A stretch of DNA of 64,000 nucleotides from Mesotoga sp. Brook.08.105.5.1. Its GTDB lineage: Bacteria > Thermotogota > Thermotogae > Petrotogales > Kosmotogaceae. The position numbers were made by a program, and so were the translations under genes. Shown in pieces: positions 1 to 64,000 of this stretch. The notes under the pieces are model-generated. The model was given only the letters and a program-made list of their open reading frames with translations, ran no database searches and was not told the origin of the DNA. How positions within the stretch are numbered: position 1 is the stretch's first letter; each line of letters begins with the position of its first letter. The DNA lies in contig NZ_AYTW01000041.1 in the NCBI RefSeq assembly GCF_002752635.1, positions 1 to 64,000 of the forward strand. The letters run 5' to 3'.

Positions 1-34
1 AAGATGAGGTCGTATGAAATCCCCTTTGTACACT

Positions 35-135
35 GGACGAAGATCCGCTGTAAGCTTAAGAACAAAGACCCGCTGAACGCTGTGAAGAGCCGTCCTTAGT
101 CCTTCGTCCCAGATCATGAACCCGTCCTTGGGAAG
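35..135 (-). repeat. Reverse-oriented copy of dispersed intergenic repeat
   Basis: The reverse complement carries the word order 'ggacgggttcatgatctggg', then a 'cggctcttca' element, then 'cagcgggtc', 'cttaagc' and 'acagcggatcttc'. The same order occurs on the plus strand at 51353-51430. The second half also matches about 8815-8860. It is the only inverted copy seen in the window. Confidence 0.7.
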
Positions 136-242
136 AGCCTGAGGTCAGAGGCAAGAGGTCGGAAGAGCAAAAATGTCACAACGCGTCATCTGAACTTGAT
201 TCAGAGTCTTACCCTTCTTTTTTCGTCTCATGTAGCTTTTCT

Positions 243-290
243 GGTTTGACCAAGAACGAAGAACAGATCCTCGCTCTGGAACGAAGCACT
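243..290 (+). repeat. Dispersed repeat, copy 1 (partner at 8577-8622)
   Basis: The text beginning 'tttgaccaagaacgaagaac' is almost identical to 8577-8622, including the following 'atcct.gctctgga.cgaag' segment, with only a few substitutions. It lies in non-coding sequence in both places. Confidence 0.75.
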
Positions 291-503
291 GGTTTTTCCC
301 TCGGCTAAAGGAGAACCGTTTAACGGCCAACTGATATCGCTTTGCTCTTTCCAATCCCTACCGCAACCCCCGACCCGGGCCTTTTGCTTTTTCTTACTAT
401 GCAGGATCTGCTTTCTCTCCTTGCTCTTAATACTCTCGAATATGGTTTTTCTAGAAGCAAAGCTCTCGGTTGGTCTCTCTCGTTTCTTTTCATTTGATCG
501 TCA

Positions 504-923
504 TCAGTTAGTCTTTTCTCTTTCGTACTTGACGATTATCTCTTCAAGCACTTTCGCGGCCATTCTTACGGTTGGCTCACATCCGATAACTTCATCCCTG
601 TACTTTTCTTTAAGTACTTTGCAATCAAGATGACCGTATCTCTTCTCGAATTCCTCAAGGAATTCTTCGGCGATACGTTTCATTTTCTCTTGTTTCTCGA
701 ATTCTTCACTGTTGAAAAGAATGCCAATCACCGCGAGGGAACCCATTACTGCACCGCAAACGCTTCCAACTCTCATTCCTCCCCCGAAGGCACCCATGGT
801 GTCGAACGCTTCTTTGGGAAGATTTAGATTGAATTCCTCGTTTGCTCCGTAAACCATCGCCTCTGCACAGTTTCTCTCTAGATCGTTTCTTGAATACTCC
901 CTTCCTACAGCATCTTCAAGCAT
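504..923 (-). CDS. C_GCAxxG_C_C family putative redox protein
   Basis: The 139-residue product matches the C_GCAxxG_C_C family, small proteins of unproven function proposed to be redox-active or metal-binding. Four cysteines are spread in the family pattern: C19 (DLERNCAEA), C56 within VCGAVMG, which corresponds to the GCAxxG core, then C101 (GHLDCK) and C115 (VIGCEP). A glycine-rich segment (GAFGGGMRVG) precedes the core. The frame is open further upstream, but the ATG at 923 is chosen because a strong AGGAAGGAG site lies just in front of it. It is transcribed divergently from the amidohydrolase. Family assignment is fairly sure; role unknown. Confidence 0.8.
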   Translation of the reverse strand: MLEDAVGREYSRNDLERNCAEAMVYGANEEFNLNLPKEAFDTMGAFGGGMRVGSVCGAVMGSLAVIGILFNSEEFEKQEKMKRIAEEFLEEFEKRYGHLDCKVLKEKYRDEVIGCEPTVRMAAKVLEEIIVKYEREKTN

Positions 924-1036
924 AATATACTCCTTCCTGACAGTCGGCTCCAGAACAAGATGGCATATCGATAAGTGTGCATTACGTATCACTTCTGATA
1001 GAATCTAAATATACTACTGAACTAAGGAGGTCTTTC

Positions 1037-2200
1037 ATGTCAATACTACTAAAGAATGGTACAGTTTACCCTATCACATCCGATCCATTCAAAGGCGATG
1101 TCCTGATCGGTAATGGAAAGATTGAGCGGATAGGCCAGGGAATAGAGGAACCTGATGCAGAGGTAATTGATGCTTCGGGAAAGTATATTTTCCCCGGTTT
1201 CATTGATGCCCACTCTCATATTGGAATCTATGAAGAGGGTGTAGGCGGCTATTACGGAGATGGAAACGAAGCGACAGATCCTCTTACTCCCGATGTTTCA
1301 GTCGTTGACGCGTTTAATCCTCAGGATGCCGCAATAAAGCGCGCGTTATCAGGAGGAGTCACTACTGTCATGGTTGTTCCCGGTAGTGCAAACCCGGTCG
1401 GGGGTCAGGGCGCTATCTTCAAGTTCAAGAAAACCCTGATAGTCGACGACATGGTTGTTCGCGCTCCAGCAGGTTTGAAGATGGCGACAGGAGAGAACCC
1501 CAAGAGAGTCTACGGAGAAGGTTTCAAGAAAACGCCTTCCACTAGACTGGGAACGGCAGCTGTTATCCGTGGTTACTTCACAAAAGTCAGGGCCTACATT
1601 GAGAAGAAGAAGGCTGCTGAGAAAGAGGGGAAGCCCTTCACGGATATAGACCCGAAACTTGAGGTAGGAGAAAAAGTGCTCAAGAAGGAAATTCCCGCAA
1701 GAATTCACGCTCACAGACAGGATGATATTCTGACTGCAGTAAGGCTATCAAAGGAGTTTGATTTTGATCTTGTTGTGGAGCACGCAACTGAAGGCTACAA
1801 GATAGTAGATTTTCTCAAGAGTAACAATGTTCCGGTTGTTCTTGGACCTATTTTCGGTTTTCGAACGAAACTCGAGCTTAAGGACATGAGTTACGATGCG
1901 CCAAGAATACTCAACGAAAAAGGCGTCCTGGCAGCTTTCATGTGTGATCATCCAGTCATTCCTCTCGAAAATACGAACGTTCAACTCGGTGTGGCTTTAC
2001 GTTACGGCTCCAAAGAGGACGATCTATTCAAGATGGTGACGATAAATGCTGCGAAGATTTTGAAGATAGATGAGAGAGTTGGATCACTTGAAGTTGGAAA
2101 AGACGCAGATATTGCTATCTGGACTGATCATCCATTTAACCTTTCGGCGAAGACAGAGAGAGTATTCATTGAAGGTGAAGAAGTATATAGCGATCTTTGA
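1037..2200 (+). CDS. Amidohydrolase family metal-dependent hydrolase
   Basis: The 387-residue protein belongs to the imidazolonepropionase-like branch of the amidohydrolase superfamily (TIM-barrel hydrolases acting on C-N bonds of cyclic or acyl substrates, usually cytosolic). An N-terminal beta-sandwich (residues 1-50) leads to the metal-binding HxH (H59, H61 in FIDAHSHIG). Further likely metal ligands are in IHAHRQDD (about 225), VEHATEGYK (about 248) and CDHPVIP (about 305). The C-terminal strand region reads VGSLEVGKDADIAIW, typical of the family. The ATG at 1037 has AAGGAGG seven bases upstream. The substrate cannot be read from the sequence. The closest characterised activities I can think of are imidazolonepropionase, proline-dipeptide or other cyclic-amide hydrolases. 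Confidence 0.85.
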   Translation: MSILLKNGTVYPITSDPFKGDVLIGNGKIERIGQGIEEPDAEVIDASGKYIFPGFIDAHSHIGIYEEGVGGYYGDGNEATDPLTPDVSVVDAFNPQDAAIKRALSGGVTTVMVVPGSANPVGGQGAIFKFKKTLIVDDMVVRAPAGLKMATGENPKRVYGEGFKKTPSTRLGTAAVIRGYFTKVRAYIEKKKAAEKEGKPFTDIDPKLEVGEKVLKKEIPARIHAHRQDDILTAVRLSKEFDFDLVVEHATEGYKIVDFLKSNNVPVVLGPIFGFRTKLELKDMSYDAPRILNEKGVLAAFMCDHPVIPLENTNVQLGVALRYGSKEDDLFKMVTINAAKILKIDERVGSLEVGKDADIAIWTDHPFNLSAKTERVFIEGEEVYSDL

Positions 2201-3023
2201 TAAACGCTTTCTGTAAATATATCGAATTATTTGATGCGATTTAGGATCAAGCTTTGCCCGCGCTCTTCGTTGCGAGAGAAGAGTTCGTGGATTTAATTTG
2301 AGTGGAGACCTTTTCAGGGGATAGGCTTCTCGTTTGAACCGGGAGCGCGAATCCAAGAAACTCAATGTAAGTGAAGCATTTGCCGAGAATTTCGCGAGGC
2401 GGGAATGGTCTGATGCACCATTTAAGAAACAAAAACTAGGCAATTGGACAAGCCTCTCTTGACAATTCGGCTTTGTGCGAGGTCTTGGAAAACCGAAACC
2501 TTTAAGTCTCTTGTAGCCAGGTTGGGTGACTCTCACGAAATAGTAAGGGGTGGGTTCTATGAGTCGTTCTTGTTGAACAGAGAGAGATGCCGAGATAAAC
2601 TGGTCCTTATTGATTGCGCAATTCTCGCCGTCATGCAGCAGCTCCTGAGGATTTTAACCATTCGACCAGGACGATGTCAAAGAAGCCGCATCTCGTCATG
2701 ACCCAAGGATTCTCGTCATGAATTCGCTGAGATCAAAGTGCTTCATGTCTGCTCGCGAGTTCTCTTGACTAGCCTGCGTGATAAAATTGATATTACAGCG
2801 GGATAAGTAATCGAGTCCATGTTTTCAATGAGAATACTCTTTCGTTATAACAACTACGGCAAAGTGGCTTAGACCGACAGCTGAACAAATGATGCCAAAT
2901 CAACTCTAGGTAATGTCACGGCAGTTTTCGCAGTCTCTTATCCCGCAGATTGAACTGTTTCGCGCGAACGTTCTATTACGGAAACAGAGTCATGGGTATC
3001 TTAAGAAAAAAGGAAGTGAGATC
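2201..3023. other. Non-coding gap, no gene recognised
   Basis: About 820 bases between the amidohydrolase and the radical SAM gene. Short open frames (for example 2444-2701) show no recognisable domain and no ribosome binding site. A weak inverted repeat is visible near 2261-2285 (CTCTTC and GAAGAG). I see no clear match to the repeat blocks elsewhere. It may hold decayed sequence. Confidence 0.5.
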
Positions 3024-4556
3024 TTGAGAGTTCTGTTGGTTTACCCTGAATACCCGGAGACATTCTGGAGTTTCAAGCATGCTTTGAAGTTTGTTTCTAA
3101 AAAAGCGGCGTATCCCCCACTTGGTCTCATGACCGTTGCTGCCATGTTGCCCGAAGAATGGGAGAAGAAGCTCATCGATATGAACACGGACACTCTGCGT
3201 GATGAAGATATCACAGAATCCGACTACGTAATGATTAGCTCGATGGACATTCAGCTTGACTCGGCAAAGAAGGTCATTCAAAGGTGCAGAGAGCTTGGTG
3301 TCAAAACTGTAGCGGGCGGGCCGCTTTTCACAACCAGACCCGAGGAGTTCAGTGAAGTCGATCATCTTGTTCTTGGCGAGGCAGAAATGACTCTGGCGCC
3401 GTTTCTTCATGATTTAGAGAAAGGCCAGGCTAAGCACATTTACAGATCTGACGGCTTTCCAGATATCGGAACCAGCCCCATTCCAAACTGGGCGCTTCTT
3501 GACATGAGAAAGTACTCTTCAATGAACATTCAATATTCCAGAGGTTGTCCTTATAATTGTGAGTTCTGTGACATTGTTCTGCTAAACGGACGAATTCCCA
3601 GGACGAAGAGCGCGGAAAAACTCACTGCCGAAATGGAAGCATTATATGAGGCTGGTTGGCGCGGGGGAGTCTTCATTGTGGACGACAATTTCATCGGCAA
3701 CAAGACGAAGCTGAAGAGAGAGATTCTTCCGGCAGTAGCCGAATGGATGAAAGAGAGGAATTATCCTTTTGTACTGAATACAGAAGTCTCAATTGATCTT
3801 TCGGATGACGATGAACTCATGAAACTCATGGTCGACGCAAATTTCGGAACCGTCTTCGTCGGCATAGAGACTACCGAGGAGGAAAGCCTTCTTGAATGCG
3901 GTAAGTATCAGAATCGAAACAGAGATTTACTCTCATCTGTAAAGAAGATGCAGCAGTTTGGGCTGCAGGTTCAGGGCGGATTCATTGTGGGCTTCGATCA
4001 CGATAAGCCTTCGGTATTCAGAAACATGATCGATTTCATTCAGAAGAGCGGTATAGTGACGGCAATGGTTGGTGTCCTCACTGCGCCTACAGGTACAAGA
4101 CTCTTCATGAGGTTGAAAGAAGAGAACAGGATCGCATCGGAGTTCTCTGGAAATAACACAAGCATTCTGACTAACATAGTTCCTAAGATGGGACTCAAGA
4201 ACCTTGAAGACGGTTACTATGAGATACTTAAGAGCATCTACGCTCCTAAACCTTACCGTCAGAGAGTCATTACCTTTCTTAAGAACTATAAACCTAATAC
4301 ACCTAGACATGTAAGACCCCTTTCCGATAGTCTTAAGGCTTTTCTGAAGTCCCTATGGGTACTTGGAATCCGTGAAAGAGGCAGAATACACTACTGGCTA
4401 CTGTTACTGTGGACGGCCTTCTTTAAGCCGTCGCTTTTCCCACTGTCGGTGGAATTTGCGATATACGGCTATCACTTTCGGAAATCCCTTTCCTTTGCCC
4501 TGTTTGGAGAGAGCGGGTCAATATCGCCCAGTCATGCAGAAAGAGATTCAGAGTGA
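3024..4556 (+). CDS. B12-binding domain radical SAM protein
   Basis: The product (510 residues from the chosen start) has an N-terminal cobalamin-binding Rossmann-like domain (residues 1-130) and a radical SAM core whose CxxxCxxC motif (SRGCPYNCEFCDI, cysteines 175, 179, 182) binds the 4Fe-4S cluster and S-adenosylmethionine. The C-terminal part resembles the DUF4070 extension common in this branch, which includes methyltransferases and uncharacterised enzymes. The open frame begins at 2913, but homologues usually start at RVLLVYPEYPETFW. The TTG at 3024 is preceded by AGGAAGTGAG, so I prefer it. The gene stands alone. Substrate unknown. Confidence 0.85.
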   Translation: MRVLLVYPEYPETFWSFKHALKFVSKKAAYPPLGLMTVAAMLPEEWEKKLIDMNTDTLRDEDITESDYVMISSMDIQLDSAKKVIQRCRELGVKTVAGGPLFTTRPEEFSEVDHLVLGEAEMTLAPFLHDLEKGQAKHIYRSDGFPDIGTSPIPNWALLDMRKYSSMNIQYSRGCPYNCEFCDIVLLNGRIPRTKSAEKLTAEMEALYEAGWRGGVFIVDDNFIGNKTKLKREILPAVAEWMKERNYPFVLNTEVSIDLSDDDELMKLMVDANFGTVFVGIETTEEESLLECGKYQNRNRDLLSSVKKMQQFGLQVQGGFIVGFDHDKPSVFRNMIDFIQKSGIVTAMVGVLTAPTGTRLFMRLKEENRIASEFSGNNTSILTNIVPKMGLKNLEDGYYEILKSIYAPKPYRQRVITFLKNYKPNTPRHVRPLSDSLKAFLKSLWVLGIRERGRIHYWLLLLWTAFFKPSLFPLSVEFAIYGYHFRKSLSFALFGESGSISPSHAERDSE

Positions 4557-4709
4557 TCAAGCATATCGCGGGCGCGAAGTAGCTGACCGGTGAACTATCA
4601 GACTCTTTGTTCGTAAGAGGTTATAATTGAGTTCAGTCAAATATCCCGACTCAAAGGGACAATGGGTTGATAACAGCAATTCATTGTGGCAGGAGCGAGA
4701 GTATAGTAG

Positions 4710-5969
4710 ATGTCGCGAAAGAGTGTGAAATTCGGAAGCTTTCTAAGAAATTACATAGATGATACCGAAAAGTTCAAGAAATGGCTTCAGTTAGGCATGG
4801 AATTTGAGAACCTCAGAAGAAGGCATTTTCCAGACAGGGGTCGACCTCGATTTGTCAATACGGTCAATCATCTAGCGCTTGAGGAAGTCTATTTTGCAAT
4901 AAAGGGTATCAGTACCGTGTGGGTGAATCTCATGGCCCCTTCTGAGCTTCTTCTTTCTGCGGGTCTTAACCCCGTCTCTGCCGAAGGCATTTCTGGAGCG
5001 CTTTCGTCGATGCATCTTGAGGACACGGCGATAGCATATTCTTCACAGGCGGGAATAAGCGACTCCCTCTGTACGTTTCATAGAGCTTCTGTTGGAGTAT
5101 CTATGAGAAAGCTTCTCCCCCCGCCAAAGTTGGTGATGACGACAAGCATTCTCTGCGATGGAAATCTTCCAACCTTCAAAAGAATAGCCAAGGAATACGA
5201 TGTTCCTTTCATTTTGATAGATGTGCCAAGAGGTCGAAAGAGTGAGGCTGTAGGATACGTTCTCTCGCAACTGAAAGAAGTTGTCGGTACGATCGAAGAA
5301 ATCACAGGGGCCCCCTTCAAAATGGATGAGTTGTCGTTGAGATTGTCTTATGAAAGAGAACTCATGGAAAACCTCGAGGAGTCGAAAGCCAGAACGGAAG
5401 ACTCGTATCTGCCTCAGCACTTGTATGAACACATGAACTCGTTGTATGTACTTCATACTCTGGCCGGGGATGGGAGAATTGCGGCGGCCTCCAGAGGTAT
5501 CCACGAAAGGCTTGAAGCGATTCCCGAAAACGCGAGGAAGATCCTCTGGCTTCACATTCCTCCCTATTACGATAATGAGCTTTTCAATCTCTTCGTTCCG
5601 GGATCGAAAAACCTCGTGGTTGCCAGTGAGCTCATGTGGGACTGGATGTATCCGGTTGATCCACAGCGACCACTTGAGAGTCTCGCAGAGAAACTTGTCT
5701 ATAATCCTCTTTGTGGAAGCGTGGTCGATCGTGGAAACTTCTGCCTGGATCTTGCACGCAGCTTTAGGGTAGATGGAGTGATCCACTTTTCTCACTGGGG
5801 ATGCAGACAGTCGGCCGGAGGAGTGAGTTACTTGAAGAGTATATTCGAAGAGGAGAGAATTCCCTTTCTTGAGTTGACGGGTGACTGTGTTGACCATTCA
5901 TCTCAGGGAGCCGGGCAGCTGCGGACTAGGACAGAAGCATTCCTGGAAATTGTGGAGAAGAGAAGATGA
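4710..5969 (+). CDS. 2-hydroxyacyl-CoA dehydratase-like protein (HgdB/YjiM family)
   Basis: The 419-residue protein belongs to the family of 2-hydroxyacyl-CoA dehydratase and benzoyl-CoA reductase iron-sulfur subunits. The length is close to that of the family's orphan double-cubane-cluster proteins (YjiM-like), whose physiological substrate is unclear. Candidate cluster cysteines are in SILCDGN, NPLCGSVVDRGNFC, SHWGCRQSAGG and LTGDCVDH. The stop overlaps the start of the activator gene (ATGA at 5966-5969), so translation is probably coupled and the two products should act together. A TATAAT lies at 4622-4627. The ribosome binding site is weak (GAGAG about eight bases upstream). No CoA transferase or other fermentation gene is adjacent, which argues for the orphan type over a dedicated hydroxyacyl-CoA pathway. 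Confidence 0.82.
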   Translation: MSRKSVKFGSFLRNYIDDTEKFKKWLQLGMEFENLRRRHFPDRGRPRFVNTVNHLALEEVYFAIKGISTVWVNLMAPSELLLSAGLNPVSAEGISGALSSMHLEDTAIAYSSQAGISDSLCTFHRASVGVSMRKLLPPPKLVMTTSILCDGNLPTFKRIAKEYDVPFILIDVPRGRKSEAVGYVLSQLKEVVGTIEEITGAPFKMDELSLRLSYERELMENLEESKARTEDSYLPQHLYEHMNSLYVLHTLAGDGRIAAASRGIHERLEAIPENARKILWLHIPPYYDNELFNLFVPGSKNLVVASELMWDWMYPVDPQRPLESLAEKLVYNPLCGSVVDRGNFCLDLARSFRVDGVIHFSHWGCRQSAGGVSYLKSIFEEERIPFLELTGDCVDHSSQGAGQLRTRTEAFLEIVEKRR

Positions 5970-7696
5970 TCTATTATTCATGCAGCTACATACCAATGGA
6001 AGTGATGCTCGGAAGCGCCTGTGAATTCCACAGAATCACCTCCTCTGCTCCGACCTCTTGTCACGAACTTGGATGCAATTTGTGCGGTTATGCAAAGACC
6101 GTCTACAAAAAAGGGATGGAACTGAATTCAGATGATTGTCTCTTGATAGCCGACTCTTGTGATGCGATGCGCAGAGTCGGAGATCTTCTCTCAGAGCTTT
6201 CGTCAGCCAAGGTTTTCATCCTCAGACTTCCGTGGAAGAGAGACGCTGACGCGGTGAAATTTCTTTGCCGCGAGCTTGTCGGTCTGACAGCTTTCCTCCA
6301 GAACTCCGGTATTACAGTTGACCTGCATACTGGAATAAACCGATTCAACGATATTGTGGAGTATGTGCAGGCAAATGAAATGCTGGTTGAAGGGACGGAG
6401 TTATCAAGGCTTTATCTTTCGGCGCTAGATGGCAGGAAAGCCGAAGTAAGCTCTTCTAATGCCAAGAGCGATGGATCGGGAAAACGGATTGCACTTAGCG
6501 GCGGAGTGACTGATCTGAAAAGCTTCGATAATGCAGTGGAGAAGGCCGGCGCAATAACAGTATCAAATGAGACCTGCCTGGGAAGAAGACCGTTTTCTAG
6601 CAAGACTGCCGATAACATCGAACCACTTGTTGCGATTGCCGAACGTCTGCTGAGGTGGAGATCTCCTTGTGGTCGCTTCTCCGAGCCATTTCCAGCTTCA
6701 GATGACAGAGCAGATGCGACTGTCTTTGTGGTTCCTAAGTTTTGCGACTTCTTCGACTTTGTTCGTGCCGGCGACAACGGAAAGAGTTACAGAGTTGAAC
6801 TCGATTTTCCTCTAAATTCAGATGGACAACTGACCACAAGAATCGGGGCTTTGATGGAGAAGAGCGACTTCAGATCAGTATCGCATGCTGAGGAGGGAAG
6901 TACGGTGATTTACGCAGGAGTTGATTCAGGTTCTACGACTACCAATGGCGTTCTGGTTGACGGGAACGGCAGGATACTCTTCTCGAAGACTTTGAAAACG
7001 GGAATTAGGGCCTCGAATACAGCAGAAGTTCTTATACAGGAGATGACCGAATTCTCCCGCAAGAATGGAAATCAAATTGGAAAGTGCATTTCTACGGGCT
7101 ATGGAAGGCTGCTCGTATCATCTGCAAGTGATAAGATCACAGAAATCTCATGTCACGCCAGAGGCGTTTTCGAACTCTACCCCGAAGCCCGAGGAATCAT
7201 CGACATAGGCGGTCAGGATAGCAAAGTTATCCGATTGAATTCCGGGGGAAGTGTAGAAGACTTTGCAATGAATGATAAGTGCGCCGCCGGAACGGGAAGG
7301 TTTCTTGAAGTGATGGCTTCTGCTCTTGAGCTTGGCACCGAAGAGATGTCGTCGCTTGCCCGAAAATCAAAGAAGGACATTTCGATCAGTTCGGTTTGCA
7401 CTGTATTTGCCGAGTCTGAAGTTGTTTCGCTGATAGGATTGGGAGAAAGAATTGAGGATATTTCGGCCGGTCTATTCAAGGCGATAGCAAGAAGAGTGGG
7501 AGCGATGTATTCAAGATTGGGATCTCCAGAACCTCTTGTCTTCACCGGAGGGGTTGCGAGAAACCCCGGGGTAGTGGAGGCTTTGAATAAGTTGTTTGGA
7601 ACGGAGATCCTCATCCCCGAAATACCCGATATAATGGGAGCTTACGGCGCCGCTTTGTTCGCAAGAGAGTCGAGTTCCGAGAGTGACATTGGATGA
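5966..7696 (+). CDS. Dehydratase-subunit-like domain fused to BadF/HgdC-type ATPase activator
   Basis: The 576-residue protein has two parts. Residues 1-300 resemble a shortened HgdB-like subunit (start YYSCSYIPMEVML; a cysteine cluster CHELGCNLCGYAK at 32-42; DSCDAMRR near 64). Residues 314-570 are a complete ATP-dependent activator: phosphate-binding GVDSGSTTTNG, IDIGGQDSK, and the two cysteines that form the subunit-bridging 4Fe-4S cluster (C439 in MNDKCAAGTGRF and C478 in SSVCTVFAESE), spaced 39 residues apart as in HgdC. ATP hydrolysis in this family drives electron transfer to the dehydratase. Fusion of a dehydratase-like half to its own activator is unusual. The gene is translationally coupled to the upstream subunit. 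Confidence 0.82.
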   Translation: MIYYSCSYIPMEVMLGSACEFHRITSSAPTSCHELGCNLCGYAKTVYKKGMELNSDDCLLIADSCDAMRRVGDLLSELSSAKVFILRLPWKRDADAVKFLCRELVGLTAFLQNSGITVDLHTGINRFNDIVEYVQANEMLVEGTELSRLYLSALDGRKAEVSSSNAKSDGSGKRIALSGGVTDLKSFDNAVEKAGAITVSNETCLGRRPFSSKTADNIEPLVAIAERLLRWRSPCGRFSEPFPASDDRADATVFVVPKFCDFFDFVRAGDNGKSYRVELDFPLNSDGQLTTRIGALMEKSDFRSVSHAEEGSTVIYAGVDSGSTTTNGVLVDGNGRILFSKTLKTGIRASNTAEVLIQEMTEFSRKNGNQIGKCISTGYGRLLVSSASDKITEISCHARGVFELYPEARGIIDIGGQDSKVIRLNSGGSVEDFAMNDKCAAGTGRFLEVMASALELGTEEMSSLARKSKKDISISSVCTVFAESEVVSLIGLGERIEDISAGLFKAIARRVGAMYSRLGSPEPLVFTGGVARNPGVVEALNKLFGTEILIPEIPDIMGAYGAALFARESSSESDIG

Positions 7697-7751
7697 GCTT
7701 TTGAACTTCGCGGTTCTATGATTTGTCAGTGATGTGTAGGAGGTGCATTTC

Positions 7752-8009
7752 ATGGATCACCATGAAGAACTACGCAAGATTCCGAGTATTAGTGAAGAGA
7801 TTATTGAAAACATCTACCATGTGAGACCCCACGAAGGATCCTGGATAGTCGATCACGAAAGTGAAGAGAGAATCATTCATCGGTTTGACGAAAAGGACGA
7901 TACAATTACCGCTGCTTCGGAGTTAGCCGGCAGCAGTCCTGAAGGCAAGTTAGTGATTCATGATTCCAAGGGAAATGTCGATAGAGACGAGACCGTAAGA
8001 ATTAGGTAA
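7752..8009 (+). CDS. DUF2188 domain protein
   Basis: This is an 85-residue acidic protein. The central part (VRPHEGSWIVDHESEERIIHRFDEKDDTIT followed by a helix and HDSKGNVDRDETVRI, quoted here with residues left out of order only at the join) resembles DUF2188, a short beta-rich domain of unknown function in which a W-x-V strand precedes the 'K/D..A...A' helix and a final 'I....G.I' strand. A TAGGAGGTG site precedes the ATG at 7752. The in-frame GTG at 7743 lies inside that ribosome binding site and is rejected as start. The gene is followed by the long repeat gap. Confidence 0.65.
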   Translation: MDHHEELRKIPSISEEIIENIYHVRPHEGSWIVDHESEERIIHRFDEKDDTITAASELAGSSPEGKLVIHDSKGNVDRDETVRIR

Positions 8010-8261
8010 GTCACTTCAGGAAAAATTCGGAGGCACGCGAGTTTTCATTCCAGTCGCAGTCCACACTCGTTTAAGCAGACACTGAAAATGAAGAGTCGTT
8101 GACCGTCCAAAAGCAAGGACGCGTTTACCGATAAGATCGAGAGGAGACGAGAGAAATCCTTTCGAGAAGTTCGCTTCGCCCACGGGACGGCCAGAATATT
8201 GAAGTCAGCCACTATTGAAACAAAACGAATTGCACTGACTAGTATATTTGTGTGCAATGCT

Positions 8262-8294
8262 GTCGGGCAAAGCCCGACTGGTCTGCATAAGCAG
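8262..8294. repeat. Double-hairpin module, covariant copy
   Basis: GTCGGGC-AAA-GCCCGAC (8262-8278) is followed by CTGC-ATAA-GCAG (8283-8294). The arrangement hairpin, ACTGG, CTGC-NTAA-GCAG is the same as at 51163-51195 and 51486-51518. There the first stem is CTTTGC-GAA-GCAAAG, so the stem sequence has changed on both sides while the layout and the second hairpin are kept. Confidence 0.75.
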
Positions 8295-8382
8295 AGTCGT
8301 GCGCCCCGATCCTTCAGATCCGATCTTCATAACTCGTTCCTGGTGACGCAAAGTCGAAACCCTTCCCTAACCTCATCCCGTT

Positions 8383-8458
8383 ATTCTGACATGCTGGTCA
8401 GAATCTCGATTCTTGGATCGTTCTCAAGACCAGATCCCGTGCAAATTCATCACGGGAT
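8383..8458. repeat. Two adjacent inverted repeats
   Basis: ATTCTGAC-atgctg-GTCAGAAT (8383-8404) and ATCCCGTG, a 9-base loop, CACGGGAT (8434-8458). Neither is followed by a T-run, so they do not look like intrinsic terminators. They belong to the hairpin-rich non-coding block. Confidence 0.65.
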
Positions 8459-8576
8459 GACAAAGGAAGGAGCTTGTATGAGTAACTTGGGATGACAGCC
8501 ATGATTATTTTACATGAATCTACTTTCCTCGTAATCCTCGTGCTCCTGGTAAGGATCTCCACGTTACTGAGTTATG

Positions 8577-8622
8577 GTTTTGACCAAGAACGAAGAACAA
8601 ATCCTAGCTCTGGAGCGAAGAA
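8577..8622 (+). repeat. Dispersed repeat, copy 2 (partner at 243-290)
   Basis: Almost identical to 243-290 in the same orientation, with a few substitutions. Non-coding in both places. Confidence 0.75.
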
Positions 8623-8640
8623 CAAATCTTCCTCTTACTA

Positions 8641-8724
8641 CACCCGATCTTCATAACCCGGTTTTGATAACCCGCTCTTAGCAACCCGAATTTCTTAACC
8701 CGCCCCTATCAACCCGATCTCTTG
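8641..8724 (+). repeat. Six-unit 14-bp periodic AACCCG array
   Basis: Units start at 8641, 8655, 8669, 8683, 8697 and 8711, exactly 14 bases apart. Each begins AACCCG (CACCCG in the first) and continues with eight variable, mostly pyrimidine-rich bases (atcttcat, gttttgat, ctcttagc, aatttctt, cccctatc, atctcttg). The fixed period with a conserved hexamer and divergent filler is not explained by a coding frame. Confidence 0.8.
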
Positions 8725-8919
8725 GCAAGCGACCAGCGGGTCTAAGGGCGCCAGCGCAGGCTCAACGGCTCTTCTCGGTGGACGGCGGCCCGTTGACGGA
8801 GAACGTTGTTTTGAGCAGCGATCAGCGGGTCCTCGCTCTTAAGCGCACAGCGGATCTTCGGTGGACGGTGGACCGTTGACGGTTGACCTGAGAGGCTTCC
8901 TTCGCAGCAGCATCACTTC

Positions 8920-9031
8920 CCGACGAAGTCGGCCTCGCCTCCTGCCGAAGGCAGCCTTGCGTCCCCGGATGCTCTTCCGGGCATAGCGACCTGGCAAGAT
9001 CTTCGCCAGCCTTGCGTCCCGCCGAAGGCGG
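8920..9031. repeat. Array of five variable minihairpins separated by conserved TTGCGTC-like spacers
   Basis: Successive self-complementary units are CCGAC-GAA-GTCGG (8920-8932), CTGCC-GAA-GGCAG (8942-8954), CCCGGA-tgctct-TCCGGG (8964-8981), CTGGC...GCCAG (8991-9009, imperfect) and CCGCC-GAA-GGCGG (9019-9031). The spacers are near-constant octamers or nonamers: cctcgcctc, ccttgcgtc, catagcgac, ccttgcgtc, and cattgcgtc after the last unit. Three loops are GAA closed by C-G, the geometry of the very stable GNA DNA minihairpin. Confidence 0.8.
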
Positions 9032-9147
9032 CATTGCGTCTTACTTCAGCAGTGACTGGCTTTTCTCTCGCCTTCTCGTCAGCATAGCGAACGTCTCGAC
9101 AACGCCCTTTCTCGGTTGATCTCATCGGTGAACGGGTCCATGCTTTT
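9011..9147 (+). repeat. Dispersed repeat shared with 50934-51070
   Basis: Starting at cttgcgtcccgccgaaggcg, the text runs through 'cagcagtgactggcttttctc', 'agcgaacgtctcgacaacgc' and 'cgggtccatg' in the same order and spacing as 50934-51070. A further partial copy is at 51303-51369. Roughly nine bases in ten look identical by eye. Confidence 0.8.
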
Positions 9148-9180
9148 GGACAGCTGAAGGAGGACGATTGATCAGCAAGA

Positions 9181-9540
9181 TCACTTCTTATCAATCTTGA
9201 AGACCCACTGCGAATAGGTCCCGGATTCGACGATTAGCGAGTGGCCTACCCCGGTAGGAATCAGCAGTGAATCTCCTATTTGGAGAATGTGTTCTTCTTC
9301 GACAATCATTTCTTCACTCCTGAACTCGCCATCGGAGATTTCTTTTATGTCACCGTTGAGCACTCCAGTTTTGACCTTCGCAGTTCCCGAAATCACTACA
9401 TATAGGTCATGCTGATACTTGTGAGCCTCGGGTCTTCCTGAGAACGGGGAGTTGATCTCTACTGCCTTCGCAGAGAATCCCGCTATTCCCGGTGCGAAGT
9501 CTATGCCTTTTGCCGAATATTTTACCGCTTTGTCTGCCAT
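9181..9540 (-). CDS. Small cupin-domain protein
   Basis: The 119-residue single-domain protein has a cupin beta-barrel signature: EAHKYQHDLYVVISGTAKV (residues about 38-56) as a degenerate first motif and GDSLLIPTGVGHSLIVESG (about 92-110) as the second, with H102 as a possible metal ligand. Only some of the usual histidine and glutamate ligands are obvious (H39, H44, H102), so it could be a binding protein or an isomerase-type enzyme. AGGAGGAATCGG precedes the ATG. An inverted repeat lies 50-80 bases upstream of the start. No operon partner. Substrate unknown. Confidence 0.75.
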   Translation of the reverse strand: MADKAVKYSAKGIDFAPGIAGFSAKAVEINSPFSGRPEAHKYQHDLYVVISGTAKVKTGVLNGDIKEISDGEFRSEEMIVEEEHILQIGDSLLIPTGVGHSLIVESGTYSQWVFKIDKK

Positions 9541-9590
9541 TCCGATTCCTCCTATTTTGAATTTCTCTAATGACTGAATAATGATTTCAT

Positions 9591-9618
9591 CTTATAAGAG
9601 ATAGGAGATCTCTATAAG
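9591..9618. promoter_or_regulatory. Inverted repeat in the leader of the cupin gene
   Basis: CTTATAAGAGAT-agg-AGATCTCTATAAG is an almost perfect dyad (one extra base in the right arm). On the minus strand it contains a TATAAG that could serve as a -10 element. It could be an operator for the cupin gene or a stem in its leader RNA. No T-run follows, so it is not a terminator. Confidence 0.4.
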
Positions 9619-9681
9619 CCGGGCGCTTTTCATAAGGCGCCATTGATTCCTTGAGATCTATCACATTGGCTCACTGAGCAA

Positions 9682-10710
9682 TCAGCCCTCTAGATCGCCC
9701 TTCAGGAAACTTTGGAGCTTAAGTACTTGCTCATGCCCTCCGAGGACCATAAGGCTGTCACCGGGCTTAACTACTGTCGAAGCACTTGGATTGAACTTGC
9801 TAACTCCGCCCGTAACTGTTGCAATTATAATCAAGCCTATCTTCTGTGGTATTCTAAGCGCTTCCAATGTCTGCCCTTTTTCGGGGAAGCTTTCCGGCAC
9901 TCTGACTTCTTCAAAACGCAACTGCAGTGAACCTGATTGCGAGATACTATCCAGAAAGCCAGTGATCGTTGGGTTTAGCATCATTGCGACCATTCTGTGC
10001 GCTCCAATCTCCTGGATGGGAATTACTTTGTCTGCTCCCGCATAACTCAACTTGTTGATGTTCTCACCATGGGTTACCTTGGAAATTATCTTCATGTTTT
10101 TGTTCATTCCTCTAGCCGTTAGAACTACGAAGATGTTGTCTACGTCGTCCGGAAGACATGCGAGCAAACCTTGTGCCTTGTCAACGCCTGCGCTTTTCAA
10201 GGTCTCTTCCTCTGTGGCATCTCCGGAGATGAATATTAGCTTTCCTCCCTCTTTCTTAGTCAGATCACGGAGCCTTTCTTCTCTCTTCTCAACAATCACC
10301 ACGTCATAGTTTCTCTTAGATATCTCATTTGCAATTGTTGATCCCAGGTCGCCAGCTCCGATTACAATAAAATGGTTTTCCAGTTTTTGTATTGTTTTCA
10401 ATATCCTTCTCCTCCTGATAAGCTTATTGACTCTTCCTTCTACAAGAAAAGCCGTTATGTTTGAAACTGCGTAAACAACGATGGTGATGCTCGCAAGTAT
10501 AATTATACTGGTGAACACCTTCCCGGCTTCAGTCAGGTCAGTAGGGGTGCTGTAACCAACTGTTGAGATCGTGATCATTACCATGAAAAAGGAATCGATA
10601 GGATGGTATCCTTCGATTATTGAGTATCCAAAGATTCCTATCAGAAACACACAGAGCAACAGCAAGAGAGAGACAACTATCTGCTTCATTCCACCGCTTT
10701 CTTCATTCAT
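9682..10710 (-). CDS. Two-TM potassium channel with RCK/TrkA domains
   Basis: The 342-residue protein resembles the MthK class of ligand-gated K+ channels. It has a first transmembrane helix (residues 8-28), a pore loop with selectivity filter STVGYST (about 50-56), a second helix (63-90), a TrkA-N/RCK Rossmann domain starting HFIVIGAGDLGSTIA (about 113), and a TrkA-C domain at the end (about 260-340). The nucleotide-binding glycine motif GxGxxG is intact. It should gate K+ flow across the cytoplasmic membrane in response to nucleotide or Ca2+. GGAGGTAAC precedes the first ATG at 10710. It is divergent from the helicase gene. K+ homeostasis is relevant because the pyrophosphatase nearby is of the K+-dependent type. 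Confidence 0.88.
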   Translation of the reverse strand: MNEESGGMKQIVVSLLLLLCVFLIGIFGYSIIEGYHPIDSFFMVMITISTVGYSTPTDLTEAGKVFTSIIILASITIVVYAVSNITAFLVEGRVNKLIRRRRILKTIQKLENHFIVIGAGDLGSTIANEISKRNYDVVIVEKREERLRDLTKKEGGKLIFISGDATEEETLKSAGVDKAQGLLACLPDDVDNIFVVLTARGMNKNMKIISKVTHGENINKLSYAGADKVIPIQEIGAHRMVAMMLNPTITGFLDSISQSGSLQLRFEEVRVPESFPEKGQTLEALRIPQKIGLIIIATVTGGVSKFNPSASTVVKPGDSLMVLGGHEQVLKLQSFLKGDLEG

Positions 10711-10796
10711 TGTTACCTCCAGGGTATCGAAAGAGTCTCAGTGAAGCGATTTCATCGTTATGGTAAAATCTTAGCAGAAGGGGGCCGCTGTGGTCG

Positions 10797-12755
10797 ATGA
10801 AGAAATATACTCTCAAAAGTTCAGAGATTCCCGAATTTCTTAGCGAAGGACTAGACGAGGAACAGCTGAAAGCTGTCGTCCAATCAAACGGCCGTTCACT
10901 GATAGTGGCGGGGCCGGGTTCAGGAAAGACCCGTGTGATTACGTATAAGATCGCGCATCTAGTATCGAATTCGGTGAGCCCGCAGAATATTCTTCTCGTC
11001 ACATTCACAAGGGCCGCTTCCAGAGAGATGATCGATAGGGCCAGGCGAACCAGCGGATCAAGCCTCCAGGGAATGCTTTCAGGAACATTCCACCACGTGT
11101 GCAATTACTTCTTGAGAAAATACTCGAAGGCAGCCGAGTTGAAAGAGAATTTCACTATCCTTGACAGAGAGGATTCGAAAGATCTCATTAAGCATTGTAG
11201 GGCGGAGTTGCTTGAAGAAAGAGAAGGTATCAACAGTTCGACTCTACCTTCAGCAGGAGTTCTTCAAAGCATCTATTCTTATTCGGTAAACGTGCTTTCG
11301 TCTTTGAGAGAGTCGATTGCGAGGCAGAATCGGAAGTTTCTCGGTTCATATGACGAGATTGAAGAGATCTGGAAGAGGTATGTTCAAGAAAAGACACTTC
11401 AGAACTGTGTTGACTATGACGATCTGCTGTTGAAGGCTCTCAAGATGTTCAATGAAAATCCCGTGATTCTTCGAAAAGAGGCCGAGCGCTTCAGATGGGT
11501 TCTTGTTGACGAGTTTCAGGATACCAATGTTTTGCAGTTCAGGCTCGTCGAAATGTTGTCTTCCATTCACGGAAACCTGATAGTTGTCGGAGACGATGCC
11601 CAGTCGATATATTCATTCAGGGGAGCAAGGTTCGAAAACGTCTATGATTTTCTTGCTACCAAAGATGCAAAGATCTTTAAGATTCAGACTAATTACCGAT
11701 CAACCCCACAGATTGTCGATTTAGTTAACTCCATTGTTCCCGAAGACTCCATTGAAAAGCAACTTCGGGCGGTTAGAATGAACGGACCGATTCCGGTCGT
11801 TGCAGAGACCTGGGACAATCTGGAAGAAGCTTCTTTTGTCGCTCAGAAGATCCAGGAACACGTAGACGATGGTATAAACCCCGATAAGATAGCCGTTCTA
11901 TACCGTTCACACTATCATTCTCTCGAGCTCCAGATGGAGATGGACAAGAGAAAGATGAATTTCACCCTTTACTCGGGTCCCAGATTCACCGAAACCGCTC
12001 ACGTTAAAGATATACTTGCAATACTGAAGGTTATCGAAAACCCGCTGGATCAAATATCCTGGGGAAGAACTTTGAGGCTGTTTCCCGGTGTAGGAAGCGC
12101 AACGTCTCTTAGAATAATTCAGGGAATAACCGCAGCAGTTAATGACGGTCACAAACCGGTTGATGTAATTGGGTCGCATGTAAGCAACAGGGTGAAACTT
12201 GACAAGTTGGCTGCCCTTTTCAGTGATCTCGATGAAAAAGAACCTCCTTCGGAGATTGTAAGGCGTTTTTATGAGGTTTTCTACGGTGCCTATCTAGATG
12301 ACAAATTCCCGGACGCGAGAGAAAGAAGGATGGATGTTGAGAGGCTTATTGAGATTGCCGGTCGCTACAGGTCGATTTCCGATCTTCTTGAGGATCTTGC
12401 CGTTAGCGAGAAGATCGATATTGAACGGGAGTCTGCTGAAAAACAACCGGCGGTTGTGCTTTCAACTGTGCATCAGGCGAAGGGGTTGGAGTGGGACGTA
12501 GTTTTCATTTTGGCCGTGAATCCGGGTGATCTGCCGAATTCAATGGCGATACTAGAAGGTTCTCTGAGCGAAGAAGAAAGAATTTTTTATGTGGCCGTTA
12601 CAAGAGCAAAGGATTACCTTTACATTCTCAAACAGAAGGGTGGTAGATCAAGGCCTATGATAGGAAACAGATACGTCTTCAGAAGCGGACATGATTTCGT
12701 GGAAAAGTTGCCTAAAGACTGTTTCGAGCGTTGGGATGTAAGTTGGGATTTCTAA
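10797..12755 (+). CDS. UvrD/PcrA-type superfamily 1 DNA helicase
   Basis: The 652-residue ATP-dependent 3'-5' helicase has the full SF1A motif set: Walker A AGPGSGKT (about 38-45), motif Ia TFTRAASREM, motif II VDEFQDTN (about 238), motif III VGDDAQSIYSFRGA, motif IV region QTNYRST, motif V STVHQAKGLEW and motif VI VAVTRAKDYLY. It is somewhat shorter at the C terminus than PcrA, lacking an obvious RNA-polymerase-binding tail. It likely acts in repair or in removing proteins from DNA. AAGGGGG precedes the ATG. It is divergent from the K+ channel gene and followed by hppA after 43 bases. Confidence 0.9.
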   Translation: MKKYTLKSSEIPEFLSEGLDEEQLKAVVQSNGRSLIVAGPGSGKTRVITYKIAHLVSNSVSPQNILLVTFTRAASREMIDRARRTSGSSLQGMLSGTFHHVCNYFLRKYSKAAELKENFTILDREDSKDLIKHCRAELLEEREGINSSTLPSAGVLQSIYSYSVNVLSSLRESIARQNRKFLGSYDEIEEIWKRYVQEKTLQNCVDYDDLLLKALKMFNENPVILRKEAERFRWVLVDEFQDTNVLQFRLVEMLSSIHGNLIVVGDDAQSIYSFRGARFENVYDFLATKDAKIFKIQTNYRSTPQIVDLVNSIVPEDSIEKQLRAVRMNGPIPVVAETWDNLEEASFVAQKIQEHVDDGINPDKIAVLYRSHYHSLELQMEMDKRKMNFTLYSGPRFTETAHVKDILAILKVIENPLDQISWGRTLRLFPGVGSATSLRIIQGITAAVNDGHKPVDVIGSHVSNRVKLDKLAALFSDLDEKEPPSEIVRRFYEVFYGAYLDDKFPDARERRMDVERLIEIAGRYRSISDLLEDLAVSEKIDIERESAEKQPAVVLSTVHQAKGLEWDVVFILAVNPGDLPNSMAILEGSLSEEERIFYVAVTRAKDYLYILKQKGGRSRPMIGNRYVFRSGHDFVEKLPKDCFERWDVSWDF

Positions 12756-12798
12756 GTCAAATGTGTTCCAATAAAGTAGCAACTAGGAGGGAGAACGA

Positions 12799-14946
12799 AT
12801 GAACTCATTGTACTTTCCACTTGTAGCAGGGATTATCTCAACCGTTTTTGCCTTCATTATGTTGCGAAAGACTCTGAGCTTTTCGCAAGGTAATGATAGG
12901 ATGAAAGAGCTTTCTAAGTATGTTCAGGAAGGTGCCTCTGCATTCCTTGAAGAAGAAGCAAGAAAGATATTCCTTGTGGCTATTGTACTGGCCGCAGTTC
13001 TAGGGATTATCTTCCAGTCGTTCAAGTATCCAGTTGTGCTGCTCTTTGGCGCGCTCGTCTCTGAGCTGGCCGGAGTTATTGGGATGTACGCTGCAACAAG
13101 AGCAAATGCGAGAGTTGCAGCGGGAGCGGAGCATGGTCTAGCGAACGCTTTCAAAGTTGCCTTCTCAAGCGGGTCTGTTATGGGGCTTGCTGTGGCCGGT
13201 TTCTCACTTACCGGTCTGGCACTTGTTATGCTTGTTTTCAAGAGCTCGTTTGTTTTTGAGAACATCACGGATATCTCCAGAGCTTTCGGCAGGATATCCT
13301 ATATTGATGGAATCATGATCATTAGCTCTTACTCTCTAGGAGCCAGTCTCATAGCTTTGTTCGATAGGGTCGGCGGAGGAATGTATACGAAAGCCGCCGA
13401 CATGAGTGCCGATCTCGTGGGGAAAATCGAAGAGCAGATAGAAGAAGACGATCCAAGAAATCCGGCTACCATTGCCGATAACGTTGGAGACAACGTGGGA
13501 GATGTCGCCGGTCTCGGTGCGGATATTCTTGAGTCCTATGTTGCTTCGATAGTCTCAGCGATCGTTCTGGCGATCTTCATGAAGTTCGCGGATCACGGGA
13601 CGATGACCGAAGCACAGTATTACGGCCTGATAATCTTGCCTGTTCTAATAGCCGCCGCGGGCGTACTATCCTCTTTGATAGGCGTGCTTGTGGTCGCGAA
13701 TATGAAGACCAAAGATGCTCAGAAGAGCTTGAGCTTTGGAAACCTCTTTACAGGGGCTCTTGTTCTGGGCTCCGTGGCCATAGTGATTGGAGTAGCGGCG
13801 CCGGACTATGCCTTTAAGGACAGCTTCATCATCAATCCTGAGTTTGTTTCCAGATGGAGACTCTTTTTTGCAATAGCAGCCGGACTCATCGCGGGAATAA
13901 TCATTTCGAAGCTGAGTGAATACTATACATCGGATGAATATAAGCCGACTAGAAAGCTTGCAAAGGATACCCAGAGCGGAGTGGCCATAAATATCACTGG
14001 CGGTCTTGCTCTTGGAATGGGAAGTACCATTTGGCCGGTAATAACACTTGCAATTGCAATTCTTGCCGCTTACTGGTCTGCAGGAGTTTACGGAATAGCT
14101 ATCGCAGCCCTTGGGATGCTTTCTTTTGTTGGATACATCGTCTCTGTCGACTCTTATGGTCCTGTTGCAGACAACGCAGGTGGAATAGCTCAGATGGCCA
14201 AACTCGATCCTAAGGTAAGAAAGCTCACCGACAGGCTCGACTCTGTCGGAAATACGACAGCGGCAATCGGAAAGGGATTCGCCATTGGTTCAGCGGCTTT
14301 TGCCGCCCTTGCCCTCATAGTCTCGTATATTTGGGGTACGGCGGGAACTGCCGACGAGATTGTGAACAATCCGGTGATCAACCTGGTTGAGCCATACACT
14401 CTAATTGGGATTTTGATTGGAGGTATGTTGCCCTTCTTCTTCACATCTCTATTGATCAAGGGTGTGGCCGATACCGCAAACCTTATGATTGTTGAGATCA
14501 GGAGACAGTTCAAAGAAATTCCTGGCATCAGAACGGGCGAGGCGGTGCCTGACTATAAGAGATGCATTGAGATAACAACCAAAGGTGCCGTAAGCAGAAT
14601 GCTTACCCCAGGAATAGTTGCAATCGCTTCTCCATTCATTGTCGGCTTTCTCTTTGGCCGATCTGCCGTGGCAGGGCTGTTGATGGGAGGACTGTCAAGC
14701 GCTATCATGATCGCAATATTTAGCGCAAACGCCGGCGGAGCCTGGGACAACGCAAAGAAGTACATTGAAACGGGAGAGTTCGGCGGAAAAGGTACTCCAA
14801 CACACGAAGCGGCTGTCGTTGGCGATACGGTGGGAGATCCTCTCAAGGATACAGTTGGCCCGTCGATGGATATTCTTATCAAGCTGATGTCTGTTGTTTC
14901 TCTGGTGTTTGGTTCACTCTTCCCGGTAACTCCGTTCTTCATGTGA
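12799..14946 (+). CDS. hppA: Membrane-bound cation-pumping pyrophosphatase, K+-dependent type
   Basis: The 715-residue, roughly 16-helix integral membrane enzyme hydrolyses pyrophosphate and pumps Na+ or H+ out of the cytoplasm. Substrate-binding motifs are DMSADLVGK (the usual DVGADLVGK with two changes), DNVGDNVGDVAGLGADILES, DSYGPVADNAGGIAQM and VVGDTVGDPLKDTVGPS. GNTTAAIGKGFAIGSAA has alanine at the site that is lysine in K+-independent enzymes, so it should need K+. Known K+-dependent relatives in Thermotoga pump Na+, so Na+ transport is inferred here. AGGAGGGAG precedes the ATG. A strong terminator follows directly. Confidence 0.95.
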   Translation: MNSLYFPLVAGIISTVFAFIMLRKTLSFSQGNDRMKELSKYVQEGASAFLEEEARKIFLVAIVLAAVLGIIFQSFKYPVVLLFGALVSELAGVIGMYAATRANARVAAGAEHGLANAFKVAFSSGSVMGLAVAGFSLTGLALVMLVFKSSFVFENITDISRAFGRISYIDGIMIISSYSLGASLIALFDRVGGGMYTKAADMSADLVGKIEEQIEEDDPRNPATIADNVGDNVGDVAGLGADILESYVASIVSAIVLAIFMKFADHGTMTEAQYYGLIILPVLIAAAGVLSSLIGVLVVANMKTKDAQKSLSFGNLFTGALVLGSVAIVIGVAAPDYAFKDSFIINPEFVSRWRLFFAIAAGLIAGIIISKLSEYYTSDEYKPTRKLAKDTQSGVAINITGGLALGMGSTIWPVITLAIAILAAYWSAGVYGIAIAALGMLSFVGYIVSVDSYGPVADNAGGIAQMAKLDPKVRKLTDRLDSVGNTTAAIGKGFAIGSAAFAALALIVSYIWGTAGTADEIVNNPVINLVEPYTLIGILIGGMLPFFFTSLLIKGVADTANLMIVEIRRQFKEIPGIRTGEAVPDYKRCIEITTKGAVSRMLTPGIVAIASPFIVGFLFGRSAVAGLLMGGLSSAIMIAIFSANAGGAWDNAKKYIETGEFGGKGTPTHEAAVVGDTVGDPLKDTVGPSMDILIKLMSVVSLVFGSLFPVTPFFM

Positions 14947-14958
14947 AGAAAAAACCTC

Positions 14959-14989
14959 AAAAGCGCAGCTTACGGGCTGCGCTTTTTTT
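14959..14989 (+). terminator. Rho-independent terminator after hppA
   Basis: AAAGCGCAGC-ttacgg-GCTGCGCTTTTTTT: a ten-pair GC-rich stem followed by seven T, 13 bases after the hppA stop codon. Confidence 0.92.
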
Positions 14990-15003
14990 GAGTTTCCCTT
15001 TAG

Positions 15004-15032
15004 TTCAAACAATCCGTTCATCGTGATAGAAT
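15004..15032 (+). promoter_or_regulatory. Promoter of the MFS gene, giving a possible leaderless mRNA
   Basis: TTCAAA (15004-15009) and TAGAAT (15027-15032) are separated by 17 bases. The -10 ends six bases before the ATG at 15039, so transcription should start at or next to the start codon. No ribosome binding site is present. Confidence 0.55.
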
Positions 15033-15038
15033 TCTCTC

Positions 15039-16202
15039 ATGGACACGAAGAAAGCTTTCAGCCTTATTTCGTCATGTGGTTTTTTTCTCTTTGGATTTAC
15101 ATCGATAATACTGGGTAGTGCGCTGCCGGCAATCGAGAAGAGTTTTGGGATTGATCATCAGATAGCAGGAGTACTTCTTTCACTTCCTACTCTTGCTTTC
15201 ATGTTGTCGGCGGTATTTGTGAGCGCTTTTTCGAACAAGTTCGGTCCATTCAAGTTGCTTGCCGGCGGGATAGTAATCATTACAGGTGGCTTGACAGTTC
15301 TCTCGATCGGGAGGTCATTCTGGCTGCTGCTTCTGGGGAGTATGGCTCTAAGCTTCGGAACAGGAACGATGGAGACGTCGATTGGAATTGGCGTTTCCGG
15401 AATGAACTACAGAAAACCGGGCGGAGCATTGAATCTGATGCACTCGCTATTTGCGCTAGGTTCGATCATATCGCCATTGATTGTTGCAGCTTTTCTTGTT
15501 GATTATAATTCTTGGTGGAAGCCATTCTTCGTTGCTCTTTTCGGTGGCGCATTTCTTGTAGCTTTTGCTCCGTTACTCTTCAGAATTCCTTTTGTCGGCA
15601 GTAATCAGAAGGCAACCCACTTCAAGAAGGAAGTGTTCTCCAAGAAGGTCTTCTGGCTAATACTCGCCGGAGTGCTCCTGTATGTAGGTTATGAAATTGG
15701 TTTTACGTCGTGGCTTTCAAGTTTTGTTTTTGAGACGAAGGGCATTGAGATGAGATATGCCAGTGTCTTTCCCGCACTGCTCTGGACGGGGATATTCATT
15801 GGTAGATTGCTTGCAGGCTTTTTCGTTGATCGACTGGGTTACGAGTTATCGCTCTTGTTTATGGTGAGCATTGCATTTGTCTCCTTTGGAGCAGCATTAC
15901 TGCTTAGTTCTCCAGTTACCATCGGTATTGCCGTGGTCTTCGCCGGGTTTGGTTTTTCGGGAACATTCCCTACGCTTCAGGCGATTCTCATATCCACCAT
16001 GAAAGACGGGATAGGTTTTGCCATTGGGATGTTTACTGTTGCAGCTTCAATAGGTGGAGCTATCTCCAATTTCTTCGTCGGTTTTCTCGGGCATCAATTC
16101 GGCATGATGGCAGGCGTTCTCTTCATCATGTTTCTAATCTTCCTCGAGATCGTTGTGGTGCTACTCATCATTAGACTCAAGGCGGTGGTAAAGGATGCAT
16201 AG
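15039..16202 (+). CDS. Major facilitator superfamily transporter
   Basis: The 387-residue protein has about twelve hydrophobic helices in two halves split by a hydrophilic loop near residues 187-200 (FVGSNQKATHFKKEVFSKK). The helix 2-3 loop SNKFGPFK is a degenerate MFS motif A, and FVDRLGYELS repeats it in the second half. The profile resembles the sugar-transporter or FucP-like branch, but the substrate cannot be stated. No Shine-Dalgarno sequence precedes the ATG; the promoter position suggests a leaderless transcript. The last eight bases overlap the start of the flavoprotein gene, so the two are one transcription unit. Confidence 0.85.
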   Translation: MDTKKAFSLISSCGFFLFGFTSIILGSALPAIEKSFGIDHQIAGVLLSLPTLAFMLSAVFVSAFSNKFGPFKLLAGGIVIITGGLTVLSIGRSFWLLLLGSMALSFGTGTMETSIGIGVSGMNYRKPGGALNLMHSLFALGSIISPLIVAAFLVDYNSWWKPFFVALFGGAFLVAFAPLLFRIPFVGSNQKATHFKKEVFSKKVFWLILAGVLLYVGYEIGFTSWLSSFVFETKGIEMRYASVFPALLWTGIFIGRLLAGFFVDRLGYELSLLFMVSIAFVSFGAALLLSSPVTIGIAVVFAGFGFSGTFPTLQAILISTMKDGIGFAIGMFTVAASIGGAISNFFVGFLGHQFGMMAGVLFIMFLIFLEIVVVLLIIRLKAVVKDA

Positions 16203-17313
16203 CAAGGTTGTTGTCATTGGAGCTGGTCCTGCGGGCTTGGCCGCATCAAGAGTTTTGCTGAGAGAGGGCGTTGATTTCGTCCTTGTGGACTCCCGGACTT
16301 TTCCGAGGGAAAAGGGTTGTGGTGGCGGGCTGACGCCAAGAGCACTAAAAATCCTTAGGCAGGTATTTCCGGATGTGGAGATCCAGGGTTTTGAAACCCG
16401 CGAGTTATCGGTCAATGCTCTGTCGGAAGGAAGTTTCAAATACATAGTGTCCTTGGTTTCGAAGAGGCCTATCTTTAATAAGGTCGATAGGAAGGAGTTT
16501 GACCAGTCCCTTCTAAAATCTATTCTAGAGAGAGACGGACGGCTCGTTGTCTCGAGAGTGCTAGAAGTCAAGAGAGTCAAAGAAGCCTTTGCGATAATGA
16601 CAGACGGCAGAGAGTTGAGTTCGGATTACGTGATAATCTCCGCAGGTGTTTTCGGGGCAAAGTTAGTCGGTCAGGAACCTCCTTGTTACAGTGTCATATA
16701 TCACGGATACAGCTCTCCAACGGGTAATGCCTCCATAACGTTTGTCCCCAACGGTTATCTTTGGAGTTTTCCTGGCGAGTCGTATGATTCAGTAGGCGGG
16801 GGAATTTATCCTGATTGTGAAAATGTCTCTTCCTATGAAGAAATGAGCACACTGATTAAGAGAGTCTTTGATGAGGAAATTGAACTTTCGGGAACTCCTA
16901 TTCCTACATTCGACAGTGAGGTAGTGCTGAAACTGAACAACCTGGAAAGAGGTCTGTTATTTGCGGGCGATAGCGCAGGCCTTATCGATAACTGGATAGG
17001 TGCCGGGATTGACTTTGCACTTGATTCAGGAAGGCAGGCGGCCCTATCTATTGTTGAAGATGGTTACAAGGGAAAGACCGCAAACGAAAGATACCTGGAA
17101 AGGCTTTTCCCTATCGCGAGGCATCTGCAGATCGCAGACGCCTTCAGGAAGAGGTTCAACGCGAATCTTGATGAGAAACTAGATCTTCTTAAGGGAAAAA
17201 CGGCTGGTAAACTGTTGATCAATTATTTGAGCGGTTATGTGAAAGGTCCGTACTGGCTCACCTTGAAGAGTCTCTTCACAGGTGGAGTCGAGAGCCGCTC
17301 AACACATAACTGA
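16195..17313 (+). CDS. Geranylgeranyl-reductase family FAD-dependent oxidoreductase
   Basis: The 372-residue flavoprotein has an N-terminal dinucleotide-binding fold (VVVIGAGPAGLAASRVL, residues 4-20), the family signature REKGCGGGLTPRAL (about 38-51) and the second FAD motif LLFAGDSAGLIDNWIGAGI (about 249-267). Members reduce isoprenoid double bonds (chlorophyll phytyl chains, archaeal lipids, menaquinone) or hydroxylate aromatic rings. Which reaction applies here is open. It is coupled to the upstream MFS gene by an 8-base overlap. The 3' end overlaps the convergent ABC ATPase gene by 15 bases with no terminator between them. Confidence 0.82.
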   Translation: MHSKVVVIGAGPAGLAASRVLLREGVDFVLVDSRTFPREKGCGGGLTPRALKILRQVFPDVEIQGFETRELSVNALSEGSFKYIVSLVSKRPIFNKVDRKEFDQSLLKSILERDGRLVVSRVLEVKRVKEAFAIMTDGRELSSDYVIISAGVFGAKLVGQEPPCYSVIYHGYSSPTGNASITFVPNGYLWSFPGESYDSVGGGIYPDCENVSSYEEMSTLIKRVFDEEIELSGTPIPTFDSEVVLKLNNLERGLLFAGDSAGLIDNWIGAGIDFALDSGRQAALSIVEDGYKGKTANERYLERLFPIARHLQIADAFRKRFNANLDEKLDLLKGKTAGKLLINYLSGYVKGPYWLTLKSLFTGGVESRSTHN

Positions 17314-18021
17314 AGTCGCTCTGGACATTATCTCTCTTATTCCATCGTTTGCAACTTCACCATCGATCAATCTCATCAACCTTTCTCCGTAAGAGTTGGC
17401 GATTTCCATGTTGTGAGTTATCATGATTATAGTTATGTCGTACTCTCTGTTGATTCTGGCTGTCAGTTCCATTACTCTTGAGGCGCTATCTGGATCAAGC
17501 GCAGCCGTGTGTTCGTCAAGAAGCAGCAGCCTGGGCTTCGACAAGATGGCCATTACCATAGCCAGAGACTGTTTTTGCCCTCCGGAGAGCTCTCCCGCTT
17601 TCGTTCTCATCCTGTCTTCCAGTCCAAGCCCGAGATCCCTAAGAAGAGTTATCGCCTCTTCTTTGACAGAACTGAACCTGAAGGGCCTGTTGCCTTTCTT
17701 CGATGCAATTATCAGGTTCTCGGCTATTGTAAGAGCCGGAAATATTCCCGTATTTGGGTCTTGATAGACTCTTCCGATGAACTCAGCAAGTCTGTGAGGC
17801 TTCATGCAATTCATCGTCTTATCGTCGATTATATATAAACCCGATGTGGGCTGAACTTCACCAAGAATTACTTTGAGAAGTGTTGACTTGCCTGCTCCAT
17901 TGGGTCCGACTATGGTGACAAATTGCCCTTCGGGGATTGTCAGACTCACATTTCTTAGGGCAACTCTTTCGTTTTCCATCCCCTGATTGTATACGACCGT
18001 CAGATCTTTGAATTCGACCAT
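17299..18021 (-). CDS. ABC transporter ATP-binding protein, Trp/Tyr-type importer
   Basis: The 240-residue ATPase has Walker A VGPNGAGKST (about 38-47), signature LSGGQKQS (about 144), Walker B LLLLDEHTAALDP (about 164; histidine replaces the more usual proline after the glutamate) and the switch histidine in MITHNM. It is the third gene of a set with the permease and substrate-binding genes just upstream, the arrangement of TrpXYZ-like systems. The start overlaps the permease stop region by 22 bases, with AGGAGGTG in front of the ATG. The aromatic attenuator ahead of the first gene suggests an aromatic amino acid as substrate. Confidence 0.88.
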   Translation of the reverse strand: MVEFKDLTVVYNQGMENERVALRNVSLTIPEGQFVTIVGPNGAGKSTLLKVILGEVQPTSGLYIIDDKTMNCMKPHRLAEFIGRVYQDPNTGIFPALTIAENLIIASKKGNRPFRFSSVKEEAITLLRDLGLGLEDRMRTKAGELSGGQKQSLAMVMAILSKPRLLLLDEHTAALDPDSASRVMELTARINREYDITIIMITHNMEIANSYGERLMRLIDGEVANDGIREIMSRATSVMC

Positions 18022-19013
18022 AACCTCTTCACCTCCTGTTTAACCTTTCGTTTTCCTCCGCTCGAGGAGAGCTGTCGTAATCCAATTACCGTGATAATAA
18101 AGACTGCTGTGAGTAGTTTCATGTCGCTTGCAAGAAAACCGATTCTGTACCCATACCTCATTGCCAGAGAGAGAAGCGTCTGATAAATAACACCTCCCAC
18201 TATCGGTGAGAGAAGACCATAGAAGAGCTTAACTCTTCCCAGAAGTATCTCGCCCATTATTACCGATGCCAGTCCTGTTACGACCATTCCTTGACCGATT
18301 GTGGCATCAGAGAAACCGCTGTAAAGCGCGAATAGACCGCCGCTCAGCCCAATAATGCAGTTCGCAACGGTAAGCCCCGCAATAGCGAGAAGATTCTGAG
18401 AGATACCGAAAGAAACCACCCCCGAGGGATTACTTCCAAAAGCTCTTAGTGTCATCCCAGGATCAGATTTCAGCACAATCGAAAGAACTACAACCACAGC
18501 AGAAATTATGAGAACTATGAGCAATAAGTCGGATCCGTCGAGATCGTTGTTGAAGATGTTCTTTGCAACAACAGTAGTCTTTGTTGTGCGTTTTTCAGTA
18601 TTGATCTCGAGCTCTCCAAAAAGGCCATCAAGACCAGTTCCGCCGCTCATCTCTTCAAAACTTTGAGTGCTCCTTTCAGGAACGACTCGAGGAACAGGGA
18701 GATTCGGCCCGCCCATTACCCTGAGATTTACTGAGTAAAGCATTGTCATGACTAAAATTCCGGCTAATAGAACGTTGATCTTGAGCTTTCTATGGATTGT
18801 TCCAGTTATGCTGCCAGCAAGAGCACCCGTGGCGGCCGCAAGCATTATCGCCAACCAGGCAGGAAATCCGGAAACCAGAGCCCTTACCGCAACCGCTGCT
18901 CCCAGGGCAAAGGATCCATCTGTCGTAAGGTCAGGAAGATCAACTATTCTGAAAGATATATAAACTCCCAGGGCCATTAGGCCTATTATCAATCCCTGTT
19001 CCAGAATCGCCAT
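18000..19013 (-). CDS. ABC transporter permease, Trp/Tyr-type importer
   Basis: The 337-residue membrane protein has about nine hydrophobic helices and the family hallmark VDLPDLTTDGSFALGAAVA near the N terminus, typical of the uncharacterised-permease family paired with PF04392 binding proteins. A hydrophilic loop at residues about 105-150 (GGPNLPVPRVVPERS onward) faces outward. It forms the membrane channel for the ATPase downstream and receives substrate from the binding protein encoded four bases upstream. Confidence 0.88.
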   Translation of the reverse strand: MAILEQGLIIGLMALGVYISFRIVDLPDLTTDGSFALGAAVAVRALVSGFPAWLAIMLAAATGALAGSITGTIHRKLKINVLLAGILVMTMLYSVNLRVMGGPNLPVPRVVPERSTQSFEEMSGGTGLDGLFGELEINTEKRTTKTTVVAKNIFNNDLDGSDLLLIVLIISAVVVVLSIVLKSDPGMTLRAFGSNPSGVVSFGISQNLLAIAGLTVANCIIGLSGGLFALYSGFSDATIGQGMVVTGLASVIMGEILLGRVKLFYGLLSPIVGGVIYQTLLSLAMRYGYRIGFLASDMKLLTAVFIITVIGLRQLSSSGGKRKVKQEVKRLWSNSKI

Positions 19014-19017
19014 AGAC

Positions 19018-19989
19018 TTACCTTTCCGTCTCTACACCATTAGTTACAACGATGTTTGCGAGATCAAGAACAGACTGTGGTATCTCAATACCGATTTCTT
19101 CTGCAATGTCAGTGTTTACGAAAAGAATCAGGGAATCCTGTCCAAGTATCTTTGTCTCAAGTTCCGATGGAGGAGTACCCTTAAGAATCTCAACGACAAG
19201 CTCTCCAGTAGCTCTACCGACCTGATAGTAGTTGAATCCAAAGCCGATGAGGCCGCCCGATCTTGCGATGTCAATGTCAGCCGCGACTATCGCTATCTTC
19301 TCTCTTAGAGCGACTTTGGAAATCGACTGGATGCTCGAGGCTGCGGTGTTGTCGGTACCGATGTAGATAGCATCAACATCTTTGATCTGAGCGTTAAGAG
19401 AGGTGACCATTTCAACTGTTGTGGAACCGGTAATATCGACTAACCTCATTCCCAGAGCGTCACAAGCCTCTTTGGCAAACTCCCTTATCGTTACAGAGTT
19501 TGCCTCTCCTGAATTGTAGATAATCCCTACCGTCTCAACTTGTGGCAGAGTCAGTTTGAGAAGCTGGAGCTGAGTCTTGACTGGCGTCATATCGCTGATT
19601 CCAACTACATTTCCCGGGTTTTTGCCAAATGAAGGAACTAGACTGGCACTAACTGGGTCGGTGACGGCACTGAAGACTATTGGAATTGTCTTCGAGGCGT
19701 TCACCAGCGCCTGTGCCGAAGGAGTGGCAATTCCAATCATCACTGCAGGGTTCAGAGAAACGAACTGTTTTGCTATTGTTACTGCGGTTGATACCGATCC
19801 CTGGGCGTTCTGAAAATCGATTACGATATTCTCTCCATCCTTGAAACCATTCTCTTCAAGTACATCGATAATTCCGTCTCTAACTGCATCTAGCGCTGGG
19901 TGTTCGACGATCGAAGTAATTCCGACTGTCTGCGTTGAGAAACCAAGAACTCCAATAAGTAGTAATACACATACAAGAACCCGCTTCAT
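19018..19989 (-). CDS. ABC transporter substrate-binding protein, TrpX-like (PF04392)
   Basis: The 323-residue exported protein has a signal peptide (MKRVLVCVLLLIGVLGFSTQ) with no lipobox cysteine. The PF04392 fold follows: TVGITSIVEHPALDAVRDGI, then GIATPSAQALVNASKTIPIVFSAVTDP, GNVVGISDMTPV and VGRATGELVVEIL. In Firmicutes the family binds tryptophan or tyrosine. AGGAGGG lies nine bases before the ATG, and directly upstream of that is an intrinsic terminator preceded by a short aromatic-rich reading frame. That predicts transcription attenuation by aromatic amino acid supply. It heads the importer operon. Confidence 0.88.
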   Translation of the reverse strand: MKRVLVCVLLLIGVLGFSTQTVGITSIVEHPALDAVRDGIIDVLEENGFKDGENIVIDFQNAQGSVSTAVTIAKQFVSLNPAVMIGIATPSAQALVNASKTIPIVFSAVTDPVSASLVPSFGKNPGNVVGISDMTPVKTQLQLLKLTLPQVETVGIIYNSGEANSVTIREFAKEACDALGMRLVDITGSTTVEMVTSLNAQIKDVDAIYIGTDNTAASSIQSISKVALREKIAIVAADIDIARSGGLIGFGFNYYQVGRATGELVVEILKGTPPSELETKILGQDSLILFVNTDIAEEIGIEIPQSVLDLANIVVTNGVETER

Positions 19990-20003
19990 TCTACATCCCT
20001 CCT

Positions 20004-20044
20004 AAAATAAAAAGAGAGGACGCTTCTCAACGTCCTCTCTTTTT
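20004..20044 (-). terminator. Leader terminator (attenuator) of the Trp/Tyr-type importer
   Basis: On the minus strand: AAAGAGAGGACG, an eight-base loop, CGTCCTCTCTTT, then TTATTTT. The twelve-pair stem and U-rich tail end just before the ribosome binding site of the binding-protein gene. Its 5' arm is also complementary to leader sequence 20092-20103, so two exclusive structures are possible. Confidence 0.85.
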
Positions 20045-20109
20045 ATACTCTCTAGTGTATTTTAACTCAAGCACACACCGGAGGAGTCCGAAGAAAGGAC
20101 GTTCCTCCT
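20010..20109 (-). promoter_or_regulatory. Attenuator RNA structures: pause hairpin, antiterminator, terminator
   Basis: Read on the minus strand. The pause hairpin 20109-20080 is GGAGGA-ac-GTCC, loop, GGAC-TCCTCC. Segment 20103-20092 (AACGTCCTTTCT) pairs over twelve bases, with one G-U pair, to 20040-20029 (AGAGAGGACGTT), which is the 5' arm of the terminator. Pairing of these segments excludes the terminator. A ribosome stalled at the Tyr-Ala-Tyr-Trp-Phe codons would cover the GGAGG arm of the pause hairpin and free the antiterminator segment. Confidence 0.78.
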
Positions 20110-20154
20110 AAACCAATAAGCGTATGCAAAACTTATGAATGCTGCTCGAGTCAT
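20062..20154 (-). CDS. Aromatic-rich leader peptide
   Basis: A 30-codon frame with its own ribosome binding site (GGAGGT, eight bases before the ATG). The first fifteen residues are MTRAAFISFAYAYWF: six of residues 6-15 are Phe, Tyr or Trp. The codons TAC GCT TAT TGG TTT come immediately before the AGG AGG that opens the pause hairpin. The stop codon lies 22 bases before the terminator stem. The peptide probably has no function except to sense charged Phe/Tyr/Trp tRNA. A longer frame from 20535 runs through it inside the upstream permease gene, but the local start and signals support the short peptide. Confidence 0.78.
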   Translation of the reverse strand: MTRAAFISFAYAYWFRRNVLSSDSSGVCLS

Positions 20155-20187
20155 CACTTTGAACCTCCGAATATCTTTGATAGGAAA

Positions 20188-20217
20188 TTTATACCACAAA
20201 ACAATGTTACGGATCAA
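20188..20217 (-). promoter_or_regulatory. Promoter for the attenuated importer operon
   Basis: On the minus strand, TTGATC (20217-20212) and TATAAA (20193-20188) are 18 bases apart. The expected start near 20181 would give a leader RNA that begins about 27 bases before the leader-peptide ATG. Confidence 0.55.
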
Positions 20218-20243
20218 CAGTAAAAACGAACGTATTGTTTCCT

Positions 20244-21182
20244 TTAGGTTCTCTCTTCTCTTGAATATGGTACTCCCAGTGATGTCGGCGCACCTACCTT
20301 TCTCTTCAGCGTATCTGTCGAAGTGAAAAAGAGAACGACAATTGTGAGCAAATATGGAAGCATCTTGAGAAAGTCGGGTGAGACGTGAGCTCCTACTGCT
20401 TGTAATCTCAATCCAAGGGCAGTTATTCCTCCGAAGAGATATGCACCTATCAAGGCCTTCACAGGATCCCAGGTTGCGAATAGCACAAGAGCTATGGCTA
20501 TCCACCCCCTGCCGGCCGTCATGTTTTCGATCCACATCGAGTTATAGGCCAACGAGAGATAAGCTCCGCCTATTGCTGTAATTGAACCTCCCAGAATAGT
20601 GTAGATGTATCTGACTGCGAATACATTTATACCCTTAGCATCTGCGGCATCGGGAGATTCGCCTACTGCTCTTAGGGTCAGTCCGGGTCGTGTCTTGTAA
20701 ATGAAGAACCACATGACGGGAACAAGCAGAAAACTTATGTAGACGAGAAGGTCGTGACTGAAAAGAATCTGACCCAAATATGGAATATCCGATAATACAG
20801 GAATTCTTATAGGCTGAAAACGCTTTGCGATTACCCCGATGTAGTCTCTTCCCCACAAACCGCTTAGACCGGTTCCGAGCATAGTTATGGCGAGCCCGCT
20901 GACGATCTGGTTCACTCTGAGAGTTACTGTGAAGAAGGCATGAACAAGGCCGAGAACGGCTCCTGCAAGCATTGCGACGAGTATAGCAAGTAGAAGGTTT
21001 GAAGTCTGATATGAGGCGACGAAGCCTCCAATAGCTCCGACCAGCATGAGACCCTCTAATCCGAGATTCATCACTCCCGATCTTTCAGTGAAGATCGTGC
21101 CGAGAACCGCGAACAGCAGAGGAGTTCCCGCTCTGACTGTAGCGCTGAGTGTCGAGAGAATGAAAGACTCGATATTATTCAT
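20244..21182 (-). CDS. ABC transporter permease, BMP-type nucleoside importer, subunit 2
   Basis: The 312-residue permease of the branched-chain-type family (nucleoside/simple sugar systems, NupQ-like) has about eight helices and conserved stretches PLLFAVLGTIFTERSGVMNLGLEG (given here as the N-terminal signature region, residues 18-41), LTLRAVGESPDAADAKGI and GGAYLSLAY. It overlaps the preceding permease gene by eight bases (20244 gene starts at 21182 inside it). It should form a heterodimer with that permease. It is the last gene of the importer; the attenuated operon begins 90 bases beyond its stop. Confidence 0.88.
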   Translation of the reverse strand: MNNIESFILSTLSATVRAGTPLLFAVLGTIFTERSGVMNLGLEGLMLVGAIGGFVASYQTSNLLLAILVAMLAGAVLGLVHAFFTVTLRVNQIVSGLAITMLGTGLSGLWGRDYIGVIAKRFQPIRIPVLSDIPYLGQILFSHDLLVYISFLLVPVMWFFIYKTRPGLTLRAVGESPDAADAKGINVFAVRYIYTILGGSITAIGGAYLSLAYNSMWIENMTAGRGWIAIALVLFATWDPVKALIGAYLFGGITALGLRLQAVGAHVSPDFLKMLPYLLTIVVLFFTSTDTLKRKVGAPTSLGVPYSREERT

Positions 21183-22290
21183 TCGTGACTGCCTCCTCTC
21201 TCGATACCCTCAATCTATATTTGGCAATAGCCTCTCCTCCGAGAAGGCTGAAAAGTACCAGCCCCTGAAATACAGATATCAGAGCCATCGGCAGCTTATA
21301 GAACATCTGAAGCTGATCATTTCCTACGAGTAGTCCTCCGAAGAGAAATGCGACAAGCAGAATTGCAATCGGGTTCAGCTTGGCCAGCCAGGCTACAATG
21401 ATCGCAGTGTATCCGTATCCTGGAGAGAAGCCGTGTTGCAGTCTGTGTTGCACTCCCATCATTTGTACGGCCCCTCCCAAGCCCGCTATTGCTCCGCTAA
21501 CAACGAGCGCAATGATCGTGTACTTTATTATGCTGATTCCCGAGTATCTGGCTGCTTGCGCATTGTCCCCTACGATTCTCGAGTTCATTCCCCACCTTGT
21601 CCTTCTGTACACATAGAAGAGAATGAACGCCAACACGACTGCCAGGAAAAAGCCAATGTGAAATTCGCCTCCGAAGAGAGTCGGAAATCTTGCCTGCTGA
21701 GGAAAAGGCGCGGTCCCCGGGAATCCATAACCTTTCGGGTCTTTCCACGGTCCGTATACAAGATAATCTACCCAGAATATTGCGACATAGTTGAGCATAA
21801 GAGTTACCACTATCTCGTCGGTCTTTGCAAATGCCTTCATTAATGCAGGAATTAAGGCCCAAATGCCACCCGCTGCCGCTCCTAGAACTGAAATTAGGAG
21901 AATCATAAGTACTGGCGAAGTGACATCTTTGAATAAGTAAAGAGCTCCCCAGGTAGCGGCCAATGCTCCCATATAGAGCTGGCCTTCACCTCCTATGTTC
22001 CATATCTTCATTCTGTATGCAAATGAAAGGCCGAGCCCAACGAAAGCCAGCGGGACCATCCTCATTAGTGTACTGAATATCCCGTATCTGTTCGCAAAGG
22101 GCCAAGTCAACATTTCCTTGTATGCTTCAAACGTCTCTTTGAATGCAAGAGACAGGGTTCCAAGTCGGCCGTAGAAGAAGATCAACAGAATGATTCCCAT
22201 CAGCAGCAACGCAGCGGCCACTGAGAGTATCGGTACAAGGATAGAGGAGTATCTGGGGACGGCTAGCCTCTTTTCTATTCTCAACTTCAC
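21175..22290 (-). CDS. ABC transporter permease, BMP-type nucleoside importer, subunit 1
   Basis: The 371-residue permease (NupP-like) is larger than its partner, with an extra N-terminal helix (residues 15-42) and conserved text LSFAYRMKIWNIGGEGQLYMG (residues about 109-129), then MNSRIVGDNAQAARYSGI and SGAIAGLGGAVQMMG. It starts with an ATG that overlaps the ATPase stop by four bases (ATGA type) and ends eight bases into the next permease, so all three are co-translated. It makes half of the transmembrane channel. Confidence 0.88.
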   Translation of the reverse strand: MKLRIEKRLAVPRYSSILVPILSVAAALLLMGIILLIFFYGRLGTLSLAFKETFEAYKEMLTWPFANRYGIFSTLMRMVPLAFVGLGLSFAYRMKIWNIGGEGQLYMGALAATWGALYLFKDVTSPVLMILLISVLGAAAGGIWALIPALMKAFAKTDEIVVTLMLNYVAIFWVDYLVYGPWKDPKGYGFPGTAPFPQQARFPTLFGGEFHIGFFLAVVLAFILFYVYRRTRWGMNSRIVGDNAQAARYSGISIIKYTIIALVVSGAIAGLGGAVQMMGVQHRLQHGFSPGYGYTAIIVAWLAKLNPIAILLVAFLFGGLLVGNDQLQMFYKLPMALISVFQGLVLFSLLGGEAIAKYRLRVSREEAVTNE

Positions 22291-23813
22291 GCGATCTCCT
22301 CCTGTTTTGAACCGGCCATCATGAAACCAATTTCCTCTGTATACTTTGGATCAGGAGGTGTGTACCCCATTATCTGACCCTCATACATCACAGCAACCCT
22401 ATCTGAAAGCCTGAATATCTCGTAGAGTTCCCCGGCTAGAAGCAGGATAGCCGCTCCTCGATCCTTATGAGCAAGAAGGGATTTATAGACAAACTCCATT
22501 GCTCCCACGTCTAAACCTCTTGTAGGATGCTCTGCAATGATTACAGTTGGCTTAGTTGACAGCTCTCTCGCGAGTACGAGTTTTTGAAGATTTCCTCCGG
22601 AAAGAAATCTTGCCTGAGTCTTGGTCGACGGAGTTGAAATCGAATACTCGCTGACGAGTCGCTCCGTGGCCTTCTGCATTGCACGAAAATCTACGTTGAA
22701 CGGAGACTGAGGAATGTACTTCGTGTGGGCGTTCTTCATAAACATGTTCTCAGTAATTGACAGCGAGGGACATGTAGCCAGAGCTCTCCTGTCCTGGGGA
22801 ACAAATGCCACGCCTGCCCGAATTCTTTGAGCGACATCCGTGTGACGAAGAGTCTTGCTGTTCAAGCGAATCGTACCGTGAACAGGTTTTCTAAGGCCAT
22901 AAATGGCTTCTGCAAGCTCTCTTTGCCCATTACCCGCGACCCCTGCGATGCCTAGTATTTCACCAGAGCGGATGTTCAGACTCAAGCTCTTCACCGCTTC
23001 AAGATTCTTGTCATTTTTCACGGTCAAGTCTTCAACTTCCAGAACAGTAGTACCAGGTTCCTTTGTTGATTTCTCGAAGTCCAGCAAAACGTCTCTTCCA
23101 ACCATCATTCTTACGAGAGATCTTCTATCAATTGAACTTCTCTCTTCAGTTCCAACAAACCTGCCACCTCTCAATACCGTAACCCTGTCGCTTATTTGGA
23201 GCACCTCGTCAAGTTTGTGACTTATGAAGATCACTGAAGAGCCTTCACTCACGAGCTTTCTTATTGCTCTGAACAAGACTTCAGTCTCTTGAGGAGTAAG
23301 GACTGCCGTTGGCTCGTCAAGAATGATGACTTTCGCGCCGGTATAAAGCAACTTTAGAATCTCGATTCGCTGTTTCTCTCCGACCGAGAGAGTCCAGACC
23401 CTTGCCTTCGGATTCACGGGTAGGCCATAGCTTTCTCCCAGATTCTTTATGCTCGATTCAACTGATTTTGTGTTTACAAAGAAGCCCATGTCTTTCAAGC
23501 CGAGAACAACATTCTCGGCAACCGTGAAGGAGGGAACTACAGTAAAATGCTGCTGCACCATTCCTATTCCCCGCTTCAGCGCATTATGAGGTGAAGAGAT
23601 CGACACCCTGTCTCCCTCAATGAGAATCTCTCCACCATCGGGCTTGTAAATTCCGAAAAGGATATTCATTAAGGTCGTCTTGCCTGCTCCATTTTCTCCA
23701 AGTAGAGCGTGCACTTCTCCCTTTCGGAGATCGAACGAAATGTTATCATTTGCAAGAATTCCTGGAAAGGCTTTAGTGATGTTTCTCATTTCGAGAACTG
23801 AAAGATCAGCCAA
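22287..23813 (-). CDS. ABC transporter duplicated ATPase, BMP-type nucleoside importer
   Basis: The 508-residue protein contains two ABC domains. The first is canonical: LLGENGAGKTTLMNILFG (about 37-54), LSVGEKQR and ILDEPTAVLTP. The second (from about 255) has a degenerate Walker A GVAGNGQRELAEAIYG, an intact LSGGNLQK signature and IIAEHPTRGLDV. This asymmetric pair is characteristic of the RbsA/NupO type, in which one ATP site is weak. It lies 53 bases after the BMP gene, beyond a terminator-like hairpin, and is translationally coupled to the permeases. Confidence 0.9.
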   Translation of the reverse strand: MADLSVLEMRNITKAFPGILANDNISFDLRKGEVHALLGENGAGKTTLMNILFGIYKPDGGEILIEGDRVSISSPHNALKRGIGMVQQHFTVVPSFTVAENVVLGLKDMGFFVNTKSVESSIKNLGESYGLPVNPKARVWTLSVGEKQRIEILKLLYTGAKVIILDEPTAVLTPQETEVLFRAIRKLVSEGSSVIFISHKLDEVLQISDRVTVLRGGRFVGTEERSSIDRRSLVRMMVGRDVLLDFEKSTKEPGTTVLEVEDLTVKNDKNLEAVKSLSLNIRSGEILGIAGVAGNGQRELAEAIYGLRKPVHGTIRLNSKTLRHTDVAQRIRAGVAFVPQDRRALATCPSLSITENMFMKNAHTKYIPQSPFNVDFRAMQKATERLVSEYSISTPSTKTQARFLSGGNLQKLVLARELSTKPTVIIAEHPTRGLDVGAMEFVYKSLLAHKDRGAAILLLAGELYEIFRLSDRVAVMYEGQIMGYTPPDPKYTEEIGFMMAGSKQEEIA

Positions 23814-23838
23814 GAAATATCACTCCAAAGAAAGAAAT

Positions 23839-23860
23839 TGAGGGGCCAGAAGGCCCCTCA
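23839..23860 (-). terminator. Hairpin between the BMP gene and its ATPase gene
   Basis: TGAGGGGCC-TTCT-GGCCCCTCA on the minus strand: nine pairs, GC-rich, tetraloop, followed by ATTTCTTTCTTT. It sits six bases after the BMP stop. It probably works as a partial terminator or RNA stabiliser that sets high binding protein over membrane components. Confidence 0.7.
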
Positions 23861-23866
23861 GTGTTT

Positions 23867-24919
23867 TCACTGTATTTTACCTACAACGTTATTGATGAAC
23901 CAGTCCATACTGAGAAGATCACTATCCGATGGCCTCTCGCCTTTGCCGTATCTCAGTGTTCCAGACTGGTCATACACCGGTCCGTCAAACGGGTGCATAA
24001 TACCCTCGATTATCGCCTCTCTCATCGACATCACAAGCTTTGCCACTCCTTGGGGTACTAGGTCGCCAACGAAGATATCGACTACTCCGTCCTTAATACC
24101 GCCCCAATACTGCTCATTGGTCCAGGTACCGTCCATAACTCTTCTCACTACGTACTCGTAGAAAGGACCCCAGTTCCATACAGGGGCTGCGAGGAATGCG
24201 TTTGGAGCGAAGGCGGTCATGTCGCTGTTGTATCCTATTGAAAGCGCGCCTCGGTCTTCTGCAGCCTGCTGTGGGGCAGGAGAGTCTTGATGCTGTGTTA
24301 TGACATCTGCACCGATATCGAGTAGGGACTCCGCAGCTTCCTTCTCTCTTGCTGGGTCAAACCAAGTATTCGACCAGACCACATGAACCTTTGCATCCGG
24401 ATTCACGTACTGAACGCCCATTGCAAAAGCGTTGATTCCTCGAATAACCTCCGGAATCGGGTAGGCAGCAACATAGCCAATGATGTTGCTCTTGGTCATT
24501 GCTCCTGCGATTAGACCGCTAAGGAACCTCGGTTCGTACATCCTTCCGAAATATGTACCGAGATTGTCAGTGGTCATATAACCCGAACAGTGCATGAAGG
24601 TTGAGTTGGGGAAAGACTGAGATACTTTTACCATAGGGTCCATGTAGCCAAAACTGGTTCCGAAGATCAAATCATAACCTCTTTGAGCATATCCTCTGAA
24701 CACAATTTCGGCTTCTCCACCTTCGGGAACGCTTTCAATAAAATCAGTTACTATCTGATCCCCGAAAACTCTCTCGAGATGAAGCCTACCTTCATTGTGC
24801 ATGGTGCTCCAGCCACCATCGCCGACCGGTGCTACGTAGACAAAAGCAACTTTCAGTGGTGCCGCCATCAGCGCCGCTGCAATCAGCAGCACTGAGAAAA
24901 ACAAGAAGATCTTCCTCAT
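23867..24919 (-). CDS. BMP family ABC transporter substrate-binding protein
   Basis: The 350-residue exported protein has a signal peptide (MRKIFLFFSVLLIAAALMAA) without a lipobox. The BMP/PnrA-like domain (PF02608) follows: KVAFVYVAPVGDGGWSTMHN, then FGTSFGYMDPMVKVSQSFP, NIIGYVAAYPIPEVIRGINAF, VVWSNTWFDPAREKEAAESL and VITQHQDSPAPQQAAEDRG. Family members bind purine nucleosides; some bind autoinducer or riboflavin-type ligands. A weak GGGGGG-type site precedes the ATG. It heads the operon with one ATPase and two permeases. Confidence 0.9.
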   Translation of the reverse strand: MRKIFLFFSVLLIAAALMAAPLKVAFVYVAPVGDGGWSTMHNEGRLHLERVFGDQIVTDFIESVPEGGEAEIVFRGYAQRGYDLIFGTSFGYMDPMVKVSQSFPNSTFMHCSGYMTTDNLGTYFGRMYEPRFLSGLIAGAMTKSNIIGYVAAYPIPEVIRGINAFAMGVQYVNPDAKVHVVWSNTWFDPAREKEAAESLLDIGADVITQHQDSPAPQQAAEDRGALSIGYNSDMTAFAPNAFLAAPVWNWGPFYEYVVRRVMDGTWTNEQYWGGIKDGVVDIFVGDLVPQGVAKLVMSMREAIIEGIMHPFDGPVYDQSGTLRYGKGERPSDSDLLSMDWFINNVVGKIQ

Positions 24920-24965
24920 TGTTATTACCCCCCTTTGTTGAGAAATTGGCCGTCCTTATGTAGAG

Positions 24966-24994
24966 ATTATACATTTATGAGATTGACATTCCAA
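24966..24994 (-). promoter_or_regulatory. Promoter of the BMP importer operon
   Basis: On the minus strand, TTGGAA (24994-24989) and a perfect TATAAT (24971-24966) are 17 bases apart, 47 bases upstream of the BMP start codon. Confidence 0.6.
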
Positions 24995-25091
24995 ATCGAA
25001 AGGCAGCAAATAACTAAGAATAGGTTGCTTCGTATAAGTCTATTAGAACAGCTCAGAGAGTGAACTGCTGGTTCCAACTCGTTAAGATACT

Positions 25092-25119
25092 TTGAGAGTT
25101 CTCTTCGCGGTGGTAAAAT
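25092..25119 (+). promoter_or_regulatory. Promoter of the ferritin gene
   Basis: TTGAGA (25092-25097) and TAAAAT (25114-25119) are 16 bases apart, 50 bases upstream of the start codon. A similar GGTAAAAT occurs ahead of the helicase gene at 10762-10769. Confidence 0.5.
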
Positions 25120-25169
25120 ATCATGAAGGAACTGTTGACGCTTAAACCGAATGGAGAAGGAGGCTAACT

Positions 25170-25655
25170 ATGATAACTGCAAGAATGGAAAAGGAGATCA
25201 ACGCTCAAATAAAGGCTGAATTCGAGTCTGCTTTTATCTACATGGGAATGGCCGCGTGGGCACACAAGAACGGATACTTCGGTACGGAGAACTTCATGTG
25301 GAAGCAGGCCAAAGAGGAAGAAGAACACGCAATGAAGTTCATTGATTACCTTAAGGACGTAGATGCAACCGTTGATATTCCAGGCATTGAGAAACCGACC
25401 ATTAACTACAAGTCGATTTTAGATGTGTTCGAAAAAGGACTCGAACATGAGAAATACATCACTTCAAGGATCAACAATCTCGTCACGATTTCCGATGAAG
25501 AAGGGGATTACGCAACGAATGATTTTCTTCAGTGGTATGTCACTGAACAGGTTGAAGAGGAAAAGACCTTCAGGGATGTCGTGAAGAGGCTGAGGATGGT
25601 CGGCGATAACATCAACGGAATCTTCTCAATTGACTCTAAGTTAGCAGCAAGATGA
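25170..25655 (+). CDS. Non-haem ferritin
   Basis: The 161-residue four-helix-bundle protein stores iron as a ferric mineral in a 24-subunit shell. Ferroxidase-site residues are visible: E17 (KAEFESAF), the EEEEH stretch (about 50-54, giving E and H of the ExxH motif), then the glutamate of GLEHEKYI and Q/E positions in QWYVTEQVEEE. There is no haem-binding methionine of the bacterioferritin type that I can see. AGGAGGCTAACT precedes the ATG. It is a single-gene unit with its own promoter and terminator. It likely protects this anaerobe from iron and oxygen stress. Confidence 0.93.
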   Translation: MITARMEKEINAQIKAEFESAFIYMGMAAWAHKNGYFGTENFMWKQAKEEEEHAMKFIDYLKDVDATVDIPGIEKPTINYKSILDVFEKGLEHEKYITSRINNLVTISDEEGDYATNDFLQWYVTEQVEEEKTFRDVVKRLRMVGDNINGIFSIDSKLAAR

Positions 25656-25661
25656 ATCTCT

Positions 25662-25691
25662 GCGGGATGCCTGTCATCCCGCTTTCTTTTC
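25662..25691 (+). terminator. Rho-independent terminator after ferritin
   Basis: GCGGGATG-cctgt-CATCCCGC followed by TTTCTTTT, seven bases after the stop codon. Confidence 0.88.
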
Positions 25692-25733
25692 TCGCTGCAC
25701 AATTTGAGGTGTGAGGCTAAAGGAGGGGTTTAG

Positions 25734-27524
25734 GTGCGAAGGCTCCTTACTTCGTTTTTCATTATCTCTTCTCTTGTACTTTCATTTGCTTCGGATTTTC
25801 ATCTTACAATTCTCCATACAAGCGACATACATGGGAGCGTTTTTCCTGTCGACTATGTGACGGGAAATTCTTCGGACGTAGGTCTGGCAAAGATCTCTTC
25901 TTTCGTCAGTCAAATTAGACATACCAATCCACACACACTTGTTATAGATACAGGTGATCTGATCCAGGGAACGCCGTTTTCGTATTTCTTTGCGAAGATC
26001 GACAACTCAGGCATCAATCCTGTTATAAGGGCTATGAACTTGATCGATTTGACATCCTCTACGATAGGAAATTGCGAATTCAGCTACGGCCCACGTAATC
26101 TTGAGGACGCGATGGTCTCGGCAGAGTTTCCCTTTCTCTCAGCGAACATTGTCTTCGATGACTCTGCTGAACATGTGTTTCAGCCGTATTCGATAATAAC
26201 TCTTGAAGAAGAAGGCGAGAACGTAAGAATTGCGATTCTCGGCCTAACCACGAACCTTATCCCAAGATGGGAGGATCCAGAACATATCGCCGGGCTTGCA
26301 TTTCTTAACCCTGTGAACGTTGCAGAGAAACTTGTTCCTAAACTCAAAGATGAAGTCGATGTGCTTATAGTTGCTTATCACGGAGGCTTTGAAAGAGATC
26401 TCACTACGGGAGAACCAACCGAGGAGCTTACGGACGAGAATGTAGGTTTTGAACTTGTAAAGACAATCGAGGGTATTGATGTGCTTCTTACGGGGCATCA
26501 ACATAGGACTATCGCCGAGATAATAGACGGAGTAGTTGTCTCTCAACCGTCCAGTCTCGGAAGGTTTGTCGGCAAGGTTGACTTGAAGCTGGAGAGAATA
26601 GAAGACGGCTGGCAGATCGTTGAAAAGTCGGTCGAGCAGGTGTCTATGGCTTCATATGATCCTGACGACTATGTCGTTGGAGCTTTGAAGGACTTCGAAA
26701 CAAGAGTCCAGAAATGGCTTGAAAGACCGGTCGGGTTTTCTATTGGAGATTTCTTCATAGAAGATCCGCTTGAAGCTAAGATGAAGGATAATCCTCTTGC
26801 TCAGTTCATAAACAGAGTTCAGATGGAAGCGACCGGTGCAACGATCTCGTGTGCCGCCATTTGTACAGACGAAATTACAGGCTGGAAGACAGGGCCAATA
26901 ACAATTCGGGATCTTATCTCGATCTACCCCATGTCAAGCACTTTGAAGGTTATTCAGGTATCCGGTTCAGACATCAAAGCCGCCCTGGAAAGGAGCGCAG
27001 AATACTTCACTTGTACTGACAACAAGATATCCATCTCAGAAAGTTGGTTGACTCCAAAGCTAACGAGTCGAGATTATGATATGTGGGAAGGAATAGAATA
27101 CATAATTGCTGTGGATAGACCGGTTGGTGAGAGAGTACTTAGTATCAGGTATCAGGGAAAGCCTGTCGATATGGATGAAAAGTACGAAGTAGTTATGAGC
27201 AGCTATCGGGCCGGCGGTGGCGGTGGGTACAGCATGTTTGAGAGAAGGCCGGTGGTTAGGGATGTCATGCTCGAGGTTTCCGAAGTGATCATCGATCATG
27301 TGCTTGGAAGATTTGTAGTTAGCGCATCCGTAGATAACAACTGGTCGGTGGGGACGGGCTTTATCCATACTATAGGGTGGAACGAAACGCTGAGGTCGAT
27401 ATCCGAAATGTACCGTATCGATACCTCTGAGATTATGAAATACAACCCCGATCTGATTAGGGTTGACCGTATTCCTGCAGGTTCGGAACTGATCATATAC
27501 AGGCCTGCTGTTCAGAAGGAATAA
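25734..27524 (+). CDS. 5'-nucleotidase/UshA-family phosphoesterase with C-terminal LysM, altered catalytic dyad
   Basis: The 596-residue exported protein has a signal peptide (about 1-20) and a calcineurin-like metallophosphatase domain: D31 and H33 (HTSDIHG), D75 (DTGDLIQG), N113, and later histidines in VAYHGGFERD and LTGHQHRT. A 5'-nucleotidase C-terminal substrate domain (about 350-540, ending AGGGGGYSMF) and a LysM-like segment (about 549-592) follow. The GNHEFD motif reads GNCEFS: both members of the His-Asp dyad are replaced (C114, S117), while the metal ligand N113 is kept. Activity may be low or changed. GTG start at 25734 with AAGGAGGGG upstream. Confidence 0.85.
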   Translation: MRRLLTSFFIISSLVLSFASDFHLTILHTSDIHGSVFPVDYVTGNSSDVGLAKISSFVSQIRHTNPHTLVIDTGDLIQGTPFSYFFAKIDNSGINPVIRAMNLIDLTSSTIGNCEFSYGPRNLEDAMVSAEFPFLSANIVFDDSAEHVFQPYSIITLEEEGENVRIAILGLTTNLIPRWEDPEHIAGLAFLNPVNVAEKLVPKLKDEVDVLIVAYHGGFERDLTTGEPTEELTDENVGFELVKTIEGIDVLLTGHQHRTIAEIIDGVVVSQPSSLGRFVGKVDLKLERIEDGWQIVEKSVEQVSMASYDPDDYVVGALKDFETRVQKWLERPVGFSIGDFFIEDPLEAKMKDNPLAQFINRVQMEATGATISCAAICTDEITGWKTGPITIRDLISIYPMSSTLKVIQVSGSDIKAALERSAEYFTCTDNKISISESWLTPKLTSRDYDMWEGIEYIIAVDRPVGERVLSIRYQGKPVDMDEKYEVVMSSYRAGGGGGYSMFERRPVVRDVMLEVSEVIIDHVLGRFVVSASVDNNWSVGTGFIHTIGWNETLRSISEMYRIDTSEIMKYNPDLIRVDRIPAGSELIIYRPAVQKE

Positions 27525-27588
27525 GTCTGTGCTGAACGCGGTGATCTCTCGGAAGAATCACTGAGTTGAGATACCGTTTTCCCCTTGA

Positions 27589-28451
27589 TCAGTTCTCGAT
27601 ACGATCAAGAAAGCTGCGTACTTCTTGAATGTATTTTACTGTCTTTTCGAGATGATGCTCGTGAGAAGCATCTTCGAATACCCTCACTGTTGCGTTTCGA
27701 AATTTGCTTGCGTAAAAGGATGTTGTTTCTGGTGTCGCCTCGTCGTATTCTCCGCAGGGCAGCAAAACAGGAATCTCTATTTCACTAAGGCGAGGGCTCA
27801 GATCGTAACCCTTCAGTGTACCAGTCACAGTGAACTCGCTCGGACCGTACATATAATTGTATACTTCCCACTTATCCCTGCTACACCATCGTTCATGCAT
27901 TCGGGCCAGGTTTCCATTCTACATACGTACTTGCTGTAGAACTCCGATATCGCATCCTGATAGCCAGGTTTTCCGAAGTCACCGCTTTTTTCCGCCTCAA
28001 GTATCGCAGCTCTTGATTCATCGGATAATGTTACCATGAGTCACCTTGCGTCCTCCTCAAACCTCGAAATGCTCATCGCGGGTCCTGATAGAACCAGTCC
28101 CTTAACGCGATCAGGATGTTTCAAAGAGTACTCGCAGGCAAGGACCGTTCCGCAGGATTGGCCTAAAAGAAAAGGTTTAGGAAAGCCGAGATCGGCAACT
28201 AGACACTCGATTTCCTTCACAAACCTATCGATTCTCCAAAGAGTCCTTTCCTCAGGTCTATTGGATTCTCCACACCCCAGTTGATCATAGAAAACCACCG
28301 GTCGTTCGTCGGCCAGTAACTCGATTGTCTTCAGATAATTGTGTGGAACACCGGGACCGCCATGAATAGCAATCAGAGGAGTCTTTTCCTGATCCTTGCC
28401 TTTGACTTCATACCAGATCTTTCCGTCAGGTACGCTCAGTCTTCCCTCCAT
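27589..28451 (-). pseudogene. Proline iminopeptidase-like alpha/beta hydrolase, disrupted
   Basis: The pieces together cover an S33-family proline iminopeptidase. The first 136 codons hold IAIHGGPGVPHNYL and the nucleophile elbow LLGQSCGTVLA (cysteine where serine-glycine context is typical is GQSCG, so the nucleophile Ser is present). An in-frame TGA at 28043-28041 follows FEEDAR, where relatives have tryptophan. The same frame then continues VTLSDESRAAIL to about 27880. There a frameshift moves the reading to the frame containing WEVYNYMYGPSEFTVTG and the catalytic histidine in DASHEHHL, ending at 27589. One nonsense change plus one frameshift make it a pseudogene unless both are sequence errors. 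Confidence 0.82.
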
Positions 28452-28811
28452 AAACTTCCTCCATTGATACGTGTTCCACCAAACTCAAAGAAACACGGCG
28501 ATTTTCCAGAACAAACCTTTCCGAGCGCAGCGCCAAGCTACTCTTAATCGCTCTTGAATCAACGATGGCAAAGAGACAAAGTCTGAGTACTCTCTTCCTC
28601 AAGTAAAACATGGAAAGCGCATCATTGCCCGGAGAATCAAGAGTTGATAACAGAGATCCTAAGAATTCATTCGCAAAAAAACTTGCTCTTCAATGTAAAG
28701 CCTCATTCTCGGTGGCGGATGGTTGATGCCGCCCTTATGCTACACTTCTTCACAAAGAGTTCATTTGCATGGAAAACGAGAATAGTTTATAATATACCCG
28801 GGAGGGGTAAT
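28452..28811. other. Intergenic region upstream of ccdA
   Basis: No gene is supported. The region holds the ribosome binding site and leader of the decayed peptidase at its left end and the ccdA promoter at its right end. A GGCGG...CCGCC inverted repeat lies near 28713-28734. An in-frame extension of the ccdA frame to 28644 has no start signal. Confidence 0.6.
28765..28793 (+). promoter_or_regulatory. Promoter of ccdA
   Basis: A perfect TATAAT (28788-28793), with TTGCAT (28765-28770) 17 bases upstream as a partial -35. The ribosome binding site GGGAGGGG follows seven bases after the -10 element, so the leader is very short. Confidence 0.55.
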
Positions 28812-29546
28812 ATGAATGAATTGACTTCTGTAGCAACCGGAACAATCGGCCTTTCACCATTGATTAGTCCCATTGTAACAACCAGCGTGACATACGGCAG
28901 CGCCTTCTTAGGGGGATTGCTTTCTTTTTTCTCTCCATGTATTCTTCCGCTTATTCCAGTCTTCTTTGGAGTTCTTATGGGTGGAGCAAATGATGCAAAG
29001 GCGCGCTTCATAAGAGGAGCGTTTTTTACACTGGGTATGTCTATCTTCTTCTTCATTCTTGGTATCGGTGCAACAGGTCTTGGCACGTTCATAAGGCAGA
29101 ATGAAGTCCTGATGAATGTTATTTCTGGAAGCCTCTTCATTCTCTTTGGCTTCCTCTATCTCTTCGAGATAGGAATTAGGGGAGTAAACCTTAACGTTTG
29201 GAAGTTCGGAGGATCTGCTGTTAGTGGCTTTGTGCTCGGAGCCGTTCTCGGTCTGGTGTGGGTACCTTGTGCGGGACCGATTCTTGGTTCGATTCTTGTC
29301 TTGGCTGCAAACCAGTCTGCGATAGCGGAGGGTGGCATGATGCTTCTGGTTTATTCATTAGGTCTGAGTATCCCATTCCTTACCCTCAGTGGAGTTGTAG
29401 CGAAGCTTACCTCCAAGCTCTCGTTTAGTGGCGAGAGTAAGTGGAGAATGGTTATTAGGATATCGGTCTTCGTAGTGCTATTGGCTGCCGGACTTATTAC
29501 GATGACAGGCAATCTGAATTTATTACAGTTCGTAACGGGAGGTTGA
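28812..29546 (+). CDS. ccdA: Cytochrome c biogenesis protein CcdA (thiol-disulfide transmembrane reductase)
   Basis: The 244-residue, six-helix membrane protein passes reducing equivalents from cytoplasmic thioredoxin to exported thiol proteins. The two redox cysteines sit in FFSPCILPLIPVF (helix 1) and WVPCAGPILGS (helix 4), each followed by the family's proline-rich turn. The open frame extends to 28644, but ATG 28812 has GGAGGGG immediately upstream and matches the usual family length. It is followed five bases later by a thioredoxin-like exported protein, the likely reduction partner. No cytochrome genes are adjacent, so general periplasmic disulfide reduction is the more likely job. Confidence 0.9.
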   Translation: MNELTSVATGTIGLSPLISPIVTTSVTYGSAFLGGLLSFFSPCILPLIPVFFGVLMGGANDAKARFIRGAFFTLGMSIFFFILGIGATGLGTFIRQNEVLMNVISGSLFILFGFLYLFEIGIRGVNLNVWKFGGSAVSGFVLGAVLGLVWVPCAGPILGSILVLAANQSAIAEGGMMLLVYSLGLSIPFLTLSGVVAKLTSKLSFSGESKWRMVIRISVFVVLLAAGLITMTGNLNLLQFVTGG

Positions 29547-29550
29547 TTTT

Positions 29551-30225
29551 ATGAGAAAGATGCTGATTGTGATTGCTCTGATTCTACCTGTGATGATCTT
29601 ATCTTATGTCGGAATGCTAGATGATTTTGACAAGACACTGCGACTGGCAGAGATCCAGGAGAAGGAAGCTATAGTAATGTTTTCAGATAACACCTGTGGG
29701 TATTGCGTGAGATTTATTAAGGAGACGCTTGCTGATGAGACTGTTGAGGAACTGCTTCGAGCAGGCTTCATTTTCTCTCAGATCTACAAGAGTAATCCCG
29801 GAACGGCTTCTTACATAGTTGGAGAAGAAGTCAGGGAGATGACCTATGGTGATCTATACGCCCACTTCCAAATACGGGGAACGCCTACTTTCTGGTTCTT
29901 CACAAGTGATGGTGGGTTATTGACTCAGCTGCCCGGCTATGTGCCTGCAAACGATTTCGTACCGATACTTCGTTATATTGGCAGCAAATCGTACGAAGGG
30001 ATGACCATCGATGATTATCGAAGTAAGCCGTCAGATTACTTTGGAACGCCCAAGATAGTTAGGGTTAACGAAGAAGACTACAACTACGTGCTTGAAAACG
30101 ACCCTATCGCTTCAGAGTATGCCGGTCAGGATGTTGACGTTTTCACTGTATGGCTGACGAAGGATGAGGAAACCGCTGAAAGTCTTCTCGAAGAAGGAGT
30201 TTACAGAGTTATCCTTCTGAACTGA
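29551..30225 (+). CDS. Exported thioredoxin-like protein, CcdA partner
   Basis: The 224-residue protein has an N-terminal signal peptide or anchor (MRKMLIVIALILPVMILSYV). The thioredoxin-fold domain has active site NTCGYC (residues about 49-54) and the cis-proline loop RGTPTFWFF (about 111-119). It resembles the SoxW/thioredoxin_2 group, and the CGYC dipeptide is closer to DsbC/SoxW proteins than to thioredoxin. The tail beyond residue 150 is unlike known domains. It lies five bases after ccdA and must be co-transcribed; CcdA probably keeps it reduced. The 3' end overlaps the convergent macrodomain gene by 17 bases. Confidence 0.83.
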   Translation: MRKMLIVIALILPVMILSYVGMLDDFDKTLRLAEIQEKEAIVMFSDNTCGYCVRFIKETLADETVEELLRAGFIFSQIYKSNPGTASYIVGEEVREMTYGDLYAHFQIRGTPTFWFFTSDGGLLTQLPGYVPANDFVPILRYIGSKSYEGMTIDDYRSKPSDYFGTPKIVRVNEEDYNYVLENDPIASEYAGQDVDVFTVWLTKDEETAESLLEEGVYRVILLN

Positions 30226-30766
30226 AGTAGTCTAGAGCGATATTGAGGAACTCGTCGTAGGCCTTCTTGTCCATCAAGCACATCTTTATCAGTTTCAACG
30301 ATGATGACTTGTTTGATAGATGATCTACAACCGCTTTCAGAAACTGATCTGCACAAATAGATACCGGAACTCCGAATATGCCCGTGGAGACTGCCGGAGT
30401 GGCGAGCGTAACAGCTCCCATTTCGGCAGCCTTGTTAAGAACATTAGTGAACGAATTGTAGAGTTTGTTTTCCAAGTCAAGTTCTCCATACTGTGGACCA
30501 AAGACGTGTATAATATTCTTTGCTAGCAGGTTGCCGGCTCCGGTTACGGCTACTTCGGAGATCCCTAAAGGTCCATTCTGCCTAACATATGCGTCACTTT
30601 CAAGCTGAATCTCCTTTCCGCCTGCTCTCACCAAAGCTCCTGCCACTCCACCTCCGTGCCTCATGTAGCCATTGGCTGCATTGACAATAACGTCAACTTC
30701 CTGTTGGGTTATGTCGGAGATTTCGAGCTGAATGATCTTTTCATCCTCTAGAATGAAGCTTTTCAT
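30209..30766 (-). CDS. Macrodomain protein (ADP-ribose-binding)
   Basis: The product (185 residues from the chosen start) is a single macrodomain: DVIVNAANGYMRHGGGVAGAL (about residues 24-44; binding-loop asparagines and the GGGVAGA loop) and PAVSTGIFGVP (about 126-136; diphosphate loop). Members bind ADP-ribose or remove it from proteins, or hydrolyse O-acetyl-ADP-ribose. The start at 30766 is chosen because its ATG overlaps the rarA stop (ATGA) and so implies coupling. An upstream in-frame ATG at 30799 has only a weak site. The linkage to rarA and a uracil-DNA glycosylase points to a genome-maintenance role. Confidence 0.85.
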   Translation of the reverse strand: MKSFILEDEKIIQLEISDITQQEVDVIVNAANGYMRHGGGVAGALVRAGGKEIQLESDAYVRQNGPLGISEVAVTGAGNLLAKNIIHVFGPQYGELDLENKLYNSFTNVLNKAAEMGAVTLATPAVSTGIFGVPVSICADQFLKAVVDHLSNKSSSLKLIKMCLMDKKAYDEFLNIALDYFSSEG

Positions 30767-32061
30767 TTTTCGTCCGGGTAGAGCTTCATACCCTTCCATA
30801 GTGACCTAAGTCTCTCAAGAACGTATCGTTCCTTTCCGTTAGTTCCGGGAACATAGAAGACTTCCTCCTTTATGGATTCTGGGAGATAATACTCACGTGA
30901 AAACCCTCCAGTTGTGTGTGGATAGTTGTATCCCTTACCATATCCCAGTTCTTTCATCATCTTCGTCACGGCATTGCGCAGCTTAAGAGGTACGTCCAGA
31001 TTAGGTGTAGCCTTGACCATCTCCCTTGCCTTCATCATGGCGCTGCAGGTTCTATTGCTCTTGGTCGCGACTGCGAGATAGATTGCGGCCTCGGAGAGAT
31101 TCAGAACGCACTCAGGGAGTCCTACATTGCTGACGGCCTGAAAGGTGGCATTGGCAATAACGAGCGCCATGGGATCGGAGAGGCCGATATCTTCCGAAGA
31201 AAAGATTACCATTCTCCTGGCAATAAACTTCGGGTCTTCACCTCCCTCTAGCATTCGCAGCATATAGTAAAGAGCTGCGTCTGGATCGCTTCCTCTCATG
31301 CTCTTAATGAAAGCGGAGATCAGATCGTAATGTTCCTCGCCCTTCTTGGTATACCTTCCCGAAGGAAGTACAGAAAGCTCGTTCATAACCTGAAGATCAA
31401 GAGAGGTTCTGTCAAGAGCCGCAGCGCTCTCCACAAGAGTATCGAGAAGGTTCAAAGCAATCCGGGCATCTCCACCGCTGCTCTGAGAAATCACTTCGAT
31501 TACTTCATCGCAGACGGTCACTCCCGAACTCTTGAGAACCCTGTCCTTCTCAAGGGCCTTCTTCAGAAGATTGTCAATATCGCTTTCGTTGAGACCCTTG
31601 AGAATTACGAGACGACAGCGGGAGAGAAGCGCAGGATTGACTTCGAAACTGGGATTCTCCGTTGTCGCCCCGATCAGTATTATCAAGCCCTTTTCCGTAA
31701 CAGGAAGAAATACGTCCTGCTGGCTCTTATTCAATCTGTGGATCTCATCCACGAAGAGCACAAGTTGCTGACCTACTTTCTTCAGTCTCTCGGCGTGCTC
31801 AAAGTGCTTCTTGAGATCAGCCGTTCCTTGGAGACTCGCGCTAAAGAACTCGAAGTGATATCGGTTTCCCAGCTTTGATCTGATGATTTCTCCGATAGTT
31901 GTCTTTCCGGTTCCAGGTGGGCCGTAAAGTATCATTGAAAAGAGTTTGCCGCTCTCGACGGCACCTCGAATTATTCCCTTCTTTCCTGTAAGATGTTCCT
32001 GTCCTACTACATCGTCGAACTCTCGCGGTCGTAATCTCTCACTAAGAGGAGACCAGTTCAT
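30763..32061 (-). CDS. rarA: RarA/MgsA replication-associated recombination AAA+ ATPase
   Basis: The 432-residue clamp-loader-like ATPase acts at stalled forks. It has [14 protein letters not shown] near the N terminus, Walker [11 protein letters not shown] (about 45-54), Walker [16 protein letters not shown], sensor 1 [12 protein letters not shown], arginine finger LLSRC, and the MgsA C-terminal oligomerisation region (from about 255: [20 protein letters not shown]). The ATG at 32061 matches the usual family start ([12 protein letters not shown]) and overlaps the epimerase 3' end by 20 bases. A TTG at 32100 is an alternative. It is coupled to the macrodomain gene. Confidence 0.92.
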
Positions 32062-32983
32062 TTCTGAAATACTCAATTGTACTCTCAAGCCCCTTTTCAA
32101 GCTTCACTTCAGGCTCCCATCCTAGTAGGTTTCTAGCCTTATTCGCATCTAGAATCGATTTCTTCAGGTCGCCCGGACGCGGTTCTTTGTGAATGGCTTC
32201 TCTTGCATAGCCAGTGATTCTCTTCATTTGTGTGAATAGCTCGTTGACTGAGGTTCCCTTTCCGGTTCCTATGTTCATTATGCAATCTTCACTTTTTTCG
32301 AGTGCCAGAAGATTCGCCTTTGCAACATCAGAGACGAAAACGTAGTCCCTTACACATTCTCCGTTACCGAAAATGACGACCTCCTGATTTCGGAGCATTC
32401 TCTCGGAGAAAATCGCGACGACTCCAGCTTCTCCGTATGGGTCCTGCCTGGGCCCATAAACATTCGCGTATCTCAGAGCCACATAATTCATGCCAAGCTC
32501 ATTGGAGAAGAACCTCAGATAGTTCTCGGTTGAGAACTTCGCAATGCCATATGGAGAAAGCGGTTTCGGAAGCTCTTCCTCATCTGTAGGTATCTTCTTG
32601 ACCTCATCACCATAGATCGCTCCTCCCGTCGATGAGAAGACGACTTTCTTGACTCCGTATTTTGCAGCGATCTTCAGAAGTCGCAGGGTTCCTATTATGT
32701 TGATCATCGCGTCTTCTTCGGGTTCTCTTACCGATCTAGAAACGCTTATTTGGGCTGCCAGATGGAAGAGAGCGACAGGTCTGTGAAGCATGAAGACCTT
32801 TTCCATCATCTCTTGGTCTGTGATGTCTTGCTCATAGAACAGTGCTCTTGGATCCAGGTTCTCAATCTTCCCACTCGAAAGATTGTCAACAACGATTGGA
32901 ATCTTACCGGCGGCTATAAGCTCATCCACAACATGTGAACCTATGAATCCCGCTCCTCCTGTCACCAAATAGTTTTCGGCCAT
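32042..32983 (-). CDS. NAD-dependent epimerase/dehydratase, UDP-glucose 4-epimerase-like
   Basis: The 313-residue extended short-chain dehydrogenase interconverts or modifies nucleotide sugars. It has the NAD-binding motif VTGGAGFIGSHVVDEL (7-22), the catalytic serine region VFSSTGGAIYGD (about 115-126) and YxxxK in SPYGIAKFS (about 143-151). RYANVYGPRQDPYGEAGVV is typical of UDP-glucose 4-epimerases of the short bacterial/archaeal type. GGAGGAAAGC precedes the ATG. It sits between DNA-repair genes with 9- and 20-base junctions, so it is co-transcribed with them without an evident functional link. The exact sugar is uncertain. Confidence 0.87.
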   Translation of the reverse strand: MAENYLVTGGAGFIGSHVVDELIAAGKIPIVVDNLSSGKIENLDPRALFYEQDITDQEMMEKVFMLHRPVALFHLAAQISVSRSVREPEEDAMINIIGTLRLLKIAAKYGVKKVVFSSTGGAIYGDEVKKIPTDEEELPKPLSPYGIAKFSTENYLRFFSNELGMNYVALRYANVYGPRQDPYGEAGVVAIFSERMLRNQEVVIFGNGECVRDYVFVSDVAKANLLALEKSEDCIMNIGTGKGTSVNELFTQMKRITGYAREAIHKEPRPGDLKKSILDANKARNLLGWEPEVKLEKGLESTIEYFRNELVSS

Positions 32984-32992
32984 GCTTTCCTC

Positions 32993-33613
32993 CTATATGT
33001 CAATTTCCTCTCCAGCCAGTAGTTGATCGTACATCTTTCTGACTTTCTGGATATCCTCCCAAGTAAGACTCTTTGGTGAACCTGGGGCTCTTGATGCGTT
33101 TCTAAGCAGATAACTTGGATGGAACATGACGAATACTTTTATACCTCCAATCCAATCGAAGAGCTGCCCCCTCACCTTCGTTATCTGGAGTCCATCTCTT
33201 TCAACGAAATACGAAAGTGCAGTGGCGCCCAGAGCAACAATCAATTTAGGTTTTATTATAGCCAGTTGTGAGAGAAGATATGGGGAGCAAGCTCTCTGTT
33301 CTTCTGCAGACGGAACTCTATTCTTTGGGGGTCTGCACTTAACGATATTTGTGATGAAGACGTCCTGCCTTGAAAGCTTCACTGAGTCCAGTATTTTAGT
33401 GAGAAGCTCGCCTGCCTTGCCCACGAATGGTCTACCAGAAGCATCTTCATCGGCACCTGGCCCTTCACCGACAAATACAACGGGTGTCTCGATTGAGCCT
33501 TCACCGGGTACTGTGTTTGTCCTCGAAGAGCTAAGCGGGCAAAGAGAGCAATCACTTATACTTGAATTGAGCTCCAGAAGCAATTCCTTTCTTTTGACGT
33601 AATCGGTCAACAA
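32993..33613 (-). CDS. Family 4 uracil-DNA glycosylase (iron-sulfur type)
   Basis: The 206-residue base-excision enzyme has motif 1 GEGPGADEDASGRPFVGKAG (about 49-68), a putative uracil-contacting loop before NIVKCRPPKNR (about 88-98), and motif 2 FHPSYLLRN near 163. Four cysteines for the 4Fe-4S cluster are C20 and C23 (SDCSLC), C93 (VKCRPP) and C109 (RACSPYL). It removes uracil from deaminated DNA. TTG start at 33613 (or 33610) behind GAGGTGAG. It lies eight bases after the Lpt fusion and nine bases before the epimerase. Confidence 0.92.
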   Translation of the reverse strand: MLTDYVKRKELLLELNSSISDCSLCPLSSSRTNTVPGEGSIETPVVFVGEGPGADEDASGRPFVGKAGELLTKILDSVKLSRQDVFITNIVKCRPPKNRVPSAEEQRACSPYLLSQLAIIKPKLIVALGATALSYFVERDGLQITKVRGQLFDWIGGIKVFVMFHPSYLLRNASRAPGSPKSLTWEDIQKVRKMYDQLLAGEEIDI

Positions 33614-33621
33614 TTCTCACC

Positions 33622-36600
33622 TCAGAATCTGAACCTGAAGTATGGATCACCCTTGTGAAGTCCAATCACAAGATACCTATCCTTCAGTTCCTTTATATAG
33701 AATTTTAGTGCAATTGTCTCAAGGGAGTCCTGGAACGTGTTGATTTCGCTCCCGAAGCCCAACCTCAATACAAGCTCCAGAGCCATACAGTGCAGATCGA
33801 AGTACATCGGTGAAATCTTCGTTATCGATTCATCCCAGAGTGAGACATCTCCTGCATAGGTTCCAATCTCTACGAAGCTCCTCTTACCGCTTCCGTCTAT
33901 TCCCAGAGAGAGCCTGTTGAGAACTCCTGGAGTATCAGAGAGCGTGCCCATAGGGAAGAAAAGCTCGTTGATGTGCATAGTGAAGTAGTAATCCTCTGCT
34001 TTACGGAGCTCCATCGAGAGTCCAAACTCCTCGAATTTCGCCGTTCTTCCCCCAAGGATAGTCTTGTTATCGAGTTTGACATTGGAGACTCCAAACGAGT
34101 ATGCTGAATACCCTGTTTCAGACGCTGTAGAGGTCGCGATAAAATACTCGCTGACCGAGAAAGTTGAAATAGTCAGCCTTGTTGACTGCCATATCAGGAA
34201 TCTAGCCTGAGACTCTGATTTAGTGAAATACTTTTCGGGATACTTGTACTTTGAATCGAACTTCGTGAAATCCGTCGTGAAGTCCAGTGAAGCTGCCCTC
34301 CAGGAGACTTCTCCCACCGAGAGGTCATTCACCTCAAACTTCAATCTGTCGTACATCTTTCTTGAGCCTGAGAGATAAGGATATCTGAACTTCACTCCAA
34401 ATGAGGCGAAATCTTTGATCTTGATAGAGGAACCAAAGACCAGATCCTTCAGCATTCTTTCATCTTCAGCAACATTTGGCGAGGCATCGAAAGTCCAGTC
34501 GAGAGTGAATTCAAGTTTTGTTTCGGTAGCGATTTCGAGGGTCAATCTCTCCTTGTTGACGAAGTCGTCAAACATGTCTTCACTCTGCCAGAATACTTTG
34601 CTCTCGGTCTTATGTGAGAAGACCTTCGAATCGAAAGTGAAGGAGTAGGCAGTCTCTGAGGCTTTGGAAGTAACAGGCATGAAAATTGTTTCTGTCTTCT
34701 GACCGAACTTCAGACCCCAGAACTCAACTTCTCCTTCGGTCTTAAGAAGGCCCTTTCCCAGCCAATTCATTTCGGTAGGACTGGCCACCAGTTCTTCATA
34801 GTCCAATTCAAGAACATAATCGGCCTTGAGGACCTCCGTCTCAATTCCAGTCAGCAGCTTTCCCGGGTGGTCGAGGCGCCATTCCTCTTTCAGGAAGTCA
34901 TAGGTTAGCACTGGATTGTACTGCACACTGACGTAGTACCAGTCAAATGGTCTATAGGTAAGCTCGTTCTTGAGCGTTACAGGTATCTCGTTCTTAGTGA
35001 GTTTCCATCCTTCATCTGAATCATAGTAGAAGCCCACTTCATACGCGGGCTCCAGGACCACTCCAACCGAAAGCGGTCCCCATTCACCTTTGTACAGTTC
35101 AATGTCTTTGTATACACGTAACTTCTTCCCTTCAAACTTGAAAGAGCCGTCGTATCGCGATTCAAAATAGAACTTCAGTTCAAGAGAGATGAAGCCATCA
35201 TATACAATGTCAAAGGGATCTATCCAGAACAATCTATCCTTATTCTTTTCATGAATAGAATTGTAGTCCAGGGCGTATCTTCCGTTGATTTTCAATTTAC
35301 CGTCTTCTGATGCAAAGGTCAGATAGTTGCGGCCGATACCCTTGTTATCTGCCGGCATAGTAATGTTAAGCTCAGTAGTAGAAGCGTCGAAAGTGCTCTT
35401 CACGTCGCCGCCGATCTTTAGATTCCCAGCAGCGAAGAGATACTTATTTACCTCAAGCACGAAATCTTCCATATTGGAGGGACTGAAAAGTTCTGTAAGA
35501 GTAGCGGCGTTTGATGCTAGTTTGAAATTCAAAGACTGAACGGAAAAATCTGCACCGAACAGCGCTCCCTCAGTCTTGACTGCGGAAGCGTTGGCTCTCA
35601 GAGAATACAGGATATTCTTGTTTATGTATCGCTGGCCGAAAAGACCGCTGACTCTGAACTCCGAGGTACTGAGCTTAAAGAAACCAGCATCGATAATCTC
35701 ATCCGAAGGAATCGTTAGATTCTGAACGTTGACCATCCAGAGATTCTTATCGTCATATCTTGCGAAAGCTCCGATAACATCTAGCTTCAACTCCCAATCT
35801 TCGGGGGAGAGTATTTGAACATAAGCGAGCTGCATTTCGGTCGCGCCCATCGTCTCTTTCACGGCGAAAGGATCAAGCTGAGTTACTTTGTTCTTGACAA
35901 TGCTTTCTCCCAAGTTAATGCCTGTGAAGGGGGTCTGAAGTTCCTTTAACGGAGGCCCGCTAATGTATAGAGCGCCTCCCTGCATTCTTATTTGATCAAA
36001 AGAAGGTTTTAGCAAGACATAAGCGCCGTAGCTTGTCTCTTTCTGCTGGCCGAATTGACCGAAGAATTCTATTTCACCTATAGGTGTATAGAGTACAGAC
36101 TTTGCTGTGAAGGCGTCTTCGGTAGACATCCAATCTCTGTACCACGTTCCTTGAAGAAGAAGCCAGTCGACTTCCAGGTAACGAACGGTTATCCGTGTCT
36201 GAGCATCTGCAATTCCGCTAAGATCGACATCGAAGGGACGTCTGTCCGGGTCGTCTAGCGGGAAGTAGTAGTACGGCAGATAGAATACCGGGATATTGCC
36301 GATGTACAGCAGCATGTTCTGCACCGACATCCCCTTTCCAGGCGTCACAACTGCCGATGAGACCCTGAATCTGTAATGGGGGTGAGATTTATCGCAAGTG
36401 GTTATGTAGCCGTCCGTTATGTTCAGGGTAGGTGATGCTTCCATAGTCGATTGAACATAATCGCCGTAAACATAGAACGGGACTTTCGAAGCTGTCTTGG
36501 ATGTATCGCCTCTGGACGCTGGCACTTCAATCTCAGTGCGCGAGAACACCTGCATACTTTCGACTCTCTCGTTCGTTAGATCAAGAATCAATCTATCTGA

Positions 36601-37974
36601 GACTATAGTTGTCTCGTCACTTACCATCTTCACGTTACCCCAGAATGAGATCGATTCCGGTGTGGAGTCGATATTCAGTATAGAGGCATTCGACGCATCT
36701 ATAGTTGCCGTCATAGTCTCACTGAAGTACTCTACTCTCACGCCGTCTCCAATGAGTATCTCTCTGCCGTCTTTCGTTCCAGCGATCGTTCCCCCCACGA
36801 TCCTCACATTTGATCCTTCGAGTAAGCCTGGAACAAGCAGGATTATAACAATGGCGGAACCCTTCAGGATTCTCGTGAAGAATTCCGAAAGCCGGTAACT
36901 GGCTTTCGTATCTATGAGCGAGTAGATTACGACACCAAGGATAGAAAAGACGATATTCGGAATCCACGGGGCAAGAGAGGGGTTAATCAGATTCTCCTTC
37001 CCCATACCGCTAAGCCATGCACCCGATCCTTGATATATGACAACGAGCAAGAAGGTCAGAATAACCGACCAAGACTTCGATTGAAGATTGAACATAAGCG
37101 AAACCGGAACACCGAGCAAGACAATAACGAGAGGAGCGATCGACATCGAATACTTTTCCTGCAGAGCGACTTCGAGCGAAGAAGTATTTATGCCGGTGTT
37201 CTTGAACGCCTTTATGTCTTCTCTCAGCTCGGCACTAGTTTTCTCCTTCGGAGATTTGAAGCTCGCCAGGTATCGTTCAATGTCGTCATCAATTTCAAAT
37301 TCTGCAGTACCGAAATGCATCTCAACTCCCAGAAAGCCTGACTCATCTGTCTGGTAAATCTTGGCATCACTCAATATCCATTTATTTGGAACAATGATGG
37401 CACTCTCAGCAGTCGTCAACGTAACCTGACCTCTGTAGACCTCATAAATCGAGACATTCTTAAGCTCTTTTGTTTTCTGATCTATTCTTCTTACGTATAT
37501 CATTCTCCCCTGACCGTCCTGCATGAAAACATTTTCTCTCAGCGTGACTTCAGGTTGTCTGTAAACAAATCTTGCCATTGCCTCACTTGCCTTTGTTGAG
37601 GCCGTGGGGACAAGATAGTCGTTAAGCAGATAAGCAAAGCCGCTGAAAAGAACCCCAATAAGCAGGAAGGGAATTACGAGCCGTTTGAGAGATATTCCGT
37701 GCGTCTGCAGGGCAATCAGTTCGTTGTCCGATCTCATTCTCGAGAGTACCCAGAAGATAGCCAGGAGTATTCCCACCGGTATTCCAAGAACAATGAACTC
37801 GGGAAGATTGTAATAAATGAGCAAGAAGAGCTTATCTATGCCCACCTTGTATCTTATTATCATGTCAGACAAGTAGTAGAGTAACTCTAAGCTCACGAAA
37901 ATTATGAACCCAACCAGACCAATAAAAATCGAACCTAATGCTTGAGCTCCTATGTACTTTATAAGAGTCTTCAA
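33622..37974 (-). CDS. LptF/LptG-type permease fused to LptA/LptD-like periplasmic and outer-membrane domains
   Basis: The single 1450-residue frame reads in order as follows. An LptF/G (YjgP/YjgQ) permease (residues 1-365) has three helices, a periplasmic jellyroll (about 125-260) and three more helices. A seventh hydrophobic segment (about 370-387, KGSAIVIILLVPGLLEG) would move the chain to the periplasm. An OstA/LptA-like jellyroll follows (about 390-490). Then comes the LptD signature (about 500-585; ITTCDKSHPHYRF, YIGNIPVFYLPYYYFP) and a long beta-strand-rich barrel ending in a terminal Phe (KGDPYFRFRF). TTG start with GGGGTGA upstream. It follows phoU by six bases. No lptB, lptC or lipid A genes are in the window, and Thermotogota are not known to make classical LPS, so the cargo is unknown. 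Confidence 0.87.
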   Translation of the reverse strand: MKTLIKYIGAQALGSIFIGLVGFIIFVSLELLYYLSDMIIRYKVGIDKLFLLIYYNLPEFIVLGIPVGILLAIFWVLSRMRSDNELIALQTHGISLKRLVIPFLLIGVLFSGFAYLLNDYLVPTASTKASEAMARFVYRQPEVTLRENVFMQDGQGRMIYVRRIDQKTKELKNVSIYEVYRGQVTLTTAESAIIVPNKWILSDAKIYQTDESGFLGVEMHFGTAEFEIDDDIERYLASFKSPKEKTSAELREDIKAFKNTGINTSSLEVALQEKYSMSIAPLVIVLLGVPVSLMFNLQSKSWSVILTFLLVVIYQGSGAWLSGMGKENLINPSLAPWIPNIVFSILGVVIYSLIDTKASYRLSEFFTRILKGSAIVIILLVPGLLEGSNVRIVGGTIAGTKDGREILIGDGVRVEYFSETMTATIDASNASILNIDSTPESISFWGNVKMVSDETTIVSDRLILDLTNERVESMQVFSRTEIEVPASRGDTSKTASKVPFYVYGDYVQSTMEASPTLNITDGYITTCDKSHPHYRFRVSSAVVTPGKGMSVQNMLLYIGNIPVFYLPYYYFPLDDPDRRPFDVDLSGIADAQTRITVRYLEVDWLLLQGTWYRDWMSTEDAFTAKSVLYTPIGEIEFFGQFGQQKETSYGAYVLLKPSFDQIRMQGGALYISGPPLKELQTPFTGINLGESIVKNKVTQLDPFAVKETMGATEMQLAYVQILSPEDWELKLDVIGAFARYDDKNLWMVNVQNLTIPSDEIIDAGFFKLSTSEFRVSGLFGQRYINKNILYSLRANASAVKTEGALFGADFSVQSLNFKLASNAATLTELFSPSNMEDFVLEVNKYLFAAGNLKIGGDVKSTFDASTTELNITMPADNKGIGRNYLTFASEDGKLKINGRYALDYNSIHEKNKDRLFWIDPFDIVYDGFISLELKFYFESRYDGSFKFEGKKLRVYKDIELYKGEWGPLSVGVVLEPAYEVGFYYDSDEGWKLTKNEIPVTLKNELTYRPFDWYYVSVQYNPVLTYDFLKEEWRLDHPGKLLTGIETEVLKADYVLELDYEELVASPTEMNWLGKGLLKTEGEVEFWGLKFGQKTETIFMPVTSKASETAYSFTFDSKVFSHKTESKVFWQSEDMFDDFVNKERLTLEIATETKLEFTLDWTFDASPNVAEDERMLKDLVFGSSIKIKDFASFGVKFRYPYLSGSRKMYDRLKFEVNDLSVGEVSWRAASLDFTTDFTKFDSKYKYPEKYFTKSESQARFLIWQSTRLTISTFSVSEYFIATSTASETGYSAYSFGVSNVKLDNKTILGGRTAKFEEFGLSMELRKAEDYYFTMHINELFFPMGTLSDTPGVLNRLSLGIDGSGKRSFVEIGTYAGDVSLWDESITKISPMYFDLHCMALELVLRLGFGSEINTFQDSLETIALKFYIKELKDRYLVIGLHKGDPYFRFRF

Positions 37975-37980
37975 GAAGAA

Positions 37981-38682
37981 TCACCCCTTGTTGTTCTGGG
38001 CATTGAAATCAATGGGTTGGAAACCGTCATTAACACATCTATAGTATTTGCCGGTTTCAATATACACTGCTGCTTCCATAAGTTCAGTCGAATGATCTGC
38101 TATCTCTTCCAGAGCTCCGAAAACCATCATTAAGTCTAGTGCTCTGCTGATTATTGATGGCGATTCTTCGCAGTAGCGAACGAGATCGGTCTTTACCTCT
38201 TCCTGAATTCGATCAACGAAATCGTCATTCTTACACAATCTTACAGCTTCAGAAAGAGAGGGGTCAACCAAATTGTCTATTGCGCCTTTTGTCATTACGG
38301 AGACAGATTCGAACATCGTCTTCAGTTTTTCATGATAGCCTATCGGCGGACGCTTTGAAAGTGACAATCCCCTCTCACATATAAACACACACTTGTCGCC
38401 TATACTTTCAAGAGTGCTGACGATATTCATCGAGAGAGTCAAGAGTCTTAATTCTTTTCCTGTTGGCGTCAGTATTCCGGTTAGGCCGATTATCATTGCT
38501 TGTAGTTCCACCTGATGATAATCTATCACAGAGTCGGAATAAATCACATCTCTTGCCTGGTGTTCATTTCTCTCTAGAACAGCAACAGATGTCTTGTTAA
38601 ATATGCTCTGGACATATCGCGCCATTCTGAGAATCTCAATTCTCAGGTTTCCTATTCTTTCGAGACCAACTTTAGATATCAT
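37981..38682 (-). CDS. PhoU-like phosphate regulator
   Basis: The 233-residue, all-helical protein consists of two PhoU repeats (about 15-100 and 120-215), with the acidic E/DxxxD metal-binding patterns recognisable as LESIGDKCVFICE and LEEIADHSTELMEA. PhoU proteins link the phosphate ABC importer to the PhoR kinase or control Na+/phosphate symporters. Neither partner is in the window. It overlaps nadK by 11 bases and precedes the Lpt fusion by six, so it belongs to their operon. Assignment as a stand-alone PhoU-domain protein is sure; the regulated target is not. Confidence 0.85.
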   Translation of the reverse strand: MISKVGLERIGNLRIEILRMARYVQSIFNKTSVAVLERNEHQARDVIYSDSVIDYHQVELQAMIIGLTGILTPTGKELRLLTLSMNIVSTLESIGDKCVFICERGLSLSKRPPIGYHEKLKTMFESVSVMTKGAIDNLVDPSLSEAVRLCKNDDFVDRIQEEVKTDLVRYCEESPSIISRALDLMMVFGALEEIADHSTELMEAAVYIETGKYYRCVNDGFQPIDFNAQNNKG

Positions 38683-39490
38683 CTTTCAGTCGACCTCCAA
38701 AGGCCAGCTTCTTCTTGAGAAGAGCAACAAAATCGAAGCTTCCTTCTCTGAGGAGAGACACTATCTTTTCTGAAAGACCGACGTTGATCTTGTCTCCCGT
38801 CCTGATATTCGAAACAAATGTTCCGTCAACGTAGACCTCAATAGGATAGCCCTTGTCTTGCCTCACTTCCATTAGAACTCTTCTCGAAGCGGCGAGAACG
38901 ACCGATCCGACGAAGGGGTTATGAGGACATATGGGAGTAACCTGAAAGCAGCCGGCATCTGGATCTACCAGAGCACCCCCGGCGGCCATCGAGTATGCAG
39001 TTGAACCAGTGTTTGTCGCGAAGACAATACCGTCACCAACAACGGGATAACTGCTCTGCCCACACACATTCACACTGAAAGAAACGGTCCTGCTTGGTGA
39101 AGAACGTTCTACAACGCAGTCGTTAAGAGCATATCTGATAGAGTCTCCGATTTCTATCTCCATTACATGTCTTGTGACGCTCTCAAGTTTTCCGAGGAGA
39201 AGTAGATCAAGTGCAGTGTGGAGCATACTGAGTTCAAAGGCTGCGAGAAAGCCTACACTACCAACTCTGAAGCTCATTATCGGCAGATCGTTCATTACTG
39301 CCAGAGGCACTGCCTTGAGAACAGTCCCGTCGCCACCGAAGGTAAGAATTACTTCTGTTCTTGCCGGTAAGCACGAAGTACCATCCTCACAAAACGAAGT
39401 AGCGATTCCGTGAGATTCAATTTCCCTTGAAAGCCAGTTCAGTGTTTCAGAGGAGATTCTCGTTCTGTTATAGAACACCGCTGCCTTCAC
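38672..39490 (-). CDS. nadK: NAD kinase
   Basis: The enzyme (about 272 residues) phosphorylates NAD to NADP. It has the GGDGTVL phosphate-binding motif (LTFGGDGTVLKAV, about 50-62), NDCVVERSSPSRTVSF (the NE/D motif region), and the glycine-rich GDGIVFATNTGSTAYSMAAGG (about 149-169) followed by PICPHNPF. The first in-frame GTG is at 39499, but it lies inside GGGGTGAG, which makes a good ribosome binding site for the GTG at 39490. I prefer the latter. Two 11-base direct repeats lie just upstream. It overlaps phoU. Confidence 0.92.
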   Translation of the reverse strand: MKAAVFYNRTRISSETLNWLSREIESHGIATSFCEDGTSCLPARTEVILTFGGDGTVLKAVPLAVMNDLPIMSFRVGSVGFLAAFELSMLHTALDLLLLGKLESVTRHVMEIEIGDSIRYALNDCVVERSSPSRTVSFSVNVCGQSSYPVVGDGIVFATNTGSTAYSMAAGGALVDPDAGCFQVTPICPHNPFVGSVVLAASRRVLMEVRQDKGYPIEVYVDGTFVSNIRTGDKINVGLSEKIVSLLREGSFDFVALLKKKLAFGGRLKDDI

Positions 39491-39512
39491 AACTCTCACC
39501 CCACAACAAAGA

Positions 39513-39543
39513 AAAACGACTACCAGATTCGTAAAACGACTAC
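39513..39543. repeat. Pair of direct repeats upstream of nadK
   Basis: AAAACGACTAC occurs at 39513-39523 and again at 39533-39543, 20 bases apart start to start, about two helical turns. They lie 23-53 bases upstream of the nadK start, so they could be an operator. Confidence 0.6.
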
Positions 39544-39633
39544 AAAGAATACATTGAATTGGAAAACTGTGATCAGCCCGAAGAGAAATCTAAATCAGCA
39601 CAACAGATTGAGCGATCAAGCCCGAATGTCATA

Positions 39634-40683
39634 TTAGTCTTCATCCCCTTCTCTCTGATCAATGTAGTTCCAAAGAGGTGAATTACGTGATTCAAATGGG
39701 AATCCCAAATGGCGATAAGCCTTTTCCGTAACCATTCTTCCTCGGTTTGTCCTTACCAGGAAGCCGTTCTGCAGCAAGAACGGCTCGTAGACTTCGCTGA
39801 TTGTCTCCGGTTCTATCCCGATTGATGCCGCGATTGCCTTGACGCCCGCAGGCCCACCATTATAACTCTCAATCAAGACAGATAAGAGGCGCTTGTCCAT
39901 CGAATCTAGTCCCTCCTCGTCAATAGAAAGGAGCGTCATTGCCGACTGAACAGTATCAACTGTAATCTCCTTTCCCCCTTCAACTGTGGAGATATCCCTG
40001 ACTCTTCTCAGGAGCCTGTTTGCAATTCTAGGCGTTCCACGCGACCTTCGGGCAAGAAGGATTGCCGCGTCTTCTCTTATCGATGTTCCGAGAAGCGCTG
40101 CCGATCTAATAATGATCTGTTTCAGATCCTTATCGGGATAGAACTCCATCTCTAGAATCATTCCAAATCTGTTTCTCAAAGGCGCACCTATGAAACCACT
40201 GCGCGTCGTAGCTCCGACAAGGGTGAACGGGTTCAGATCAAGACGAATCGATCGGGCACTGGGACCCTTGCCGATCATAATATCTAGCTGGAAATCCTCC
40301 ATAGCAGAGTAAAGAATCTCTTCAACGGTTCTATTCAGCCGGTGAATCTCGTCTATGAAAAGAACATCGTTCCGCTCCAGCCCGGTCAAGATAGCGGCCA
40401 AATCGCCCTGTTTCTCAATAACCGGTCCAGATGTGACATAGATCTCCGAGCCCAGCTCGTTCGCAATGATATGTGCGAGGGTGGTCTTGCCCAAACCCGG
40501 AGGGCCTGCAAGCAGAACATGGTCAAGGGCCTCTTGACGTACCTTGGCTGCTTCAATTGCTATGCTAAGTCTTCGCCTGATTTTCGATTGGCCGATATAC
40601 TCCCCAAGGTTTTTCGGCCTGAGGCTCTTTATTGAACTATCCTCTTGGACCTTACCTGGAGTAAGAAAACGTTCTTCTTCCAT
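39634..40683 (-). CDS. ruvB: Holliday junction branch migration ATPase RuvB
   Basis: The 349-residue AAA+ motor drives branch migration with RuvA. It has the N-terminal [13 protein letters not shown], Walker [12 protein letters not shown] (about 58-68), Walker [16 protein letters not shown], the RuvB-specific [19 protein letters not shown] (about 131-149), sensor 1 LVGATTRSG, arginine finger RNRFG, and [16 protein letters not shown]. The C-terminal winged helix (about 275-340) contains the DNA-contact arginine in [17 protein letters not shown] precedes the ATG. It follows asnS by eight bases. Confidence 0.96.
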
Positions 40684-40691
40684 AGTGCCTC

Positions 40692-41990
40692 CTACGGATG
40701 AATTCTGTAAAGGGTTCTGGCGAAGGGTATCGCTTCTCTGATGTGCTCAAGTCCTGCTATCCAGGCAACGATACGCTCTATACCCATCCCAAAACCGCTG
40801 TGAGGGACCGTTCCATAATCGCGCAAATCAAGATACCAGTCATAAGAAGAAACGTCTAGACCATACTCGTTAATCCTCTCAATAAGCAAGTCTCGGTCAT
40901 ATATTCTCTCAGATGCCCCAATTATCTCTCCATAGCCCTCAGGAGCGAGCATGTCATCGCAGAGTACTACTTCAGGTCTCTCTGGATCAGGCTGCATGTA
41001 GAAGGCCTTCATCATTCTCGGATAACGCTCCACAACGATCGGCTTGTCGAATTCATTTGCAATCGCCGTTTCTTCATCACCCCCAATATCGTCGCCCCAA
41101 TTAATCTCGAATCCCTTGTTTTGTAGAAGTCTCACTGCTTCGTCATAAGTTATTCTTGGGAATGGAGTCTCGATCTTCTCCAGTTTCGATGTATCTCTTC
41201 CGATTGATTTAAGATCTTCTCCGGCGCGTTCCAGAGTGCTCTTCACTACATAAGTTACTAGCTCTTCCTGCAGCTTAATATTGTCATCGTGACCATAATA
41301 GGCGACTTCAGCTTCGTTCATCCAGAACTCAATAAGGTGTCTGCGGGTCTTCGATTTCTCCGCCCTGAAAGTGGGGCCAAGGTTGTAGACCTTTCCGAGA
41401 GCCATGGCTGCTGCTTCAAGATAAAGTTGCCCCGTCTGAGCGAGGTAAGCCTTCCCGTAATCGAAGTAGTCTATCTCGAATGTATTGCCTGCGCTCTCGC
41501 CAATCGAGCCGGTGAAGATAGGCGTATCGATAAGCACAAAACCTCGATCGTTATAGAACTCCCTTACGGCACGGATTATCTCGTGACGAATCTTCAGCAC
41601 ATGGGTCTGACGCTGAGTTCTTAGCCACAGATGCCTGTTGTCCATCAGAAAATCGATTGAATGATCCGGTTTGTTTATCGGGAAGTCTTTCTCGGGAATC
41701 TGGATTATCTGAAGATCCTCCACGAAAAGTTCGACTCCGCCTGGAGCTCTTTCTTCTGCCTTCACAAGTCCCGAAACAATCACGCTTGACTCCATCTTAA
41801 GTGAAGCCGCTACCTGGAATACGCTTTCTGGGACGCTTGACTTCTCGACGATGCCCTGAATGAAGCCCGAGCCGTCCCTCAAGAAGAGGAACTGAATCTT
41901 CCCGCTCGATCTCCTTCTTCTAAGCCAGCCCCTTATCTGTACGTGTTCGTTTATATGTTTACTAAGTGAAGAAATCTCTGCGACTCTCAT
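40692..41990 (-). CDS. asnS: Asparaginyl-tRNA synthetase
   Basis: The 432-residue class IIb synthetase has an N-terminal OB-fold anticodon-binding domain (1-105: [22 protein letters not shown] region) and a catalytic core with motif 2 [21 protein letters not shown] (about 203-223) and motif 3 [13 protein letters not shown] (about 402-414). The AEVAYY segment after motif 2 favours AsnRS over AspRS, and a separate aspS is also present. The open frame extends to 42023, but ATG 41990 has GGAGGT nine bases ahead. A TATAAT on the minus strand (42028-42023) may be its promoter. Confidence 0.93.
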
Positions 41991-42029
41991 CAAGCACCTC
42001 CAGCAACAACTCGTCAGCTTCAATTATAG

Positions 42030-42055
42030 CAAAAACCCGGGGCTAAACCCCGGGT
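42030..42055 (-). terminator. Terminator after the Omp-alpha-like gene
   Basis: On the minus strand ACCCGGGG-tttag-CCCCGGGT is followed by TTTTT: an eight-pair GC stem, 24 bases after the stop of the SLH/coiled-coil gene. Confidence 0.88.
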
Positions 42056-42078
42056 CAATCATTACGATAGCTCTTCTA

Positions 42079-43818
42079 CTATATTATGCCTGAGGCAATA
42101 AGAACCCAGATGGATATTCCTAGAGCTGCCAGAGAACTCACAGTAGAAAGAATCAACCAAGGAGAAGTCTTCTTCTGAAGAGCCTCTACATCCTGCTTTG
42201 TGGCTGCATCAATCGTTGCGCTGTTGATTTCGGCTACTCTCTCAGAGAGGTTTACGATTACTGGCTGGGTCTCCAGATCGCTTATTTTTACATATCTCTC
42301 GAGGTTCACCACAGTTGCATTCAGTCTTGATTCCAATGAGTCTGTTCTGGTCTTGAGAGCCTTGATTTCGCTCTCATTCTTTCCAAGCTGAGTATTGATA
42401 GTATCCATGCTGAGAGAAATCTTTGACAGGTTTGCATCTACCGAGACGTTCAGCATATCCATTGCTTCATTCATCCTAGCCTCTAGTTCAGCAACACTCG
42501 CCTGACTTGCAGCGAAGTTCTTGGACTGTTGATCGGTAAGGGCGTTGAACTTCGTATTCAGTGCATTCAAGTCGCTTCTCAGAGAGGATACTGTGCTGAC
42601 AGAAGACTTCAGTCCAGCCAGTTCATTCTCGTGAATAGTGACGATTTCATTTATCGCGTTTATGCTTCTCTGAAGATTGCCGATATCGCCTTTGATGATT
42701 CCGGTTTCCGAAGTGAAGTCCTTTCTCAAAGTCTCGATATCCTTGGTAAGCAATTCGTTCGAATTCTTTACCTTGGCAAGCTCGTCAACACCTGCGTAGA
42801 GATTCAAATTCGCCTTTAGGTCGGTCTTCGTCACATAGTTCTGCAAATCACCGATCTTCGCGTAGTCAGAGGAAATCGCATTGATTCTCGCAGAAAGCTC
42901 ATCGAGTTTGCTTACAGCATCGGCGGGAAGCCTCACATTTGCGATCTGATTCTCAAGCGAAGAAATCTTGTTCTGAAGATCCCTAACAGTCGCCACATTT
43001 GCAGTCACTGTCGCCATTGATTCTTTTAGAGATGCGATCTCAATAGCGTTTGCAGAAGCTCTGTTTGTAATCGTACTGAGCTTCGCATCGTAGTCGCTTA
43101 GTGAAGACGAGAGAGATCGAACAGCAGAGTCTAGAGTGGATATAGATCTTTCGTTTGAAGAAAGCGAACTCTGGATTGTGCTGATGTTTCCGCTAAGAGT
43201 ATCAACTCTTCTCACAGCATCGTTGACTCTCGATTCCATGACGGCAAGATTTGACATGGAGTTCTGAACGTTTTGAACGTCAACGGCCAGAGTATCGAGC
43301 TTCTTCGTAGTCAGAGAAAGGTCCTCGACGAACTTCATGATCTGCTGCCTCAAGGATTCAACGGTGCTCTGAGATACGCTCCCGTTGGTGGAGATTCCAA
43401 GAGAAGTGATTCTGTTCTCCAAAGCAGTGATCCGTAACTGAAGATCCATGGTATCGATTAGCCTTCCGCTAGAATCGGTAAGGGCAAGCTCGAGAGCTTC
43501 AAGACGGGACATGATAGTTCCATCGACAGTACCTGACTGCTGAACAGTGCCATGCTTTGCGAAATTCAGCTCAACATAATCGAGTGTCTTCTTCAGCATT
43601 ACCGCTGTCTGATATCTTGTGAGTGGATCGTTTCCATTGAAGTAAGTCCTGCCATCGGCTTGAACAATACCTGTCAGAATGCCTAGGTCAGAAAGTCTCA
43701 TCACCGCATCGTATGCCCAGTGATTTGAACTGACGTCTACATAATTGACGGCAGCGAAAGCTGAAGTGAATGCCAGACCGAAAATAAGCAGTGAGGCAAG
43801 TAAAAGTTTCATTTTCAA
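42079..43818 (-). CDS. SLH-domain coiled-coil envelope protein, Omp-alpha-like spacer
   Basis: The 579-residue exported protein has a signal peptide (1-22), one SLH domain (23-90: YVDVSSNHWAYDAVMRLSDLGIL ... LTRYQTAVML in separate pieces), then about 430 residues of heptad-rich coiled coil with few prolines, and a C-terminal hydrophobic anchor (about 556-579, WLILSTVSSLAALGISIW). This is the layout of Thermotoga Omp-alpha, a rod that spans from the cell wall, bound by the SLH domain, to the outer sheath, holding the two about 50 nm apart. TTG 43818 has GGAGGT seven bases upstream; the ATG two codons later would be 13 bases away. A strong terminator follows. Confidence 0.87.
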   Translation of the reverse strand: MKMKLLLASLLIFGLAFTSAFAAVNYVDVSSNHWAYDAVMRLSDLGILTGIVQADGRTYFNGNDPLTRYQTAVMLKKTLDYVELNFAKHGTVQQSGTVDGTIMSRLEALELALTDSSGRLIDTMDLQLRITALENRITSLGISTNGSVSQSTVESLRQQIMKFVEDLSLTTKKLDTLAVDVQNVQNSMSNLAVMESRVNDAVRRVDTLSGNISTIQSSLSSNERSISTLDSAVRSLSSSLSDYDAKLSTITNRASANAIEIASLKESMATVTANVATVRDLQNKISSLENQIANVRLPADAVSKLDELSARINAISSDYAKIGDLQNYVTKTDLKANLNLYAGVDELAKVKNSNELLTKDIETLRKDFTSETGIIKGDIGNLQRSINAINEIVTIHENELAGLKSSVSTVSSLRSDLNALNTKFNALTDQQSKNFAASQASVAELEARMNEAMDMLNVSVDANLSKISLSMDTINTQLGKNESEIKALKTRTDSLESRLNATVVNLERYVKISDLETQPVIVNLSERVAEINSATIDAATKQDVEALQKKTSPWLILSTVSSLAALGISIWVLIASGII

Positions 43819-43920
43819 TTTCTACACCTCCCCGAAGGAAATATTCTAAATGATTCTACCACAAATCGAGATTCCATCCTAGAAAGTGGCATGGTAATAT
43901 TAACTCTGTGGGAGGTGTTG

Positions 43921-45690
43921 GTGTTGAAGAAAAGGACGCACACCTGTGGCGAATTGACGGCATCCGACACGGGAAAAGCAGTAACACTCAACGGCTGGGT
44001 CGATCGTATCAGGGATCTTGGGGGTATCAAGTTCGTTCAAGTTAGGGACAGGTATGGCTTGACGCAAGTTGTCTTCGATCCTCAGAATGTTAACCTCTAT
44101 AGCCAGGCCTTAAAGCTGGGAAACGAGTTCTGCATTTCGGTAACTGGATCTGTGAGAAAGAGGCCTGAGGATGCTGTAAATAAGAAGCTCCCCACAGGAG
44201 AAATCGAAGTGTTTGCCTCCGAATTGGAACTCTTTTCAGATGCAGAAGTACCGCCTATTTATATAAACATAGACGAAGAGTCCTCAGAAGAGATGCATCT
44301 CAGGTATAGATACCTCGATCTAAGACGCCCGAAGATGCAGCGCAATGTATTGACCAGGCATCGTTTTGTGCAGGCGGCAAGGGAGTATCTAAACAGAAAT
44401 GGATTTGTGGATGTGGAGACTCCTATTCTCGGGAAATCTACGCCTGAGGGGGCCAGGGACTTTCTCGTACCCTCGCGGTTGAAACCCGGGAAGTTCTACG
44501 CTTTGCCCCAGTCTCCTCAAATCTTCAAGCAGTTGCTGATGGTTTCTGGTTTCGACAGGTACTACCAGATCGCAAAGTGCTTCAGAGACGAAGACTTTCG
44601 GGCCGACAGGCAACCTGAGTTCACGCAGATAGACGTTGAGATGTCTTTTGCAGATGAAGAGGATGTCTTCTCTATGGCCGAGGGTTTGATGAAGCATGCA
44701 TTTGCAGAGGCTGTCTCGGCAGATATTCCGACTCCATTCCGGAGATTCACCTATCAAGAGGTTGTCGACCTGTATGGCAGCGATAAGCCAGACACCAGAT
44801 ATGGGATGGAGATAAGAGACATCACGGAGGTTTTTGCTGGAACTGAGTTCAGAGTCATAAATGAAGCGATAAATAGAGGCGAACGTGTAAAGGGATTGCT
44901 TGTCAAAGGTAAGGCAGACCATTTCTCGAGGAAGAAACTGGACGAGTATACCGCCTTGGCAAGAGATAGTTCCCTGGGGGGTCTGATGTGGGCAAAGGTA
45001 GAGGGTGACGGTTTGAAATCCTCTATCCTGAAGCATTGTCCCGATGAACTCGAGAAAGTGATTTCCTTCTTCAAAGCGGAAAGAGGAGATCTAGTGCTCT
45101 TCTCTATTGGCGAGAGTCTTGCACTTTCCAAAGCTCTTGGGCAGATAAGAGGAAAGGTTATTAAGGAAGAGGAGTTTTCGGTAGAGGGGTTTGACTTCCT
45201 CTGGGTTACTGATTTTCCGATGTTCTCCTACAACTCGGAGGAAGGACGGATTGAGGCCGAACACCACCCCTTTACTATGCCTGATTTAGAAGACCTCGAA
45301 AAGTACGCCGAAACCGATCCGCTAAGAGTTAGATCCAAGGCTTATGATCTGGTTCTCAACGGATACGAAGTTGCCAGTGGATCTGTGAGAATACACAGAA
45401 GAGACATTCAGAGCAGGGTCTTCGATCTCATAGGTCTTTCGCGTGAAGAGGCGGAGGAGAAGTTCGGCTACCTGCTTGATGCCTTCAAGTACGGTCCGCC
45501 TCCGCATGCGGGAATCGCACCTGGACTAGACAGAATAGTTGCTATAATCGTCGGAGCTCAATCTATAAGAGAGGTTATTGCCTTTCCGAAGGTAGCTAGC
45601 GGTGCCGATTTAATGACATCTGCTCCATCCGAGGTGTCCCGCAATCAACTGGATCTTCTGAAGCTTCAGGTAAGGGACGCGGGGGACTAG
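43921..45690 (+). CDS. aspS: Aspartyl-tRNA synthetase
   Basis: The 589-residue bacterial-type class IIb enzyme has an OB-fold (about 1-105), motif 1 region around RRPKMQRNVLTRHRFV, motif 2 YQIAKCFRDEDFRADRQPEF (about 206-225), a bacterial GAD insertion domain (about 270-410), and motif 3 HAGIAPGLDRIVAIIVG (about 525-541). With asnS present, it need not be the non-discriminating form. The frame begins at 43891, but GGAGGT at 43911-43916 points to GTG 43921 (four bases) or TTG 43924 (seven bases). First gene of a five-gene plus-strand operon. Confidence 0.94.
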   Translation: MLKKRTHTCGELTASDTGKAVTLNGWVDRIRDLGGIKFVQVRDRYGLTQVVFDPQNVNLYSQALKLGNEFCISVTGSVRKRPEDAVNKKLPTGEIEVFASELELFSDAEVPPIYINIDEESSEEMHLRYRYLDLRRPKMQRNVLTRHRFVQAAREYLNRNGFVDVETPILGKSTPEGARDFLVPSRLKPGKFYALPQSPQIFKQLLMVSGFDRYYQIAKCFRDEDFRADRQPEFTQIDVEMSFADEEDVFSMAEGLMKHAFAEAVSADIPTPFRRFTYQEVVDLYGSDKPDTRYGMEIRDITEVFAGTEFRVINEAINRGERVKGLLVKGKADHFSRKKLDEYTALARDSSLGGLMWAKVEGDGLKSSILKHCPDELEKVISFFKAERGDLVLFSIGESLALSKALGQIRGKVIKEEEFSVEGFDFLWVTDFPMFSYNSEEGRIEAEHHPFTMPDLEDLEKYAETDPLRVRSKAYDLVLNGYEVASGSVRIHRRDIQSRVFDLIGLSREEAEEKFGYLLDAFKYGPPPHAGIAPGLDRIVAIIVGAQSIREVIAFPKVASGADLMTSAPSEVSRNQLDLLKLQVRDAGD

Positions 45691-45692
45691 AT

Positions 45693-47216
45693 TTGAGGAT
45701 TGCGATCGACGGTCCCGCCGGATCAGGAAAATCGACTGTAGCTAGACTTGTAGCATCAAGACTGAATTTCACTTACATAGACACCGGTGCGATGTACAGA
45801 GCGCTTGCCCTCAAGGCAAGAGAGGCCGGTGTATGTTTCTCCGATCTCGCATCGATGACGGAGTTGATGAGTCATACATATTTTTCGCTCTCTGATTCAG
45901 GCATAACGTTAGACGGCACTCCGGTCGGCGATGAAATAAGAACGAGAGAGGTATCTCTTCTATCTTCGGACATTGCTAGGTACTCGTATGTCAGGGACTT
46001 CCTTACGGAGCAACAAAGAAGTCTTTCAAGACAAGGCAACGTAGTCATGGAAGGCCGTGACATAGGAACAGTGGTTATTCCCGAAGCGGAGTTGAAGATT
46101 TTTCTTACAGCCTCGGTGATCGAGAGGGCAAGGAGAAGGCTGGAACAACTCAGATCGAGCGGAATTGCCGCTGATTTAGAGGAGATACTAGCCGAAATCG
46201 AAAGTAGAGACCACAATGACTCAACTAGATCAGTTGCGCCGCTAAAGCCTGCTACGGATGCCATTACGTTAGATACGACGAAGATGGGTATCGAGGAAGT
46301 AGTTTCTACCATAGTGACCCTTGCAGAGAAGAGGCAGAAAGTGCACCTTGCGAAATCTGTAGGGTTTTGCTACGGAGTCGACAGGGCAGTCAGAGAAACG
46401 ATTAAGCTTCTAAAATCAGGAAAAAAAGTTTTCGCGACGGGAGAGATCGTTCACAATGAGAAGGTGATGAACGATCTCAGGGAGCTGGGTCTTGAAGTAA
46501 TCGAAGACAGACTGTTGAATGAAAAACATGATGGCGTTGCAGTAATAAGGGCTCATGGAGTAGATCCGGCTTCGGAGGAGAAATTACGACACGTTTTCGA
46601 TGAAGTAATAGACCTTACTTGTCCTATAGTGTACAATGTATTTAGCCTGGCGGTCGATCTCGAGCAGCAAGGCAACTTTGTTGTGGTGTATGGCAAGAAG
46701 AACCACCCGGAAGTTACGGCTCTTTCGGGTAGGCTTGACAAGTATCTCATTGTGGAACCGGGAGATGACTATAACGAAGTATTGAAAGAGCTTGAAGGCC
46801 TTGAACGTGTTGCGATCGTTTCGCAGACTACGATGAGCAACAGCGATTTCGAGGAGTTCGCAGAGTTTGTTAAGGAAAAGCTTCGGGGTCGTGTAACCGT
46901 TCATAACACTATTTGCAAGGTCACAATTCAGAGAGAATCTGAGGCAGAACGACTTGCAAGCGTAGTTGATACGGTTATTGTGATAGGTGGAAAGAACAGT
47001 TCAAATACAAAGAAGCTTGTAAGAATAGTAGAGAGACTCGGTAAAAAGGCGCTTCATGCAACAGATCTATCGGATCTTCCTCAAGGTGATATGGGGAAGG
47101 TTGCTCTGATTAGCGGTACATCAACTCCGTACGAACAAATCCAGAAGATACTGGATTACATAGACAAAATGAGGGAGGTAACCAACAATGGAAGAGAAAA
47201 TGAAACAGCAAGATGA
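45693..47216 (+). CDS. cmk-ispH: Fused cytidylate kinase and HMBPP reductase (Cmk-IspH)
   Basis: The 507-residue bifunctional protein has residues 1-215 as CMP kinase (P-loop IDGPAGSGKSTVARLVA, NMP-binding TYIDTGAMYRALA, VMEGRDIGTVV) and residues 218-500 as IspH/LytB, the last enzyme of the MEP isoprenoid pathway. The three cluster cysteines are in SVGFCYGVDRAV, DLTCPIVYN and HNTICKVTIQRE, with histidines in IVHNEKV and RAHGVDP and the catalytic glutamate-containing stretch after KNHPEV. TTG start two bases after the aspS stop. The next gene begins inside its last 29 bases. The same order cmk, ispH, rpsA is common in Gram-positive relatives; here the first two are one chain. Confidence 0.93.
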   Translation: MRIAIDGPAGSGKSTVARLVASRLNFTYIDTGAMYRALALKAREAGVCFSDLASMTELMSHTYFSLSDSGITLDGTPVGDEIRTREVSLLSSDIARYSYVRDFLTEQQRSLSRQGNVVMEGRDIGTVVIPEAELKIFLTASVIERARRRLEQLRSSGIAADLEEILAEIESRDHNDSTRSVAPLKPATDAITLDTTKMGIEEVVSTIVTLAEKRQKVHLAKSVGFCYGVDRAVRETIKLLKSGKKVFATGEIVHNEKVMNDLRELGLEVIEDRLLNEKHDGVAVIRAHGVDPASEEKLRHVFDEVIDLTCPIVYNVFSLAVDLEQQGNFVVVYGKKNHPEVTALSGRLDKYLIVEPGDDYNEVLKELEGLERVAIVSQTTMSNSDFEEFAEFVKEKLRGRVTVHNTICKVTIQRESEAERLASVVDTVIVIGGKNSSNTKKLVRIVERLGKKALHATDLSDLPQGDMGKVALISGTSTPYEQIQKILDYIDKMREVTNNGRENETAR

Positions 47217-48903
47217 AAACCTGAGCATGGAGGAAATATTTGAACAGATGGATGTTTCCTCGGCAAGGAAAGGAAATAGAAAGGATGCAGAGGTTTTCTC
47301 CGTCCAGCCTGATGGACTGATGGTGATTATGGACGGGAAGCTCGATGGGTTCGTTCCTGCGGACCAGTTAGTGAATGATCTAGAAGAGTACAACGTTGGA
47401 GATAAGATAGAAGTCATGGTCATCAAGACCAACGAAGAGGAAGGAAGAAGCACTGTTTCTGAAAAGAGAGTCCATGCCAGGCAAGCGGTCAGCAAGGTTG
47501 AGAAGGCTTACAGAGAAGGCAAAGCCATTGACGGAAAGATAGTTTCGGAGACGAACGCCGGGTACAATGTGCGGCTTTTGAAGACGGTGCCCGCATTTCT
47601 TCCAGGCTCAGAGTCGGGAATCCGAAAGGGAGATCCGGCTCCAGAAGGAACAATGAAGTTCAAGGTCATAAGATTTAAGAGACAACGAAATGGAATAAAC
47701 GTAGTAGTTTCGCTAAAAGCATTTCAGGAAGAGGCAATAAATGCCTACTTCAAGACAATCGAAGTCGGCCAGGAACTGGAAGGCAAAGTCGAGTCAATAA
47801 AGAATTTCGGCGCCTTCGTGAAGCTAAACGACAATGTAACTGCGCTTATTCCGGCATCTGAAATGAGCTGGGATCCAAGTGTGAGGATAAGCGATCTACT
47901 GAAGCCCGGCGAGACGGTCAGGACAAAGGTAATTGGAATCGATGAAAAAGAGAAGAAGATATCTCTCTCGCTTAAGCAGATGACGGAAGACCCTTGGTCG
48001 ACCTTGAAGGAAAAATACGAAGTCGGTTCTACGGTCGTTGGAACGGTAAAAAACATCACCCCGTTCGGTTTCTTCGTATCGCTTGAGCCCGGAGTGGAAG
48101 GATTAGTACACATTTCAGAAGTATTCTGGGGAAACATCAAGAAGGATCTCAAGAGCGTTGTAGAAGTTGGAGACGAGGTCAAAGTGAACATCAAGGAGAT
48201 AAACGAAGAAAAGCGGACCCTTTCACTCTCTTACAGGGAAGCCCTGGGCGACCCGTGGGAAAACATCGGCGACAAGTACAAAGAGGGAGACGTTCTAAAG
48301 GCTAAGACGGCAAAGGTATTGCCTACCGGGGTAATTCTCGAGCTTGAAGAGTACGTATCTGGATTTGTTCCGGTATCTGAGGTCTCGTGGAACTTCGTCG
48401 ATAGAATCGAGGATGTTGTTAAAGAAGGAGAAGAAATAGAGGTAAAGATACTTTCTATAGATACAGTTAACAGGAGGATGAGGCTTAGCATAAAACAGGC
48501 AACTCCCGATCCCTGGGAGAAGGTTTCCGAAGAGCTTTCTGTGGGAGATCAAGTTAGTGGGACCGTGACAAGACTCACGAAGTCTGGAGCAATAATCATG
48601 GTCGACTCATACGGTGTTGAGGCCTTCTTGCCCGTTTCGCAGGTATCTCTTGAGCGGACAGAGAATATCGAGGACTCGGTTGAAGTCGGTAAGCATGATC
48701 AATTCAAGATAATCCGTTTGGTTTACGACCCGGATAACGACACTCGAAACATGGTTGTGTCGATAAGGCAGCTCATAAAAGATAAAGAAGCGGCCGAGAC
48801 CGAGAAAGTTCTCAAGGATTTCAACGATAATGGAACCGTCAGTTCCAACAGCCTTGGAGAAATGATTAAGAATCAGCTTGAGGAAGAAGGAGAAAGCCTC
48901 TAG
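47188..48903 (+). CDS. rpsA: Ribosomal protein S1-type multi-S1-domain RNA-binding protein
   Basis: The 571-residue protein has about six S1 domains. Clear repeats begin near GLMVIMDGKLDGFVPADQL, GQELEGKVESIKNFGAFVKL, GSTVVGTVKNITPFGFFVSL, GDVLKAKTAKVLPTGVILEL and GDQVSGTVTRLTKSGAIIMV, each with the DPW linker (EDPWSTL, GDPWENI, PDPWEKV) after the preceding domain. The length is near that of proteobacterial S1 and longer than the four-domain Gram-positive form. It would help the small subunit bind mRNA. GGGAGGTAACC precedes the ATG, which lies 29 bases inside cmk-ispH. Confidence 0.92.
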   Translation: MEEKMKQQDENLSMEEIFEQMDVSSARKGNRKDAEVFSVQPDGLMVIMDGKLDGFVPADQLVNDLEEYNVGDKIEVMVIKTNEEEGRSTVSEKRVHARQAVSKVEKAYREGKAIDGKIVSETNAGYNVRLLKTVPAFLPGSESGIRKGDPAPEGTMKFKVIRFKRQRNGINVVVSLKAFQEEAINAYFKTIEVGQELEGKVESIKNFGAFVKLNDNVTALIPASEMSWDPSVRISDLLKPGETVRTKVIGIDEKEKKISLSLKQMTEDPWSTLKEKYEVGSTVVGTVKNITPFGFFVSLEPGVEGLVHISEVFWGNIKKDLKSVVEVGDEVKVNIKEINEEKRTLSLSYREALGDPWENIGDKYKEGDVLKAKTAKVLPTGVILELEEYVSGFVPVSEVSWNFVDRIEDVVKEGEEIEVKILSIDTVNRRMRLSIKQATPDPWEKVSEELSVGDQVSGTVTRLTKSGAIIMVDSYGVEAFLPVSQVSLERTENIEDSVEVGKHDQFKIIRLVYDPDNDTRNMVVSIRQLIKDKEAAETEKVLKDFNDNGTVSSNSLGEMIKNQLEEEGESL

Positions 48904-50228
48904 TGGCCACCGTCCTGATAATCGGACGACCAAATGTTGGAAAGTCGACTCTATTCAATAGACTTGTTGGTGGTAGGAGAGCTATAGTTGATGACATTCC
49001 AGGGGTTACCCGTGACTTCACGGTAGGGAGAGTTAACTGGCAACAGAGAACCTTTCAGCTTGTAGACACATGTGGACTATTTGAGAATCCAGAAAACATC
49101 GTTGAAGAAAAGATGAAAGAGGTCACCCTTGAGCTTCTGAGTGAGGGAGACCTCATTCTTTTTGTTGTCGATGGAAGAAGCGGGCTTACAAGTGCCGATA
49201 TCGAACTCGCAGATTACTTGAGAAAGCAGAGACTTGAAGTGATCTTCGTTGCCAACAAGGTTGAGAACCCCGATAACTTTTATTCAAGTATGGGAAACGA
49301 GATCTTTTCACTTGGTTTTGGAGATCCCATAAAGGTATCCTCGGCCCACGGTCTTAACATCGATTTGCTTTTCGACGAGATCTTCGATCGATTGACCTCG
49401 CTGGGACACTCGATACAAGCGGAAAGTGGCGAAGAAAGCGATCTGAAAATAGCAATTGTCGGTAAGCCAAACGCGGGAAAGTCCTCTATCTTCAACTGGA
49501 TAGTCGGCAGTCCAAGAAGCCTTGTAACTGAAGTCTCGGGGACAACCCGAGATACAGTCGATGAGACTGTCGTTGTAGACGGTATACCAATGACCTTCAT
49601 TGACACTGCAGGAATGAGGAAGAAGTCTAAGGTGAAGGTAATGAATGTTGAATACTACAGCGTAATGAGAGCAATTGACGCTCTGGAGAGATCCGATATC
49701 ATACTAATGGTAATTGACTCGGCTGACGGAGTTGGCAATCAAGACCAGCGCATCGCTGGACTCGCTGAAAAGAACGGTAAGGCGACCATTGCTGTCTTCA
49801 GCAAATCGGACCTTGCTGATGATAGACGCAGGAAGGCGTTGCTGCGAACCTTCAAACAGGACCTATACTTCATAGACTACAGTCCCGTTCTCTTCACCTC
49901 AACCGAGACCGGTGAAGGTATGGACGATCTTATCGACAACATTAGGCTTGTAAGTAAGAAGATAGACCTAAGAATTCCGACCGGCCTTCTTAACACTCTC
50001 ATTCAGAGATACTCGGAGGGAACGCCGGCACCCGGCAAGGGGAAGAAGCGAGGCAAGATATATTACGGTTCCCAGATCTCAAGCAGGCCGCCGATAATAA
50101 TGCTGAATGTAAACGACCCTACGCTCTTTACCGAGCCTTATCTTAGAGGGATTAGAAACACGATTCGGCTTAATTTCGATCCATTCGACGGAACTCCAAT
50201 CTTCTTGAAGCTCAGGAGGAAGAGATGA
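48903..50228 (+). CDS. der: Ribosome assembly GTPase Der (EngA)
   Basis: The 441-residue protein has two tandem GTPase domains and a KH-like C-terminal domain. G1 motifs are GRPNVGKSTLFNRL (7-20) and GKPNAGKSSIFNWI (about 186-199); G3 motifs DTCGLF and DTAGMRKKSKV; G4 motifs NKVE and SKSD. The KH domain is at about 355-441. It acts in 50S subunit maturation. GTG start at 48903 overlaps the rpsA stop by one base, with AAGGAGA upstream, and its 3' end overlaps plsY by four bases. Confidence 0.95.
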   Translation: MATVLIIGRPNVGKSTLFNRLVGGRRAIVDDIPGVTRDFTVGRVNWQQRTFQLVDTCGLFENPENIVEEKMKEVTLELLSEGDLILFVVDGRSGLTSADIELADYLRKQRLEVIFVANKVENPDNFYSSMGNEIFSLGFGDPIKVSSAHGLNIDLLFDEIFDRLTSLGHSIQAESGEESDLKIAIVGKPNAGKSSIFNWIVGSPRSLVTEVSGTTRDTVDETVVVDGIPMTFIDTAGMRKKSKVKVMNVEYYSVMRAIDALERSDIILMVIDSADGVGNQDQRIAGLAEKNGKATIAVFSKSDLADDRRRKALLRTFKQDLYFIDYSPVLFTSTETGEGMDDLIDNIRLVSKKIDLRIPTGLLNTLIQRYSEGTPAPGKGKKRGKIYYGSQISSRPPIIMLNVNDPTLFTEPYLRGIRNTIRLNFDPFDGTPIFLKLRRKR

Positions 50229-50833
50229 GGTACGTAGTATTTGCTCTTGTTGGATATATTATGGGTTCCATCCCCTTCAGTTTCATTGTGCCACTTGTTA
50301 AGGGCGTGAATATTACCAGGGTGGGCAGTGGAAACGTAGGTGGAACAAACGTTCTTAGAAGCATGGGGGGCTATGCTGGTGCCGTCGCCATGATTCTGGA
50401 TGGGGTGAAGGCCTTCATTCCCGTGATAATCGCTAGAGCTGTCTTTGGAGTCTCATTGCCCGAAGGTATGATGATCGGTTTCTTTGCAGCAGTGGGCCAC
50501 AGCTATTCGATTTTCCTCAGATTCAGAGGTGGCAAAGCCGTTGCCTGCACGGTGGGGACGCTTTCAGGGACATTACCGTGGTATGTTGCGGTCTTCTTTG
50601 GAATATGGGTACCGATCGTTCTGCTCACTAAATACGTTTCCCTTGGTTCAGTTCTTGCTCTGGCGATTTTATCTAGCATCCTCTTCCTGACTGAAGGCTA
50701 CGCCGTAGGTCTTTGGATGCTCGCCTTCTTCGGGCTGTCTCTGTTCAGACACCGGAAGAATGTCGCCGCTCTTCTCAGAGGCGAAGAGAGAAAAACGGAT
50801 TTGATAGAAGCATTCAAGAGAAAACGCAATTAA
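50225..50833 (+). CDS. plsY: Acyl-phosphate:glycerol-3-phosphate acyltransferase PlsY
   Basis: The 202-residue, multi-helix membrane enzyme makes lysophosphatidic acid from acyl phosphate and glycerol 3-phosphate. All three family motifs are visible: motif 1 MGSIPFSF (14-21) leading to VGSGNVGGTNVLR (about 36-48), motif 2 GHSYSIFLRFRGGKAVACT (about 90-108), and motif 3 near LFRHRKNVAALLRGEERK at the end. The ATG overlaps the der stop (ATGA), with AGGAGG upstream. Last gene of the operon. No terminator is seen before the repeat block. Confidence 0.95.
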   Translation: MRYVVFALVGYIMGSIPFSFIVPLVKGVNITRVGSGNVGGTNVLRSMGGYAGAVAMILDGVKAFIPVIIARAVFGVSLPEGMMIGFFAAVGHSYSIFLRFRGGKAVACTVGTLSGTLPWYVAVFFGIWVPIVLLTKYVSLGSVLALAILSSILFLTEGYAVGLWMLAFFGLSLFRHRKNVAALLRGEERKTDLIEAFKRKRN

Positions 50834-50880
50834 ATGAAAGATCGATAGACCTCTTCAAAAGTAGGAAGTGATGCCTTTCC

Positions 50881-51070
50881 GGGCATTGCGATCCGGTGAG
50901 GCGGGCCTTGCGTCCGCCGATGCTCTTCGGCGCCTTGCGTCCCGCCGAAGGCGGCATTGCGTCTTATTTCAGCAGTGACTGGCTTTTCTCCCACCTTCTC
51001 GTGAGCGCAGCGAACGCCTCGACAACGCACTTCCTCGATTGATCTTATCGCAGGACGGGTCCATGCCCTT
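50881..51070 (+). repeat. Dispersed repeat, minihairpin part and 'agcgaacg' part
   Basis: CGCCGA-tgctc-TTCGGCG (50914-50932) and CCGCC-GAA-GGCGG (50942-50954) are flanked by ccttgcgtc, ccttgcgtc and cattgcgtc spacers, as at 8955-9040. From 50934 to 51070 the text matches 9011-9147. Confidence 0.78.
51001..51067 (+). repeat. Direct repeat unit, copy 1 (copy 2 at 51303-51369)
   Basis: The text gagcgcagcgaacg through ggacgggtccatg is repeated at 51303-51369 with only a handful of substitutions. A third, more diverged copy is at about 9080-9145. Confidence 0.82.
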
Positions 51071-51135
51071 GGACTGTCAACGGAGAACCGCATTTCACAG
51101 CGATCAACGGGTCCTTATTCTTAAGCGTCAAGCGC

Positions 51136-51264
51136 CTCTTCTGCCCGCGAAGCGGAACTTGCCTTTGCGAAGCAAAGACTGGCCTGCCTAAGCAGACTAG
51201 CTTCTTCAAAGTCTTGCAACTTGCAACAGGGAACTTGCAACTGATGCTCTTCTCGGAGGACGGC
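51136..51264 (+). repeat. Direct repeat with minihairpins, copy 1
   Basis: It contains CCGCGAAGCGG (51145-51155), CTTTGC-GAA-GCAAAG (51163-51177), CTGC-CTAA-GCAG (51184-51195), then an 'acttgca' reiteration and 'gatgctcttctcggaggacgg'. Almost identical to 51459-51587, offset 323 bases; one clear mismatch is at 51199 against 51522. Confidence 0.85.
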
Positions 51265-51302
51265 GGACCGTCAACGGTTAACGTGTCAATTGGAGCCTTC
51301 TA

Positions 51303-51369
51303 ATGAGCGCAGCGAACGTCTCGACAACGCAGTTCCTCGATTGATCTTATCGTAGGACGGGTCCATGAT
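51303..51369 (+). repeat. Direct repeat unit, copy 2 (copy 1 at 51001-51067)
   Basis: Second copy of the agcgaacg...gggtccatg segment, offset 302 bases from the first. It continues into text that the reverse strand of 35-135 also carries. Confidence 0.82.
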
Positions 51370-51458
51370 CTGGGACGCATAACGGAGGACTGCTCTTCAA
51401 AGCGATCAGCAGGTTCTCCGCTCTTAAGCGCAAAGCGGTTCTTTCCAGCGTCCAGCGG

Positions 51459-51587
51459 CTCTTTTGCCCGCGAAGCGGAACTTGCCTTTGCGAAGCAAAG
51501 ACTGGCCTGCCTAAGCAGACTGGCTTCTTCAAAGTCTTGCAACTTGCAACAGGGAACTTGCAACTGATGCTCTTCTCGGAGGACGGC
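51459..51587 (+). repeat. Direct repeat with minihairpins, copy 2
   Basis: Copy of 51136-51264. It includes both GCGAAGC minihairpins and the CTGC-CTAA-GCAG hairpin, and ends 16 bases before the atpC stop codon. Confidence 0.85.
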
Positions 51588-51603
51588 TCTTCAAGAGGAG
51601 CAG

Positions 51604-52002
51604 CTATTCCCCAGACCCCACTCTGATTCTAAGCATATGTCTTTGCAGTTTGGCCTCGTTTCTAGCCCTTTCGCGCCTGGATTTACTTACTTCCAGCAAT
51701 TCCTCTGCTCTCTTTAGCCGCTGCTTTGCTCTTTCTACGCTAATCTCCTCAGGAGTTTCGGCGGCATCGGTCACAATAGTCAAGCTGTCTCTCTCCTGGA
51801 GAACGTATCCTCCGTGAACGGCAAACCGCAAAGTCTTAGAACCTGACGTTATCTCCATTACGTCAACGGTCAACTTCATAAGAGCTGGAGCTCTTTCAGG
51901 CAGGTAGCCTATCTCCCCTTCGGTCGAGCGGAAGGAGATGTAATCTGCTTCTCCCTCCCACTCGATCTCATAAGGCGTGATTATCGTGGTCTTCAATGCC
52001 AA
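51604..52002 (-). CDS. atpC: F-ATPase epsilon subunit
   Basis: The product (132 residues from the chosen start) is the F1 epsilon subunit of the rotor stalk. It has an N-terminal beta-sandwich (TTIITPYEIEWEGEADYISFRS, in part; STEGEIGYLPERAPALMKL pattern equivalent to the GxxGxLxxH region, with the usual histidine replaced) and a C-terminal two-helix domain rich in R, K and E (from about 85). The open frame reaches 52059, but AAGGGTG lies six to eight bases before TTG 52002, which starts MALKTTIITP. Last gene of the atp operon; it abuts the repeat block with no visible terminator. Confidence 0.88.
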   Translation of the reverse strand: MALKTTIITPYEIEWEGEADYISFRSTEGEIGYLPERAPALMKLTVDVMEITSGSKTLRFAVHGGYVLQERDSLTIVTDAAETPEEISVERAKQRLKRAEELLEVSKSRRERARNEAKLQRHMLRIRVGSGE

Positions 52003-52003
52003 G

Positions 52004-54279
<2,276 letters not shown>

Positions 54280-54285
54280 CGTCAA

Positions 54286-55800
54286 TCAACCTCGCTCTTC
54301 AAGCTGCTTCTTGGTGTCTTCTATAGCTTGCTTAAGACGGGTCTCTATACCTTCCTCTATGACCTTCTTCTCTCTTATTGAAGATAGTACATCACTGTAA
54401 GAGCTGCGAAGCGTCTTGAGTAGAGAGGCCTCGAATTTCGAAATCTTCGAAGTTTCCATTTCGTCAAGATAACCCTTTGTTCCGGTGTAAAGAACAGCGA
54501 CCTGTTCTTCAACCGGCATTGGGACGTACTGATCCTGCTTGAGAAGTTCCGTAAGCTTCTCTCCCCTCGTGAGTTGGTCGCGGGTGGCCTTGTCGAGTTC
54601 GGTCGCAAACTGAGCAAAAGAGAGCAAATCTCTGTACTGAGCAAGCTCGATTCTCAGACTTCCTGCAATCTTCTTCATAGCCTTAATCTGCGCAGCCCCT
54701 CCAACCCTCGAAACCGAGAGGCCGACATTGATTGCAGGTCGATTTCCCGCATAGAAGAGGTTGGGATCCAAATAAATCTGTCCGTCCGTTATGGATATTA
54801 CGTTAGTCGGTATGAATGCCGATACATCGTTTGCCTGCGTCTCGATGATCGGTAAGGCGGTGAGAGAGCCTCCACCGAAACTCTCGTTGAGCCTTGCAGC
54901 CCGCTCTAGCAATCTGGAATGCAGATAGAAGACATCTCCGGGATAAGCCTCCCTTCCAGGCGGCCTTCTCAGCAACAATGAAAGCTCTCTGTAAGCGGAT
55001 GCATGCTTGGAAAGATCATCGTAGATGACAAGAGAGTCCTGGCCCTCAAACATGAAGTGCTCGCCCATTGCAGCTCCCGCATACGGAGCGAGATAGGAGA
55101 GAGATGCCGTATCTGAAGCCGAAGCAAAGACAATCGTCGTATACTCCATTGCCCCGAACTGATTCAGCTTATCGATGATCCTGGCAAGGGCGGCCGTCTT
55201 CTGACCAATTGCGACGTAGATGCACTTCACGCCCTGTCCCTTCTGGTTTATTATCGCATCGATTGCTAGGGCCGTCTTCCCGGTCTGCCTGTCCCCAATT
55301 ATCAACTCTCTCTGTCCTCTTCCAATGGGGATCGTCGCATCTATTGCCTTTATTCCCGTCTGTAGAGGAGTGTCGACCGGTTTTCTCATTACAACTCCAG
55401 TCGCCTTCACTTCAACTGGCCTGAATTTCTTTGTTTGAACAGGCCCCTTTCCATCTAGTGGAATTCCGAGAGGATTCACGACTCTTCCCAGGAGCTCAGG
55501 TCCTGTGGGGACCTCCATGATCCTGCCGGTCCTTCTGACGAGGTCGCCTTCTTTTATCTCTTTGTATTCCCCTAGAATAACTATACCTACATTATCCTCT
55601 TCAAGGTTCAATGCAAGACCGAAGACGTTATTCTCGAATTTCACGAGCTCATTTGCCATTACACCTTTGAGGCCGTATGCCCTCGCAATGCCGTCACCTA
55701 TTTGTATTACCTTTCCCGCTTCGAAATAATCAAACTCTATGTCAGTCTTCTCTAGCTGATTCTGTATGACTTTCGTAATCTCAGATGGACTGATTTTCAC
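54286..55800 (-). CDS. atpA: F-ATPase alpha subunit
   Basis: The regulatory nucleotide-binding F1 subunit, 504 residues. It has P-loop [13 protein letters not shown] (about 168-180), [15 protein letters not shown], the [15 protein letters not shown] stretch, and [20 protein letters not shown] near 373. The conserved N-terminal region starting [14 protein letters not shown] binds the delta subunit. GTG start with GGAGGT six bases upstream. It overlaps atpH by four bases. Confidence 0.97.
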
Positions 55801-56348
55801 TCAATCACCTCCCGAGGGCCCGAGCCCAGCTCCTGGCTCACTCTCTTTAAACGACCGCTGAGACTTGTGTCTATTACTTCGTCTCTGAACTTAATTACAT
55901 ATCCTGCAATGAGAGATGGATTAATATTGACCTTCATAACCCCCTCCATTCCAGTCTTTTCTCTCACTTTCTTGAGAATGGCAACTCTCTCTTCAGAACT
56001 GAGAGCTACTGCCGAATCGACTTCAACATCAATCCTGTTGCTTTCAAGCAAAAGCCTTGCACCAAAGGAGATCACGATATCTTCCAGCAATTCAAGCCTC
56101 TTCATAGAGACCAGAAGCGAAATCAACCTTTCAATCTGTTCCAGAGGTTTTTCAACGAAGCTAAGGAAGATCCTTACCTTTCTCTCTGCATCGAGAGTTG
56201 GGTCGAATAGGAATTTCGAAAGGTCGATGTTAGAAACACTTTTAGAAAGCTCATGGAGCTGTTTCAGCCCTTGCTCTCTAGCCTCTTCGGGAAGGCTTAA
56301 GAAGAGAGCGTTGGCGTATTTTGCCGAAAGTGAAAGAATTCTCTTCAC
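55797..56348 (-). CDS. atpH: F-ATPase delta subunit
   Basis: The 183-residue peripheral stator protein ties the b subunit to the top of alpha3beta3. It has the N-terminal helical bundle ([20 protein letters not shown]) and C-terminal domain [31 protein letters not shown] (quoted as the region 145-175), whose 'GG..I.....ID.S...RL' pattern is the family signature. GTG start overlapping the atpF stop. No spaced ribosome binding site, so coupling is likely. Confidence 0.92.
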
Positions 56349-56830
56349 TCCTTATCACCCATGCTCTCCAAAATCCTCTTTGCATATTGCTTCCTTGCGT
56401 TTTCGTCCATTTCCTTTTGAAGAAACCTTCCTACTATGGCTACTGCGGCAGTTACTATCGCTCCTTTTACCTCATCGGCAGCTTCTTCCCGCTCACGCTG
56501 AATCTGAAGCTCGGCGGACTTATACATTCTCTGTATCTCGTCCTGTGCATCTTCTCTTGCCTGTCTTACGATCTCTTCCGCTAGCTTTTCAGCCTGTGCT
56601 ACGATTTCGTCTGAAGCAGAACGCGCCTCTTCCATTTTTGCCTGGTATTCTCTTCTGAGTTCGTTGGCTTCAGTCCGCATTTTCTCGGCCTCAGCTATCT
56701 CATTGCTGATCTTTTCTTTTCGCTGTCTTAGGATGTCGAAGAATTTGTCAAATAGCACCTTCTTCAGAACAAAGAAGAGCAGCAAAAAGTTCAGTATCGA
56801 CAATATGGCCGTCAGATTAAGTTCAATCAA
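56345..56830 (-). CDS. atpF: F-ATPase b subunit
   Basis: The 161-residue protein has one N-terminal membrane helix (residues 3-27) followed by a long charged helix (about 35-120) rich in A, E, K and R (EKISNEIAEAEKMRTEANEL region) that dimerises as the peripheral stalk. TTG start with GGAGGGGTG upstream. A single b gene is present, so the stalk should be a homodimer. Confidence 0.92.
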   Translation of the reverse strand: MIELNLTAILSILNFLLLFFVLKKVLFDKFFDILRQRKEKISNEIAEAEKMRTEANELRREYQAKMEEARSASDEIVAQAEKLAEEIVRQAREDAQDEIQRMYKSAELQIQREREEAADEVKGAIVTAAVAIVGRFLQKEMDENARKQYAKRILESMGDKE

Positions 56831-56863
56831 GTTATCACCCCTCCTCTATTCAGGGGAAGATAT

Positions 56864-57109
56864 TTAGACTACGAGAAGAATCATGAACGCTATAACAAGC
56901 GAATAGATTCCAGTTGTTTCAGCGATAGCGTCTGCAAGAATCATCCTCGTGGTCAAAGTACCGATCATTTCCGGTTGTCTTGCCATTGCCTCCATAGCAC
57001 TTGCACCGATTCTACCTTCACCGATACCGGCACCGATAGCACCTATGCCCATTGCCAGTCCGGCACCAATGAACTTTCCCATCAGCATCAAGCCTTCTCC
57101 AATATCCAC
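56864..57109 (-). CDS. atpE: F-ATPase c subunit, Na+-type
   Basis: The 81-residue hairpin protein forms the rotor ring. Loop ARQPE (43-47) contacts gamma and epsilon. The ion site reads E31 (GAGIGEGRIG) and E64-T65-T66 (AIAETTGIYSLVIA). In Ilyobacter and Propionigenium the Na+ ligands are Q32, E65, S66 and T67. Here Thr follows the key Glu, and Glu replaces Gln, the two-carboxylate variant known from some Na+-coupled enzymes. I infer Na+ coupling. GTG start with AAGGAGG seven bases before it. Confidence 0.93.
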   Translation of the reverse strand: MDIGEGLMLMGKFIGAGLAMGIGAIGAGIGEGRIGASAMEAMARQPEMIGTLTTRMILADAIAETTGIYSLVIAFMILLVV

Positions 57110-57122
57110 TGTGAAAACCTCC

Positions 57123-57962
57123 TTACTCTATTAATGAGCTAATATATGCAATTGCGAGTATTGTGAAGATAAGCGCCTGGATCGCCCCGAAGAAGAGTCC
57201 GAAAATACCCCACAGAGCTGCAGGCAAAACAAAGTACTTCACAAGATAGCCAAGAATAAGTATCAGTATCGATCCGCCCATGATGTTTCCGAAAAGCCTC
57301 AAAGCATGTGATAATGGTTTTGCGATTTCTCCGATGATGTTAATGGGAAACATCCACCATATTGGTTCAAAGAAACTCTTTCCCCAACTCTTCCACCCTT
57401 TCACTTTTATCGCGTAGACGTGACTCATGACAAAAACGAAGAAGGCGAGCATAAGATTCATGTTCAGATCCGAGGTAGGAGCGTACCAGCTGTCTGAAAG
57501 AATTGTGAACTTCACTCCTCCACTTTCGAGAGGAATGGCGTTTATTCCAGGGAAGCTTCCGATGAAGTTTGAGACGATTACGAACAGAAACAGAGAGGCT
57601 GCAATATCGAATATCGGCCTCACAAACTCCTTTCTCGAAACTGAATCCTTCACGAGATCGTAGATATAGTCGAGCAACGCCTCCAGAAGACTTTGCTTTT
57701 TGCCGGGCACGAGCTTGAAAACCTTCACCCTGGTTGCCATGAAGATCACTATCCCCATTACCACCCACGTCATGATTATTGTTAGTGGATTGATCCTGCT
57801 GAGCGGCCCTTCTCCAAACGGCAGTTGATATATCCATCGCTGCCCAACGCCTTCAAGCTGGAACTTGTAGCCCGTGGCAACTATATAGATAATCACTGCA
57901 ACATATCCGCCAAAGACAACCCCGAGGAAGATCTTGTCAGACTTAGTGAGATTAAGTTTCAC
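57123..57962 (-). CDS. atpB: F-ATPase a subunit
   Basis: The stator channel protein (279 residues) has about six membrane helices. The essential arginine is in PLSHALRLFGNIMGGSILI (about residue 215), and an acidic/polar partner helix follows with GLFFGAIQALIFTILAIAYI at the end. The frame opens at 57983, but GGGGGGTGG precedes GTG 57962 (MKLNLTKSDKIFL), which I choose. It overlaps the 3' end of atpI by 11 bases. Confidence 0.93.
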   Translation of the reverse strand: MKLNLTKSDKIFLGVVFGGYVAVIIYIVATGYKFQLEGVGQRWIYQLPFGEGPLSRINPLTIIMTWVVMGIVIFMATRVKVFKLVPGKKQSLLEALLDYIYDLVKDSVSRKEFVRPIFDIAASLFLFVIVSNFIGSFPGINAIPLESGGVKFTILSDSWYAPTSDLNMNLMLAFFVFVMSHVYAIKVKGWKSWGKSFFEPIWWMFPINIIGEIAKPLSHALRLFGNIMGGSILILILGYLVKYFVLPAALWGIFGLFFGAIQALIFTILAIAYISSLIE

Positions 57963-58302
57963 AGAGCCACCCCCCAAAAGCAATTGCGGCGATTTTCAGA
58001 TTCATCACTCCGAGAAAGCTTCCAAGAAAAAACTCGAGGGAGATGGTGGCTGCAGTTGCAAAACAGATACCGTACAGCACGTATCTTGCAATAAAGCCAG
58101 CGGGAACCCTCTTCTTTTCCCTGATTAGAGTGTGTGCATCATAGTTTAGCAGGAGCAAACCGATCATGGCAAACAATGTTCCGTAGAAGACACCCAGTTC
58201 TGACTCGCCCAGAGGTGTTAATGCAAGGACGGCGCTTTCAACCATTGCCAGGACTGCCAGTATTATCGATGTCTTGATCATCATTGTCCTTGTTTCTGTC
58301 AT
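57952..58302 (-). CDS. atpI: AtpI-like assembly protein
   Basis: The 116-residue protein has four predicted membrane helices (about 8-26, 36-52, 68-88, 92-112) and fits the ATP synthase I family (PF03899) in size and position. AtpI-type proteins help assemble the c-ring. The start at 58302 lies 65 bases inside the upstream atpZ gene in another frame. Internal ATGs at 58284 and 58281 would shorten the overlap to about 45 bases. Sequence similarity in this family is low, so the call leans on hydropathy and operon position. Confidence 0.78.
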   Translation of the reverse strand: MTETRTMMIKTSIILAVLAMVESAVLALTPLGESELGVFYGTLFAMIGLLLLNYDAHTLIREKKRVPAGFIARYVLYGICFATAATISLEFFLGSFLGVMNLKIAAIAFGGWLCET

Positions 58303-58522
58303 ATCTCTCTGCCTCTTTCATCAAATATCTAATCCCATTATATATGCCTGAAAAAGCTCCGAAAAGCATGAAAAACGAAATCCAGAGTCTATTCATTCCG
58401 ACGTACTTATGAAAAAGGTAGCCAATACCTCCTGAGACCATTATATTAGCAATTACAATAACTGCAAACTGATAGAGCGATGAGAGAGCCGTCCAGTCGA
58501 TCTTACTTCTCTTATCCTTCAA
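58238..58522 (-). CDS. atpZ: AtpZ-like ATP synthase accessory protein
   Basis: The 94-residue protein has two membrane helices (about 13-38 and 45-66). The conserved SGGIGYLFHKYVG between them is the signature of the AtpZ family (PF09527), which precedes atpI and assists F-ATPase assembly and possibly Mg2+ or Ca2+ import. The charged tail (KDNDDQDIDNTG) is encoded in the region shared with the start of atpI. First gene of the atp operon, 18 bases after polA. Confidence 0.82.
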   Translation of the reverse strand: MKDKRSKIDWTALSSLYQFAVIVIANIMVSGGIGYLFHKYVGMNRLWISFFMLFGAFSGIYNGIRYLMKEAERYDRNKDNDDQDIDNTGSPGNG

Positions 58523-58540
58523 CTGTATTTGCTCTCCTTA

Positions 58541-61231
58541 TCAACACCAGTAGTCACCTACAGAGATTTCGATATCCAGAGGAACACTCAAAGTTACAAC
58601 TTTTGACATTCCCTCCTTCAGAATCTCTTTGAGTCTATCAAGCTCACTTTCGGGAGCTTCATAAACCATCTCATCGTGGACCTGAAGAATGGCAAAGCTC
58701 TCCATGCTGTTTTCGTTGAGAAGCTTATAGATCTTTATCATAGCCATCTTCATTATATCTGCAGCTGTTCCTTGAATAGGAGTGTTAATGGCAATTCTCT
58801 CGCCTTCCTGAATGACGTTTCGATTCCTAGTCTTAAACTGCGGTATCTCTCGCCTTCTTCCAAACATAGTTCTGACAAAGCCCTTCTCTTTGGCCTCAGA
58901 GATGGTATTGGAAATGAAGGACCTTACCTGTGGATAGGCTTTGAAGTAATTGGAAATCATTTCCTCGGCGACATTGGAAGGGATCTTCAGCCTATTTGCA
59001 AGTCCGTAAGAAGAGATGCCGTAAATTATCGAGAAGTTCACCATTTTTCCTATTCTCCTCTGCTCTTCTGTTACATCGCTTCCCTTGACTCCATAAAGAT
59101 TTGAAGCAGTGAGGCTGTGAACATCTCTCTCGTTCTTGAAGGCATCTAGCAATTGCTCATCCTGGCTAAGATGTGCGAGAATTCTGAGCTCAATCTGAGA
59201 ATAGTCTGCGCTGACTATTTTCCAGCCTTTCTTCTGGGGAACAACGCACTTTCTTATTTCCTTTCCCTCTTCATCTCTTATTGGAAGATTCTGCATATTT
59301 GGATTACTGCTTGAAAGCCTTCCCGTTCCCGTTCCCGTCTGATGGTAACTTGTGTGTATTCTTCCCGTCACGCTGTTCACAAGAGCAGGAAGCGAATCGA
59401 GATACGTTCCCTTCAGCTTCTGGTACTTCCTGTAGTCAAGAAGCTTCTGAACCGCCGGGTGTTCCCCTGCGAGCTCTTCAAGAGCGTACGCGCTTGTTGA
59501 ATAAGAGCCGCTCTTGGTCTTCTTCGAAGGAGCGAGTCCCAGTCTGTCGAAAAGGACACGACCCACTTGAGAAGGAGAGTTAGGATTGAACTGCTCCCCG
59601 GTCAAAGTGAAGAGATCTTCAAGAATCTTGTCAAGAATCTTTCCGTACTTCTTTGACAGGCCGTTGAGCGAGGGAATGTCGAAGTACACTCCGTTCAATT
59701 CTAGATCGGCAAGCACAGGAATCAAAGCCAACTCTATGTCTCTGAGAATCTCCTCGAGCTCCTGTTCGTATATCTTCTTTCTCAAAACACCAGAAAGCCT
59801 CAGAGAGATGTCTGCATCTTCAACAGAATAACGTGCCGCCTCTTCCAGCGGCACTTTTGAAAAATCAGTGCCCAACTGGTTCCTCTTCATAAGGTCTTCG
59901 AATTTGATCGTCTTGTATCCAAGAAACTTCAGCGCCAGTTCGTCAAGATTAAAGCGTTTTGTATCCGGAGAGAGCAGATAAGCTGCAATCATAGTATCAA
60001 ACTCAGGGTCGACCGGATGAATGCCGTTTACCGACAGTACCGAATAGTCGAACTTCAGATTTTGACCGATCACTTTCGTCGCTTCGTCTTCGAGCAGCTC
60101 TTTTAGTCTCTCGAGAACCTTATCTTTGTCAGCCTGCCATTCATTTGACTTGTGAGCGATTGGTATATAGTACCCGGTCCCTTCCTCAAAAGAGACAGAA
60201 ATGCCTACTATCTCGGCTGAATGAGGATCCAGCGAGGAAGTCTCGAGGTCAATCGCGAACAGAGGATTTTCGCGCATCCTGGCAAACAGCTTTTCGAGCT
60301 CCTTTTCGCTCTTCAAGAGTCTGTATCCGTCTATATCCAAAAGCGAGTCATCTGCTTCATCGATCAGACTATACTCATTGATTATCGAGGAGAACTCCAA
60401 CTTGAGCAGAACTTTCCGAAGATCACTCTTTCTGTAGCCTTGGTATTTTATATCATCCAGAGTGATCTTCAAGTCTTCATCATCTAAGAGTCTGACGAGT
60501 TCCATCGACAATTCCAGCGAGTTTCGCCCGTCAATTAGCTTCTTCCTAAGTCCCGGACTCAACTGTCTTATGTTCTCGTAAATGCCGTCGATATCGCCAT
60601 ACTCCTTCAGAAGCTTCTGAGCAGTCTTTATTCCGATTCCCGGAATCCCGGGGATGTTGTCGGATGAATCCCCTGCAAGAGATAGAAGGGCGTGAAGCCT
60701 CTCTGGCTCGAGTTCGAACTTCGACAGCACTCTCTTCTTGTCATAAAGCTCGAGATCGGTAAGGCCTGTAACGAAACGCAAAATGCGTATCTTATCATCT
60801 ACAAGCTGAAGAAGATCCTTGTCTCCCGTAATGACCAGCACTTCGTCGACGTCATTTCTATAACGTTTTGCCGCTGTTGCAACTATATCATCGGCCTCAA
60901 GCCCGGCAATCGAAAGGAACTTGATTCCGAACGCTTCGACGAGCTCGGGAATATCCCTCAACTGTGCAACAAGAGCATCAGGCATCGCTTCTCTTGTAGC
61001 TTTGTAGGCCTCGTATGCCTTGTGACGCTTCGTCTCTTCTTTTCTGTCAAAGGCGAAGATTGCGTAGTCGCCTTCCTTCATTCTCTCTTTCGTGAACTTC
61101 GAAAGCATCCTGGCCGTTCCGAAGAGAGCATTGGTCGGCTCTCCCTTCGAATTAGTGAGGGTGACATCAATTCCATAATAACCGCGGTAGAAAATCGCGG
61201 TTCCATCGAATAAGAACAGTCTTCCGGGCAT
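58541..61231 (-). CDS. polA: DNA polymerase I
   Basis: The 896-residue repair polymerase has three domains. The 5' nuclease (1-290) has FDGTAIFYRGYYG, GLEADDIVAT, ITGDKDLLQLVD and LAGDSSDNIPGIPGIG. The 3'-5' exonuclease (about 310-480) keeps all carboxylates (FAIDLETSSLDP, GQNLKFDYSVL, YSVEDADISL), so proofreading should be active, unlike in Taq. The polymerase (about 500-896) has SADYSQIELRILAHLS, RRIGKMVNFSIIYGISSYG and LQVHDEMVYEAP. The ATG overlaps the upstream AhpD-like stop (TAATG). Confidence 0.96.
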   Translation of the reverse strand: MPGRLFLFDGTAIFYRGYYGIDVTLTNSKGEPTNALFGTARMLSKFTKERMKEGDYAIFAFDRKEETKRHKAYEAYKATREAMPDALVAQLRDIPELVEAFGIKFLSIAGLEADDIVATAAKRYRNDVDEVLVITGDKDLLQLVDDKIRILRFVTGLTDLELYDKKRVLSKFELEPERLHALLSLAGDSSDNIPGIPGIGIKTAQKLLKEYGDIDGIYENIRQLSPGLRKKLIDGRNSLELSMELVRLLDDEDLKITLDDIKYQGYRKSDLRKVLLKLEFSSIINEYSLIDEADDSLLDIDGYRLLKSEKELEKLFARMRENPLFAIDLETSSLDPHSAEIVGISVSFEEGTGYYIPIAHKSNEWQADKDKVLERLKELLEDEATKVIGQNLKFDYSVLSVNGIHPVDPEFDTMIAAYLLSPDTKRFNLDELALKFLGYKTIKFEDLMKRNQLGTDFSKVPLEEAARYSVEDADISLRLSGVLRKKIYEQELEEILRDIELALIPVLADLELNGVYFDIPSLNGLSKKYGKILDKILEDLFTLTGEQFNPNSPSQVGRVLFDRLGLAPSKKTKSGSYSTSAYALEELAGEHPAVQKLLDYRKYQKLKGTYLDSLPALVNSVTGRIHTSYHQTGTGTGRLSSSNPNMQNLPIRDEEGKEIRKCVVPQKKGWKIVSADYSQIELRILAHLSQDEQLLDAFKNERDVHSLTASNLYGVKGSDVTEEQRRIGKMVNFSIIYGISSYGLANRLKIPSNVAEEMISNYFKAYPQVRSFISNTISEAKEKGFVRTMFGRRREIPQFKTRNRNVIQEGERIAINTPIQGTAADIMKMAMIKIYKLLNENSMESFAILQVHDEMVYEAPESELDRLKEILKEGMSKVVTLSVPLDIEISVGDYWC

Positions 61232-61572
61232 TACTCTGCCTCCAGTTCGTCTAGCAGCTCAACTGCCCTGCGAAAATGTGGTATGACGATTGAGCCTCCG
61301 ACTACTAGTGCGACATTGAGCGCCTCCATAATCTCTTCACGACTTGAACCGGTAGCTTTACACTGGATTATATGATACGCAATGCAGTCATCGCACCTGA
61401 GTACTGCAGAAGCGACCAATCCCATAAGCTCTTTCGTTTTCGAATCGAGAGCCCCGTCTTTGTAAACGGCTCCATCGAGCGAGAAAAAACGCTTCGTCTC
61501 AATATTACCAGTTTCTAGAATTCTGTTATTCATTTTCTCTCGGAAACGCCTGAACTCTTCGAGTCTTCCCAT
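61231..61572 (-). CDS. Carboxymuconolactone decarboxylase/AhpD-like protein
   Basis: The 113-residue, all-helical protein of the CMD family has the CxxC of AhpD-type members with the following histidine (LRCDDCIAYHIIQC, about residues 51-64). GSSREEIMEALNVALVVGG completes the family pattern. With this cysteine pair it is more likely a thiol-dependent peroxidase or adaptor than a true decarboxylase. It starts nine bases after tatD and is coupled to polA through TAATG. Confidence 0.85.
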   Translation of the reverse strand: MGRLEEFRRFREKMNNRILETGNIETKRFFSLDGAVYKDGALDSKTKELMGLVASAVLRCDDCIAYHIIQCKATGSSREEIMEALNVALVVGGSIVIPHFRRAVELLDELEAE

Positions 61573-61581
61573 AGTACCTCC

Positions 61582-62367
61582 CTATGATTTTAGTGAGAAA
61601 AGCTCGAGAGCGTTCTCGAAAAGCTTTACGGAACAGTCTACAGCCGGAATATTCTTCTGAGCGGCTATCTCTTCGATAACATACCCCACGTAGTATGGCT
61701 CATTCCGCTTTCCTCTTAAGGGAACCGGTGGAAGATACGGACAGTCTGTCTCGCAGAGAAGCCTCTCAAGGGGAATCTCTCTCGCAACTCTTCTTAGTTC
61801 ATCGTTCTTCTTATACGTCACCGGTCCACCTATTCCCAAGAACAGGCCTAGATCGACAAACTTCCTGGCAAACTCGAGATCACCGGAAAAGGCATGAATT
61901 ACTCCGTTGAAGTATCCTGTTGACTTTATTATCTCGTAGGCTTCGTTGTATGCATCGCGCACGTGAATAATTACGGGCTTTCCCAGTTTCGATGCAAGCT
62001 CTAGCTGTATTTCGAAGGCGTTGATCTGCGCATCGACTGGAGACAGGTTTCTGAAGTAGTCGAGGCCCATTTCTCCTAGAGCGACGGCCTTAGGATGAGA
62101 GAGGAGTTTTTCAAGTGTAAGCACTCCCTGTTCATCGAGCTCGCTGCTGTCGTGGGGATGGACCCCGGCGGAGAAAAAAGCGTTCTTTAAACCGCACACG
62201 GTGTCGGACGCCCTTCGAGAGTCCTTTACATTGGTTCCAACCTCTATAAGAAGAGAGATGGTGTCCTCTTCTATCTGGTCGATTATCCTTCCTCTGTCAT
62301 GGTCGAACTGAGAAAAGGAAATGTGAGCGTGAGTATCTACAAGCTTCAGAGAGGTGAAATCAGGCAT
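61582..62367 (-). CDS. TatD family metal-dependent DNase
   Basis: The product (261 residues from the chosen start) is a TIM-barrel nuclease of the YcfH/TatD group. It has DTHAHISFSQFD (about 10-21; metal histidines), ALGEMGLDYFRNLSP, KPVIIHVRDAYNEAYE, GVIHAFSGDLEFA and LLCETDCPYLPP (about 193-204). It degrades DNA 3'-5', probably in repair or turnover. ATG 62367 lies inside the last codons of ychF (AATGCCTGA). Longer in-frame starts to 62394 have no ribosome binding site. Confidence 0.9.
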   Translation of the reverse strand: MPDFTSLKLVDTHAHISFSQFDHDRGRIIDQIEEDTISLLIEVGTNVKDSRRASDTVCGLKNAFFSAGVHPHDSSELDEQGVLTLEKLLSHPKAVALGEMGLDYFRNLSPVDAQINAFEIQLELASKLGKPVIIHVRDAYNEAYEIIKSTGYFNGVIHAFSGDLEFARKFVDLGLFLGIGGPVTYKKNDELRRVAREIPLERLLCETDCPYLPPVPLRGKRNEPYYVGYVIEEIAAQKNIPAVDCSVKLFENALELFSLKS

Positions 62368-63439
62368 TGGCCAGGACATGGAAGATGTCACCATCCTTGA
62401 CTATCTCCTCTTTTCCAACAACCTTAACCATGCCCCTGGACTTCGCTTCCTGCATACTCCTCACTGTCATGAATTCCTCGTATGGTATCACTTCCGCCCT
62501 TATGAAGCTTCTTTCGAGATCTGTGTGTATCTTTCCAGCCGCAGCTTTTGCAGGGGTGTTCTTCTTTATGGTCCAGGCTCTCACCTCGTCTTCGCCGACG
62601 GTCAAGAAGGAAATAAGTCCCATGTGTCGATACACGACTCTCGAAAGCCTTTCTATACCACTTTCGGAGATTCCGAGTTCCTCCATGAACATCTCCCTGT
62701 CCTCATCTGAAAGTTCCACAAGTTCTGCTTCAATCTTTCCAGAGAGTTCTATGTGCGCGAATCCACTCTCGTCTATTCTCGAGAGCAGCAAATCTCTCTC
62801 TGGATATTCACCCGAGGAGAACTGATTTTCATCGAGATTTATTGCAACGATGATAGGCTTGGCTGTGAAGAGGGCGAGCGAACCGAGCAACTTCAGGTCT
62901 TCCTCTGCAAAATCGATTTGGGAGGCAAAGCTGTTGTCTTCAAAGCCCTTTTCGATCAGGTGAAGAAGTTCTATCTCTCTTTCCTCTTCTGTTGAAAGTT
63001 TTCGTTTCTTTTTTGCTTCTTCAAGCCTTGCGAGCCGGTTTTCAACTACCTCCATATCACGAACCAGAAGCTCTGTCACTATGGTCTCCAGCTGCTTGAC
63101 AGGTGTGTAGGCTTCGGTTGGCCAGGGAACTGAGGCGTCCTTGAACGCCCTTACTACTGCAAGAACCGCTTCAGAGTTCTGTATGAACTGGAGAACTCGA
63201 TTCTTTTCCTTCTGGTTGGAGGAAAGGTCGTATCCAGGAATGTCCGTAAATGAAACGGTTGCATATACAGTCTTCTTCGGATTGAAGATCTTCGAAAGCT
63301 CGTCTACTCTCCTATCGTGGACTTTAGCAACAGCTGTATGGGCCTCGTTTTTGTGACTTGAATGGGGTTCAACACCGGTTAGGAGGGTGAACAGTGTACT
63401 CTTTCCACTCAATGGCAGACCAAAAATCCCTATTTCCAT
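62360..63439 (-). CDS. ychF: YchF/OLA1-type GTPase/ATPase
   Basis: The P-loop protein (359 residues) has G1 GLPLSGKSTLFTLLTG (variant of the usual GLPNVGKST), G3 FTDIPGYDLS, and the YchF-type G4 as VAINLDENQ, where the family shows Nx(x)E instead of NKxD and prefers ATP. The C-terminal TGS-like domain (about 275-359) reads SFLTVGEDEVRAWTI, KAAAGKIHTDLERSFIRAEV and GDIFHVLANA. It associates with ribosomes. The ATG at 63439 has GAGGAGG in front. Upstream in-frame codons to 63460 cover that site and are rejected. Confidence 0.92.
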   Translation of the reverse strand: MEIGIFGLPLSGKSTLFTLLTGVEPHSSHKNEAHTAVAKVHDRRVDELSKIFNPKKTVYATVSFTDIPGYDLSSNQKEKNRVLQFIQNSEAVLAVVRAFKDASVPWPTEAYTPVKQLETIVTELLVRDMEVVENRLARLEEAKKKRKLSTEEEREIELLHLIEKGFEDNSFASQIDFAEEDLKLLGSLALFTAKPIIVAINLDENQFSSGEYPERDLLLSRIDESGFAHIELSGKIEAELVELSDEDREMFMEELGISESGIERLSRVVYRHMGLISFLTVGEDEVRAWTIKKNTPAKAAAGKIHTDLERSFIRAEVIPYEEFMTVRSMQEAKSRGMVKVVGKEEIVKDGDIFHVLANA

Positions 63440-63613
63440 AACACCGCCTCCTCTTGACACATCAATACTATCAGAATGAAATCATGTTAGAAACATCGAT
63501 CGACCTTAAGGAAACTCCAGGCCCAGAACGCTACGAGTTAGATCTGCGATCCTAAAAATGCGGAAAGAGCATAACTGATACTGCTTCAACCGCTTGGTAA
63601 ATCGAACAGCTCC

Positions 63614-64000
63614 TCAAACAGCGCCCGTGATTCTCTTCAGAGCTTCTCTATCCAATATCTTGATCAGTTTGCCTTCCTGTCTGATTATATTCTCACCGAC
63701 AAAACTGGCGAATACTCTCGAAAGAGATGGACGGGCAACTCCCAGAGCATCGGCAAGCTCTTCTTTAGTGCTCTTCAGCTCAAACTCGTTACCCAGGTCT
63801 TCGCTTTGTCTCAGAAGGAAATTAGCGAGCCGTTGGTTAAGCGTGTTGAGAGACAGCATCCAGATTTTCTCAGCCAGTGTGGTGAGTCTGTCCCCCATGT
63901 CTCTCAGCAGGTTTCTCAGAAAAACCTCATACTCTCTACAGAGCCAGATTATTCCATCCCTTTCAATGTACAGAACAGCGCTCTTGTCGGTTGAGACTAT
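63614..64000 (-). CDS. Crp/Fnr family transcriptional regulator, partial (5' end outside the window)
   Basis: The open frame runs off the right edge, so only the last 128 residues are seen. They show the end of the cyclic-nucleotide-binding-like domain (IVSTDKSAVLYIERDGIIWL), the long dimer helix (EVFLRNLLRDMGDRLTTLAEKIWML) and the winged-helix domain NTLNQRLANFLL ... TKEELADALGVARPSLSRVF (pieces quoted), with ARPSLSRVFASF as the recognition helix. The usual Crp layout is clear. The effector cannot be inferred because the sensor domain is missing. An internal ATG at 63898 would give only the DNA-binding part and is not the true start. Confidence 0.88.
   Translation of the reverse strand: MVSTDKSAVLYIERDGIIWLCREYEVFLRNLLRDMGDRLTTLAEKIWMLSLNTLNQRLANFLLRQSEDLGNEFELKSTKEELADALGVARPSLSRVFASFVGENIIRQEGKLIKILDREALKRITGAV

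Follow-up and report, generated by a model that had tools for sequence, protein, structure and literature searches.

How can one gene encode both a permease of the inner membrane and an LptD-like barrel of the outer membrane, and does its product remain in one piece? The window, the whole 64,000-nucleotide stretch of Mesotoga sp. Brook.08.105.5.1 DNA analysed here, raises this question with a fused LptG::LptD gene on the minus strand (33622..37974), identified from its open reading frame, its LptF/G and LptD profile matches and its phylum-wide conservation. The frame of 1450 aa, already noted as uninterrupted in the first-pass annotation, starts at TTG and holds no internal stop, and its product consists, from N- to C-terminus, of an LptF/LptG permease, a seventh hydrophobic segment, an LptA/LptD-type jellyroll and an LptD-like beta-barrel. 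A PhoU-domain gene lies directly upstream (37981..38682, minus strand) with a gap of 6 nt, and the two are probably carried on one transcript; a promoter scan gave a result at chance level. A literature search for an LptG::LptD fusion found no description.

One explanation of such a gene is an assembly or sequencing error that joined two genes, which the first-pass annotation had itself raised against its reading. This has a negligible probability, because 77 proteins in nine of the eleven Thermotogota families carry the fusion, and its frame is unbroken in many independent genomes, including complete single-contig ones (about 1083-1474 aa). Matches were obtained in 101 of 103 Thermotogota genomes, covering all 38 genera, so that the survey proposed earlier places the fusion almost throughout the phylum and refutes a joining error. 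In a few genomes (G040, G093) the frame is interrupted at other points of the gene, probably by sequencing errors. Outside Thermotogota, none of the best ~150 PF03739 matches listed has a frame of more than 900 aa; the locus L190 has a stop-to-stop frame of 1105 codons with no LptD match. The fusion is real, as are the identities of its domains and its spread.

The permease domain occupies residues 6-351 (36922..37959, minus strand), and the six LptF/G-type helices and periplasmic jellyroll previously recognised there are borne out by PF03739 (LptF_LptG), which matches at E 3.8e-78 with 263 bits against a curated cut-off of 27.9 and over profile positions 1-351 of 353. An AlphaFold2 model of a full-length homologue also matches LptG and LptF chains in Foldseek, the best LptG being 6mjp_G (E 1.1e-15). 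As every surveyed genome but one holds a single LptF/G gene, the permease probably homodimerises, a possibility that had been raised. It shares with the permeases of the Lpt system the six-helix fold, the periplasmic jellyroll and the presence of an LptB ATPase scoring over its curated cut-off, but is single-copy rather than one of an F/G pair and has LptD at its C-terminus. LptF-LptG fusions of other phyla (e.g. L175, L178, L183 and L184) likewise lie within the Lpt system; however, they join two inner-membrane permeases, whereas the Thermotogota fusion joins an inner- to an outer-membrane part.

The second half of the protein begins with an OstA/LptA-like jellyroll (residues 388-545; 36340..36813, minus strand), whose profile matches the solved chains of LptD (8h1r and 7omm) and LptA (8onu), and PF03968 scores over its cut-off here in homologues. 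The jellyroll runs into the LptD signature TTC..PHY..IPVFYLPYYYFP with Cys527 (residues 524-572; 36259..36405, minus strand), comprising the motifs ITTCDKSHPHYRF at residues 524-536 and YIGNIPVFYLPYYYFP at residues 557-572. Two curated LptD models match this stretch (E 1.6e-5 and 0.026), a profile search against solved LptD chains gives best E-values of 2e-9 to 3e-8, and the signature's Cys, Tyr and Pro are invariant among homologues. Both regions had been named from the sequence alone, and these matches confirm the assignments.

The remainder, residues 580-1450 (33625..36237, minus strand), is an LptD-like outer-membrane beta-barrel ending in Phe, a residue that is terminal in 53 of the 77 homologues. 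Structure prediction, which had been put forward as the check on this barrel, returned an LptD-like fold: in the AlphaFold2 model of the C-terminal 1096 residues the tail (pLDDT 81) forms antiparallel beta strands and LptD accounts for all of the top 14 Foldseek matches (best E 3.1e-15), and the full-length homologue model likewise has LptD as its top matches, solved LptD being matched at 1e-20. The strands and the LptD resemblance of the proposed tail thus stand, whereas no Pfam LptD barrel domain matched the window protein at E<=1, the NCBIfam LptD matches are short and confined to the jellyroll-barrel junction, and at model pTM values of 0.45-0.51 barrel closure and strand number are uncertain. 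The barrel region has 33-41 predicted strands, more than the 26 of the E. coli LptD barrel. The only two cysteines of the window protein are Cys527, in the TTC motif at the jellyroll end, and Cys1396, in the LHC of FDLHCMALELV near the C-terminus (residues 1392-1402; 33769..33801, minus strand). A TTC-type motif is present in 77/77 homologues, and 69/77 have a Cys among their last 160 residues; we propose from these positions that Cys527 and Cys1396 may form a disulfide like the long-range pair of LptD. The fusion has in common with LptD the jellyroll, the TTC..PHY..P signature, a large barrel and two cysteines at corresponding places, but its LptD half comes after a permease and an internal signal, not an N-terminal one, and the phylum has no LptE (PF04390 in 0/103 genomes, with the E. 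coli control positive).

Whether the two halves stay joined depends on the segment between them. The extra hydrophobic segment that had been placed at about residues 370-387 is indeed present, as GSAIVIILLVPGLLEGS (residues 372-388; 36811..36861, minus strand) with its hydrophobic core at residues 372-386 (window about 36817-36861), and the argument that this seventh helix shifts the tail to the periplasm is reasonable. It follows the cytosolic LptG tail, YRLSEFFTRILK (residues 360-371; 36862..36897, minus strand), and the alignment of the 77 homologues gives the junction as a basic n-region, a short h-region and small residues ahead of the jellyroll. In many homologues the hydrophobic core is 11-13 residues long and followed by polar and small residues, and the AlphaFold2 homologue model has a helix at 356-376 and then, where the cut is proposed, a hinge at 376-382 whose pLDDT falls below 50. 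Judged by this composition, helix 7 looks like a signal peptide rather than a plain anchor.

A cleavage-site matrix built from 13 signal peptides of separate LptA proteins puts the junction first in the entire protein in 42/77 homologues and among the top three in 65/77, compared to ~4% expected by position alone, and the separate LptA-like proteins have the same kind of site directly before the same jellyroll strand. The signal-peptide build is clear in most homologues and weak in the window genus, where the candidate signal peptidase I site (LLEG/S or LEGS/N, the slash marking the putative cut) is among the weaker ones and LLEGS/NV ranks only sixth within its own protein. Two other criteria were set aside. 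Taken by itself the -3/-1 rule lacks specificity, as 77/77 homologues also obey it at the end of helix 5, and hydrophobic length alone is only partly diagnostic, the run being <=13 in 21/77 homologues and helix 6 also being short (14).

This weak motif leaves some room for an uncut chain, in which helix 7 is a permanent anchor that ties LptG covalently to the LptD barrel, giving the transenvelope bridge or membrane contact site that the first-pass annotation had favoured. The fusion is conserved phylum-wide, so the covalent link itself could matter, and in the homologue model a helix follows the permease at the position of helix 7; still, we regard an uncut chain as unlikely. The many homologues in which polar and small residues come after a short core argue against it, and so do two lineages in which the gene is split exactly at the junction and LptD has its own N-terminal signal peptide. 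In one of them (G053) LptG ends in ...PLKRLLG and a stop, and 7 nt on an ATG starts LptD as MHLRYKSFSPVLFIISLFFIILSGTKVFSA/TAYID; the other (G005) has a pair of LptF/G genes, and its LptD is encoded separately and carries a signal peptide of its own. G005 is not favoured as the ancestral unfused state because both of its permeases, though on long branches, fall inside the fused clade next to those of its family members.

Distance and partner proteins bear on the same point. A separate LptA-like protein is still present alongside the fusion and would have no place between the two jellyrolls of an uncut chain. A single jellyroll spans roughly 5 nm. The hard-wired bridge is disfavoured because the toga of T. 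maritima lies ~50 nm from its inner membrane (PMC3387000), too far for one jellyroll and a linker only a few residues long. There is a small chance that in at least some Thermotogota the chain nonetheless stays whole, in which case seven inner-membrane helices and an outer-membrane barrel would form one polypeptide, with two barrels per permease homodimer and a permanent contact site. The halves might also be separated by another route, either by a different periplasmic protease or through an internal translation start that makes LptD alone. This would accommodate the weak signal peptidase site of the window genus, but the internal start is rejected, as the n-regions of the 77 homologues hold no conserved Met or start codon before helix 7, and we consider such routes together quite improbable.

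The reading that we consider likely is that the fused chain is a Sec-inserted polyprotein, cut by signal peptidase I into an LptF/LptG-type permease and LptD, that exports a non-LPS amphiphile. The cytosolic LptG tail would serve as the n-region of an internal signal peptide, helix 7 as its h-region and the small residues before the jellyroll as its cleavage site, with signal peptidase I, which is found in the window's own genome, cleaving at the junction after insertion. LptG would remain in the inner membrane, probably as a homodimer partnered with the genome's LptB (TIGR04406, 295 bits against a cut-off of 240; over cut-off in 41/41 sampled genomes), while LptD would pass through the periplasm to the toga outer membrane, where an Omp85/BamA protein would fold it into place (Omp85 is present in 88/103 genomes). 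The separate LptA-like protein would span between the two, and both ends of the line are thus probably made together and then cut apart. A comparable case is fbcH of Bradyrhizobium, the cytochrome b/c1 polyprotein, in which one gene encodes an inner-membrane and an exported protein and the internal signal is cleaved after insertion; it differs from LptG::LptD in that it belongs to a respiratory complex and both products reside in the inner membrane.

The cargo of this line is probably not LPS. LpxC was found in 0/103 Thermotogota genomes with four controls positive, in agreement, as far as lipid A genes are concerned, with the earlier expectation that the host lineage makes no classical LPS, and the exported amphiphile is most likely a glycolipid. 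Thermotogota have been described as being without LPS genes (PMC5007114) and, bamA excepted, as lacking almost all genes for outer-membrane biogenesis (PMC8871954), and Lpt orthologues of T. maritima and Thermus are credited to Putker et al. 2015, as cited in PMC10353723. Borrelia likewise has Lpt proteins without LPS, with a glycolipid proposed as cargo (PMC10353723), but in contrast to the Thermotogota fusion its lptF, lptG and lptD are separate genes.

Together these results assign an LptB-LptG-LptA-LptD line to a whole phylum whose cells have no lipid A, and place both of its ends in a single gene. The gene is probably a bacterial example of an inner-membrane and an outer-membrane protein connected by an internal signal. 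The natural splits in G053 and G005 serve as ready-made controls, and what Lpt carries in diderms that lack LPS can now be tested within a defined lineage.

A single uninterrupted frame of 1450 codons, 33622-37974 (-), runs without a stop as the first-pass annotation had claimed, and its two ends match different components of the Lpt system. The claimed LptF/G permease is recovered as a match to PF03739 (LptF_LptG) over residues 6-351 (E 3.8e-78), with the NCBIfam LptG and LptF models likewise matching the protein, and the LptD-type signature is borne out by two NCBIfam LptD models, one aligning to residues 524-576 with E 1.6e-5, the other to 519-577 with E 0.026. A profile built from 70 full-length homologues recovers solved chains of LptD (8h1r, E 2.1e-9; 7omm, E 1e-7), LptG (8frl) and LptA (8onu), and a profile of the C-terminal part only returns the same LptD and LptA chains.

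We modelled the protein with AlphaFold2, using alignments of proteins translated from genome loci together with the window protein and locus L002. For residues 355-1450 (50 sequences; pLDDT 81, pTM 0.51) a Foldseek search of the PDB gives LptD for every one of the top 14 matches (E 3.1e-15 for the first), in line with the LptD-like barrel part proposed earlier. A homologue of Thermotoga type was modelled over its full length (L055, 1061 aa; 70 sequences; pLDDT 84.5, pTM 0.45), and this single model matches both LptD (E 1.1e-20) and LptG (E 1.1e-15). It contains the permease helices and a jellyroll (149-225), then a seventh helix (356-376) and a hinge of pLDDT <50 (376-382), and finally a second jellyroll followed by a series of antiparallel strands. 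The TM-scores are modest, so that barrel closure and strand number are tentative. Whereas known LptD has 26 strands, the barrel region of the window protein, 33625-36237 (-), has ∼41 modelled strands of at least 8 residues and the Thermotoga-type homologue 33 of at least 7; if those of the window protein close into one barrel, a closure that is uncertain in the model, it would be unusually large.

Of 103 Thermotogota genomes, 101 have a match, with all 38 genera represented. We recovered 77 distinct fused proteins, full-length or nearly so and mostly ∼1060-1466 aa, from the 9 of 11 families with at least one full-length fused copy and from family f6. In f3 (genome G001) the gene is seen only as cut by contig ends, and in f6 it is split in genome G005 but fused in the family mates G006 and G007. 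Apart from G005 and genomes with the gene broken or cut by contig ends, there is one LptF/G gene per genome, which suggests that the permease works as a homodimer, a case that the first-pass annotation had considered. Outside the phylum (∼286 genomes), none of the PF03739 matches listed lies in a frame longer than 900 aa; the long frames inspected there are mostly LptF-LptG fusions, and such joined frames occur in several genomes (loci L175, L178, L183, L184, L185 and L188).

The window protein contains exactly two cysteines, Cys527 (TTCDKSHPHY) and Cys1396 (FDLHCMAL). The motif of the former is present in all 77 homologues, and 69 have a cysteine within their last 160 residues, most commonly as LHC. 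In E. coli LptD a long-range disulfide links the end of the jellyroll to a C-terminal strand, and we infer that Cys527 and Cys1396 pair likewise. Possible oxidoreductases for this disulfide are encoded nearby, at 28644-30225 (+), a distance of a few kb: one is a membrane protein resembling DsbD/CcdA, the other resembles thioredoxin.

In the alignment of homologues, the basic cytosolic tail of LptG (e.g. YRIREFLSR) gives way to a hydrophobic core of often just 11-13 residues, after which come polar residues, a small residue and the first jellyroll strand; the small residue is often preceded by an aromatic one (LFS, GFS, VFS, LFA), and QAA is also seen. The LptA-like proteins that Thermotogota encode separately carry N-terminal signal peptides of like build immediately before a like jellyroll strand, and a cleavage-site matrix trained on 13 of these signal peptides ranks the junction as the top site of the entire protein in 42/77 and among the top three in 65/77. 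Small residues occupy -3 and -1 of the junction in 76/77, compared to ∼49% of random 9-mers. We rejected this rule alone as proof of a signal peptide, since the end of helix 5 also satisfies it in 77/77. The window species has a weak site (LLEGS/NV, rank 6). In genus g18 (L035, 3407-7201 (+), and L036) a low-complexity linker of ∼40 residues, rich in Thr, Pro and Ala, lies between the proposed cleavage site and the jellyroll.

Two genomes have the gene naturally split. In G053, LptG terminates at PLKRLLG and a stop, and an ATG 7 nt on opens an 848-aa LptD with the N-terminus MHLRYKSFSPVLFIISLFFIILSGTKVFSA/TAYID; a mere frameshift was rejected as the source, because this LptD, having gained an n-region, exceeds the fused form in length. 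G005 has a tandem pair of permease genes, and its LptD, 849 aa long and headed by a signal peptide, is encoded elsewhere. In a tree both permease copies group with fused members of their family (99/98), albeit on long branches, so that splitting and duplication look secondary. Judged from these gene arrangements, in incomplete draft assemblies (80% and 86%), the covalent link is dispensable in both lineages and the seventh segment appears to work as a signal peptide when N-terminal. G005 also encodes a 603-aa LptA-like protein with three tandem PF03968 stretches (L135, 6294-8105 (-)), perhaps a pre-joined bridge.

LptB scores above the cut-off in the Mesotoga genome and in 41/41 sampled genomes, signal peptidase I is encoded in the former, and Omp85 is present in 88/103 genomes. 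An LptA-like protein (PF03968/PF06835), ∼210-240 aa long and bearing a signal peptide of its own, occurs in the Mesotoga genome and much of the phylum, its gene adjoining serS in Mesotoga and in genome G058. Neither LptE nor LpxC was found in any of the 103 Thermotogota genomes, the latter in agreement with PMC5007114. In two genera a gene near that of the LptA-like protein (L132, 6312-7472 (+); L134, 4938-6173 (+)) encodes a protein similar to OmpA1, the toga spacer: its N-terminal domain is followed by a long coiled coil and, at the C-terminus, by a hydrophobic helix.

The first-pass annotation envisaged a hard-wired bridge, in which the chain stays uncut and LptG remains tied to LptD. However, OmpA1 holds the toga ∼50 nm from the inner membrane (PMC3387000) and the uncut chain has one jellyroll. 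Since such a bridge also leaves LptA without a place, we disfavour it, though least so in the window genus.

Lpt orthologues were reportedly found in T. maritima by Putker et al. (2015; cited in PMC10353723), so the presence of Lpt proteins there is not new. Thermotogae are listed in PMC8871954 as without nearly all such genes except bamA. We found no description of an LptG-LptD fusion or its internal signal in the literature searched.

The best reading of the fused gene product is a polyprotein processed into LptG and LptD. The LptG part would be inserted in the membrane and the LptD part exported by Sec via the internal signal, signal peptidase I would cleave between them, and LptD would be folded into the toga in a BAM-type manner, with LptA-like proteins as the bridge of the export line. 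Mono- and diglucosyl lipids are present in T. maritima (PMC8788747), and Bowen et al. (PMC10353723), who mention T. maritima by name, proposed that Lpt systems in bacteria lacking LPS carry glycolipids; the cargo of this line would be a non-LPS glycolipid.
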